A stretch of DNA of 41,624 bases, from the NCBI GenBank assembly GCA_017428265.1, contig JAFRRD010000008.1:1-41624 (forward strand), given 5' to 3'. The position numbers and the translations under genes were made by a program. The notes below the pieces were generated by a model. The model had not been told where the DNA came from and ran no database searches. It worked only from the letters and a program-made list of their open reading frames with translations. Source of the stretch: Lachnospiraceae bacterium. Its GTDB lineage: Bacteria; Bacillota; Clostridia; Lachnospirales; Lachnospiraceae. Shown piece by piece: positions 1 through 41,624 of the stretch (the first letter of the stretch is position 1; each line of letters opens with the position of its first letter).

Positions 1-637
1 CGCCGGGCTCGCCGATCAGCACGGGGTTGTTCTTCGTCTTGCGGGACAGGATACGGATGACGGAACGGATCTCGGCGTCACGGCCGATCACGGGATCCAT
101 CTTGCCGTTCCGGGCACGTTCCACGAGGTCGGTGCCGTATTTCGACAGGGCATCCACGGTGTCCTCGGGGTTGTCGTTGGTCACGCGGAAGTTGCGGACG
201 GAGGCGAGGGCCTTCATGAAGCCTTCCTTCGTGACATTGTACTGCTTGAAGAGATTCTTCAGAGCGGACGTCGAATGCTCAAAGAGGCCGAGCATCAGGT
301 GCTCGACGGAGACGTATTCGTCCTTCATCTGCTTGGCAACGCGCTCCGCAAAGGTCAGGGCGCGCTCGGTGTCGTTCGAAACGTAGATCTTGCCGGGTTC
401 GCGGCCGGGGCCGGAGACGCCGGGGATGCGGCTGACCTCATCTTCGAGAGCGGCCGTGAAAGAGGGGACGTCCACCCCCATCTTGGTCAGCAGCGAGCCG
501 ATCAGCCCGCCGTCCTGGGTCACCAGGGCATAGCAGACGTGTTCGGGCCGGATCTCCATGCTGCCGCGCTCGAGAGCCAGCGCCTGCGCCGCGCGCAGAG
601 CCTCCAGGGTTTTCTGAGTGTATTTATCCAGATTCAT
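1..637 (-). CDS. clpB: ATP-dependent chaperone ClpB, N-terminal part (cut by window edge)
   Basis: ClpB is a cytoplasmic AAA+ disaggregase that works with DnaK/DnaJ/GrpE to rescue aggregated proteins. The visible 212 residues start [14 protein letters not shown] and hold the two Clp N-terminal repeats (about residues 1-145, with the PEHVCYAL and [11 protein letters not shown] segments typical of the family). They then run into the start of the first AAA module ([19 protein letters not shown], ending at GEPG of Walker A). A full protein would be about 860 residues, so roughly three quarters lie beyond the left edge. An AAGGAGG site sits six to seven bases before the ATG. A sigma-A promoter and a CIRCE element lie upstream, which fits ClpB rather than ClpC: a heat-shock gene under HrcA control. 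Confidence 0.93.
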
Positions 638-720
638 GAGTTTCCTCCTTGTTTTCTTCGGACCGGACGGCGCTGCTTTTTCAGCGGCTTCCGGGAGGCC
701 CTTTTCAGGCCTCTGCCTAC

Positions 721-749
721 ATTATAAGAGCCTCAAAACGGGAAGTCAA
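721..749 (-). promoter_or_regulatory. sigma-A promoter of clpB
   Basis: On the minus strand TTGACT (744-749) and TATAAT (721-726) are separated by exactly 17 bases. The start site would fall near 714, leaving a leader of about 75 bases before the clpB ATG. Confidence 0.85.
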
Positions 750-756
750 GCGATTT

Positions 757-783
757 TTAGCACTCACCATTAAAGAGTGCTAA
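757..783 (-). promoter_or_regulatory. CIRCE operator (HrcA binding site)
   Basis: TTAGCACTC, a 9-base spacer, then GAGTGCTAA: a perfect match to the CIRCE inverted repeat bound by the heat-shock repressor HrcA. It lies just upstream of the -35 box of clpB rather than over the start site. It is also about 70-90 bases upstream of the divergent response-regulator promoter. Confidence 0.93.
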
Positions 784-784
784 C

Positions 785-874
785 AAAATTCTTAAAATTC
801 TTAAAATTCTCTGCCATCTTCATCAAATCTTAATCCCGCCCTACCTTTTTTCTTAATCCGGGATGGGATAGAAT
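785..874 (+). promoter_or_regulatory. probable promoter region of the two-component operon with direct repeats
   Basis: AAAATTC occurs three times with a 10-base period at 785-810, and TCTTAATCC occurs at 828-836 and 851-859, 23 bases (about two helical turns) apart. A TAGAAT -10 candidate lies at 869-874 with a poor -35 that would overlap the second TCTTAATCC. Direct repeats in helical phase before a weak -35 are what OmpR/PhoB-type regulators usually bind, so autoregulation is a reasonable inference. Confidence 0.4.
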
Positions 875-897
875 AGCCTTGTCAAGGAGGTGGCGCC

Positions 898-1592
<695 letters not shown>

Positions 1593-1593
<1 letters not shown>

Positions 1594-3527
1594 TGAAAGC
1601 ATTTTTCAGAACGGGGTGGGGCAAACTGATCCTGATCCTTATCTGCATCGCTTCGCTGCTGACGACGGCAGCCTGCGCAGTCGGGACTTGCCTTGCGGTC
1701 GCCAACGACGACGGATACGTTTATCTGCGTACGCAGGATGAAGCCCTGGAGGAATTTGTTGAGCCGCGCCTTCAGTCACAGGCATGGCATGCTCTGAACA
1801 CGATGCTGAACGGACCCAGCGGCGCGGCTCTCGATGAGCGGAATCTGGCGTTCTATGCAAGTAATACAGACACAGGAGAGGTCATCTATCTCAGACCCTG
1901 GACGCTTCCGCAGACGCAGAAGATCTACCGGAAAAACACCTACCGTTTCTATTGCTCATCAGCCAGCGGGGGCGTAAGAATTGCATTTTCACTTGAAGAA
2001 CTTCCCCGTGAGATCAGAGTAAATGCAGCGGCCTACGATGTTTACGTGACGATGGAATACGATTCCTCCTATGCCCTCATGAGCCGTTTTATCGTAAGGG
2101 CCTGCCGGCTCGGCTGGTGGAACGCGGTGATCGCGCTGGCAGCGCTGGCGCTCGCGGTCATCAGTTTCATTGCCCTGATGCGGGTGTCTGCACGGCGCCC
2201 GGAACGGGAAGATCCCGTCCCCGGCCTGCTGCATAAAGTCCCGTATGAGCTGATGCTTGCCGTCAGTGCCGCGGTGCTGCTCGGGATCGTGTATTTTATC
2301 GACTGGATCGTGCCCATCGATTACACGGCCGAACTGCTCATGGTCATCGGTGCCGTTGCCGTCGGACTGCTCATCCTGATCGGGCTTTCGATGAGCGCGG
2401 CGGGGCGCGTCAAAACGCGCACGCTGCTTCGGAACACCCTGACCTTCCGCATTCTGAAATACCTGGTGGCAAAGCCTCTGGCCTGGCTGTGGAAGGGGCT
2501 GAAAAAACTTCACGCCTTCAACATGAGCATTCTGCGGGGGCTGCCGCTCGTAGGGAAGACCGCGTTGTTTCTGGGAGTTCTGGCAATAGTGGAGCTGAAT
2601 GTCACAGCTGCCGCTGACGGCGGCCCGCTGATCCTCCTCAGTTTGATCAAATATCTGATCCTGATCCCGCTCGTTCTGTATTTCGCGCTCTGCTTAAGAC
2701 GCCTGCAGAAGGGCGGTGAAGCGCTTGCGGCCGGAGACCTGGCGTATCAGACCGATACGAAGGGCCTGCCCTTCGACCTGAAAAAACATGCAGAGGATCT
2801 GAACAGCATCGGAGGCGGCATGGCGATCGCGGTGCAGGAACAGTTAAAGAGCGAGCGGATGAAGACCGAACTGATCACCAACGTCTCGCACGACTTAAAG
2901 ACTCCGCTGACCTCTCTGATAAACTACGCCGACCTGATAAGCAAGGAATCCTGCGACAACCCGAAGATCACGGAGTATTCGGAGGTCCTGCTGCGGCAGT
3001 CCGAACGCCTGAAACGCCTGATCGAGGATCTGGTGGAGGCTTCCAGGGCTTCCTCCGGCGACCTGGACATCGACCTTGTCCCCTGTGACGCGGCAGTGTT
3101 CCTGGAGCAGGCGGCCGGGGAGTATGAGGAAAAACTCCATAAGGCCGGCCTGACCCTGATCACGAAGCAGCCGGAGCAGGAGATCCGCATCATGGCGGAT
3201 GGGCGGCGGATGTGGCGCATTTTCGACAACCTGATGAACAATATCGTCAAATATTCGCTTGCCGGGACGCGTGTCTATCTCAGCCTGGAGCAGGAGGGCG
3301 GCGATGCCGTGATCACTTTCCGGAACACTTCCCGCGAGCCGCTCGACGCCGTGAATACGGAGGAACTGACGGAGCGCTTTACCCGCGGCGACGCCTCCCG
3401 GAATACCGAAGGCAGCGGCCTCGGTCTTGCGATCGCAAAGAGCCTGACCGAGCTGCAGGGCGGGAAGTTCCTGGTCTCGGCGGACGGCGACCTGTTCAAG
3501 GCGGTCCTGAGATTTCCGAAAATCTGA
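1593..3527 (+). CDS. membrane sensor histidine kinase
   Basis: Partner of the preceding regulator. The N-terminus has a membrane segment (about 10-32) followed by an extracellular region of about 130 residues. Then come roughly five further membrane segments (about 175-370), a polytopic sensor unlike simple two-helix kinases. The cytoplasmic part carries HisKA with NVSHDLKTPLTSLI (phosphorylated His about residue 433), the N box NLMNNIVKY and the G box GSGLGLAI at the end. I prefer ATG 1593, seven bases after GGGGGAG; GTG 1590 is in frame just before it. The stimulus is unknown. The length (644) is large for a VanS-like kinase because of the extra membrane helices. Confidence 0.92.
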
Positions 3528-3552
3528 CGGGCGCCCCTGTGCCGCAAATCCG

Positions 3553-3582
3553 TTGACAAAGCACCTGCGCGCGTGCTAAGAT
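3553..3582 (+). promoter_or_regulatory. promoter of tRNA-Leu
   Basis: TTGACA at 3553-3558, an 18-base spacer, then TAAGAT at 3577-3582. This puts the start a few bases before the mature tRNA 5' end. Confidence 0.7.
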
Positions 3583-3598
3583 ACTGAAGGCATGCCCC

Positions 3599-3682
3599 GC
3601 CGGTGTGTCGGAACCGGCAGACGAGACAGACTCAAAATCTGTTGTCCGCGAGGGCGTGTGGGTTCGAGTCCCACCACCGGCA
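3599..3682 (+). tRNA. tRNA-Leu (anticodon CAA)
   Basis: The acceptor arms GCCGGTG (3599-3605) and CACCGGC (3675-3681) pair perfectly and are followed by discriminator A. The anticodon arm is ACAGA / CTCAAAA / TCTGT, so the anticodon is CAA, reading UUG. A long variable arm (TGTCCGCGAGGGCGT) marks a class II tRNA, and the T arm TGGG-TTCGAGT-CCCA is canonical. No CCA is encoded, so it must be added by the CCA enzyme. Length 84. Confidence 0.95.
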
Positions 3683-3692
3683 CTGAAAAAAG

Positions 3693-3740
3693 ATGATCCG
3701 AACCCCTTCCCGAACGGAGACGGGTTCGGATCATTGCTTT
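3693..3740 (+). terminator. strong inverted repeat, probable terminator after tRNA-Leu
   Basis: A 13-bp perfect stem (3693-3705 with 3722-3734, ATGATCCGAACCC on the left) encloses a 16-base loop. Only a short T-containing tail (TGCTTTA) follows, so termination may be imperfect and allow some read-through into the downstream operon. No other promoter is obvious before 3760. Confidence 0.65.
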
Positions 3741-3759
3741 ATCGGAGAGGAGAGCAGGC

Positions 3760-4461
3760 GTGAAACGTTCCGAGATCAACAGGGCGCTCAGGGAAATGGA
3801 AGCCATGTGCGCGCAGGAGCATTGTTACCTGCCGCCTTTCTGCCGGTTCACGCCTGAGGAATGGGAAAGCAAGGGACATGAATACGACGAGGTGCGCGAC
3901 TGCATGCTCGGCTGGGACATTACGGACTACGGCATGGGGGATTTTGACAGGATCGGTTTTTCCCTGATCACCATTCGAAACGGAAACCGGGCGATGGCAG
4001 AGCGTTATCCCAAGGTCTATGCGGAAAAACTGCTGTACCTTAAGGAAGGGCAGTATGCACCGAACCATTTTCACTGGTTCAAGACCGAGGACATCATCAA
4101 CCGCGGCGGCGGGAACGTCCTGATCCGGGTATACAACTCCCTCCCGGATGAGTCGATCGACCGGGAAAGTGACGTGACGGTCCACTGCGACGGACGGACG
4201 TACACCGTTCCGGCAGGGACGCAGATCCGGCTCGTGCCCGGCGAGAGCATCCACATTCAGCAGCGGCTGTACCACGATTTTTCGGTCGAGCCCGGGACAG
4301 GCGCGGTCCTCCTGGGAGAGGTCAGTCAGTGCAATGACGATGTCACGGACAACCGTTTTGAGCCGCCGGTTGGCCGTTTTCCAAGGATAGAGGAAGACGA
4401 GCCGCCGTACCGGCTGCTCTGCAATGAGTACCCTGCGGCGGATGAGACTGCGGCGCGCTGA
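3760..4461 (+). CDS. D-lyxose ketol-isomerase family cupin
   Basis: The 233-residue product matches the D-lyxose isomerase (Lyx_isomer) cupin family, cytoplasmic metal-dependent aldose-ketose isomerases acting on D-lyxose/D-xylulose and D-mannose/D-fructose. Visible signatures are YLKEGQYAPNHFHWFKTEDIINRGGG, with candidate metal ligands H103, H105 and E110, and a later histidine in LYHDF (about H172). The length is normal for the family. Translation starts at GTG, after GGAGAGGAG. It is the first gene of a three-gene unit with an SDR and an ATP-grasp enzyme, which suggests a small pathway rather than plain sugar catabolism. The true substrate is uncertain. Confidence 0.78.
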   Translation: MKRSEINRALREMEAMCAQEHCYLPPFCRFTPEEWESKGHEYDEVRDCMLGWDITDYGMGDFDRIGFSLITIRNGNRAMAERYPKVYAEKLLYLKEGQYAPNHFHWFKTEDIINRGGGNVLIRVYNSLPDESIDRESDVTVHCDGRTYTVPAGTQIRLVPGESIHIQQRLYHDFSVEPGTGAVLLGEVSQCNDDVTDNRFEPPVGRFPRIEEDEPPYRLLCNEYPAADETAAR

Positions 4462-4480
4462 GCGGAAAAAGGAGAGAAGT

Positions 4481-5215
4481 ATGAGAAAGGTTGCTCTGAT
4501 CACGGGAAGCTCCCGCGGCATCGGCCGTGCCATCGCGGCGCGCCTTGCCCACGACGGCTACGCGGTCTGCATCAATTATATCGAACGGGAAGATAAGGCG
4601 GAGGAACTGGTCCTCGAACTGCGCGGAGAAGGCCGCGATGCGATCGCCTTTCAGGCGGACGTCGCCGATGCGGAGGCGGTCCGCGCGATGGCGGCAGCCT
4701 GTGAGGAAGCCTTCGGCCCCATCACCCTTCTGGTCAACAATGCCGGCGTCGCCGGCCAGAGCCTCTTCCAGGACGTGTCCGACGAGATGTGGGACCGCTA
4801 CTTTGCCGTGAACATCGGCGGCATGCGCCACACCATTCAGGCGGTACTGCCGCACATGATCCATGAAAAGAGCGGCTGCATCGTGAACATCTCCTCGATC
4901 TGGGGGAGCCACGGTGCCTCCTGCGAAGCCACGTACTCGGCGACGAAGCATGCCATCATCGGCCTGACCAGATCGCTTGCGGCGGAACTTGCGCCTTCGG
5001 GCATCCGCGTGAACTGCGTCGCACCCGGCGTCATCGACACCGACATGGTGCAGGTCCTGGGTGAAGAGACGCTGCGGGACCTGGCGGAGCAGACCCCGCT
5101 CGGCCGTCTCGGCAGGCCTGAGGACATCGCAGCGGCGGTCGCCTTCCTCGCTTCGGACGAGGCCTCGTTCATCACGGGCCAGGTGCTGGGCGTCGACGGC
5201 GGATTCATCATCTGA
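4481..5215 (+). CDS. short-chain dehydrogenase/reductase (FabG-like)
   Basis: A 244-residue classical SDR that oxidises or reduces a carbonyl/alcohol with NAD(P). It shows TGSSRGIG (8-15) for cofactor binding, NNAG (86-89), the catalytic Ser in NISS (138-139) and YSATK (Tyr152, Lys156). The VDGG end and length match FabG-type 3-oxoacyl-ACP reductases. Its place between a sugar-isomerase-like gene and an ATP-grasp gene argues for a pathway-specific dehydrogenase rather than the housekeeping fatty acid enzyme. The ATG at 4481 is chosen because GGAGAG lies five to six bases upstream; an in-frame ATG farther upstream (4424) would overlap the previous gene. Confidence 0.88.
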   Translation: MRKVALITGSSRGIGRAIAARLAHDGYAVCINYIEREDKAEELVLELRGEGRDAIAFQADVADAEAVRAMAAACEEAFGPITLLVNNAGVAGQSLFQDVSDEMWDRYFAVNIGGMRHTIQAVLPHMIHEKSGCIVNISSIWGSHGASCEATYSATKHAIIGLTRSLAAELAPSGIRVNCVAPGVIDTDMVQVLGEETLRDLAEQTPLGRLGRPEDIAAAVAFLASDEASFITGQVLGVDGGFII

Positions 5216-5224
5216 GGACACGCA

Positions 5225-6439
5225 ATGACAAAAGCAGACAATAAACAGAAAAAACTGATGATCCTCGGCGGTTCGCGCTATGCCCTGCCGGTCATCGAAG
5301 CGGCGCATAAGCTGGGCCTTTACGTGATCACCTGCGACTACCTGCCGGACAACTATGCGCACCGCTTCTCCGATGAATACTGCAACGTGAGCATCATCGA
5401 CAAAGAGGCCACGCTGGAGGCGGCAAGGCGCCTCGAGATCGATGGCATCGTGTCCTTTGCCTGCGATCCCGGCGTAGTGACGGCCGCTTACGTCGCGGAG
5501 GAAATGGGCCTGCCGAACGTCGGCCCTTACGAATCGGTCTGCATTCTGCAGAACAAGGGGCGCTTCCGCCGCTTCCTTGCGGAGCACGGCTTCACCGTTC
5601 CCGCGGCGCGGCAGTACAGGGCAGGAGAGGAACCAGACCCTTCGCTCTTTCACTGGCCGGTGATCGTCAAGCCGACGGATTCCGCGGGCAGCAAGGGCGT
5701 AACAAGGGTGGACCGGCCGGAAGACCTTCCCGCTGCGGTCGCGCACGCGCTGGACTATTCCCACTGCGGCGAGTTCATCGTGGAGGATTTCATCACGCAG
5801 AAGGGCTTTTCTTCGGACACGGACTGCTTTTCCGTGAACGGCGAGCTGCGCTTCGTTACCTTCAATAACCAGCGCTTCGACCCCGACTGCGAGAATCCTT
5901 ATGCGCCGGCGGGCTTCAGCTGGCCCTCGTCCATGAGCGAGGAACACCAGGAAGAACTGAAAAACGAACTGCAGCGGCTGCTGCGCCTTCTCAACATGCG
6001 GACGGCGCTCTACAATGTCGAATGCCGTGAAGGGACCGACGGCAAGGCCTATCTGATGGAGGTCTCGCCGCGCGGCGGCGGGAACCGGCTGGCGGAATGC
6101 CTGCGCCATGCGGCCGGCGTCGACCTCATCGAAGCCGTCGTACGTGATGCGGTGGGCCTGCCGCTGAACGACGTGTCTCAGAAGCCTTACCGGGGGCATT
6201 TTGCGGAAGTGATCCTGCACAGCGAAAAGCCGGGCATCTTCGAAGCTCTGGAGACCGATCCTTCGATCGCGGAGAACATCGTGGAACGGGACCTCTGGGT
6301 CAGCCCGGGCGATGCGGTCGGCGGCTTCAGCGCCGCCAATGAGTCGCTGGGAACGCTGATCCTGCGCTTCGACGATGAGGAACATCTGGCGGAAATGATG
6401 AAAAATGTTCGTGAATATGTACATATTCGCGTAAAATAG
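5225..6439 (+). CDS. ATP-grasp family ligase
   Basis: A 404-residue ATP-grasp protein. An N-terminal pre-ATP-grasp Rossmann region (MILGGSRYALPVIEAAHKLG) is followed by the ATP-binding subdomain with VIVKPTDSAGSKGV (about 138-152) and the metal/phosphate segment LMEVSPRGGGNRL (about 278-290). Enzymes of this type join a carboxylate to an amine or thiol through an acyl phosphate. The substrate cannot be read from sequence. It starts nine bases after the SDR stop with a GAGGA site, so the genes are one operon. Superficially PurK/carbamoyl-phosphate-synthase-like, but those genes sit in other contexts. Confidence 0.85.
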   Translation: MTKADNKQKKLMILGGSRYALPVIEAAHKLGLYVITCDYLPDNYAHRFSDEYCNVSIIDKEATLEAARRLEIDGIVSFACDPGVVTAAYVAEEMGLPNVGPYESVCILQNKGRFRRFLAEHGFTVPAARQYRAGEEPDPSLFHWPVIVKPTDSAGSKGVTRVDRPEDLPAAVAHALDYSHCGEFIVEDFITQKGFSSDTDCFSVNGELRFVTFNNQRFDPDCENPYAPAGFSWPSSMSEEHQEELKNELQRLLRLLNMRTALYNVECREGTDGKAYLMEVSPRGGGNRLAECLRHAAGVDLIEAVVRDAVGLPLNDVSQKPYRGHFAEVILHSEKPGIFEALETDPSIAENIVERDLWVSPGDAVGGFSAANESLGTLILRFDDEEHLAEMMKNVREYVHIRVK

Positions 6440-6445
6440 GAGATG

Positions 6446-6473
6446 GGGGCTTGACAAAACCGGCTCAAGCCCC
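6446..6473 (+). terminator. inverted repeat overlapping the permease promoter (terminator or operator)
   Basis: A perfect 9-bp stem, GGGGCTTGA (6446-6454) with TCAAGCCCC (6465-6473), and a 10-base loop, followed by TATATTTGTTT. As RNA it can terminate the upstream operon. As DNA it encloses the -35 box and half the spacer of the next promoter. Confidence 0.55.
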
Positions 6474-6479
6474 TATATT
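6451..6479 (+). promoter_or_regulatory. sigma-A promoter of the APC permease gene
   Basis: TTGACA (6451-6456), 17-base spacer, TATATT (6474-6479). The leader to the chosen start at 6567 is about 80 bases. Confidence 0.8.
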
Positions 6480-6566
6480 TGTTTCAGCAGACAAAGATCA
6501 GACGGCGATATGAAACACCTGGCGGTCTTTGCCTCTCGTTTATGTTTTTTATCAAGGAGAAATTTC

Positions 6567-8063
6567 ATGGCAGCGAATCAGACCCCTGAAATGAAACAGA
6601 ACGAACCCGGCCTGCGCAAGCAGCTCTCCCCCATGCACGTGTGGGCTATCGCCTTTGGCTGCGTGATCGGCTGGGGGTCCTTCATCAACCCCGGCAAGAA
6701 ATTCCTGCCGAATTCCGGCGTTGCCGGCACGGCGATCGCCATGGTCATGGGCGCCCTGGTCATGATGATCATCGCCTTCAGCTATGCCTACATGGTCCCG
6801 AAGTACCCGAAGGCCGGCGGTGAGTTCACCTTTACCAAGATGTGCTTCAACCGGACCGCAGCTTTTGTCTGCGGCTGGTTCCTGGTGGCGGCGTACCTGA
6901 CCAACGTCCCGATGAACTCGACGGCCATCGGCCTGATCGTGGACGGCCTGGACGGCGCGGCGGACATCCTGAAGTTCGGTTTCCATTACCAGATCGCGGG
7001 CTTCGACGTCTGGATGGGTGAAATGCTCTTCGCCATGGCGATCCTGATCATATTCGGCACGCTGAACATCATCGGCGTGAAGAAGGCCGGCATCGTGCAG
7101 ACCGTTTTGGCTGTCATGCTTGCGGGTTCCGTGCTGACCCTGACGGTCGCGGCCCTGCTTTCGAGCAAGACGAGCGTTGCGAACATGGCGCCCTGGTGGG
7201 GCTTTGCCAAGTCCGACGCCGTAGCCGCCTATACGAACGGCACGTTTACGAGCATTGATGAGTTCGCGCACGGCGGCAGCCTCGGCATTGCGTCTGCCAT
7301 CCTGGCCACCTTTGCCATCGCGCCCTGGGCCTACGTCGGCTTTGATACGATCCCGCAGGCCGCTGAGGAATTCAAGTTCTCCTACAAGAAGGTCAGCCTG
7401 ATCATGCTGGTCGCCATCCTTTTCGGCTGCTTCGTCTATACCGCCAACAACACGATCGCTGCGGCGGCCCTGAACAACTGGCCCGAGCTGATCGTCGAAG
7501 CGAAGTCCACCCCCTGGCTGCTGCTCGCGGCCGCGGAAATGCTGCTCGGCACGCCCGGCAAGGTCCTGGTCGGCCTCGCGGTCTCCTGTGCGGTGCTTTC
7601 CGGCATCATGGGCTTCTATCTGGCTACCAGCCGTCTGATGTATTCGATGAGCCGCGACGGCTACCTTCCGGAATGGTTCGGCAAAGTCGATCCGAAGTTC
7701 GGCACCCCGAAGAACGCCATGATCTTCTGCATCCTGATCTCCCTGTCCGGCCCGATCCTCGGCCGTGAAGCTCTCGGCTGGTTCGTCGACATGGCGGCCA
7801 TCGGGGCCTCGATCGGTTATTTCTTCACTGCTGCGGCGACCCTGATCACCATCAAGCGCTTCGGCGACGGCACGGCCTTCCTGAAGGTCATGGGTATCCT
7901 CGGCGTTGCCTTCTCCGTAGCCTTCATGATCCTGCAGCTGATCCCGATCCCGGGTCTGTCCGGCGTGCATTTCGGCAAGGAATCCTACATCATGCTGCTG
8001 ATCTGGATCGCACTCGGCGCCGCCTTCTATTTCAAACAGCGCAGCCATTTCGCAAAACAATAA
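6567..8063 (+). CDS. APC-superfamily permease
   Basis: A 498-residue integral membrane transporter of the amino acid-polyamine-organocation superfamily with about 12 membrane segments. TM1 has the unwound glycine motif (GCVIGWGSFINPGKKFLPNSG) and the TM6 region has AIAPWAYVGFDTIPQAAEEF, the substrate-binding positions of the fold. It resembles ethanolamine/amino-acid permeases. The start at 6567 is preferred because AAGGAGA lies seven to eight bases upstream; an earlier in-frame ATG at 6510 lacks a site. The next gene, 17 bases on, is a LicC-like nucleotidyltransferase, so uptake of choline or a similar head group is an inference from context, not from residues. Confidence 0.87.
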   Translation: MAANQTPEMKQNEPGLRKQLSPMHVWAIAFGCVIGWGSFINPGKKFLPNSGVAGTAIAMVMGALVMMIIAFSYAYMVPKYPKAGGEFTFTKMCFNRTAAFVCGWFLVAAYLTNVPMNSTAIGLIVDGLDGAADILKFGFHYQIAGFDVWMGEMLFAMAILIIFGTLNIIGVKKAGIVQTVLAVMLAGSVLTLTVAALLSSKTSVANMAPWWGFAKSDAVAAYTNGTFTSIDEFAHGGSLGIASAILATFAIAPWAYVGFDTIPQAAEEFKFSYKKVSLIMLVAILFGCFVYTANNTIAAAALNNWPELIVEAKSTPWLLLAAAEMLLGTPGKVLVGLAVSCAVLSGIMGFYLATSRLMYSMSRDGYLPEWFGKVDPKFGTPKNAMIFCILISLSGPILGREALGWFVDMAAIGASIGYFFTAAATLITIKRFGDGTAFLKVMGILGVAFSVAFMILQLIPIPGLSGVHFGKESYIMLLIWIALGAAFYFKQRSHFAKQ

Positions 8064-8080
8064 GTGACGGAGCGTGAAAA

Positions 8081-8974
8081 ATGGGCAATTTATCTCGTAA
8101 AGAATTTGATGTCCTGAATGCCATTCTCAGCACGAAAGAACGGCTGAGCCAGCGCCGCCTGGAAGAGGTCACCGGCTACTCGCTGAGCACGGTGAACCGT
8201 ACTATCCGGGAACTGACGGAAAAAGGCCTGGTGCACGGCGGCGCCGTGACGGCCCACGGCCTGTCGGCCATGGAACCCTATGCGGCCAAGCGTGCGGTCT
8301 TCGTGGCTGCCGGCTTCGGCTCCCGCATGGTGCCGGTGACCCTGAATACCCCGAAGCCGCTCGTGCGCGTGAACGGAAAGCGCATCATCGACGGCCTGCT
8401 GGATGCCTGCCTCGAGGCCGGGATCGATGAGATCTACATCGTCCGCGGCTACCTCGCCGAACAGTTTGATCAGCTGCTGTACAAGTATCCGATGGTGCAT
8501 TTCCTGGAAAATCCGGCCTACAACGATGCGAACAACATCTCTTCGGCGGTCTGCGCACGCTACCTGCTGCAGAATGCCTACGTGTTCGAGGCCGACCTGG
8601 TCATCAGCAACCCGAAGATCGTGACGAAATACCACTACACTTCGGATTTCCTGGGCATCCGCATGGAACGCAGCGACGACTGGTGCTTCACCGTAAAGAA
8701 CGGCGTCATCACGAGCCAGAAGGTCGGCGGCCTGGATGTTTATCAGGAAGTCGGCATCTCGTACTGGGACGCGGAAGCCGGCCGGAAGCTGGCGGACGAC
8801 CTGAAGACGGCCTACGAAATGCCCGGCGGCAAGGAACGCTACTGGGATCAGGTGCCCTTCAGCATCTTCCCGGAGCATTACCAGGTCGAGGTCCGTCCCT
8901 GCCTCGCGAGCGACATCATCGAGATCGACTCGTTCAAGGAACTGAAGGCAATTGATAAGACCTATGACATTTAA
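8081..8974 (+). CDS. winged-helix / LicC-like nucleotidyltransferase fusion
   Basis: Two parts are visible. Residues 1-65 are a winged helix (LSQRRLEEVTGYSLSTVNRTIRELTEKGLV). Residues 68-297 are a nucleotidyltransferase with the signature AAGFGSRM followed by TLNTPKPLVRVNGKRII, and an acidic metal-binding motif EADLVIS near 175. This is the fold of CTP:phosphocholine cytidylyltransferase LicC and sugar-1-phosphate nucleotidyltransferases. The winged helix may make it self-regulating or bind DNA. A choline/ethanolamine kinase partner, usual for LicC, is absent in the neighbourhood. It ends with a strong terminator, making a two-gene unit with the permease. Confidence 0.82.
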   Translation: MGNLSRKEFDVLNAILSTKERLSQRRLEEVTGYSLSTVNRTIRELTEKGLVHGGAVTAHGLSAMEPYAAKRAVFVAAGFGSRMVPVTLNTPKPLVRVNGKRIIDGLLDACLEAGIDEIYIVRGYLAEQFDQLLYKYPMVHFLENPAYNDANNISSAVCARYLLQNAYVFEADLVISNPKIVTKYHYTSDFLGIRMERSDDWCFTVKNGVITSQKVGGLDVYQEVGISYWDAEAGRKLADDLKTAYEMPGGKERYWDQVPFSIFPEHYQVEVRPCLASDIIEIDSFKELKAIDKTYDI

Positions 8975-9001
8975 GACTTGTCAAAATTGATTTTTGACTC
9001 G

Positions 9002-9028
9002 AAAAGCCGGCACTTAGCCGGCTTTTTT
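9002..9028 (+). terminator. Rho-independent terminator after the LicC-like gene
   Basis: AAAAGCCGGC, loop, GCCGGCTTTTTT: a GC-rich stem followed by six T residues, 28 bases after the stop codon. Confidence 0.88.
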
Positions 9029-9037
9029 CGTGAATGC

Positions 9038-9066
9038 TTTACAAAAGGCGGATGTTCTGCTATAAT
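9038..9066 (+). promoter_or_regulatory. sigma-A promoter of the capD-like gene
   Basis: TTTACA (9038-9043), 17 bases, TATAAT (9061-9066), between the terminator and the start codon at 9112. Confidence 0.82.
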
Positions 9067-9111
9067 TCATCTGTTATTTATGATTTATTGGAATTATAAG
9101 GATCTGACGTT

Positions 9112-11076
9112 ATGATGAAGGCACTGGGCGGGAGGCTTTTCAACGGCCGCTATAATCGCAAATGGACACTGGCGGTGTTCGACCTGATCTGCTGCATCCT
9201 GGTGGCTTTATTTTACTATGAACTGATCTACAAAGCCGCGTTCCGTGCGGCCCCGGCGGGCAGGAAAGCTTTCCTGCTGCAGGCAGGGCTGCAGACGGGG
9301 CTTGTTCTTTTGCTGCGCACGGTCTTCGGCATCTACGGCAACATCTGGCGCTACGATAACGCCAAGGCCTACCTGATGCTGGTCATCGCCGACGGCACCG
9401 CAACGACCGTGGCTTATGTGATCCTGCGCCTGACCGTCAAGGAACTGATCATCAGCAACTATCTCGGCGGAAAGCAGGCCATCATCATCGGTACGCTGAT
9501 CTGCCTGCTGGCGCTGTCCGCGCGCTTCGCCTACAGCGTGATGTACAAGCGCTACAACCGGCGAAGCCACGTCAAAGAGAAGACGCCTGTCGCGATCGTC
9601 GGCGCCGGACAGCTCGGCGTGCTGCTCGCGGAAGATCTGAAGGAAAATCCGAATTCAAGTTATAAACCGGCTTTCTTCATTGACAAGGACGACAACAAGG
9701 TCAATTACAACCTGGTGGACTGCCATGTCTATTCCGAGAAGGCAGGGGATGAGCGGATCCAGCTGGAACATATCCGGGACGTGATCATTGCGATCTCCAG
9801 TGCGGATGCGGAGAAACTGAGCCAGCTGTATCACCACTATTCGGATCTGGGCTGCCGGGTCAGGGTCTATGATACGCTGGTCAGCGCCGAAAGCTCGCAG
9901 CAGCGCGAAAAGCCGGCGATCCGTGATTTCACGGTCGAAGACCTGCTGTTCCGTTCGCCGCTCAATGTTGAATCCGAAGAAAGCTTTTCCTATTACCGAG
10001 GAAAGACCGTCATGGTCACGGGCGGCGGCGGTTCCATCGGTTCGGAACTCTGCCGTCAGCTGGTCAAATGCAAGCCGAAGAAACTCATCATTTTTGACAT
10101 TTACGAAAACAATGCCTATGACATCCAGCAGGAACTGGTACGCCGCTACGGCAGCGAACTGGACATGGAAGTGGTCATCGGCTCGGTGCGCGATGCGGCG
10201 CGGGTGAATGCGATCTGCAAGGAGTTCCGGCCGCAGGTGATCTTCCATGCCGCGGCGCACAAGCATGTGCCGCTGATGGAATACAGCGCCGGAGAGGCCG
10301 TCAAGAACAACGTCTGCGGCACCTACAACATGGCCAATGCCGCGGAACTGTGCGGGGCGGAGAAGTTCATCCTGATCTCCACGGACAAGGCGGTCAATCC
10401 CACGAATATCATGGGCGCCTCCAAGCGGATGTGCGAGATGATCGTGCAGAGCCGCACGGACAGCGCTACGAGCTTTGCCGCCGTGCGTTTCGGAAACGTG
10501 CTGGGCTCTAACGGCTCGGTGATCCCGCTGTTCAAGAAGCAGATCGCCGAAGGCGGGCCGGTCACGATCACGGACAAGCGGATCGTGCGTTATTTCATGA
10601 CGATCCCCGAGGCCACGCAGCTTGTGATGCAGGCCGGCGCTATGGCCAAGAACGGCGAACTGTACGTACTGGACATGGGCAAACCGGTGAAGATCTACGA
10701 CCTGGCGAAGGACGTCATCCGCATGAGCGGCCTGGAACCCGAAAAAGACATCGAGATCCGCGAGATCGGCCTGCGGCCCGGCGAGAAACTCTACGAAGAG
10801 CTGCTGATGAAGTCGGAAACGCTGTCCAAGACCGAAAACGATATGATCTTCATCGAGAAGGACAAACCCTACTCCCGCGCGGAAGTGGCGCGTAAGATGG
10901 AGATCCTGTGCAGCGCGATCGACGATTACGACATGGGTGGGAAGAGCATGAAGAAAGCCTTCAGCCTGGTGATCCCCACCTACCGTGAGGCCGAAGTGGT
11001 CAACCGGGAAGCGGAAAAAGCGCCGGAAATGAACGACGTCAATACGGCAGACGGACAGGAAGAGAAAAACGAATAG
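9112..11076 (+). CDS. CapD/WbpM-type nucleotide-sugar 4,6-dehydratase
   Basis: A 654-residue membrane enzyme of the polysaccharide-biosynthesis CapD family, which converts UDP-GlcNAc-type sugars to 4-keto-6-deoxy sugars for surface glycans. Four membrane segments lie in residues 18-145. A CoA-binding-like Rossmann follows (VAIVGAGQLG, about 160-169), then the catalytic extended SDR with TGGGGSIGSE (303-312). The TDK triad (424-426) and MGASK (434-438) show the Met-for-Tyr form known from WbpM-type dehydratases. The start is ATG 9112 with AAGGAT eight bases upstream. It is a single-gene unit with its own promoter and terminator. The short acidic C-terminal tail (after about 620) looks unstructured. 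Confidence 0.92.
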   Translation: MMKALGGRLFNGRYNRKWTLAVFDLICCILVALFYYELIYKAAFRAAPAGRKAFLLQAGLQTGLVLLLRTVFGIYGNIWRYDNAKAYLMLVIADGTATTVAYVILRLTVKELIISNYLGGKQAIIIGTLICLLALSARFAYSVMYKRYNRRSHVKEKTPVAIVGAGQLGVLLAEDLKENPNSSYKPAFFIDKDDNKVNYNLVDCHVYSEKAGDERIQLEHIRDVIIAISSADAEKLSQLYHHYSDLGCRVRVYDTLVSAESSQQREKPAIRDFTVEDLLFRSPLNVESEESFSYYRGKTVMVTGGGGSIGSELCRQLVKCKPKKLIIFDIYENNAYDIQQELVRRYGSELDMEVVIGSVRDAARVNAICKEFRPQVIFHAAAHKHVPLMEYSAGEAVKNNVCGTYNMANAAELCGAEKFILISTDKAVNPTNIMGASKRMCEMIVQSRTDSATSFAAVRFGNVLGSNGSVIPLFKKQIAEGGPVTITDKRIVRYFMTIPEATQLVMQAGAMAKNGELYVLDMGKPVKIYDLAKDVIRMSGLEPEKDIEIREIGLRPGEKLYEELLMKSETLSKTENDMIFIEKDKPYSRAEVARKMEILCSAIDDYDMGGKSMKKAFSLVIPTYREAEVVNREAEKAPEMNDVNTADGQEEKNE

Positions 11077-11092
11077 AATGATACGATAAAAA

Positions 11093-11129
11093 GACCGCCC
11101 GGGGCTTCTGAAGGAAGCACCGGGCGGTC
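11093..11129. terminator. bidirectional terminator between capD-like and GT4 genes
   Basis: GACCGCCCGG (11093-11102) pairs with CCGGGCGGTC (11120-11129), with an inner GCTTC/GAAGC extension. It lies between two converging genes and has A-rich sequence on the left side, so it can serve the minus-strand gene too. Confidence 0.75.
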
Positions 11130-11165
11130 CTGTTCTGTGAGGCAGTTATGCTGCGTGAGGCGGTT

Positions 11166-12542
11166 TCAGTCCAGGAAGAAGCGGCGGGCGGCCTCCTCAA
11201 CGGTGGCATCGTCCACCTGCATCGAATCGCCGAGCCCGTCAAAGGAAGCGTTCCGGATGAAGCCTGCGATGCGGTCCGCCGTCTGCCGGCGGCGGAGGGA
11301 GAGCTGGTTGTGAAGATCCAACACCCCGGCCATGCCGCTGTAGAAGATGTCGTCCGGCATTTCGTGCACGGGACAGCGGCCGGCCCGGTAGTTTTCCAGC
11401 ACCGTCTCATAGCGGCGCTCGGCAGCCGAGACGGCGTCATTCCAGGACAGATACAGATGCTCCTGTGCGCCGCGGCCGACCCGCTTCATCGTTTCCGGCT
11501 GCTGCAGGAGGCGGATCAGGACAGAGGCCATGGAGTCGGGATTTTCCTCGATGAAGAAGCTGCTCACGCCGTCTTCGGAATCCTCGGCAGCGCAGCTGCC
11601 TTCGACCAGGACGGCCGGCAGGGCACAGGCGGCGGCTTCACGGACCACGAGCCCGTTGGTGTCGAAGGTGGAAGGGAAGAGGAACAGATCGGCACGGCAG
11701 TACCAGGCGCGGACCTTTTCGCGGTCATAGACAGGATCCTCAAAGAAAACCAGGTCCGACAGGCCGAGACTTTCGGTATACCGAACGATCTCATCTTTCT
11801 CGATCCCGCCGCCCACGAAGACCATACGGAAGTCATGACCGGCTCCGCGGACCTTTTTGAGCGCGTCCAGCGTGATCCTGATCCCTTTGTACCACATCAT
11901 GCGCCCGAGATATAAGAAGACGGGAATGCCTTCCGGAAAGGAAAATTTTCCTGTCGTGTCTTCAATAAGCGGCCGTTCAACTCTTCCGAGAGGAAAGTCG
12001 ACGCCGTTCGGCATAACGATGCAGTCCCCTTGAAAGCCGTTCTTTTTCAGGTTTTCGCCGGCGCCGCGGCTCACGGTCCAGACCTCGTCCGCCGCAGCGA
12101 TATTGGCGATCAGGAACTTCAGCGCGCTTTCCTGCAGCAGCTTCGAGCGGATCGCATTCGCGATATCGATGTCATATTTCGTATGGTAGGTCATAATGAG
12201 GGGCACGTGCAGCTCGGCCCGGAGCGTCCGTGCCAGCATCTGGCTCGTGAAGGGGCAGTGGGAGTGCAGAAGGTCCGGCTTTGCGTCCTTCAGCTGCTGC
12301 ACAGCGTTCGCATCGAAAGGAAGCCCGGCACGGTAGCCGATCAGCTTCGCGGTGTCGAGGCTGGGATAGCGGATCACGGGGAAGGGAAGACCGCTGTCGT
12401 CGGCTTCCGGCACATAAGGGACCGCGGCCACCGCCCTGTGGCCGTGCGCGGTCAGATATCGGCCGTAGTTGACGACGGCCGTCGCAACGCCGTCGATCTG
12501 CGGCGGAAACGCATCATTCAGAAGACCGATAGTCAAGGACAT
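11166..12542 (-). CDS. GT4-family glycosyltransferase
   Basis: A 458-residue GT-B glycosyltransferase. The N-terminal acceptor domain begins MSLTIGLLNDAFPPQIDGVATAV, with the glycine-rich loop of this family, and contains HSHCPF and MTYHTKYD. The donor domain has LGRMMWYKGI and FPSTFDTNGLVVREAAAC, where the EX7E motif is D-X7-E, a variant seen in some GT4 enzymes. The C-terminal region after about 380 is an extra helical extension. Related enzymes glucosylate lipids or build cell-surface glycans at the inner membrane face. The acceptor here is unknown. ATG 12542 is preferred (GGGAGG five bases upstream) over a GTG six bases earlier. Confidence 0.85.
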   Translation of the reverse strand: MSLTIGLLNDAFPPQIDGVATAVVNYGRYLTAHGHRAVAAVPYVPEADDSGLPFPVIRYPSLDTAKLIGYRAGLPFDANAVQQLKDAKPDLLHSHCPFTSQMLARTLRAELHVPLIMTYHTKYDIDIANAIRSKLLQESALKFLIANIAAADEVWTVSRGAGENLKKNGFQGDCIVMPNGVDFPLGRVERPLIEDTTGKFSFPEGIPVFLYLGRMMWYKGIRITLDALKKVRGAGHDFRMVFVGGGIEKDEIVRYTESLGLSDLVFFEDPVYDREKVRAWYCRADLFLFPSTFDTNGLVVREAAACALPAVLVEGSCAAEDSEDGVSSFFIEENPDSMASVLIRLLQQPETMKRVGRGAQEHLYLSWNDAVSAAERRYETVLENYRAGRCPVHEMPDDIFYSGMAGVLDLHNQLSLRRRQTADRIAGFIRNASFDGLGDSMQVDDATVEEAARRFFLD

Positions 12543-12641
12543 AAGCACCTCCCGCCCGGAAAGGCCTGAGCTTCCTGCAACCGGAAAACCGGCCCCGGAC
12601 CTTAGGATTATACCACGTCTGCGTAAAAAAGGAAAATCTCC

Positions 12642-12671
12642 TTGTGCAGCCGTCCTTTTTTATGGTATAAA
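12642..12671 (+). promoter_or_regulatory. promoter candidate of kup
   Basis: TTGTGC (12642-12647), 18 bases, TATAAA (12666-12671). A divergent -10 for the GT4 gene (TATAAT on the minus strand, 12608-12613) lies about 30 bases away. No recognisable c-di-AMP riboswitch fits in the 70-base leader before the start at 12745. Confidence 0.55.
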
Positions 12672-12744
12672 AAAATCAGTTCTCGCTTTTCGCATGTCCG
12701 CATGCAGTGCGGCTGTCCGAAAAACGGGAAAGGATGTCTTCTCT

Positions 12745-14748
12745 ATGCACCAGACACAACACAAACGCAGCGCATTTACCGCATTTCTGCTGGCAATCGG
12801 CGTGGTCTTCGGCAACATTGCCTCCTCCCCGCTCTTTGTGATGAAAACGATCCTCCGCTACAACGGAGGCCTTTCGAACGTGTCCGAAGAATTCGTGCTC
12901 GGCGCACTGTCGCTGATCATCTGGACGCTGACGATCCTCGCGACGCTGAAATACATCTTCCTGGTCATGCGGGCGGACAACGGCGGCGAGGGCGGCATCT
13001 TTGCCCTCTATTTCATGGTGCGGCCGCATCAGGGAAAGCGGAAACTGCTCCGGATCCCGGCGATCGTCGGTGCGGGCATGCTGCTCGCCGACAGCATCAT
13101 TACCCCGTCCATTACCGTTACGAGCGCGGTCGAAGGGATGAAAACGGCGCCGGCAACCAGTGAGTTCCTCGGTGAGGGCGACGTGAAAAAGCTTCTGCTG
13201 ATCCTTGCCATCGTGCTGCTTTTATACATCAGCCAGGGCGTCGGCCGCAACCGCATCACGGTGGCGCTCGGCCCGATCGTTTTCCTCTGGCTCCTCTTTA
13301 TCGGCGGTGCGGGAACGGCCGTCCTGCTGCGGCATCCGGAGGTCCTCCGGGCCTTTGATCCGACCGTCGGCGTGCGCTTCCTCCTGAGCAACCTGAACAA
13401 TGCCGGCATCAGGCTGATGGGCGGCGTATTCCTGGTCGTCACCGGTGCTGAAGCATTCTACTCCGACATGGGTCATGCGGGACGCGACGCTTCGCGCGCC
13501 AGCTGGCCTTTCGTCAAGATCTGCCTGCTTCTGAGCTATCTGGGGCAGGGCGCCTATCTGCTGGATGCGGCGAAGGACAGTTCGCTGGCCGCCGTCGAAG
13601 ACTTCAATCCCTTCTTCTATATGCTTCCCGAGGCCATGCGCCCCGTGGCCGTGATCCTGGCCGTCCTGGTCGCCTTCGCGGTCTCGCACACCGTCGTGGT
13701 CAGCGCCTTCACCATGGTCTCCCAGGCCATGCGCCGCGAAGTCCTGCCGCACACGGAGACCCTTTACTCCCCGCGCCATGAGGGCAGCGTCTTCATCCCT
13801 TCGGTGAACCGCCTGCTCTTTGTCGGCTGCGTCTTCGTGGTCCTGTTTTTCCGCAGCAGCACGCGCATGGAGAATGCCTACGGCCTGGCCATTGCCGTTG
13901 CTATGCTGATGACGACGATCCTTCTGTCCGTCTACCTATGGAAGGTGAAGAAGAGACCGCTCCTGTCGGTCGTCTGCACCTTGCTCATCGGCGGGCTGGA
14001 ACTCGTATGCATCAAGGGCAGCAGCCACAAATTCATGGACGGCGGCTACATTTCAGAAGGGCTGGCCCTGATCCTGATCATCCTCATGCTGGTCTGGAAA
14101 TACGGCTGCCTTCTGGAGCGGCAGTACACCCGCAGGGTCCCGCTGGCGGATTATGTCGGCAAACTTAAGGCACTGAAGGCGGATGAGAGCATCCCTCTCA
14201 CCGCGGACAACATCGTCTACGTCTGCTACGGCGACGACATCGACCGGGTGGACCACGACGTGCTCTATTCGCTTCTCGACAAGGACGTCAAGCGCGCGCA
14301 GGCCTTCTGGTTCATCAAGATCAATGTGCTGGACGTGCCGCGGGGCCAGGAATATGAACTGAAGACTTACGGAACGGACTGCATCTTCCGGGTCATGCTG
14401 AACCTCGGCTTTGAAGAAGAGCAGAGCATCAATCTGTATCTGCGCAGGATCGTCGAAGAACTGGTGGAGAGCGGGGAGATGCCGAAGCAGCGCCGCCGCT
14501 TCTCCGTTTATGACAATGACCGGGTGGGTGATTTCAAATTCGTGTTCATCCGGAAGAAGATCCCGATGAAGAGCGGCCTTCCGGCCTGGCAGGACCTGAT
14601 CCTCCGGGGCAAATACCTGCTTCGCGACCTGGCCGGGAAGGAAGAGCAGTGGTACGGCCTGGATACGGCCGTGCTGATCCATGAAACGGTACCGCTGTAT
14701 ATTTCGGAAAAACGCATGAATGACGTTGAACTGACGCGGAAGAAGTAA
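12745..14748 (+). CDS. kup: Kup-family potassium transporter
   Basis: A 667-residue K+ uptake protein of the KUP/HAK/KT family. The N-terminal segment AIGVVFGNIASSPLFVMKTI matches the family hallmark before TM1. About 12 membrane segments extend to residue 455, with NGGEGGIFALY and MLLADSIITPSITVTSAVEG typical of TM2-TM3. A soluble C-terminal domain of about 200 residues follows. The ATG at 12745 gives the family's usual N-terminus and has GGGAAAGGA upstream, while longer upstream reading frames overlap the divergent promoter region. Glycine-rich GVVYGD of many Kup proteins is GVVFGN here. It is followed 19 bases later by a MATE exporter, likely on the same transcript. Confidence 0.9.
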   Translation: MHQTQHKRSAFTAFLLAIGVVFGNIASSPLFVMKTILRYNGGLSNVSEEFVLGALSLIIWTLTILATLKYIFLVMRADNGGEGGIFALYFMVRPHQGKRKLLRIPAIVGAGMLLADSIITPSITVTSAVEGMKTAPATSEFLGEGDVKKLLLILAIVLLLYISQGVGRNRITVALGPIVFLWLLFIGGAGTAVLLRHPEVLRAFDPTVGVRFLLSNLNNAGIRLMGGVFLVVTGAEAFYSDMGHAGRDASRASWPFVKICLLLSYLGQGAYLLDAAKDSSLAAVEDFNPFFYMLPEAMRPVAVILAVLVAFAVSHTVVVSAFTMVSQAMRREVLPHTETLYSPRHEGSVFIPSVNRLLFVGCVFVVLFFRSSTRMENAYGLAIAVAMLMTTILLSVYLWKVKKRPLLSVVCTLLIGGLELVCIKGSSHKFMDGGYISEGLALILIILMLVWKYGCLLERQYTRRVPLADYVGKLKALKADESIPLTADNIVYVCYGDDIDRVDHDVLYSLLDKDVKRAQAFWFIKINVLDVPRGQEYELKTYGTDCIFRVMLNLGFEEEQSINLYLRRIVEELVESGEMPKQRRRFSVYDNDRVGDFKFVFIRKKIPMKSGLPAWQDLILRGKYLLRDLAGKEEQWYGLDTAVLIHETVPLYISEKRMNDVELTRKK

Positions 14749-14767
14749 CAGGCCGCGTAAGGACAGA

Positions 14768-16165
14768 ATGCAGAATCAGCAGCAGAAAACGATCAATTTT
14801 ACGACAGGCGGGGTCATCGGCAAGCTGATCCTCTTTGCCGTACCGATCATTATCAGCGAGCTGCTGCAGAATCTTTACAACAGCGTGGACTCGATCGTCG
14901 TCGGGCGTTTCGTCAGCGATGCGGCCCTGGCGGCGGTCAGCGTCTGCACACCCATCGTCCAGCTGATGGTGGGCTTTTTCAACGGCATGTCGATCGGCAA
15001 CACGGTGGTCACGGCCAAGGCCTTCGGGAGCGGTGACGAAGAGGCGACGAAGCGGGCGGTCCGCTATGCCTTTTCCTTCTCAATCGCGCTCGGCGTCGTT
15101 GTGTCCGTCCTCGGGATCCTCCTGGCTCCGGTCCTGTTGGATCTGACCGGCTGCAACGCGGACATCTACGGCGAGGCGATCACCTACCTTCGGATCTATC
15201 TGGCCGGCCTGATGTTCACGGTCATCTACAACTGCGGAACGGGCATCCTCCGTGCGATCGGGGATTCCCGCACGCCGCTTTACATTCTTGCGGTAACGAG
15301 CGTCCTGAATATCATTCTGGACGTTCTTTTCGTGGCTGTCTTCGGCTGGGGTACGGCCGGCGTCGGCATCGCGACGATCCTTGCGCAGGGTCTGTCCATG
15401 CTGCTCGTGGCGATCGTGCTGCGGCGCCGCATCAAGGCGCCGTGCATCGCCATGAAGGAGACCTGGACGGACGGCCGGAAAACGGTGCTGTCTTCCGTCC
15501 GGATCGGCTTTTCCGCCGGCCTGCAGAACGCTCTGATCTCATTTTCCAATATCTTTGTCTGGTCCTACATCAACCGTTTCCCGACAAGCGTTGCGGCAGG
15601 TATCGGCGCGGCCAACAAGGTCGATCGCTTTGCGGTCCTGCCGTGCAAATCGCTGGCCATGACGACCACGACATTCGTCAGCCAGAACCTCGGTGCGCGG
15701 AATAATAAGCGGGCGAGAAAAGGGTTCTGGTACGGTTTCGGCCTCTGCGCCGCCGTCACGCTGCCTATTGCCGCGGTGCTGCGGGCTTTTGCCGAAACAG
15801 CTGTCGGGATCTTCAGCAAGGACGCGGCCGTGATCGAGGCCGGGGCCGGAATGACCCGTTTTCTGACACTCTTTTATATCATCATCGTGCTCCGTGAGGT
15901 CCTGCTCGGATACCTGCGGGGCTACGGCAGGAGCCGCATGCCCATGATTCTCACCCTGACCGGGATGGTCGTGCTGCGGCAGATCTATCTGGCCGTCGCG
16001 ACGGCACGGGATCCGTCCTCTCTGCAGATCGTTTACAACAGTTTCCCGCTCGGCTGGGCGGCGGCAACGGTCCTGCTTCTGGCCTACACGGCAGTCGTCA
16101 TCCGGAAGATGTGGCGGGACGCGGAAGAAGAGGGGGGCGGCGCGGAGACCGCCGAAGAAACGTGA
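14768..16165 (+). CDS. MATE-family efflux transporter
   Basis: A 465-residue multidrug/toxin extrusion protein with 12 predicted membrane helices in two repeats. The first repeat contains PIIISELLQNLYNSVDSIVVGRF, the second SFSNIFVWSYINRFPTSVAAGIGAANKVD and MTTTTFVSQNLGARN, both standard for NorM/DinF-type exporters that use a Na+ or H+ gradient. Length is normal. AAGGACAG lies just before the ATG. Its substrate cannot be inferred; the downstream promoter at 16173 separates it from the next gene. Confidence 0.92.
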   Translation: MQNQQQKTINFTTGGVIGKLILFAVPIIISELLQNLYNSVDSIVVGRFVSDAALAAVSVCTPIVQLMVGFFNGMSIGNTVVTAKAFGSGDEEATKRAVRYAFSFSIALGVVVSVLGILLAPVLLDLTGCNADIYGEAITYLRIYLAGLMFTVIYNCGTGILRAIGDSRTPLYILAVTSVLNIILDVLFVAVFGWGTAGVGIATILAQGLSMLLVAIVLRRRIKAPCIAMKETWTDGRKTVLSSVRIGFSAGLQNALISFSNIFVWSYINRFPTSVAAGIGAANKVDRFAVLPCKSLAMTTTTFVSQNLGARNNKRARKGFWYGFGLCAAVTLPIAAVLRAFAETAVGIFSKDAAVIEAGAGMTRFLTLFYIIIVLREVLLGYLRGYGRSRMPMILTLTGMVVLRQIYLAVATARDPSSLQIVYNSFPLGWAAATVLLLAYTAVVIRKMWRDAEEEGGGAETAEET

Positions 16166-16172
16166 CCTCTTA

Positions 16173-16201
16173 TTGACTTTACGGCGGGACAAGCCTATAA
16201 T
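16173..16201 (+). promoter_or_regulatory. sigma-A promoter of the CD0519-type gene
   Basis: TTGACT (16173-16178), exactly 17 bases, TATAAT (16196-16201). Confidence 0.87.
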
Positions 16202-16203
16202 TG

Positions 16204-16293
16204 CTTTGCTCAGAGCAGTTCGGAGCAAAGAATAAATAAAACGCTCAGCCCCGGCACCGCAATTACGGTGCAGGCAGCTGCGAAGGCAGGAAG
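16204..16293 (+). promoter_or_regulatory. structured 5' leader of the CD0519-type gene
   Basis: Right after the promoter is an 8-bp stem, CTTTGCTC (16204-16211) with GAGCAAAG (16223-16230). After an A-rich link comes a second hairpin, GCACCG-CAATTA-CGGTGC. GCAGCTGC and AAGGCAGGAAG follow, ending at the ribosome binding site. It could be an attenuator or a small riboswitch; I do not recognise a known class. Confidence 0.35.
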
Positions 16294-17445
16294 ATGAAGA
16301 AGAAGGCTATCGGCGTCGAGAACTTTGTGTTTCTCGTGTGTTTTGTGGCATTTTTTGCCGCATTCGGCTGGAAAATGGGGCTGATGAATGCGATCAATAC
16401 CATGATCAACACGGCCTATTCCCTTTTAATTGAAACGGTCTTTTATCTGATGGCGATGTGCGTGATCATGGGGGCGGTCTCCTCCCTGTTCACGGAGTTC
16501 GGCATCATTTCTTTATTCAACCGTTTGCTTTATCCTTTGATGCGGCCCGTCTACGACCTGCCCGGCGCGGCCTCGGTCGGGATCATCACGACCTTCCTTT
16601 CGGACAATCCGGCGGTCCTCACGCTCGCGGACGACAAATACTTCCGCAGCTTTTTCAAACGCTACCAGTTCCCGGCCCTGACGAACCTTGCGACGGCTTT
16701 CGGCATGGGCATGATCGTCTGCACCTATATGCTGGGGCTTTCGGGCCTGGGCGGCGAAAACTTCGGAACGGCGGTGCTGATCGGCCTCATCGGTGCGGTG
16801 CTCGGGAGCATCGTCAGCACGCGGCTCATGGTCGCCTTCTCGGCGAAGCAGTACGGCAGGGACGCCTGGATGCCGGAGCATGAAGAAGGCGTGGACCAAA
16901 AAAAGGAGCAGCTGCGGCCTGTCCGTGAGGGCAATGTCGCATACCGCTTCCTTTCGGCGATCCTGGACGGCGGGAAATCCGGCGTCAAGATGGGTTTTGA
17001 GATCATTCCGGGCGTGCTTCTCATCTGCACGCTGGTACTGATGATGACGAACGGCATGCCCGAAGGGGGCTATACCGGTGCGGCCTACGAAGGTGTCGCG
17101 CTCCTGCCGGCGCTTGCCGGAAAGATCGATTTCATCTTAAAGCCGCTGTTCGGCTTTACCTCCCCGGAGGCAATCGGCGTGCCGATCACGGCGCTCGGCG
17201 CAGCCGGCGCGTCCCTGACCATGGCCAGACAGCTCGTCGTCACGAAGCTCATCGGTGCGAACGACATCGCCGTCTTCACGGCCATGTGCATGTGCTGGAG
17301 CGGGTACCTGAGCACCCACGTTTCCATGATGAGCACGATCGGATGCACCGAAATGACCGGCAAGGCCCTGATCAGCCACACGGTCGGCGGCCTTGTCGCC
17401 GGCATCGCCGCCCATTGGTTATTTGTTCTGGCCGGTCTGTTCTGA
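16294..17445 (+). CDS. CD0519/CD1768-family membrane protein (nucleoside-recognition/GATE-like)
   Basis: A 383-residue polytopic membrane protein with about nine to ten hydrophobic segments. It resembles the clostridial CD0519/CD1768 family, whose members carry gate/nucleoside-recognition-type domains and may transport an unknown solute. Visible landmarks are FLSDNPAVLTLADDKYFRSFFKRYQ in the first half and GFTSPEAIGVPITALGAAGASLTMARQLV plus WSGYLSTHVSMMSTIGCTEM in the second. Function is not established for the family. Its last 27 bases overlap the 3' end of the convergent Cys-rich gene on the other strand. Confidence 0.75.
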   Translation: MKKKAIGVENFVFLVCFVAFFAAFGWKMGLMNAINTMINTAYSLLIETVFYLMAMCVIMGAVSSLFTEFGIISLFNRLLYPLMRPVYDLPGAASVGIITTFLSDNPAVLTLADDKYFRSFFKRYQFPALTNLATAFGMGMIVCTYMLGLSGLGGENFGTAVLIGLIGAVLGSIVSTRLMVAFSAKQYGRDAWMPEHEEGVDQKKEQLRPVREGNVAYRFLSAILDGGKSGVKMGFEIIPGVLLICTLVLMMTNGMPEGGYTGAAYEGVALLPALAGKIDFILKPLFGFTSPEAIGVPITALGAAGASLTMARQLVVTKLIGANDIAVFTAMCMCWSGYLSTHVSMMSTIGCTEMTGKALISHTVGGLVAGIAAHWLFVLAGLF

Positions 17446-17586
17446 CCGCCTTGATGTACAGCTTGCCTGACAATCCGCGCAGCCGCAGCCACAGCCGCCG
17501 CTGCGCTTTTTTTTGTGCAGATGGCGGAGGGCCAGGAAGGCAGCCCCCGCAATGATGACGATGAGGATGATATCGACGGGACCCAT
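17419..17586 (-). CDS. FeoB-associated Cys-rich membrane protein
   Basis: A 55-residue protein with one N-terminal membrane helix (VDIILIVIIAGAAFLALRHL), a basic KKKR stop, and a C-terminal Cys cluster (CGCGCADCQASC). This is the FeoB-associated Cys-rich family (sometimes FeoC-like in role), thought to assist ferrous iron uptake. AAGGAGGG lies four to five bases before ATG 17586, which fixes the start; a longer frame starting inside feoB is rejected. It begins ten bases after the feoAB stop, so it is co-transcribed. Confidence 0.85.
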   Translation of the reverse strand: MGPVDIILIVIIAGAAFLALRHLHKKKRSGGCGCGCADCQASCTSRRSEQTGQNK

Positions 17587-17596
17587 TTTTCCCTCC

Positions 17597-19945
17597 TTAC
17601 ATGCCGGCGGCAAGCCCGATCAGGCGGACGATGAAGGCGCAGAGCCAGGCAACAACGCACTGCCAGACGACGACGTAGGCGGCCCATTTCCGGCCGAGCT
17701 CACGCCGCACCGAAGCAATCGCGGCGACACAGGGCGTGTACAGCAGGCTGAAGACGAGCAGGCACAGGGCGGTCAGGGCGGAGAGCGCAGCCGCGACACC
17801 GCCTTCAGTGCCGAAGAGCACCTCAAGAACGGAGACGACGCTTTCCTTGGCCATGAAGCCGCTGATGAGCGACGTGACGATCCGCCAGTCGCCGAGGCCG
17901 AGCGGTTTGAAAAGCGGGGCGATCAGGCCCGCAAGAGAGGCCAGGATGCTGGTGTGCGGGTCGGAAACGATATTGAAGCGGAAGTCGAAGGTCTTCAGGA
18001 ACCAGACGACGATCGTCGCGATCAGGATCACGGAGAAGGCGCGCTGGATGAAATCTTTCGCCTTGTCCCAGAGGAGCTGGGCGACGTTCTTCGGACTGGG
18101 CATCCGGTAGTTCGGCAGTTCCATCACGAAGGGGACGGCCTCGCCGCGGAAGAAGAATTTCTTGTACAGCAGGGCGATCAGGATGCCCACCACGATGCCG
18201 GTCAGGTACAGGCCGATCATGACGAGCGCTTTGTGGTCCGCGAAGAAAGCGTCCACGAAGAAGGCGTAGATCGGGAGCTTCGCGGTGCAGCTCATGAAGG
18301 GCGTGAGCAGGATGGTCATCTTGCGGTCGCGCTCGCTGGGCAGGGTCCGCGAGGCCATGACGGCCGGGACCGTGCAGCCGAAACCGATCAGAAGCGGCAC
18401 GATGCTCCGCCCCGACAGACCGAGCTTTCTGAGGAGCTTGTCCATGACGAAGGCGACGCGCGCGATATAGCCGCTGTCCTCAAGCAGGGAGAGGAAGAAG
18501 AACATGGTCACGATGATCGGCAGGAAGGAAAGGACGCTCCCGACGCCCTCGAAGATGCCGCCGATGATGAGGCTGTGCAGGGCTTCGTTGACACCGCCGG
18601 CGGTGAGGGCCGCATCCACGGTCTTCGTGAGGGCTTCGATGCCTGCGGCGAGCAGATCCTGCAGCCACAGGCCGATCACGTTGAAGGTCAGCCAGAAAAC
18701 GAGTCCCATGACCAGGATGAAGATGGGGATCGCGGTATATTTGCCGGTGAGCAGTCTGTCCAGCTTCTGGCTGCGCGCCCGCTCGCGGCTTTCGTGCGGC
18801 TTGGTCACGCAGGCGCGGCAGACCTTCATGATGAAGGCAAAGCGCATCTCTGCGATGGCGGCGCTGCGGTCGAGGCCGCGCTCCTTCTCCATCTGCAGAG
18901 CAATATGCTCCAGGGTCTCCCGCTCGTTTGCGTCCAGGCCGAGCTGATCGATGATCAGTTCGTCGCCCTCGATGGCCTTGTCGGCGGCAAAGCGCACGGG
19001 CAGGCCGGTGGCTTCGGCGTGGTCTTCGATCAGGTGGATCGCCGCGTGCAGGGAACGGTGGACCGCCCCGCCGTGGTCATTCTGGTCGCAGAAGTCCTGC
19101 CGGGCCGGCTTTTCCTGATATTTCGCGATGTGCAGCGCATGCTCCACGAGCTCGTGCACGCCCTGGTTCTTCGCGGCGGAGATCGGGACCACGGGAACGC
19201 CCAGCATGGCCTCCATCGCGTTCACGTCGACGGAGCCGCCGTTGCCGGTCATTTCATCCATCATGTTCAGCGCCACGACGACGGGGATGCCCATCTCGAG
19301 CAGCTGCATGGTCAGGTAGAGGTTCCGCTCGATATTGGTCGCGTCGACGATGTTGATGATGCCCTTCGGCTTTTCCTTCAGCACGAAATCGCGCGAGACC
19401 AGCTCCTCGCTGGAGTACGGCGACATCGAATAAATGCCCGGCAGGTCAGTGACGAGGGTGTTTTCCTGCCCGAGGATCGCGCCGTCCTTGCGGTCGACGG
19501 TCACACCGGGGAAGTTACCGACGTGCTGGCGCGAGCCGGTCAGCTGGTTGAAGAGGGTCGTCTTGCCGCTGTTCTGGTTGCCCACGAGAGCGAAAGTGAG
19601 GAGCGTGCCATCCGGGAGCGGATCACCGCTGCCCTTCGGATGGAAGCGCCCGCCCTCGCCGAGGCCGGGGTGCTCGCTGCCGATATCGGAAACCGGAAGC
19701 TCGCTGTCCGCGGCTTTTTCCGGCAGCGGCCCGACGTCGATCTGCCCCGCCTCGTTCAGGCGGAGCGTCAGCTCGTAGCCGTGGATGCGGATCTCCATGG
19801 GGTCGCCCATCGGCGCATATTTAACCACGGTCACCTCGGCGCCGGGAATGATCCCCATGTCCAGGAAGTGCTGGCGCAGCGCGCCTTCGCCGCCGACGGC
19901 GGTCACGGCAGCCGAGCTGCCTATTGTAAGGTCTTTCAGAGTCAT
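17597..19945 (-). CDS. feoB: FeoA-FeoB fusion, ferrous iron transporter
   Basis: A 782-residue fusion. Residues 1-75 are an SH3-like FeoA domain (HFLDMGIIPGAEVTVVKYAPMGDPMEI). Residues about 112-275 are the FeoB G domain with G1 GNQNSGKT (122-129), G2 PGVTV, G3 DLPG (167-170), G4 NMMD (227-230) and G5 SAAK. The rest is the membrane channel with two gate regions and the GFGCTVPAVMASRT segment (Cys in the pore region). It imports Fe(II) across the cytoplasmic membrane. G1 has GNQNSGKT, where Asn and Ser replace the more common Pro and Asn. The small Cys-rich protein follows directly. Confidence 0.95.
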   Translation of the reverse strand: MTLKDLTIGSSAAVTAVGGEGALRQHFLDMGIIPGAEVTVVKYAPMGDPMEIRIHGYELTLRLNEAGQIDVGPLPEKAADSELPVSDIGSEHPGLGEGGRFHPKGSGDPLPDGTLLTFALVGNQNSGKTTLFNQLTGSRQHVGNFPGVTVDRKDGAILGQENTLVTDLPGIYSMSPYSSEELVSRDFVLKEKPKGIINIVDATNIERNLYLTMQLLEMGIPVVVALNMMDEMTGNGGSVDVNAMEAMLGVPVVPISAAKNQGVHELVEHALHIAKYQEKPARQDFCDQNDHGGAVHRSLHAAIHLIEDHAEATGLPVRFAADKAIEGDELIIDQLGLDANERETLEHIALQMEKERGLDRSAAIAEMRFAFIMKVCRACVTKPHESRERARSQKLDRLLTGKYTAIPIFILVMGLVFWLTFNVIGLWLQDLLAAGIEALTKTVDAALTAGGVNEALHSLIIGGIFEGVGSVLSFLPIIVTMFFFLSLLEDSGYIARVAFVMDKLLRKLGLSGRSIVPLLIGFGCTVPAVMASRTLPSERDRKMTILLTPFMSCTAKLPIYAFFVDAFFADHKALVMIGLYLTGIVVGILIALLYKKFFFRGEAVPFVMELPNYRMPSPKNVAQLLWDKAKDFIQRAFSVILIATIVVWFLKTFDFRFNIVSDPHTSILASLAGLIAPLFKPLGLGDWRIVTSLISGFMAKESVVSVLEVLFGTEGGVAAALSALTALCLLVFSLLYTPCVAAIASVRRELGRKWAAYVVVWQCVVAWLCAFIVRLIGLAAGM

Positions 19946-20018
19946 GATGTGAGGTCTCCCTGTTCAGGAATACAACTTCAGTATAGCACAAAAAACGCCG
20001 CCGGCGGCAGATAAATGC

Positions 20019-20048
20019 AAAAAAACAGCGCCGACAGGAGGCCGGCGC
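20019..20048 (-). terminator. terminator of the hydrolase gene
   Basis: On the minus strand GCGCCGGC-CTCCT-GTCGGCGC (20028-20048, one G-U pair) is followed by seven T residues (20019-20025), 15 bases after the stop. A second GC palindrome with a T6 tail at about 19990-20007 lies between it and feoAB. Confidence 0.82.
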
Positions 20049-20063
20049 CGAGAGGAGAATTAC

Positions 20064-20813
20064 TTATTGCGGGAGCAGGGCGAGGATCGCGAGTACGGTC
20101 TGTGCGGTCTGCTCCTCGCGGGTGATACGCGACGTCCCGTCGCCTTTCTGAGCGCCGTAGGCGCCAAAATACGCATGGCAGCCGCCGTCGATCACGGTCT
20201 CCCGCACGTCAGACGGCAGGTTCGGGCGGTACTTCTCGTACTTTTCCCGGTTCAGGACGCCGTCCTCCGAGCCATAGACGCTGAGGACTTCCAGACCACC
20301 TGATGTCAGATCCACCGTGGAATAGGCGGCAAGAAGGACCAGTGCGTCGAGTTCGTCGCTGTGCTTCGCGGCATAGGAGGCCGCCATTGCGCCGCCGAGG
20401 GAGTGACCGGCCAGCATCCAGTATCCGATCTCCGGATACTCTGCCGGGATGCCCGCCGCGGCATTGATATCGAGGACGGCGAGGTTCAGGGGCATCTTCA
20501 GCAGGATGCAGAGGATGCCTTCCTTTGACAACTCTGCCATGAGCGGCGCGTAGGCCTTGTATTCGACCTTGCCTCCGGGGTAGAAGATGAGCCCTGCCTT
20601 CGGTGTTTCGGGCGTGAAAACGATCCGGTCCGAAGCCTGCTCGATGTTCACGCCGGGAACGCCTTCCTCGAGCACCCGGAGCGCCGACGCGTCCGCTCTC
20701 GAATAGTCCGCCGTGTAGAACAGGATGGCGGCCGCGGCAAGCAGCAGGACTGCCAGCGCGATCAGAAGGCCTTTGCGGCTTTTCCGCGCTCCGCCTTTTT
20801 CCTGCGCGCTCAT
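20064..20813 (-). CDS. membrane-anchored alpha/beta hydrolase
   Basis: A 249-residue protein with a basic N-terminus and one membrane segment (about 14-33) that anchors an extracellular hydrolase domain. The nucleophile elbow is GHSLGG (about 134-139), and a late GGCHAYFGAYG region supplies the catalytic His; GSEDGVL may supply the acid. This matches the Abhydrolase_5-type family, which includes esterases and dienelactone-hydrolase-like enzymes. The ATG overlaps the stop of the upstream membrane gene (ATGA), so the two are translationally coupled. Confidence 0.85.
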   Translation of the reverse strand: MSAQEKGGARKSRKGLLIALAVLLLAAAAILFYTADYSRADASALRVLEEGVPGVNIEQASDRIVFTPETPKAGLIFYPGGKVEYKAYAPLMAELSKEGILCILLKMPLNLAVLDINAAAGIPAEYPEIGYWMLAGHSLGGAMAASYAAKHSDELDALVLLAAYSTVDLTSGGLEVLSVYGSEDGVLNREKYEKYRPNLPSDVRETVIDGGCHAYFGAYGAQKGDGTSRITREEQTAQTVLAILALLPQ

Positions 20814-21475
20814 TTCCTGCGCCCCTTATACAGCAGGAAGAAGAGGACCATAAAGAGTTCGCCGAACATGCCGATCAGGAAGATCAGGTCGAAATTGCCG
20901 GTGGCCGGGCCGAGCGCCGAGAAGGCGAACATCAGTAAGCCGGCCAGGAAGAGGCAGGAATCTTTCTTTTTGATCCAGACGGCGATGCCGGCCGCGATGA
21001 GCGGCACGACGGTCCCGTAGGAGAGGATCCTCGTGAAGCGGTCCGCAAGCGCCGGGGTGCCTTCGCCGGAAAGATAGCGCGTGATGCCTGCCGTCTGCGA
21101 AGGCTCCAGTTTTGTCACGATGCCGCTCACAAGCCCGCCGGCCATCAGCAGCGCCGTCACGATCCAGACAACGGTCTTCGCAGTCTTTTTCCAGCCGAGC
21201 GCCTCCGCGCAGATGGGAAGAAGGAGCGGGATCAGCACGCCGTGGAATACAAAGCGCAGCTGGCTGAGCGGTTTCAGGATGTCTTCCGGAAGAAAACTTC
21301 CGCAGGCAAGGACGGCGGCGTCATAGAACAGGCCTAGGGCAACGAGGGCCATCAGCAGGCGGATCGGGCGTTTTTCCTTTCCATAGCGGCCGAGGAGCAG
21401 CAGGGCAATGACCAGCTCCGCCGCGGCCAGCACGCCCGCGATCACCGGGCCGTTTTTCAGTAAGATGTCTCGCAT
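20810..21475 (-). CDS. hypothetical polytopic membrane protein
   Basis: A 221-residue protein with about seven hydrophobic segments and no soluble domain. Basic loops (RYGKEKRPIR, WIKKKD, YKGRRK) suggest their cytoplasmic side. I do not recognise the family. It is coupled by a 4-base ATGA overlap to the anchored hydrolase and may act with it at the membrane. Confidence 0.7.
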   Translation of the reverse strand: MRDILLKNGPVIAGVLAAAELVIALLLLGRYGKEKRPIRLLMALVALGLFYDAAVLACGSFLPEDILKPLSQLRFVFHGVLIPLLLPICAEALGWKKTAKTVVWIVTALLMAGGLVSGIVTKLEPSQTAGITRYLSGEGTPALADRFTRILSYGTVVPLIAAGIAVWIKKKDSCLFLAGLLMFAFSALGPATGNFDLIFLIGMFGELFMVLFFLLYKGRRK

Positions 21476-21496
21476 TGTTTTATCCTTTCATCAAAA

Positions 21497-21546
21497 AGGC
21501 CGGGAGGGAGAACTCTCCCCCTCAGCCTTCTATCGTTCTCCGGCCT
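21497..21546 (-). terminator. terminator overlapping a stop codon
   Basis: AGGCCGG (21497-21503) pairs with CCGGCCT (21540-21546), enclosing a purine-rich loop with its own GGGAGAG/CTCTCCC hairpin. On the minus strand T5 follows. The distal arm includes the last codon and stop of the upstream 217-residue gene. Confidence 0.65.
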
Positions 21547-22198
21547 AGCGGCAGCAGAAAACATATTTCTCAAAGACCTCGCGGGCGGCTTCATCGCCGA
21601 TCAGTTTTTTGAACTGGTCCACGGCCGGACCGCCGTTTTTGAAGAGGCCGTCGACATAGGCTTTGGTCTTCGCCTTCTTTTCCTCCGGATCGCAGGCTGG
21701 GGCGATTGCCACGTTTTCCAGATAGGCGTCGAAGTAATCCTTCGTGATCGTCCGCTCCTTGTCCTTCAACTCTTTGCCTGTGGCGCCGAGCGTGAAATCG
21801 TAGCGGATGTCGTCGTACCAGTGCGGGCCGGTCTCGTAGGGCGCCAGGCCTTTGTATTTCTCCTTGACTTTCCGGTAGGGTGCCTTCGCATCCTCGGTCA
21901 TCGGATCGATCATGGTGTTGTAGAATTCCTGCAGCAGAGTGCATTTGCCCGCGACTTTGATCAGGTCGCCGGAGTACAGCGGCAGGTCCCTGTGCGTCGC
22001 GTTCAGGACCACGCTCTCCATCTTCATGAGGCCGAACATGGCTTTCATGTCGATGACGGAGAGATAGCCGAAGCCTTTAACCTTATAGGTCGTGATGAAA
22101 AAATGCATGCCGTTTTTGTCGATCTTGGCGTGGACATTGCCGGGCACATGCTCAAGCCCGTAAAGGCTCTGCATTCCCGAAATGATAACTTCCTGCAT
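21545..22198 (-). CDS. hypothetical protein, 217 aa
   Basis: An unrecognised soluble protein of 217 residues. The first half looks like a beta-rich fold (VHAKIDKNGMHFFITTYKVKGFGYLSVIDMKAMFGLMKMESVVLN); the second half is helical and charged (KVKEKYKGLAPYETGPHWYDDIRYDFTLG, then KDYFDAYLENVA), ending in EKYVFCCR. No signal peptide or membrane segment is visible. ATG 22198 is chosen because AAAGGA lies upstream; a longer frame to 22297 has no site. It has its own terminator and is separated by 311 bases from the operon upstream. Confidence 0.65.
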   Translation of the reverse strand: MQEVIISGMQSLYGLEHVPGNVHAKIDKNGMHFFITTYKVKGFGYLSVIDMKAMFGLMKMESVVLNATHRDLPLYSGDLIKVAGKCTLLQEFYNTMIDPMTEDAKAPYRKVKEKYKGLAPYETGPHWYDDIRYDFTLGATGKELKDKERTITKDYFDAYLENVAIAPACDPEEKKAKTKAYVDGLFKNGGPAVDQFKKLIGDEAAREVFEKYVFCCR

Positions 22199-22360
22199 AA
22201 TGATTCCTTTCTGATCAGATACTGCAGCAGCCGCCGCTGGCCTCCCCATCCCCGGCGGTAATCCGCCCGGGACGGCACGAATATGCGGCGGCTTCACGCA
22301 GGCTTGCCGGCAGCCTCGTGAACCGCGAAAATGCCGGATGCATTTTCGCTGAACCTCGGT

Positions 22361-22390
22361 AAAAACCGCGCAGAGGAATGCGCGGTTTTT
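22361..22390. terminator. bidirectional terminator in a 311-base gap
   Basis: AAAAACCGCGC (22361-22371), 8-base loop, GCGCGGTTTTT (22380-22390): an 11-bp perfect stem with T-runs on both strands. It ends the minus-strand operon upstream. Smaller hairpins (GGCAGC/GCTGCC near 22460-22480) also lie in this gap; no gene is visible. Confidence 0.85.
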
Positions 22391-22509
22391 TATCCGGAGC
22401 CTGCGCTTGCCGGCGCATGTGCCGTCAGACCGGGCGTCTTAATGCCGGGTCTGTGCAGGCAGCGGCGTCTGCTGCCTCTTTTAACAGGACAGCGTCGGTG
22501 AGGCAGGCT

Positions 22510-23124
22510 TTATACAGCCTCAGCCGCCTTCTCTTTCTTTGCCAGCATGATCGCCGCGACAAGCAGCACGAGCTGTCCGACGAGGTTGACGCCCTCGGCG
22601 ATCCAGTTCATGGCCGGCTTCTCAAAGTCGCGGGAGGAAAGATATCCCATCGCGAGCAGGCAGACGAAAGCCGCAAGGAAGAGGATGGGGGCAGTTTTCT
22701 TGTTCTGACGCTTTGCATAGAGCGCAAGGCCGCCGCAGTAGCCAAGGCTACCCAGGACCATCATGGCCACAAAGACCATGGTGCCCGAGAAGACCGCAGG
22801 TGCGCCGGCAGCGGCGAGTGTTTCGGTCTTCTTCTGGCGGAAGAAGAGCAGTGCGCAGACGGCGATCCCGGCCAGCAGGAAACCGACTGCCTGCATGGGG
22901 AAGAATGCCTGGTTCAGGCGCTCGAAATCGCAGACACCGAGGGCATAGAGCAGTTTCCACGTCGCCTTCATGAGACCGGCTGTGATCACCATGATGGTGC
23001 CGGCGGACAGGAGGGCGAAGGCACCCTTGCTCATTTTATCATACAGCGTGCGCTGGATCACGACGGCCGAAATGATAAAGAAAAGCACCGGGATGTAATC
23101 AACGATTGCCATAGGGACGGACAT
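22510..23124 (-). CDS. hypothetical polytopic membrane protein
   Basis: A 204-residue protein with about six membrane segments, no recognised domain. It is the last gene of the flavin-reductase-like operon, starting ten bases after the DUF1295-type gene with AAGGAGC before ATG. The position suggests an accessory or anchoring role for the membrane enzyme next to it, which is inference only. Confidence 0.7.
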   Translation of the reverse strand: MSVPMAIVDYIPVLFFIISAVVIQRTLYDKMSKGAFALLSAGTIMVITAGLMKATWKLLYALGVCDFERLNQAFFPMQAVGFLLAGIAVCALLFFRQKKTETLAAAGAPAVFSGTMVFVAMMVLGSLGYCGGLALYAKRQNKKTAPILFLAAFVCLLAMGYLSSRDFEKPAMNWIAEGVNLVGQLVLLVAAIMLAKKEKAAEAV

Positions 23125-23134
23125 ATGCAGCTCC

Positions 23135-23926
23135 TTATTTGTCCTTCACCAGGTGATACACCGGGATGAACGGGACGAGGATCGGGGTCTTCTTCACGTA
23201 GGCCTGATACTCGGGCAGACTGCCGTAGTTCTTGTTCTGGCGTTTTTCCAGGCGCTGCGCGCCGCTGATCATGATCATGATGATGGCGACGTAGCCGATG
23301 ACGGCAATGAGCCACTGCCAGCCTTTCAGGATGCACCAGCCGGAGACGAAGACGCCGGTCCAGAAGGTCATTTCGCCGAAATAGTTCGGGCAGCGGCTGA
23401 TCTTGTACAGACCGTCCATCGCAGGCTTGTTCGGGTCGATCTTCTTGGCTGCGCTTTTCTGCTTGTCGGCAAAAGCTTCGAGCAGGATGCCGCAGACCAT
23501 GATGGCGGCGCCGATCCAGGCGCAGAGCTGCGGGCCGTCCGAGGCGGTCGCTTCGCGGTACCAGATCGCAGAGGTCTCCATCACATAGAGGACCGCCATG
23601 AAGACCCACATGAAGACCTTCACGAAGATCGGGACGGGCTTGTCGGTCTGGGCATTCAGGGTCTTGCGGTAGGCCGCGCTCTTCATTTCACGGATGAGCA
23701 GGAAGAGGCCGAGCCGCAGGCCGTAGATAAGCAGCAGGCCGCACAGGACGGCCATGACAGGGGTGAGGTCTCCGCGGATGCAGGCGATCGCAAAGATCGC
23801 AACGCCGATGCCGCCGACGGCAAGGCCGTAGCCGACGGACATGAACCATACGAATTTAATGAAGCCGATGGCGCAGAGCGCCGCCGCAACGACTAAAAGT
23901 ACCCATGTAAGAGGAGGGAATACCAT
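23135..23926 (-). CDS. DUF1295 / steroid 5-alpha-reductase-like membrane protein
   Basis: A 263-residue polytopic membrane protein. The C-terminal half carries the DUF1295 hallmark, GLYKISRCPNYFGEMTFWTG, followed by LEKRQNKNYGSLPEYQAYVKKTP. That pattern is shared by DUF1295, isoprenylcysteine methyltransferases and steroid 5-alpha reductases, which bind NADPH or SAM at the cytoplasmic side. In most relatives the motif reads RHPNYFGE; here His is replaced (SRCPNYFGE). The operon also holds an NAD(P)-binding protein and a flavin reductase-like protein, so a membrane-associated reduction is plausible; the substrate is unknown. Confidence 0.78.
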   Translation of the reverse strand: MVFPPLTWVLLVVAAALCAIGFIKFVWFMSVGYGLAVGGIGVAIFAIACIRGDLTPVMAVLCGLLLIYGLRLGLFLLIREMKSAAYRKTLNAQTDKPVPIFVKVFMWVFMAVLYVMETSAIWYREATASDGPQLCAWIGAAIMVCGILLEAFADKQKSAAKKIDPNKPAMDGLYKISRCPNYFGEMTFWTGVFVSGWCILKGWQWLIAVIGYVAIIMIMISGAQRLEKRQNKNYGSLPEYQAYVKKTPILVPFIPVYHLVKDK

Positions 23927-23941
23927 AACTTAAGTCCTTTC

Positions 23942-24802
23942 TTAAGGTTTGAAGTAATCCTTAATGTACTGCGAGAAGCTGTGTTCGCCGACCTTGGTGT
24001 CGCCGACCAGGTCGTGGCTCAGGGTCCAGCGGGAGAAGAGGATGATGTCATGCTTGCCCGCTTTTTTGATCTTCGGCAGGTTCGCCAGGATGCCGAACAG
24101 CCAGATGGGCGCCCATTTGATCTTCAGGGGCTTGCCGGCCGCGTCAAAGCACATCTGGGCCATCTCTTCGTAGGTGTAGGTCTCCTTGCCGCCCACGTTG
24201 TAGGTGACGTTGGTGTCAAACATGTGCTCCACGATGAAGTCCGCAAAATCGGGGCAGTCCACGACGTTGGCCCTGACCTTGCCGTAGCCCATTAAGAGCT
24301 GCATTTTGCCCTTGTCCACATAGGGCTTGAAGACTTTGCAGATATCGTAGAAATAGCCGGTCGGACGGTAGATGATCCAGTCCATGGGCTGCTTCTTCAG
24401 TTCCTGCTCCACGAGGTATTTCGCGTGCAGCATCGGGACGACTTCGGCGCCGGGTTCGTCGCAGGAAATGACGGAAATGTAGTTGAATTTCTTCACGCCC
24501 GCGGCCTTGGCTTCCTCGTACAGGTTCATGTTGCCCTTGAGGTCGATGTCATAGTTGTTGAAACGGGTGGAGGCGCCTGTCAGGCCCATGGTCGTGATGA
24601 CGACTTCCGCGCCGTCGCACAGGCCCTTCATGGTCTCGGGATTCGTGGCGTCAATGGACACGAAGGTATATTTGCCCTTCAGGGCGGGGAGCTCCAGCTC
24701 CTTCAGATCGGCCGCGATGACTTCATAGTTTTCTTTCTCACACAGGGATCTCAGGATCTCTCTGCCCAGGTTTCCGAATGCACCCGCAAGTACGACTTTC
24801 AT
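23942..24802 (-). CDS. NAD(P)-binding atypical SDR (NmrA-like)
   Basis: A 286-residue Rossmann protein. The cofactor loop is GAFGNLGREI (residues 7-16), followed by the acidic strand VIAADLKE and the TTMGLTG region. The classical YxxxK is replaced by a segment around HAKYLVEQELKKQPMDWIIYRPTGYFYD, which is the atypical SDR/NmrA pattern with YLVEQEL and IIYRPTGYF. Such proteins reduce small molecules or sense redox state. AAAGGA lies ten bases before ATG. It sits between the flavin-reductase-like and DUF1295-type genes. Confidence 0.82.
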   Translation of the reverse strand: MKVVLAGAFGNLGREILRSLCEKENYEVIAADLKELELPALKGKYTFVSIDATNPETMKGLCDGAEVVITTMGLTGASTRFNNYDIDLKGNMNLYEEAKAAGVKKFNYISVISCDEPGAEVVPMLHAKYLVEQELKKQPMDWIIYRPTGYFYDICKVFKPYVDKGKMQLLMGYGKVRANVVDCPDFADFIVEHMFDTNVTYNVGGKETYTYEEMAQMCFDAAGKPLKIKWAPIWLFGILANLPKIKKAGKHDIILFSRWTLSHDLVGDTKVGEHSFSQYIKDYFKP

Positions 24803-24846
24803 AAATATAATTGTCCTTTCTGTTTTATTGTCAGATCATGAATAAG

Positions 24847-24898
24847 ATCCTTCGGCTCCGGCGCGATGCGCCTTCGCTCAGGATGACACTTCGTGTCA
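24847..24898. repeat. palindromic repeat pair between two operon genes
   Basis: ATCCT (24847-24851) and AGGAT (24880-24884) close an imperfect stem with an inner GGCGC/GCGCC. A second hairpin, TGACAC-TTC-GTGTCA, follows at 24884-24898. Similar small palindromes are scattered in intergenic spaces of many gut Clostridia. It ends at the stop codon of the flavin-reductase-like gene and may shape mRNA stability within the operon. Confidence 0.55.
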
Positions 24899-25834
24899 TT
24901 TATTCTTCTCTTTGGCTCTCTTATCGTTGATGATGTCCATGTGTTCCGCGGTGATCAGCTTCACGTCGTGTTCCTTTGCCCAGGCGACGCAGCCCTTAAG
25001 GGCCGTCGGCAGGAAAATGCGCGGCACGTTGACCAGCTTCGCGCAGGCATCCTCGGTGAATTTGATCTCCGGATCGATGCGGTCCGCAGCATACATGACG
25101 TTCTGCACCGTGGTCGCGCGGACCGGCAGCAGCTCGGGAATGGCGCCTCTGAAATTGCCGAAGCCCGGGAAGCGGGTGTACCAGAAATTCTTGGAATCGC
25201 GGTAGCCGTAGTCCACCGGGATCTTCGGGAAATCCTTCGCAGTCACGCCGTTTACGATCGCGTTGTAGTACTGCTCCTTCATGAGGATCTTATCCACGCG
25301 CAGGATGAAGGTCGCCCCGAACTTGGATGTGATGCCGTTGAAATCGTGATACGGCGGTTCATAGCCGTCCATCTGCCCCGGCTCGTCACGGTCGGCGCCG
25401 TCCAGGTGCCGCATCCAGGTGCATTCGATGACCTGGAAGGCTTCCTGCACCACGAGAGGGCGCGGGCCTTCGCTGTCATCTGCGATGCCCTTCTCCAGGG
25501 TGAACTTGCAGTCCTTCATCTTTTCCGCCGGCGTGTCGCCCGGCCAGGAAAGCTTGACTGCCCATTTGAAATACTTGCGGTCGTCGGGGATGAAATTGAT
25601 GGCGCATTTGCCCGTGCGCAGGATGTGCTGCGCCGTATTGGACGAGTTGCGGCAGTTGAGGAGCATCGCATAATACTCCTTGCCGGCGACGTAATACGGC
25701 TGCACCAGGCTGTACGGGCCCAGGCTCGTCGATCCGTCCGCCGCGATGGTGCTGATCAGCACGGTAGGCATGGGAAAGAAGAGCGACGTCTGGTAGAAAT
25801 TGTCCACGATCCGCAGATCCTTGAAACTGCTCAT
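24896..25834 (-). CDS. flavin reductase-like protein with C-terminal PCP-reductase-like domain
   Basis: A 312-residue protein. Residues about 10-215 match the flavin reductase-like FMN-binding split barrel (TVLISTIAADGSTSLGPYSLVQPYYV, then NTAQHILRTGKCAINFIP). Residues about 255-305 (DPEIKFTEDACAKLVNVP, then AWAKEHDVKLITAEHMD) resemble the small PCP_red domain found at the end of protochlorophyllide reductase subunits and other redox proteins. First gene of a four-gene minus operon, with AAGGAGG before ATG and an operator-like palindrome upstream. The protein probably transfers electrons through bound flavin; the partner is unknown. Confidence 0.75.
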   Translation of the reverse strand: MSSFKDLRIVDNFYQTSLFFPMPTVLISTIAADGSTSLGPYSLVQPYYVAGKEYYAMLLNCRNSSNTAQHILRTGKCAINFIPDDRKYFKWAVKLSWPGDTPAEKMKDCKFTLEKGIADDSEGPRPLVVQEAFQVIECTWMRHLDGADRDEPGQMDGYEPPYHDFNGITSKFGATFILRVDKILMKEQYYNAIVNGVTAKDFPKIPVDYGYRDSKNFWYTRFPGFGNFRGAIPELLPVRATTVQNVMYAADRIDPEIKFTEDACAKLVNVPRIFLPTALKGCVAWAKEHDVKLITAEHMDIINDKRAKEKNK

Positions 25835-25872
25835 ATTGCCTCCTTATTCGGCTTTTATCGTTCCGCCGTTCG

Positions 25873-25890
25873 TTATGAACGCGTTCATAA
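25873..25890 (-). promoter_or_regulatory. 18-bp perfect palindrome, probable repressor operator
   Basis: TTATGAACGCGTTCATAA is its own reverse complement and lies directly downstream of the -10 box, over the expected transcription start of the flavin-reductase-like operon. TetR- or MarR-type repressors bind such sites. No such regulator gene is in the window. Confidence 0.65.
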
Positions 25891-25892
25891 TC

Positions 25893-25921
25893 AATATAAA
25901 TCCGTGATAAATCTTTGTCAA
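25893..25921 (-). promoter_or_regulatory. sigma-A promoter of the flavin-reductase-like operon
   Basis: On the minus strand TTGACA (25916-25921), 17 bases, TATATT (25893-25898). Confidence 0.87.
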
Positions 25922-25984
25922 GACAAAGCCCGGCCGTCACGGAAAAAAGCCGTGCGGAAGTGTGGAAAATCTGCAGAAAATGCA

Positions 25985-26019
25985 CAAAAAAGCGGCTTTC
26001 CCGCAAGGGGAGAACCGCT
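25985..26019 (-). terminator. terminator of the amidohydrolase operon
   Basis: On the minus strand AGCGG...CCGCT (25991-26019, stem of about 12 with one mismatch) is followed by a T6 run (25985-25990), 24 bases after the amidohydrolase stop. Confidence 0.72.
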
Positions 26020-26042
26020 CTTTCGGCGTGCCGGAAATGCCT

Positions 26043-27620
26043 TCAGCCTTTCGTGAGGACTTTGCCGGCGCAGCCGCCCTTATATTCGCCGTTTTCGAGC
26101 ACGGCGCGTCCGTTGACATAGACGTGGACGATCCCGCCGGGACGGGCATCCGGCTTCTTTTCGTTGACACTCATTTTAGCCAGATCGATGACGGTCAAAT
26201 CCGCCTTATACCCCGGACGGATGAAGCCGCGCTCCGGGATGCGGTAGCGCTCGGCCGTCTTGCCGGTCATCTTGTGCACGATCTTCTCAGCCGGGATCCC
26301 CCAGCGCTTTGCCAGTACGAAGAACTGCGGGAAGGTCTGAAAGGCCGCAATGTTCTGCAGGCCCTTGTCCTCGACCCAGGCATCCGTCATGAAGACGGAC
26401 AGTTCGTCCTCCATCAGCCGGTGCACGATCTCGTCGTTGTAGTATTTTCCCAGATAAATGCTGCCCGCGCGGCCCGACAGGTCGACCAGCTTCAGGTACA
26501 TGTCGAGATTGGACAGGCCTTCCTCCGCGGCGCATTCGGGGATCGTCTTGCCTTCGTATTCCGGATGCTCGTCGGAAATGTAGGCGACGACCATGTCGTC
26601 CCAGTCGATGCCGAGGACTTTCCGGTACATCAGGATGGTGAGCTGAAGCTTGAAGCGGTTTATTGGCTTGGCTGCATCTTCCTTCGAAAGCTGTGCATAC
26701 CATTCGGGGAAGACGACGGTGATGACGGAGGCGCCGTAGTGGAAGGCATAATTGTCGAAGGCAATGTCCTTCCCTTTTTCCCGCTCACGATAGAAGGTGG
26801 CCAGCATCTTGTCGAGCAGCTTCCAGCTCCGCTGGCCGGTGAAAATGAGATGGCTGTACTCCAGGCGGCAGCCGGAGCGGGTCATGATGTCCACGGCTTC
26901 GTCCAGGCCCAGTTCGAGATGGGATTTCTTCGTGAGCAGCGGATAGTCTGCGCTGACGATCGAGCAGGCGCGCGGATGGATCGTCACGATGCCGTCATAC
27001 TTCGCGATCTCCTTCGCGAAAGCGGTGATCTCATCCTCCTTGGCATAGCGGTCCGGTTCATACATGAAGCCGAAGGATCCGCCGAAGGCGCCGCCTTCCA
27101 TGGCTTCCCGGACGTAGGAGAGCTCTTTGTCGATCTGTTCTTTCGTAAACGGCGCGGGATCGTAGCCGGCGATGCCCGCACGCACGGACCCCTGGCCGAT
27201 CAGCGGCGCCAGATTGACGTAGAGTCTGTCTTTCGCACGCTCTTTGAATTTCGCAAAGCTGCAGGGATGGAGCGTGTCGAAGAGGCCGCCGCCGAGCTTG
27301 TCCCGGTAAGGCGTGTTATTGTCCGCACCGAAAGGAGAGAAGCTGCAGTTGCCGGTGATCTGCGTCGTGATGCCCTGCTCGATAAAGGGCCTGTAGTATT
27401 TCTCCGCATTTTCGCGGTCATAGAAGAAATCATTGTGGGAATGCGCATCGATAAAGCCTGGGCAGATCTGACAGCCGGAAAGGTCGATCACCCGGTCAGC
27501 CTCCTCCTCGATCGTTCCGCCGACCCTGATGATCACGTCGTCCTCGATCAGCACGTCCCCGATAAACGGCTTGCTGCCGCTGCCGTCATAGATCTCTCCG
27601 TTTTTGAATAAGGTCTTCAT
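26043..27620 (-). CDS. D-aminoacylase-like amidohydrolase
   Basis: A 525-residue amidohydrolase-superfamily enzyme. Residues about 1-55 form the small beta sandwich (LFKNGEIYDGSGSKPFIGDVLIEDDVI). The metal-binding motif PGFIDAHSHNDFF follows, and the C-terminal sandwich returns near GYKADLTVIDLAKM. The overall pattern resembles N-acyl-D-amino-acid deacylases, which release D-amino acids from N-acyl forms using zinc in the cytoplasm; dihydroorotase/dihydropyrimidinase relatives are less likely given VREAMEGGAFGGSFGF. It starts on the base after the upstream stop codon, so it is co-translated with the DUF6054-like gene. Confidence 0.82.
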   Translation of the reverse strand: MKTLFKNGEIYDGSGSKPFIGDVLIEDDVIIRVGGTIEEEADRVIDLSGCQICPGFIDAHSHNDFFYDRENAEKYYRPFIEQGITTQITGNCSFSPFGADNNTPYRDKLGGGLFDTLHPCSFAKFKERAKDRLYVNLAPLIGQGSVRAGIAGYDPAPFTKEQIDKELSYVREAMEGGAFGGSFGFMYEPDRYAKEDEITAFAKEIAKYDGIVTIHPRACSIVSADYPLLTKKSHLELGLDEAVDIMTRSGCRLEYSHLIFTGQRSWKLLDKMLATFYREREKGKDIAFDNYAFHYGASVITVVFPEWYAQLSKEDAAKPINRFKLQLTILMYRKVLGIDWDDMVVAYISDEHPEYEGKTIPECAAEEGLSNLDMYLKLVDLSGRAGSIYLGKYYNDEIVHRLMEDELSVFMTDAWVEDKGLQNIAAFQTFPQFFVLAKRWGIPAEKIVHKMTGKTAERYRIPERGFIRPGYKADLTVIDLAKMSVNEKKPDARPGGIVHVYVNGRAVLENGEYKGGCAGKVLTKG

Positions 27621-28019
27621 TTATTCGGTCTCCCCTTCATCTTCTTCGTCGGTGCTGACATAGAGCGGTTCGATGTCATGGTCCCGCATATAGTCGTTTG
27701 CGGCGTATTCCAGTGTATCCAGGAAAGCCTGTTCGCTCCAGGTGTTGAGCTTTATGAACACGGCCTGGCTGCCGCCGGTACCAATCCCGATCAGATGGAC
27801 GGTTCCGTCACAGCCGACAAAGGTAATGTTCAGGCTGCAGCGGTTGCGCCCCATATAGGCGTAGCGCTCGTAGGCGACGACGTGGATCCGGACATCCCCT
27901 GCCGTGACTTCCGTTTCTTCTTCCAGAGAGATCGTGCTGCTTCTGCGTTCGACGCCTTCCTTGATCTCCGCAACGAATTCGTCAAAATCCGTCTGCAGTG
28001 ACAGTTCGTATTTGGCCAT
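27621..28019 (-). CDS. DUF6054-like small protein
   Basis: A 132-residue soluble protein with an N-terminal MAKYELSLQTDFDEFVAEIKEGV and a central GNRCSLN-like strand set (YMGRNRCSLNITFVG, then GTGGSQAVFIKLNTWSEQAFL). This resembles the DUF6054 family of clostridial proteins of unknown function. The acidic tail STDEEDEGETE is disordered. It sits between thpR and the amidohydrolase with no gap to the latter. Confidence 0.65.
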   Translation of the reverse strand: MAKYELSLQTDFDEFVAEIKEGVERRSSTISLEEETEVTAGDVRIHVVAYERYAYMGRNRCSLNITFVGCDGTVHLIGIGTGGSQAVFIKLNTWSEQAFLDTLEYAANDYMRDHDIEPLYVSTDEEDEGETE

Positions 28020-28036
28020 AGCGGCCTCCTTTCCGT

Positions 28037-28525
28037 TTAGATCCTTCCGATTTCTGTATAGATCATGCCCTGTTTTCCGCGGTCGGAGCGCATGAGGCTG
28101 ATGTGGTCCACGGTCATGGAGATCGGCTGCACTTCAACTGGGAAGCCGTTTTCCGCGCGGCGCACCAGGGTGATGTGCGGTGAAAAGCGCTTGCGGTCGA
28201 AGGGGATGCCGCTGTCGGCAAGCGCCCGTCTGACCCGGCGCACGACCGCGTCGAGGGCAGGAGAGGGGGCAAGGCCGGCCCACCACAGGTCGCCGAAGGC
28301 GCCGCAGCGGTCAAGCGTGATCGTAAACGGCCGGATCTCAATGCCGGCGAGAACTTCCAGCACGTCCTCCGGATCCGGGTATTCGCCGATGAAGGCGAGC
28401 GTCAGATGGAGGTTCTCCTCCGGGCTGAAACTGCCGCGGACGCCGCCCTCGTACATGTCGTTCTGCGCGTCCACCAGGGCGGTGCGCATTTCATCGGATA
28501 AATTGATGGAAATAAAGAGTCTCAT
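28037..28525 (-). CDS. thpR: RNA 2',3'-cyclic phosphodiesterase (2H family)
   Basis: A 162-residue member of the 2H phosphoesterase superfamily (2'-5' RNA ligase-like, ThpR). Two HxTx motifs, HLTLAFIGE and HITLVRR, give the catalytic His pair; the start MRLFISINLSDEMRTAL is characteristic. It hydrolyses 2',3'-cyclic phosphate ends of RNA. ATG 28525 is chosen as the normal family start; the longer frame to 28666 runs into repeat sequence. First gene of a three-gene unit with the DUF6054-like and amidohydrolase genes. Confidence 0.88.
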   Translation of the reverse strand: MRLFISINLSDEMRTALVDAQNDMYEGGVRGSFSPEENLHLTLAFIGEYPDPEDVLEVLAGIEIRPFTITLDRCGAFGDLWWAGLAPSPALDAVVRRVRRALADSGIPFDRKRFSPHITLVRRAENGFPVEVQPISMTVDHISLMRSDRGKQGMIYTEIGRI

Positions 28526-28570
28526 AAAAGAAGTATAGCATAAATCAGGAGAAAGTGTGAGAACATATGA

Positions 28571-28800
28571 GAGATAGGGGGATCTCCGACTCGGAGGATG
28601 GTTTTGGAGCATAGGGGAATCTCCGACTCGGCACGCGCAGCGTGCCTCGCTGGATAGTTCGACCAACGAACCGCGCGGCGCTATGCTTGCGCGGTTCGGG
28701 TCTCACAGAGAACCCCACCGGGGTCCGCTCCCCGTGCGACAATAAAAACACAGGACGGCCGTCTGGCCGTCCTGTGTTTTTATGGAGCATAGGGGGATCG
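28571..28800. repeat. palindrome-rich repeat island with tRNA-3'-end-like fragments
   Basis: Three partial copies of one motif are present: ATAGGGGGATCTCCGACTCG at about 28574, GGAGCATAGGGGAATCTCC at about 28606 and GGAGCATAGGGGGATCGAA at about 28784. Read on the minus strand the last two end in TATGCTCCA, like a tRNA T-arm/acceptor 3' end. Between them are perfect hairpins: GGCACGC-GCA-GCGTGCC (28630-28646), GAACCGCGC/GCGCGGTTC (28668-28697) and the terminator listed separately. No convincing gene is present; the short open frames here look like by-products of the repeats. Confidence 0.55.
28742..28783. terminator. 19-bp perfect hairpin, bidirectional terminator-like
   Basis: ATAAAAACACAGGACGGCC (28742-28760), loop GTCT, and its exact complement (28765-28783). 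T/A-rich feet on both strands would stop transcription in both directions, insulating the core genome from the accessory block. Confidence 0.8.
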
Positions 28801-28962
28801 AAGCCGAACATTTGTTCGACTTTTCAAAGATCCACCAAGTCAAAATCGCCTGCAAGCAAGTGAAAATATCGAGAAATAATCGAAATAAATATAGAAAGGA
28901 GGATCCAGTCTCTTCCCATTTGCAGAACAGGTAACCACTAAAAGTAACTCATAAAATAATGG

Positions 28963-28990
28963 GAGGCTGCAGTCAAATGCAGCCTCTTTT
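28963..28990 (+). terminator. terminator-like hairpin before the sigma factor gene
   Basis: GAGGCTGCA (28963-28971), 6-base loop, TGCAGCCTC (28978-28986), then TTTT. An AGAAAGGAGGATCC ribosome-site-like stretch lies about 70 bases upstream with no start codon or reading frame after it. This may be the tail of a degraded gene or a small RNA. Confidence 0.65.
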
Positions 28991-29012
28991 GATCCCAATT
29001 GCTGAGTTATTC

Positions 29013-29126
29013 TTAATTCTTTTTCGCAATCGGTTTATTGGCGTTTCTTGCAAAAAAGAGTACAATGACAATGAATAATACTGAAATCTGTTTCCAATCG
29101 CATCGAAAAAATATCCTTTTCGTCAT
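29013..29126 (-). CDS. possible 37-aa membrane peptide
   Basis: A short frame starting MTKRIFFRCDWKQ, followed by the hydrophobic segment ISVLFIVIVLFF and a basic tail ARNANKPIAKKN. The composition is that of a single-pass membrane peptide or the end of a decayed membrane protein. There is no clear ribosome binding site and an in-frame stop lies four codons upstream, so it is weakly supported. It lies in the 5' region of the divergent sigma factor gene. Confidence 0.25.
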   Translation of the reverse strand: MTKRIFFRCDWKQISVLFIVIVLFFARNANKPIAKKN

Positions 29127-29170
29127 TTGGTTTGTTTATCATATAGAGAGATATCAGTTGAGAGGCAATT

Positions 29171-29728
29171 ATGAAAAGCCGGCTTTTTGTTCCGCTTGGT
29201 GAAGCGGAACAGATATTACTCGAGAATATGTACGAACAGTATCGGGGTACAATGTATGCTGCTGCATTTTCGTGCCTTCATCATGAGGCTGATGCAGAAG
29301 ATGTCGTTCAGGAGGTCTTCCTCAATCTTGCTGGAAAGCATATGGACACGGTTGTCCGCCTATCAGAGGAAGGAACCCTGCTTTACTACCTTCTGACTTC
29401 GGTCAGGAACACGGCACTGAACCATCTGAAAAAGGCAAGCGTCCGAAAAGAGTCCCCGGTGGACCCGAACGATCTGCCGGAAGAAGTGTTGTCCGACGAT
29501 TCCTTTGTGGATGCGCTGAATGATGCTTTGGATGTTGAAGCGCTGGTCCGGATCATCAACAGTATGAAGCCAAAATACCGGGACGTTCTAATCCAGCGTT
29601 ATGTTTTGGAACTGTCGGTCAAAGAGATTGCAGAAACGTCCCGCTCGCCGGTAATCACCGTTAAAAAGCGGCTGCAGAAGGCCAGACAGCTTTTATGGAA
29701 ACTGTGTAAGGAGGAAAGCCATGAATAA
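29171..29728 (+). CDS. ECF-type RNA polymerase sigma factor
   Basis: A 185-residue sigma-70 family factor of the extracytoplasmic-function type. Region 2 (about 18-95) has YRGTMYAAAFSCLHHEADAEDVVQEVFL and TSVRNTALNHLKKA. Region 4 (about 125-180) has KPKYRDVLIQRYVLELSVKEIAE, followed by a helix-turn-helix and KKRLQKARQLL. It directs RNA polymerase to a small regulon once released from an anti-sigma factor. The next gene overlaps by 8 bases and is the likely anti-sigma. Base composition falls from the core toward the AT-rich accessory block within this gene pair. Confidence 0.9.
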   Translation: MKSRLFVPLGEAEQILLENMYEQYRGTMYAAAFSCLHHEADAEDVVQEVFLNLAGKHMDTVVRLSEEGTLLYYLLTSVRNTALNHLKKASVRKESPVDPNDLPEEVLSDDSFVDALNDALDVEALVRIINSMKPKYRDVLIQRYVLELSVKEIAETSRSPVITVKKRLQKARQLLWKLCKEESHE

Positions 29729-30746
29729 GGATAAACTGCGAGAAGCGCTGATCATTTCCATCGAACAGGATGCCGCTGCGTTCAGCAGTTCCGAAGAGTC
29801 TTCACACCGCTTTTCTCCGCGGTTTGAGGCCCGGATGGATCGTATGATCAAAAAGCAAAAGAAGGGCAATGTAAAAACGTCATTATCGTCAAAAAGAACA
29901 TTTAAACTAATGCATACCATAAACAGAACTAAGAGCGAGAGGAAGGCGGAGATGAAAAAGAAGATATTGCTGATTGGCATGACCGCATTTGCCACTGTCC
30001 TGATAATTGGTATAGTGGCTATGAAAAGCGATCCAATGAAAAAGGTTATAAAAGAAGCAGAATTACAAATTGAAGAAGTCACAAAAGCAATAGGGCTTGA
30101 AAACGCTATAATCACGTATAAAGGTGTGGTCGACGATCACAGCTTTAATCAAGGCCGCGCTGAGTTTATTTCTGGAGAATACCATTTCTATTATGACTTG
30201 GGAAGAAAAGAACTAGCATATATTTATAATTCGTCGCCTCACGAGGCAGAGACAAATCTCATATCCAAGGAGGATATCCAGAAAAAGTCAGATGCTATAC
30301 TGGTCGCGGTAAAAGGTGAAAGAATATTACAAATGTGCCGGGAAAGGGAAAAAGAAGAGCCGAAAACAAATAGTGAGTATAAATGTTTTATAGATGGTAA
30401 TTCGGTTTCGGTTGCTGACATTGAAATAGACGATTATGGAGTTTTGATTTGTGCGGCATTTCAAAAAACGCAAGTGCCGCGTTTAGAAGAAGACATAATT
30501 ACACCCGAAAAAGCTCTTGAGGCTGCAAGAAAATCTGCGGAAGACTTTTTAAAGACGAAAAAACGTGAAGATATGAAATTAGAGGAGGATTCAGTTTCAG
30601 TTACAAAATCGTTGATCTCAGGGAAAAGTGTGTATTTATGTGAAATGACATATAGTTCAGAGATAAATGATATTCCCTGCTACTTTAATATTATTGTTGA
30701 TGCTGCCACAGGGAAAGTGCTTGAAAATGCAAACAGTTTTACATAA
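29721..30746 (+). CDS. putative anti-sigma factor with membrane helix and PepSY-like tail
   Basis: A 341-residue protein. The N-terminal 75 residues are charged and cytoplasmic, where an anti-sigma domain would be (no zinc-binding HxxxCxxC is seen). A membrane helix follows at about 79-100 (ILLIGMTAFATVLIIGIVAM), then an extracellular part of about 240 residues. Its end (TPEKALEAARKSAEDFL, then CYFNIIVDAATGKVLENAN) looks like a PepSY-type fold. The 8-base overlap with the sigma gene and this topology support sensing of an envelope signal. The family is not recognised with certainty. Confidence 0.7.
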   Translation: MNKDKLREALIISIEQDAAAFSSSEESSHRFSPRFEARMDRMIKKQKKGNVKTSLSSKRTFKLMHTINRTKSERKAEMKKKILLIGMTAFATVLIIGIVAMKSDPMKKVIKEAELQIEEVTKAIGLENAIITYKGVVDDHSFNQGRAEFISGEYHFYYDLGRKELAYIYNSSPHEAETNLISKEDIQKKSDAILVAVKGERILQMCREREKEEPKTNSEYKCFIDGNSVSVADIEIDDYGVLICAAFQKTQVPRLEEDIITPEKALEAARKSAEDFLKTKKREDMKLEEDSVSVTKSLISGKSVYLCEMTYSSEINDIPCYFNIIVDAATGKVLENANSFT

Positions 30747-30845
30747 ACAGAAGTGAACTTATACAAACAGAACAAGGGCGTTCGTTTAAGAAGGAGGACG
30801 CAGTTTTTGCTGAAGTCCCGGTGTAACTCCGGGAGACCTGCAAAG

Positions 30846-30870
30846 AAAGGATGCTTAGGCATCCTTTTTT
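30846..30870. terminator. terminator between the anti-sigma gene and a convergent gene
   Basis: AAAGGATGC (30846-30854), TTAG loop, GCATCCTTT (30859-30867), T6. A TCCCGG/CCGGGA hairpin lies just before it. No gene is visible in the 30,747-30,888 gap. Confidence 0.85.
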
Positions 30871-30888
30871 GTTGACTGAAGATTCCTT

Positions 30889-31638
30889 TTAGATGCCAGG
30901 TCTTCCTTCGTAAAAATTCATTTGCCTATATCCAAGGTCTTTGGGTATATATCTTTCGGCAAATTCAACTATGTTTTTAAACTCTTCATACCTCCATTTG
31001 TCTTCGTGAGGCCAGCATATGAGTTTTTCAATTAATTCGTCCTTTTGATAAAAGCGAATCTGCCAATGATAGCCATCAATCATTGCTCGGCCGTGATTGT
31101 CAGTATCATAGCAAAAGAGTTCTGTCATCATAGGATCGATAATGTATTTAGCATCGTCAGCGTGGATTAATAATACTGCTCCGTCCCTGCAATCAGTATT
31201 ATTCCTGTAACGTATCACTCCTGATTTCTCGATGCTGACCTCGTAGATGTAACCCAGGTAAGGGTTATTGAGAATCTCCACGCGATCGATCAAGTGAAAC
31301 AAAGAATGTCTCGCCATCCTTTGATCATAATTCGCCAGAATATGCTTCCTGAACTCATCTGGTAAGGGAATATTATAACGGTCCACATAATTATAATCAG
31401 CGTCATTCCAAACATATGTCCCGTCAGAGAAAACGTCGCCGCAACCGATTGTTTGAGATGGATCGATTTCATCTCTGATTATCCCTGGGCACGCAAGGAT
31501 ACAATGAGTTTTCAGATAACTCATTATTTTGTCTTTCATCGGATCTGGCGTCTTGGATATGAGATCCTTGAGATGGGGCAGCGACTTATCGCCATGCTCA
31601 TAAGAAATCTTAACGCCTATATAATCATCAAGTCTCAT
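30889..31638 (-). CDS. hypothetical protein, 249 aa
   Basis: An unrecognised soluble protein, rich in aromatic and acidic residues (DGTYVWNDADYNYVDRYNIPLPDEF, then KWRYEEFKNIVEFAERYIP). No membrane segment, signal or catalytic motif is evident. AGAGGA precedes ATG 31638; a longer frame beginning at 31692 overlaps the upstream stop as ATGA and cannot be excluded. Third and last of three small genes downstream of the FtsK-like operon on the same strand; low GC. Confidence 0.6.
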   Translation of the reverse strand: MRLDDYIGVKISYEHGDKSLPHLKDLISKTPDPMKDKIMSYLKTHCILACPGIIRDEIDPSQTIGCGDVFSDGTYVWNDADYNYVDRYNIPLPDEFRKHILANYDQRMARHSLFHLIDRVEILNNPYLGYIYEVSIEKSGVIRYRNNTDCRDGAVLLIHADDAKYIIDPMMTELFCYDTDNHGRAMIDGYHWQIRFYQKDELIEKLICWPHEDKWRYEEFKNIVEFAERYIPKDLGYRQMNFYEGRPGI

Positions 31639-31688
31639 ATGATTCCTCTGGTAAAAACAAATTAGATCGATGGTACCGAAAGCGACGG

Positions 31689-32114
31689 TCATTCTTCTTG
31701 TTGATCTGTTGGCATTTGCAACATACAGGGAATCTGTTCAGAAGGGGGCACCATTTTCATAATACAAGCAAAGCATTCCCTATATTCATTTGGATTAATC
31801 ATATAACGTTTCTCAATGGTGGTGTCATTATTGTCTGTCACCTGGAATCTGACAAACGGCATATCAACGTGAGCGCTTTCGGGTGTTTTCTCGAAAAACC
31901 TTTTCAGCGCTATAACAGCAAGCTTAAATTGCCTGGCGAATTCAGGCCTGTTTGTTCTGTATGCCCATGATTGGACGGGATTTGTGTCTGACGGCATATA
32001 GGGGCTGCACTCATACTCGATAGAATTCTCGGTGATTATAAGGCTGTCTCGAAATTCATATTCAGCCGGGACACGCCCCGACTCAGCTGTAATTTTGACT
32101 CTAATGATTTTCAT
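31689..32114 (-). CDS. hypothetical protein, 141 aa
   Basis: An unrecognised 141-residue protein beginning MKIIRVKITAESGRVPAEYEF and containing DSLIITENSIEYECSPYMP, then SWAYRTNRPEFARQFKLAVI. This alternation of strands and one amphipathic helix suggests a compact beta-rich domain. It ends in a polar MPTDQQEE tail. It may be translationally coupled to the next gene. Function unknown. Confidence 0.6.
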   Translation of the reverse strand: MKIIRVKITAESGRVPAEYEFRDSLIITENSIEYECSPYMPSDTNPVQSWAYRTNRPEFARQFKLAVIALKRFFEKTPESAHVDMPFVRFQVTDNNDTTIEKRYMINPNEYRECFACIMKMVPPSEQIPCMLQMPTDQQEE

Positions 32115-32175
32115 ATCTTGTGCTTCTTTTTGTATAAATGCCTCTATTATTCTCCTTATATGTTATCTTTACTAA

Positions 32176-32814
32176 TCATTCTTCCCGTGTTTCTGCTTTA
32201 TACATGCCAAGCTCTTTCATCTGCTCAATTAGTGTATATATATCCTTGCCTTCAAACTCATATTTTCGGCAAATCCCTGGGTTGTCATTAGAGAATAATT
32301 GCCATGCCGTAATCAGTTTTGATACACGCGGAATACCGAGCTTATCAAAAAGATCAGATAAACATTGTTCTGGTTGTCCATTGAGATATCCTGTAAGCAT
32401 ATTATACTGATACTTACCCAACTCAATGTGCGAATCCAATGAGCCAAATCCAAAATACACAAATCCGTCATTAATTAATATTTCACCAACTCCACTATCT
32501 AAAAACATCAGCATAGTCTCACGATCATATCCGTCCAAGTAATATACATCTCGGTGATACTTTTCAATGGTGTGGTTGCTCGTCGATAGAGGAGGATTTA
32601 GTTTTAATTCATCATCTTCACGGCAAGGCACTTCAATAAAAAGATACAATGGCTCGTCTTCTTTCATTTGGCCAAGAAAAGCCTCAAATACTCGCGGAAT
32701 GTTTTCTGCGCTGACGTTTGAATCCAATCTGCCGTCAGATACCTGATACGCCTCTCTAAGTTCGGAAAAATTTGATATAGAAGCACCTTCTATCAACTGA
32801 AATGTGTTATTCAT
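32176..32814 (-). CDS. hypothetical protein, 212 aa
   Basis: An unrecognised 212-residue soluble protein, acidic overall. It has EPLYLFIEVPCREDDELKLNPP early, then HRDVYYLDGYDRETMLMFLDSGVGEILINDGFVYFGFGSLDSH, and a helical end (DIYTLIEQMKELGMYKAE). The size and acidity are similar to polymorphic-toxin immunity proteins, but no specific match is recognised. It lies 38 bases downstream of the FtsK-like gene on the same strand. Confidence 0.6.
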   Translation of the reverse strand: MNNTFQLIEGASISNFSELREAYQVSDGRLDSNVSAENIPRVFEAFLGQMKEDEPLYLFIEVPCREDDELKLNPPLSTSNHTIEKYHRDVYYLDGYDRETMLMFLDSGVGEILINDGFVYFGFGSLDSHIELGKYQYNMLTGYLNGQPEQCLSDLFDKLGIPRVSKLITAWQLFSNDNPGICRKYEFEGKDIYTLIEQMKELGMYKAETREE

Positions 32815-32852
32815 AGTGTTTTCTCCGGCGCATTGTTAATCAATGTCAATGT

Positions 32853-34451
32853 TTATTTTGTTGATACTTCCATGTGTAGATCTTCGGCAATTTGTTGCAT
32901 AAATCTTTTTGTAATCTCGCTTGCAGATTTATCAAATTCCACTCGAAGATACTGAGATAAATCATCTTTTTGTACGATGAATAGATCTGGCGCATTATTC
33001 TTCATATTCACAGTAGGCTTCAGGTAAAACTGCAATAATCCTTTCGAGAATAATCGAGGGGCTTTATAAACCAGTTTTGTGATCCCGGGGCCATCAAAGG
33101 AAGCTGTAGTAATGGCCTTTCCATAAGCTGTTTGTGTAGGAAAACCGATTCTTATGCAATTCTCGCTGACTTCCATCGTGTATTCCCCTACGGAAAAGAG
33201 AGGAAAATCTCTAAGTGGGATAATCGGTTTACGCAACGGGGTGTTATTTGCGGTGTTCGTTTGAGTCGTCTTCTGAACAGGCATAATACTTTTTTCAATA
33301 CCGGAAGCTTTCCACTTTTCCATGGTCGTAAGGATTGCTCGTTCTTTACCGCCGTTATCTTGCCCAACAACGCCAAGTTTGGCAAGCTGGTCCATTAAAC
33401 GTGATGCTCGGCTAAAACCAAGTTTAAAAACTCTTTGGATGTTTCCGATAGAAGCTTTTCCTGAAGAAAGAATATATTCTGCCACTTCCGGAAGCAAGGA
33501 ATCATATTCTTCTATAACAGAGGCTTTCTCCTCATTTTCAGACGACTTGTTTCGATCAACACCCAGGAATGACTCTGCTAAAGAAGCCAAATAATTATAA
33601 TCGCAGCTGTGGCGAGGAGATATTTCTGAAATCATTGTTTGTATGTCAGTAAAAGAAGCATATGCACATTTACACTGAATAATCGCTGCCGGCTCCTTGA
33701 AATATATTTCTCCGGGGACCGGCAATCGCTCGGCGCCATATTGTTCCAAAATATACCGTGAATCTGTTTTTGAAGAAACACAAAAGGATATCCTATAGGG
33801 AAAACACGAAAGGAGCTCTTTCGTAATCATTTTTGAAGAAACAATGGAAGTCACGGCAATAATATGGATTCCAAGTGTTCTGCCGGTACTTAATAACTCC
33901 GTAAGAGTTCTCTTAAAATCAGGATTTGAGATTACCAGTGAAAGATCGTCAATTACGACAAATAATGCAGGCATCTTTTCCAAACCATTGTTATCGCACG
34001 ATCTGTTATAACTGGACTGGTCTCTGCACCTAAGATTTGCAAATATCCTGATCCGTCGTTTTTCTTCATTGCTGAGGAATAATGAAAAAGTATCCACAGT
34101 ATTATCCGTAGAGACCGGAATGCTGAGATATGGCAATGCGGAGAAAACGGAATAATCGACACCTTTTGTGTCCATGATCGCAAACTGGACTTCATTATCG
34201 GAATACCGACTAATGAGTGTAGCCAGTATCGTTTGCACAAAAGATGTTTTACCGGTTCCCGAAGCACCGCAGACCAAAAGATGGGGAATTGCATCAATAT
34301 CCCTAACTATGGCTTCTCCTTTTTCTGTTAAGCCGATTGGAACAAGAAGATTTCCTTGCGCAGCCAGATATTCCTTGCTGGTCAAAAGATTAGGCGCCGG
34401 TTCGCTGTTTCCTTTGACGGCTATATAAGCGCTATTGCTTTCCGTGTTCAC
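32853..34451 (-). CDS. soluble FtsK/SpoIIIE-like ATPase with winged helix and C-terminal PH-like domain
   Basis: A 532-residue protein. The motor domain has Walker A GASGTGKT (62-69) and Walker B FVVIDD (164-169), the FtsK/HerA layout. Residues about 315-375 (LPEVAEYILSSGKASIGNIQ, then SRASRLMDQLAKLGVVG) match the FtsK gamma winged helix that reads DNA orientation signals. Residues about 410-532 (SVGEYTMEVSENCIRIGFP, then LFSKGLLQFYLKP) resemble a PH-like/DUF4429 domain, by inference. There is no N-terminal membrane domain, unlike cellular FtsK. GTG start with GAGGTGA upstream, six bases after the AAA+ gene. A conjugation ATPase is less likely because of the gamma domain. Confidence 0.82.
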   Translation of the reverse strand: MNTESNSAYIAVKGNSEPAPNLLTSKEYLAAQGNLLVPIGLTEKGEAIVRDIDAIPHLLVCGASGTGKTSFVQTILATLISRYSDNEVQFAIMDTKGVDYSVFSALPYLSIPVSTDNTVDTFSLFLSNEEKRRIRIFANLRCRDQSSYNRSCDNNGLEKMPALFVVIDDLSLVISNPDFKRTLTELLSTGRTLGIHIIAVTSIVSSKMITKELLSCFPYRISFCVSSKTDSRYILEQYGAERLPVPGEIYFKEPAAIIQCKCAYASFTDIQTMISEISPRHSCDYNYLASLAESFLGVDRNKSSENEEKASVIEEYDSLLPEVAEYILSSGKASIGNIQRVFKLGFSRASRLMDQLAKLGVVGQDNGGKERAILTTMEKWKASGIEKSIMPVQKTTQTNTANNTPLRKPIIPLRDFPLFSVGEYTMEVSENCIRIGFPTQTAYGKAITTASFDGPGITKLVYKAPRLFSKGLLQFYLKPTVNMKNNAPDLFIVQKDDLSQYLRVEFDKSASEITKRFMQQIAEDLHMEVSTK

Positions 34452-34457
34452 TGATAA

Positions 34458-36731
34458 TCACCTCTTATTTGATGCGGCTTGGATATCTTGCCCCGTAATA
34501 ATACTGATTTCTTCAGGAGCAATATCATTGCTTCCCGCAATTCGCTTGGCTTGTTGCGTTATTACCTTTTCAAACAGATTTCTAACACCTCTGCCATTTC
34601 CAATTGAAGCGGATGTGTTTTTTATGAAATAATTTGTCAACTCTTGCTCAGCGTTCTCGGACAAAGAGTACTGGTTTGTAGAACAGAAGGATTTGAAAAT
34701 GGATATCATTTCATTCACAGAATAATCCGAGAAATGAATATATCTGTTAAATCGAGATTCTAAACCCGGGTTAGAATGAATAAAATGATCCATCAAATCT
34801 TCATAGCCAGCAATAATAACTACAAAATCGTTGCGGTTATCCTCCATGGCTTTTAACAGGGTATCAATAGCTTCCTGACCATAATCGTTCGGCCCTCCGC
34901 TTGCCAATGCATATGCTTCATCAACAAACAGCACACCGCCAAGCGCAGATGATATTACAGACTGTGTTTTGATGGCGGTTTGGCCTACATAACCAGCTAC
35001 GAGTCCGCTGCGGTCGGTTTCAACCAGAATGCCTTTTGACAAAAGCCCAAGGCATTTATATATTCTTGCAATTAAACGGGCAACCGTAGTCTTTCCCGTA
35101 CCGGGATTTCCCACGAATGATAAATGAAGAGACAAAGACGGATTCTTTAGTCCTTGTGCCTTCCTTAATTGTTGATGCTTCACCATCAAAATCAAGTCTG
35201 ATATTTCTTCTTTTACCGTTGAAAGACCAACCAGTGCATTCAAGTCTTCGAGTGCTTTTTCCAGAGAATCTTCTTTGTCGGAGATTTCGTCTTTCCACCA
35301 GATGACATCTTCATACTTGATTAGTGAAAGAACATCTGGTGTCTTGTCCTTTATCAAAGAAACGCGGCTGGCTTGCTTGGAAATGGTTTTTTCATAATAG
35401 TTTCGAACCGTACGCGCATTCGCAAAGGAACTGCGATCAGCTGATGCATTCTCAAAGTATTTTGCGATAGCAGGGATAGCCTCTTCATCGAGGACATATG
35501 CGCCTTTTTTGCAAAAGGACTTGAATATAGTCATCAGTTCATCAGTTGAATAATCATCAAAATGGATATAGCGATTAAATCGGGATTTTAATCCCGGATT
35601 GGAGTTGATAAACTGATCCATCAATGTTTCATATCCTGCAGCAATTACTGCAAAACGGTCCCGTTTATCCTCCATTTCTTTCAACAGGGTATCAATGGCT
35701 TCCTGACCATATCCTTGATTATTTCTGTCAAGCAATGTGTAGGCTTCATCAATAAAAAGTATTCCACCCTGCGCTTTTTCAATGACTTCCGCTGTTTTTA
35801 TGGCGGTTTGCCCAACATAGCCTGCAATAAGATCTTTTGCGGATACTTCAACGGTGTGGCCGATATTAACGACACCTATCTCTTTGTATATTTGTCCGAC
35901 CAGCCTGGCAACGGTCGTCTTTCCTGTTCCAGGATTTCCTGAAAACACAAGATGATAGGAAATATCAGAACAAGGCAAACCTTGCTGTTTCCTATACTGC
36001 TGGATCTGGGCAAAATCATATAATTCCTGTATTTCTTTTTTGGCTGTTTTTAATCCAACCAATTGGTTTAATTCGGCAAGAGCAGACTTTCTGTGTTCTT
36101 TCTTTTCAGGCGTTTTTACAGAAGCCTGAGAAATATGATCCTTGATATCAGGCGTATTATTGCCAGTGTTTGTGACAGAAACATTGAGTAATGATTGTGT
36201 TTTCTTTTTAGGAATAAAATCACGTAATGCAAACGGGGCATTATACGGTATCACATTAGCGGTATCACAAGCCTGAGCAAGGGAATTCCGGATTTCCTGA
36301 ATACTCTGGCTCTTTTTTTCATCAAGCGGTTCTGTGGTTGTTGCAAAGGCTAAAAAAACAAGAGTCAGGCATTCAAGCAATTTGCGGGAATAACTGCTTC
36401 GATTATGAACATCTTCTTTTATGAGATCAGTAAAAAAGCCTGGTATAGAAGGCACATAATCTCGTTTAGACAAAAGAGAAAAAGCGTGTGCTATTTGATC
36501 AGTTGAGTATTGGGTTTGAAGCTTTTCAGTACTGTAAATACAATTCAAATCGTTGGTGCATTCGGCTGCATCACGCCCTGCTTTATGCCATAAATATAAG
36601 GCGCATGTACGGCAATAAGTATCTATCTGATTAATTGTTGCCGGTGCTACAACGAAAGGAACGCTTTTCATAAAAGCACTCAGAATGCGCTTATAACATG
36701 AATGAAGGTTTTCTTTGTTATTCCAACTCAT
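34458..36731 (-). CDS. tandem CbxX/CfqX-type AAA+ ATPase
   Basis: A 757-residue protein with two AAA+ modules of the CbxX/CfqX (EccA/SpoVK-like) type. Module 1 has LNQLVGLKTAKKEIQEL, Walker A GNPGTGKT (265-272) and Walker B LFIDEAY (325-331). Module 2 has LNALVGLSTVKEEISDL, Walker A 541-548 and LFVDEAY (601-607). Each keeps AGYVGQTAIKT and SRFNRYIHF pore/arginine-finger segments, so both look active. Residues 1-200 are helical; about 115-160 (LVFLAFATTTEPLDEKKSQSI) is faintly TerB-like. Its ATG overlaps the DUF4236 gene stop, and the FtsK-like gene follows six bases later. Such ATPases remodel protein complexes. Confidence 0.88.
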   Translation of the reverse strand: MSWNNKENLHSCYKRILSAFMKSVPFVVAPATINQIDTYCRTCALYLWHKAGRDAAECTNDLNCIYSTEKLQTQYSTDQIAHAFSLLSKRDYVPSIPGFFTDLIKEDVHNRSSYSRKLLECLTLVFLAFATTTEPLDEKKSQSIQEIRNSLAQACDTANVIPYNAPFALRDFIPKKKTQSLLNVSVTNTGNNTPDIKDHISQASVKTPEKKEHRKSALAELNQLVGLKTAKKEIQELYDFAQIQQYRKQQGLPCSDISYHLVFSGNPGTGKTTVARLVGQIYKEIGVVNIGHTVEVSAKDLIAGYVGQTAIKTAEVIEKAQGGILFIDEAYTLLDRNNQGYGQEAIDTLLKEMEDKRDRFAVIAAGYETLMDQFINSNPGLKSRFNRYIHFDDYSTDELMTIFKSFCKKGAYVLDEEAIPAIAKYFENASADRSSFANARTVRNYYEKTISKQASRVSLIKDKTPDVLSLIKYEDVIWWKDEISDKEDSLEKALEDLNALVGLSTVKEEISDLILMVKHQQLRKAQGLKNPSLSLHLSFVGNPGTGKTTVARLIARIYKCLGLLSKGILVETDRSGLVAGYVGQTAIKTQSVISSALGGVLFVDEAYALASGGPNDYGQEAIDTLLKAMEDNRNDFVVIIAGYEDLMDHFIHSNPGLESRFNRYIHFSDYSVNEMISIFKSFCSTNQYSLSENAEQELTNYFIKNTSASIGNGRGVRNLFEKVITQQAKRIAGSNDIAPEEISIITGQDIQAASNKR

Positions 36732-37933
36732 TTCTGCTCACTTCTCTCTGTAAGATTGTCTAACATATCTGAAAGCAAGGAATCAGAACCATTAGCTGCC
36801 GAAGAGTCATATGCATTGGCTATAGGCGGAACCGTGTTGCTTTGGCTAAAGCAGGGAGGCTCTTCGAGGACATTACGTTTGTTATGAATGACATCCCGAT
36901 AAAACGCTTGATACTGTGTATAAGCAGTACCAACATTACGGGCAGAGGAAATATTCGAAGTAAGTATTTTTATATCGGCAGAAGTTGAAGAGAATGATAC
37001 TTTGCCGTATCGGCATACCGGTGTTTGCCGATTGTTATTGAATCTTTTATCTGCAGAACCATCAATGTTTGCATACTTCCAAGCATAACGAACCACTGTA
37101 GCATCCTTTGGTATTCTTTCGGACTCAACATAATCAAGAGTTGAAGATAGAATGAGGAGCTGATTATAGGACAGGACGTATTGTCTAAGCCCTTTCTGGA
37201 TAATAACGTTTGAAGGAAGGAACAGCATTGTACACCGCCTGCTCTTTATTACGGCTGTGCTAACGTCAGTTCTAATGAATAAAATGGCTTTATTTAATCT
37301 GACTTTGTTTATTCTTGCTTTGCTCCTCGAAATCGAATTTGTTGCACCTGAATGATATTTTGAATTTGCTTGTCTTTGCTCTGCTTCAACAATCCATATT
37401 TTTTTGCTTTCTTTTAGCTGATCAAATGCATTTAAAAATACAGTCCATCGCATATAAGCATTATCATCCAAGCCGTAGCGAATGGATGCAGCAAACAAAT
37501 AAGGGAATAGGCATACACCGATAAACATCAGCACAAAAGGAATGATGGGCGAAAAAAAGGCTGTGACAAAGGAAACGATCATCCATAAAGTGAATCGTAC
37601 CTTCGCGGCTTTTGTCTTTTGAATAATTATTTTGCTGTAATAATCGTCTTCGGAATAATTGCCCCCAATTCTGATGGCATCGTTGGGAGATAATGCCCCG
37701 TAGGAATCTGTATTGCGAGCCGGACCATAGTTGCGGGATACAACTGACGATTTCGCAGGAGAACTGATTTTCTTCCGGTAATATAGGCCATTTCTCCCCA
37801 TGTTAAGATAGGATCCCTTGGGGCCATTTGATACTCGGAATCCTTTAACTCCAGTTGATACTCCTATCCCGGATTTAGATAAATTGAACCGAACAGGACC
37901 AACGGTTTTGCTCTTTTTAATAAACCATCCCAT
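36728..37933 (-). CDS. DUF4236 membrane protein
   Basis: A 401-residue protein. The N-terminus (MGWFIKKSKTVGPVRFNLSK, then SGIGVSTGVKGFRVSNGPKG) is a clear DUF4236 domain, a small beta-rich module of unknown function. Two hydrophobic segments at about 108-150 follow. The C-terminal region has the IPKDATVVRYAWKYANIDGS and DKRFNNNRQTPVCRYGKVSF strings, then a disordered Ser-rich end. ATG 37933 follows GAGG by eight bases; an upstream GTG is rejected. First gene of the operon with the AAA+ and FtsK-like ATPases, whose coupling suggests they act together at the membrane. Confidence 0.8.
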   Translation of the reverse strand: MGWFIKKSKTVGPVRFNLSKSGIGVSTGVKGFRVSNGPKGSYLNMGRNGLYYRKKISSPAKSSVVSRNYGPARNTDSYGALSPNDAIRIGGNYSEDDYYSKIIIQKTKAAKVRFTLWMIVSFVTAFFSPIIPFVLMFIGVCLFPYLFAASIRYGLDDNAYMRWTVFLNAFDQLKESKKIWIVEAEQRQANSKYHSGATNSISRSKARINKVRLNKAILFIRTDVSTAVIKSRRCTMLFLPSNVIIQKGLRQYVLSYNQLLILSSTLDYVESERIPKDATVVRYAWKYANIDGSADKRFNNNRQTPVCRYGKVSFSSTSADIKILTSNISSARNVGTAYTQYQAFYRDVIHNKRNVLEEPPCFSQSNTVPPIANAYDSSAANGSDSLLSDMLDNLTERSEQK

Positions 37934-37961
37934 CCCAATCACCTCAACAGATCTTTTCTCT

Positions 37962-37990
37962 AGGATAACAAATCAGGATTGAAAACACAA
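37962..37990 (-). promoter_or_regulatory. promoter candidate of the DUF4236 operon
   Basis: On the minus strand TTGTGT (37985-37990), 17 bases, TATCCT (37962-37967), giving a leader of about 20-25 bases. Confidence 0.5.
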
Positions 37991-38049
37991 TAAAAAACAT
38001 AAAGGAAGAACCTTCACTGATGCAGGTCCTTTTTTGTCTGTTTTCGTGT

Positions 38050-38905
38050 TTCTAAATTTTTTCTTAAATCGCATCTAACTGGAATAATTTCGCCTTTCTC
38101 GTGCTCTTGCCTTTGAGGGGGTATTTTCGGCCGAAAGCGGATCCGCTGGCTAGGTAAGCAAAAAACAAGCCAAGAATCAAATATTTTTTCAAAACAGGCT
38201 TGTTTTTTTCACAATCTCACCGGTTAGCAAGTGGAGGGGGTTTTCAAGCGGATCAAGGAAGCTGCTAACAGAGGGCAAAGGTCAGCTGCTCATCTGAAAT
38301 CAGCTGAGGACCGTTGTGGAATATTTTTCAAAAAAGCACAAATACGCTAATAATTTGGCCTTTTTCGAAGGCTCCTTTATGGAGGGGTATATGCGAGGGC
38401 CTTTCATGAACCAATGAATAAGCGAGCTGCGCAGAAAACAAAAAACAGCGATTTATAACATCTAAAAAAGGCACAAGGTCGCCTTTCCTTTTGAGATCGT
38501 TTTAGCCCGTATGTGGATTATTTTCAAAAGCTTGCTCCAGACCATTAAATTTTTGCAGTTTTCACTGGCTATTTAGTGGAGGGATTTTTACGAAGTACAA
38601 AGTTTTTTCAAAAAATCTTCGCTGATATGCATATTTTTGCCTTTCTCGTGCTCCAGCACTTGAGGGGATAAATACAAAGCCGCCCCTCCGGCACCTTGAC
38701 AACCGAATAGCTGACTGCAGCCGAAGATACGACATTGCGATGAAGCATAGGCCGAGCGATGCGACGCCGGGGTGAAACTCCCGGGCAGGGAACGGAGCCG
38801 CAGACAGTGCAAAACAAAATACAACCGCAGAAACAAAATATTTTTCTCAAACAGGGTTGTATTTTTTGCTCTCTCACTGGCTACCAAGTGGAGGAGTTTT
38901 TATGA
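38050..38905. repeat. array of about seven degenerate hairpin repeats
   Basis: This 1-kb non-coding stretch holds direct repeats near 38092, 38208, 38355, 38479, 38552, 38636 and 38866. Most have an upstream box TATTTTTTCAAAA, 20-40 variable bases, then TTTTTGC, a short hairpin beginning CTC and ending GTGGAGGGG, and T-rich sequence. The clearest hairpin is CTCGTGCT-CC-AGCACTTGAG at 38645. Two copies have a covarying long stem: AAAAAACAAGCC with GGCTTGTTTTTT (38160-38171/38197-38208), and AAAATACAACC with GGTTGTATTTT (38816-38826/38855-38865). Spacing is irregular (about 70-230 bases). A GC-rich insert occupies 38670-38812. The last copy is followed by GGAGG and ATGAAGCAC, a 12-codon frame of doubtful meaning. 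Confidence 0.6.
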
Positions 38906-38974
38906 AGCACAAAAGAAGAAAACATCAGGCAATACAACACTAAAGAAAAAACAACAAAAAGGAGGAAAAGAATT

Positions 38975-40285
38975 ATGGAAAAACAACTTGAAACAACATG
39001 CGAAGATGTTTTGGCTGCAATGGAAAGAACGAAAAACGGAGCAGTCAGACAAACAATGGTCAACTGCGCGAAGGCGCTGATGCTGGACCCGGATATCGGC
39101 GGCAAGCTGCGCTGGAACGTGCTCACCGGGAGGATCGATCTGGTGGGTGAGGTGCCCTGGCACAGAGAGCCTGGCTCACCCTTTACGGATACCGACCTGC
39201 ACGAGATCGAAAGCCGCTTTGAGGCGAGGTATGAACTGAATCCCGGAAAAAAGATCCAGAACTCGATCGACGTGGTGGCAAACCAGCAGCGCTACCATCC
39301 GATCCTTGATCTGCTGCGCTCGCTCGTCTGGGACGGAAAGCCCCGCGTCCGAAACATGCTGCACCATTTCCTTGGAGCAGAGAACAGCGAGTACACGGAG
39401 GAAGTCACGCTGCTTCTTATGAGAGCAGCCATCCGAAGGCTGGAGGTTCCGGGCTGCAAGTTCGATCAGATGGTCTGCTTCATCGGCGATCAGGGGGCGG
39501 GCAAATCGACCTTTTTCCGCTTCCTGGCGCTGGAGGATGACTGGTTCTCCGACGACCTGAAGAAACTGGATGACACTAAGATCTATGAGAAACTCCAGGG
39601 GCACTGGATCATCGAGATGTCGGAAATGCTGACGCTTGCCAATGCCAGGAGCATTGAGGAAATCAAATCTTTCCTGAGCCGGCAGAAAGAAACACACCGG
39701 ATCGCCTATGACAAGTACCCGCAGGACCGCCGCCGGAAATGCGTCTTTGTCGGCACCACGAACAGTATGGAGTTCCTGCCTTTGGACCGCAGCGGGAACC
39801 GGCGTTTCATCCCGGTGGCGATCGATCCGGAAAAGGCAGAGGTACACATCCTGGACAACGAGGAGGAGTCGCGGGAGTACATCCGCCAGGCCTGGGCGGA
39901 AATGATGCAGATCTATGAGAAGGACAAGGAACGGCCGCTCTGCCTTCCGAAACCGATGGAAAAGCACCTGAAGGAGCTGCAGCAGCAGTTCATGCCGGAA
40001 GACAGCAAAGCAGGGATCATCCGCAACTGGATGGAAACATCGGCGCCGGACTACATCTGCGGACTGATGGTCTGGCGTGAAGCCCTGAATGAACTTGGCC
40101 AGCCAAAGTCCTACGAGCTGAAAGAGATCGGTGAGATAATCCGCCACACGCCCGGCTGGACGGCAATCAGTTCCCATCGCTTCGGCGGAGAGTACGGGAT
40201 CCAAAGAGCCTACAGAAACCCTGGCGGAGGCTTTCACGATATTCCGAAAGAACTTGAATCGGAGGTGCCATTCAATTTCAACTGA
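38975..40285 (+). CDS. VapE-family replication helicase, primase half absent
   Basis: A 436-residue protein of the virulence-associated E (VapE/D5-like) helicase family used by phages, satellites and integrative elements to start their own replication. Walker A is GDQGAGKST (171-179), with the WIIEMSEM segment as Walker B, then KSFLSRQKETHRIAYDKYPQDRRRKCVFVGTTNSMEFL and DRSGNRRFIPV, all family hallmarks. Related proteins usually carry an N-terminal primase of about 300-400 residues, missing here. AAGGAGG precedes ATG. The gene is GC-richer than the block to its left, hinting at a different origin. Confidence 0.88.
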   Translation: MEKQLETTCEDVLAAMERTKNGAVRQTMVNCAKALMLDPDIGGKLRWNVLTGRIDLVGEVPWHREPGSPFTDTDLHEIESRFEARYELNPGKKIQNSIDVVANQQRYHPILDLLRSLVWDGKPRVRNMLHHFLGAENSEYTEEVTLLLMRAAIRRLEVPGCKFDQMVCFIGDQGAGKSTFFRFLALEDDWFSDDLKKLDDTKIYEKLQGHWIIEMSEMLTLANARSIEEIKSFLSRQKETHRIAYDKYPQDRRRKCVFVGTTNSMEFLPLDRSGNRRFIPVAIDPEKAEVHILDNEEESREYIRQAWAEMMQIYEKDKERPLCLPKPMEKHLKELQQQFMPEDSKAGIIRNWMETSAPDYICGLMVWREALNELGQPKSYELKEIGEIIRHTPGWTAISSHRFGGEYGIQRAYRNPGGGFHDIPKELESEVPFNFN

Positions 40286-40289
40286 CACC

Positions 40290-40502
40290 GTTTACAGTTT
40301 ACTGCCCTATAAAAGCGCCAGGAAGGCGTGAGCACCGCACTCGCCGGCGGTGCTCATGTGTGTAAACAGCGCGCGCTTCCCATGCATGGAATCAATTAAG
40401 CAAGCAACGCCTCCGTCCGGCAAAAACAAGTTTTGCCGGCCAGAGACAGACGTCAGGGAAGCGCCCTGAAACCCTCGCGTTATAAACCGCGTAAACGTAA
40501 AC
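40290..40502. promoter_or_regulatory. GTTTAC/GTAAAC motif cluster and hairpins between vapE and integrase
   Basis: GTTTAC at 40290-40295 and 40297-40302, and GTAAAC at 40363-40368, 40491-40496 and 40497-40502. In between lie two perfect hairpins, GAGCACCGC/GCGGTGCTC (40331-40356) and CCGGCAAAA/TTTTGCCGG (near 40416-40438). No gene is visible in this 271-base gap. The arrangement of paired hexamers in opposite orientation next to an integrase gene is what arm-type integrase sites or an excisionase operator could look like. Confidence 0.4.
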
Positions 40503-40556
40503 AGACCGAACGGAAAAAGAATAGAGTAAATGACAGGAGAATAAAGAGAGAGGAAT

Positions 40557-41492
40557 ATGACTACAGATCAGAAGAAGGAGATAAGCCATGAAGGTGAATC
40601 TTATGATATAATGCAGGCGGAAGAGGCTGGCACCCGCTTGAGGCCAGCGGAAGAGATCATTCGTCAGTACTGGATGAAGTACAACGAGAAGGACAGGTAT
40701 TGGTACGCAAAGGTACCGAACCCAAAGAAAGGAGGCAGAAAAACAGCAATTAAACGGCGCAGCAAAGCAGACCTGGAAAAAGCCATTCTGGAAGCACACT
40801 ACCGGAGAACCGGAGAAGTTGCCGCAGGACCGACAATGTCTTTCAAGGAACTGTATCCGATCTGGAGGGCTTACAAAATCAGAGTGAAGGAGCATATGGA
40901 AGCCACAGCGATCCGCAATGACTGCTGCTACAGGAAATACCTGAAGAATGCGGACTGGATCGAACAGGACATCAGCACGATCAGGCCGAACGACATCCGC
41001 AAATGGATGAAGATCATCGTAGCGGACAGGGCGCCGACCAAGCACGATTTCACCAATCTGCACGGGATCGTCAACGGAGTGTTTCTGTATGCTCTGGACG
41101 AAGGGCTTGTGGACACGCCGATCGCCCCGTTCATTGCGGGAATAGGGCGCAACGGCAAACTGTTTACACCGATGAAGTCGCAGCTGCCCGAATATGACGG
41201 TACACAGGTTTACAGCAAGGAAGAAGCGGAGAAGGTCCTAGCTCAGCTGCAATGGGATCATCTGATCGATCTGGGAATCCGGCTGATCTTCTGGACCGGG
41301 ATGCGGATTGGAGAGCTGCTTGCACTCAGATGGGAGGACGTTTCCGAGGACTGTTCTGAGATCCTGGTTCGCCGAAGGGTGACCAGCAAGAAAGTCGGGA
41401 AACGCTATATCCATCCGGTGGTTGAAGGGACGAAAGGAAACGGGTTTTACCGGAGAGTACTGGTCCCGCCGGAAGTGATGCAGGGGTTATAG
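40557..41492 (+). pseudogene. tyrosine integrase, truncated at the C-terminus
   Basis: A 311-residue frame with the layout of an ICE/phage tyrosine recombinase. An N-terminal arm-binding region (about 35-85, YWMKYNEKDRYWYAKVPNPKK) is followed by a core-binding domain (about 94-190). The start of the catalytic domain has the first catalytic Arg (R250 in TGMRIGELLALRWEDV). It stops at PPEVMQGL, before the HxxR and Tyr boxes that complete the active site, so it should be inactive. Intact relatives are about 400 residues. The following 130 bases do not continue the family in any forward frame, so a deletion or insertion junction lies close to the stop. Confidence 0.82.
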
Positions 41493-41510
41493 GACAAAAA
41501 GCGTTGGTGG

Positions 41511-41624
41511 CTAACTCCACAAATCAGGATACTTAGAAGATCGATGCAGATCACTCCAGACGACGGCATCTCCCCAGTTGGGAATGAAATACTCGAGCTG
41601 GCCTCTGGCTGACATACGATTGTA
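41511..41624 (-). CDS. partial open frame running off the right edge
   Basis: On the minus strand an open frame enters from the edge and ends at a stop at 41511-41513. It reads YNRMSARGQLEYFIPNWGDA, then VVWSDLHRSSKYPDLWS (37 residues). It may be the C-terminus of a protein from whatever element truncated the integrase. No family is recognised and the evidence is weak. Confidence 0.3.
   Translation of the reverse strand, partial: YNRMSARGQLEYFIPNWGDAVVWSDLHRSSKYPDLWS

Follow-up and report, generated by a model that had tools for sequence, protein, structure and literature searches.

A coupled gene trio for DUF4236, SpoVK-clade AAA+ and FtsK-like proteins in a Lachnospiraceae bacterium: a possible defence-type ATPase complex

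Introduction

Systems directed against invading DNA have repeatedly captured FtsK domains (PMC10853773, PMC12839542). The HerA/FtsK and BREX-related capture systems are small operons that combine an FtsK/HerA ATPase domain resembling that of cellular FtsK with a winged helix and, in a subset, with an AAA+ protein of the Orc/Cdc6 type (PMC10853773, PMC12839542). Shango, which consists of the TerB protein SngA, a BrxC/D-type ATPase and a helicase, restricts phages (PMC10250203), and AAA+ proteins of the SpoVK clade act as dedicated chaperones (PMC10659427).

In the present work, we have analysed a stretch of 41,624 nucleotides (the window; contig JAFRRD010000008.1 of assembly GCA_017428265.1, from a Lachnospiraceae bacterium) with three coupled genes, one each for a DUF4236, an AAA+ and an FtsK-like protein. 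This trio resembles the HerA/FtsK and BREX-related systems in its FtsK domain, its winged helix and the presence of an AAA+ protein in a small operon, but its AAA+ protein is of the SpoVK type and not Orc/Cdc6, it includes a DUF4236 membrane protein, its motor residues are altered and no nuclease has been found beside it. Since neither a nuclease nor an Orc/Cdc6 partner was found, we do not file the trio as a HerA/FtsK capture system. Scans of eight to ten genes of the window gave none of the three Shango proteins, but one Arthrobacter SngA-like frame carries an N-terminal DUF4236 long domain. DUF4236 is without an assigned function in Pfam and as a term occurs in a single paper among 5.39 million open full texts; among the papers listed on related gene combinations, we recognised none that deals with the present gene set.

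Results

Organization of the Locus

The trio genes lie on one strand (Table 1), and the coordinates in the original prediction, as well as the 4-base overlap of the DUF4236 and AAA+ genes (36728–36731) and the 6-base gap between the AAA+ and FtsK-like genes (34452–34457), proved correct. The three orphan genes noticed downstream (orfA, orfB and orfC) are likewise present on the same strand. The successive spacings are 38, 61 and -4 bases, and the trio and orfA–C may therefore form a six-gene operon. Of the orphans, orfA has one plasmid relative (Anaerotruncus colihominis, 29%) and orfC is without a match in the plasmid records. No nuclease family or other effector was detected in the six co-directional genes by Pfam and NCBIfam scans, and PADLOC, run on eight genes of the window, assigns none of them to a known defence system.

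The mobile DNA said to flank the trio consists of VapE-like and integrase-like genes directly upstream. The trio is AT-rich, as had been noted, its GC content being 39–42% vs. 51–57% in the VapE/integrase stretch. The trio is located on foreign-looking DNA, and the higher GC content of the VapE/integrase stretch indicates that the two may not share an origin. Promoter-like sites occur about as often as expected (21 vs. 21.3) and terminator-like sites more often (12 vs. 6.6), and positions 28500–41624 gave no match in Rfam.

Table 1. Positions of the trio, its domains and the neighbouring genes in the window
Feature	Position	Strand	Characteristics and basis
orfC	30889..31692	-	267 aa; orphan gene; overlaps orfB by 4 bases
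orfB	31689..32114	-	141 aa; orphan gene
orfA	32176..32814	-	212 aa; orphan gene
FtsK-like protein	32853..34451	-	532 aa; GTG start; Pfam FtsK_SpoIIIE and FtsK_gamma; PDB FtsK matches
Orphan C-terminal region of FtsK-like protein	32856..33314	-	Residues 380–532; PH-like by eye only
FtsK_gamma winged helix	33327..33512	-	Recognition-helix Asn replaced by Ser347
AAA+ protein	34458..36731	-	757 aa; two SpoVK/CbbX/EccA-clade modules; Pfam, NCBIfam, motifs
AAA+ module 2	34476..35276	-	Residues 486–752; motifs, module tree
AAA+ module 1	35304..36098	-	Residues 212–476; motifs, module tree
Orphan N-terminal region of AAA+ protein	36102..36731	-	210 aa; no Pfam match over cut-off
DUF4236 long protein	36728..37933	-	401 aa from Met at 37933; Pfam PF14020 E 5.7e-14; full-length family alignments A1/A2
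Predicted transmembrane helix of DUF4236 protein	37490..37546	-	Residues 133–151 of the 404-aa reading; Kyte-Doolittle scan
VapE-like gene of neighbouring mobile element	38975..40285	+	Pfam PF05272 E 1.9e-66
Tyrosine-integrase-like gene near contig end	40557..41492	+	Pfam PF00589 E 5.5e-5, below cut-off; part of catalytic domain only

The DUF4236 Protein

The first in-frame start of the DUF4236 gene, a GTG at 37942, gives a 404-aa reading (36728–37942). Met4 of this reading (37933) is invariant in family alignment A1 (n = 15), and position 37933, with which the original prediction also ends the gene, is therefore the likely start. A simple Kyte-Doolittle scan predicts one hydrophobic helix, which agrees with the suggestion of a membrane protein; the idea that this separate protein replaces the membrane part of FtsK is a guess. 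Searching the DUF4236 profile against PDB sequences yielded only chance-level matches (best E 0.029, to antibody chains). The distribution of DUF4236 is sparse; within the genus it is found in one of 15 genomes, viz. that of the window, and is missing in the 14 others.

The AAA+ Protein

Pfam identifies the AAA domain (1.4e-38) and AAA_lid_6 (1.9e-27) in two stretches each of the AAA+ protein. Both modules retain GNPGTGKTT, (I/V)DEAY, AGYE and GLxSRFNR as well as an arginine further on, with the Walker A, Walker B, GY signature and arginine finger at residues 265–439 and 541–713 and a lid domain in each; judged by these intact motifs, both may well be active, as originally proposed. The protein passes the NCBIfam cut-off for SpoVK (577.4 bits vs. 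422.95) and, less clearly, that for EccA (473.7 bits vs. 466.65), each score being the sum over two modules. Both modules are thus assigned by HMM to the SpoVK/CbbX/EccA clade, but the protein differs from the described members in its two tandem modules and orphan N-terminus, and to our knowledge its partners also differ from those described for this clade. It lacks a hydrophobic helix by the Kyte-Doolittle scan. Its score against NCBIfam IteA (62 bits) lies far under the cut-off of 510, and the match to PADLOC IetA (E 1e-24) is read as general AAA+ similarity.

A search of 397 further genomes with the orphan N-terminus gave a match in one of them, no better than E 8e-4. The possibility that the AAA+ proteins begin with a TerB-like region was considered and rejected, a hint of it being seen only in locus L138 (Pfam E 0.037), where the region is unalignable to that of the window protein. 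None of 79 loci matched by the AAA+ protein carries a DUF4236 or FtsK-like partner (tblastn; some of these loci are short). In a tree of AAA+ modules, from which 15 of 81 modules, mostly of Actinomycetota, had been left out beforehand, the DUF4236-linked modules group together more than in shuffled trees (5 vs. 9.5 changes); they form one clade in 0 of 200 bootstrap trees, and the well supported branches are compatible with a single origin.

The FtsK-like Protein

The FtsK-like protein contains FtsK_SpoIIIE (Pfam E 1.6e-20) and FtsK_gamma (E 7.7e-20) domains and no hydrophobic helix by the Kyte-Doolittle scan, in line with the original prediction of a cytosolic motor with a gamma winged helix. 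The host's other FtsK is 33% identical to it over the motor and gamma domains; unlike chromosomal FtsK/SpoIIIE, the FtsK-like protein is without a membrane part and has an extra C-terminal region. In FtsK, an asparagine of the gamma recognition helix makes contact with the guide sequence. All 30 other FtsK copies compared, that of the host among them, have this residue, and the window protein has serine instead. In the motor, the Walker A Gly/Lys and Asp168 are kept, but Glu169 (Walker B) is changed to Asp and the conserved Gln202 to Ser, at positions where all 24 other FtsK segments agree; many further positions differ as well. Judging from these residues, the motor is perhaps not a translocase of the ordinary kind.

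Searches of the C-terminal region against Pfam and PDB sequences, and its comparison with the DUF4236 profile, gave no match, which leaves the proposed PH-like end unproven; the region is matched in one of 390 further genomes (E 8e-4). With the whole protein as query, 369 of the 392 genomes searched in the order give a match, with non-self relatives, among the matches listed, of 29–36% identity. The same-order relatives listed share the motor and gamma only (with few exceptions), mostly in frames of 700–1,200 residues, as would be expected of ordinary FtsK. Matches also occur in 487 plasmid and 229 phage records (best identity among the matches listed 32%), and viral scans with single proteins (n = 3) revealed no relative. 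PADLOC SspH and Mad8 are matched at about 1e-23 through the FtsK domain.

Recurrence of DUF4236 Loci in Other Genomes

Twelve non-self matches, nine from the class and three from the phylum, cover most of the long DUF4236 protein; two of these appear incomplete, one (L146) being split between frames and the other (L240) being without the N-terminal part. Outside the twelve, 3 class and 38 phylum matches contain little beyond the N-terminal domain. Flanks were examined for all 12 non-self class matches (one genome twice) and for 16 of the 41 non-self phylum matches, chosen by score and frame length; at three of these 16 (L246, L248 and L253) the DUF4236 ORF was lost in ORF calling and is uncounted.

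Of the 12 non-self genomes in which a long DUF4236 locus occurs, 6 have a SpoVK-type (PF17866) gene, and in three of the six (G506, G416 and G730) it lies directly beside the DUF4236 gene on the same strand, with gaps, stop to start, of 72, 17 and 31 bases, respectively. The chance of three such adjacencies is roughly 2e-8 if one gene per kb is assumed; since G416 and G730 are relatives, 54% identical, they may be counted with G506 as two events, for which the equally rough figure, under the same assumption, is 1.6e-5.

A close parallel to the trio is found in G506 (L138), where DUF4236, FtsK_gamma and a SpoVK AAA+ protein are encoded in a single gene run: an MTES_1575 nuclease-helicase gene is followed after 12 bases by a fusion of DUF4236 to FtsK_gamma (E 1.5e-27), and this fusion after 72 bases by the AAA+ gene. 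It differs from the trio in that gamma is fused to DUF4236, there is no FtsK motor, the AAA+ protein has a single module and the nuclease-helicase precedes. The gamma position occupied by Ser347 in the window protein is Ala in this fusion, the asparagine being lost here too. In G416 and G730 (L140, L142), DUF4236 directly precedes an AAA+ protein of the same clade, but the latter has three or four modules, DUF4236 is of another subtype and there is no FtsK part. Small genes follow this pair; those tested, in G416, code for one membrane protein with several helices and one with a single helix. In G730 an ion channel gene precedes and overlaps DUF4236.

No second instance of the exact trio was found in the genomes, plasmids and phages searched. 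A gene matching the window AAA+ or FtsK-like protein is absent from the 14 plasmid DUF4236 loci examined (taken from 36 and 92 matched records, the latter list including gamma-only matches) and from the 56 viral loci in which a DUF4236 ORF was called; in one further viral locus (L193) no DUF4236 ORF was called. The proposal of an undescribed system with a conceivable role in defence, DNA processing or element maintenance, for which recurrence elsewhere had been suggested as the check, is therefore borne out in part: two components recur side by side in 3 of 12 loci and all three ideas come together once (L138), but no second copy of the exact trio turned up and the plasmid and viral loci examined are without partners.

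Defence-Type Links of DUF4236

DUF4236 is found beside, or fused to, several proteins of defence type (viz. an MTES helicase in L145, a DUF3320 helicase in L032, a DUF4011 helicase in L033, an HsdR-like protein in L240 and a KAP ATPase in L139). An Arthrobacter reading frame (L036) joins it to an SngA-like protein of Shango, with BrxC/D and a DEAD/exonuclease protein as neighbours. In the Arthrobacter and Pseudomonas genes, the DUF4236 N-terminus is obtained only by reading from in-frame starts upstream of the annotated ones. At 6 of the 12 DUF4236 genome loci no defence-type neighbour was seen among the neighbours scanned, the G416/G730 pair stands alongside small membrane-type genes (in G730 also the ion channel) with no DNA enzymes, and three DUF4236 proteins that lack TerB went unmatched in PADLOC.

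Discussion

Our tentative reading, which we place slightly short of an even chance, is that the trio encodes a defence-type (anti-mobile-element), DNA-engaging ATPase complex carried on accessory DNA and working like the HerA/FtsK capture systems. What has been observed is the coupling of the genes, their domains, the intact AAA+ motifs, the changed gamma and motor residues, the sparse occurrence, the recurring DUF4236 and SpoVK pair and two fusions of DUF4236, one to FtsK_gamma in an operon of this kind and one to a Shango-type protein. We infer that the three proteins associate, that the complex is tethered to the membrane in vivo and that it acts on DNA in defence, in the following order. 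The DUF4236 protein would serve as a membrane-tethered adaptor or sensor; the two-module AAA+ protein would be a chaperone dedicated to its partner, which it would remodel or switch, toggling the complex between resting and acting states; and the FtsK-like protein, whose gamma domain is without the residue constant in ordinary FtsK, would grip or move duplex DNA, perhaps that of an invader.

A membrane-stress or envelope-regulation complex with no part in defence, in which the AAA+ protein chaperones a DUF4236-organised membrane assembly and the FtsK-like protein binds DNA locally or acts as a scaffold, possibly without translocating, is unlikely. The altered motor residues would suit it, as would the small genes after the G416/G730 pair, with their membrane proteins in G416, the overlapping ion channel gene of G730 and the action of known SpoVK-clade members on envelope or secretion targets (PMC10659427); against it, DUF4236 and AAA+ are coupled in G506 to FtsK_gamma and a nuclease-helicase, DUF4236 is fused to a Shango component and its distribution is sparse. 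The adjoining VapE-like and integrase-like genes, the pairing of an FtsK-type motor with gamma, the many plasmid and phage matches and the presence of FtsK-like phage families in PHROGs would all fit a maintenance or transfer module of the neighbouring element, in which the FtsK-like protein would serve to move or partition the DNA of the element itself. We consider this quite unlikely in view of the difference in GC content, the changed Walker B Glu and conserved Gln, and the other DUF4236 and SpoVK loci, which have no mobile-element gene among the neighbours scanned; conjugative coupling in particular was rejected, as the ten genes scanned near the trio include no relaxase or type IV secretion gene.

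That three unrelated accessory genes were gathered in an island with no joint function is improbable: islands shuffle genes, our searches gave the exact trio only once and the plasmid and viral loci are partnerless, but the tight gene coupling, the recurrent DUF4236 and SpoVK adjacency and the DUF4236-gamma fusion speak against chance. Even less credence is given to a reduced type VII secretion relative, in which an EccA-like AAA+ protein and an EccC-like FtsK ATPase export proteins. Although the AAA+ protein passes the EccA cut-off (SpoVK more clearly), the FtsK-like protein carries FtsK_gamma and scores far below the cut-offs for EccCa (87.9 bits vs. 509) and EssC (82.2 vs. 778). As the original prediction had noted, WXG100 and EccB–E partners are not seen: there are 0 WXG100 matches in the genome of the window (95% completeness), with a positive control search in B. 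subtilis, and none of the genes scanned matches EccB, D or E. The WXG100 absence and the EccCa/EssC scores lead us to reject type VII secretion.

Beyond the defence-type reading of the trio itself, and more speculatively, the long DUF4236 proteins may be membrane adaptors of an unnamed class of anti-mobile-element complexes, with the SpoVK-clade ATPase as a recurrent partner and a DNA-handling part swapped by lineage, viz. a captured FtsK motor with a re-tuned gamma in the window, the DUF4236-gamma fusion with the MTES nuclease-helicase in G506, and Shango parts in Arthrobacter. If this is true, DUF4236 would be a marker of a defence-type module and SpoVK-clade chaperones would gain a role in bacterial immunity. 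Two natural gamma domains, from two operons of the same kind, are both without a residue that is constant in ordinary FtsK, and hence whether captured FtsK parts read invader DNA or chromosomal polarity signals becomes a directly testable question.

Organization of the AT-rich gene run

The window is a complete contig (C50, 41,624 bp); the source genome, 2.16 Mb in 52 contigs, has an estimated completeness of 95%. Its GC content, taken in 1-kb windows, is 54–63% over positions 1–29,000, 45% at 29,001–30,000 and 37–42% across 30,001–39,000 (39–42% over the trio of DUF4236, AAA+ and FtsK-like genes). The AT-rich stretch carries a run of six genes, all on the minus strand, with successive spacings of −4, 6, 38, 61 and −4 bases, of which the first two (−4 and 6) bear out the coupling of the trio genes made in the original prediction. 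No family match was obtained for any of the three orphan genes that follow the trio (orfA, orfB, and orfC); by eye, their products are reminiscent of the immunity-type proteins found at toxin loci. None of the six genes was found to encode an effector enzyme, which counts against a role in defence. DUF4236, the sole trio gene searched for in 14 other genomes of the genus, had no match there.

The gene following the ECF sigma factor gene has a weak PepSY match, below the cut-off (E 0.0013), and by eye one membrane stretch; the two genes are a possible sigma/anti-sigma pair. Diverged direct repeats, two example pairs of which are tabulated below, lie in the AT-rich, non-coding DNA that separates the trio from the VapE-like gene; this DNA has no match in Rfam.

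Features of the AT-rich end of the contig
Feature	Position	Strand	Remark
DUF4236 gene	36728-37942	minus	likely start 37933
AAA+ gene	34458-36731	minus	
FtsK-like gene	32853-34451	minus	
orfA	32176-32814	minus	
orfB	31689-32114	minus	
orfC	30889-31692	minus	
ECF sigma factor gene, then PepSY-match gene	29171-30746		downstream of trio, edge of AT-rich block
Repeat-bearing stretch	38050-38910		
Repeat pair, 66 nt	38179 and 38836		79% identical
Repeat pair, 53 nt	38549 and 38861		75% identical
VapE-like gene		plus	upstream of trio
Integrase-like gene		plus	partial match, upstream of trio, close to contig end

Characteristics of the AAA+ and FtsK-like proteins

The AAA+ protein contains two SpoVK/CbbX/EccA-clade modules, and Walker A, Walker B, a GY signature and an SRF arginine motif occur in both. 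Its score exceeds both the SpoVK and the EccA cut-offs because the scores of the two modules sum, and its CbbX score falls slightly under the cut-off. Residues 1–210 are orphan, the sole non-self match among 398 genomes of the phylum having an E of 8e-4. SpoVK-clade members of known function are described as dedicated single-target chaperones (PMC10659427).

The FtsK-like protein comprises an FtsK motor and an FtsK_gamma domain, without a hydrophobic helix, and its C-terminal region (150 residues) has one non-self match (E 8e-4) among 391 genomes of the class. Compared with 24 other FtsK segments, the Walker A glycines and lysine and the Walker B Asp168 are retained; Glu is replaced by Asp at position 169 and Gln by Ser at position 202, each differing from all 24 segments and standing among many further changes. 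When the clade description in PMC10853773 is mapped here, the replaced Gln would be the sensor-1 residue. The gamma recognition helix reads (I/V)G(F/Y)NRA(A/S)R in all 30 other FtsK copies compared, among them that of the host, and LGFSRASR in the window; its Asn presumably contacts the guide sequence. The altered gamma and motor residues suggest that the protein is a re-tuned DNA reader and that its motor may be slow or inactive. In phages, by comparison, small terminases carrying a gamma domain are reported to retain the gamma DNA-binding sites (PMC8190038); a further class of conflict systems is predicted to contain FtsK domains that are inactive (PMC7159879).

Recurrence of the DUF4236 and AAA+ pairing

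DUF4236 matches were found in 13 genomes, including self, among the 391 of the class and in 42, including self, at E 1e-15 among the 398 of the phylum, where 38 of the 41 non-self matches cover little beyond the N-terminal domain. Our survey used DUF4236 as query and recorded the neighbours of long proteins, so that AAA+ and FtsK genes were unselected; it comprised 12 non-self loci with all or most of the long DUF4236 (L138–L146 and L238–L240, of which L146 and L240 appear incomplete). The predicted recurrence of the trio stood in part: the exact set was not found elsewhere, and a SpoVK-type AAA+ gene directly adjoins DUF4236 on the same strand in three of the 12 (L138, L140, and L142). A PF17866 search of the 12 genomes gave six genes in six genomes, three of them adjoining DUF4236 and each the sole one found in its genome. 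Assuming one gene per kb, the chance of such adjacency is ~2e-8, or ~1.6e-5 when counted as two events to allow for the kinship of L140 and L142 (54% identity). On the AAA+ tree, five changes are required for the DUF4236-linked modules, which (reached in 0 of 500 shuffles) form one clade in 0 of 200 bootstrap trees; the well supported branches are compatible with a single origin, and DUF4236 and AAA+ possibly paired more than once.

Genes matching the window's AAA+ or FtsK-like genes were found neither in 14 fetched plasmid DUF4236 loci nor in 56 viral loci in which a DUF4236 ORF was called; since DUF4236 seems to be mostly single cargo on plasmids and viral contigs, these negatives leave the odds of the readings unchanged. 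Long DUF4236 proteins (~400 aa) on viral contigs (L167–L200 and others) are often apparent single cargo genes, and PHROG 17982, which has no assigned function, matches the long family. A search with the AAA+ protein gave 79 loci, none of which has a DUF4236 or FtsK-like partner; double SpoVK-type proteins thus also exist in other settings, which counts against the defence reading. At four clostridial loci (L052, L053, L056, and L060) a SpoVK-type AAA+ gene of ~690 aa follows a gene of 187–188 aa, and zinc-ribbon-like proteins (by eye) come next in three of the four.

DUF4236 neighbourhoods in other genomes

The most telling of the other DUF4236 loci is L138, where an MTES_1575 nuclease-helicase gene is followed after 12 bases by a DUF4236-FtsK_gamma fusion (gamma part at E 1.5e-27) and after a further 72 bases by a SpoVK AAA+ gene, stop codons being counted as coding. 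DUF4236, gamma and SpoVK-type AAA+ thus share one run, in a different arrangement and with the FtsK motor absent; this gamma likewise is without the recognition-helix Asn (Ala instead). Several other contexts look defence-like, viz. an MTES helicase (L145) and a KAP ATPase (L139), both cut by a contig end, an HsdR-like protein (L240), DUF3320 and UvrD-type helicases on a Pseudomonas plasmid (L032) and a DUF4011 helicase on a Hymenobacter plasmid (L033). An Arthrobacter plasmid (L036) has a DUF4236-TerB_N-TerB-TerB_C reading frame, matching PADLOC SngA of Shango (E 4.6e-93), with BrxC/D and a DEAD/exonuclease protein as its neighbours; because the gene as deposited starts 103 codons 3' of the GTG used here, the short DUF4236 domain falls outside it and most of the long domain inside. 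Shango reduced phage plating in P. aeruginosa (PMC10250203). On Rhizobium plasmids (L254, L255, and L256) DUF4236 genes lie near His-Xaa-Ser (hxs) maturase genes, that of L255 also near TIR, caspase-like and E2-like genes.

Proposed function and alternative readings

FtsK/HerA domains have been captured repeatedly by anti-invader systems, and are proposed to seize invading DNA in replication, transfer or packaging (PMC10853773, PMC12839542). This repeated capture, together with the dedicated chaperones of the AAA+ clade, leads us to propose that the trio proteins would form one membrane-tethered complex, in which DUF4236 may be the adaptor or sensor, the AAA+ protein would reset or activate it, and the FtsK-like subunit would engage DNA, putatively in defence. 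We tentatively favour this reading of a membrane-tethered, DNA-engaging defence-type complex.

Several observations count against defence: with neighbours classed by a Pfam scan covering part of them, a defence-type neighbour was not seen in six of the 12 loci (L141, L143, L144, L146, L238, and L239); two small genes follow the DUF4236 and AAA+ pair in L140 and L142, encoding membrane proteins when tested (L140); and in L142 an ion channel gene directly precedes DUF4236, with an overlap of 17 bases including the stop codon (L142:6628-8902). At L258:5584-8560 an ion-channel gene likewise comes first, 109 bases ahead of a protein that is annotated as DUF3320 and carries a DUF4236-long domain; such a gene is thus found immediately 5' of DUF4236-type genes in two settings distant from each other. 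A membrane complex without a defence role is unlikely, and element maintenance or transfer, in keeping with the VapE-like and integrase-like genes upstream, is somewhat less likely again. That the genes are chance neighbours is improbable given the adjacency figures, and kinship with type VII secretion, from which the trio is distinct despite the EccA score, is very improbable.

The trio is also distinct from Shango. An Orc/Cdc6 partner and a nuclease, as in HerA/FtsK capture systems, were tested for and neither was found with the trio, which is therefore kept out of that class; it may nevertheless work like such a system, and is best called a putative variation, with an unusual pair of partners, on the FtsK theme of defence-type systems.
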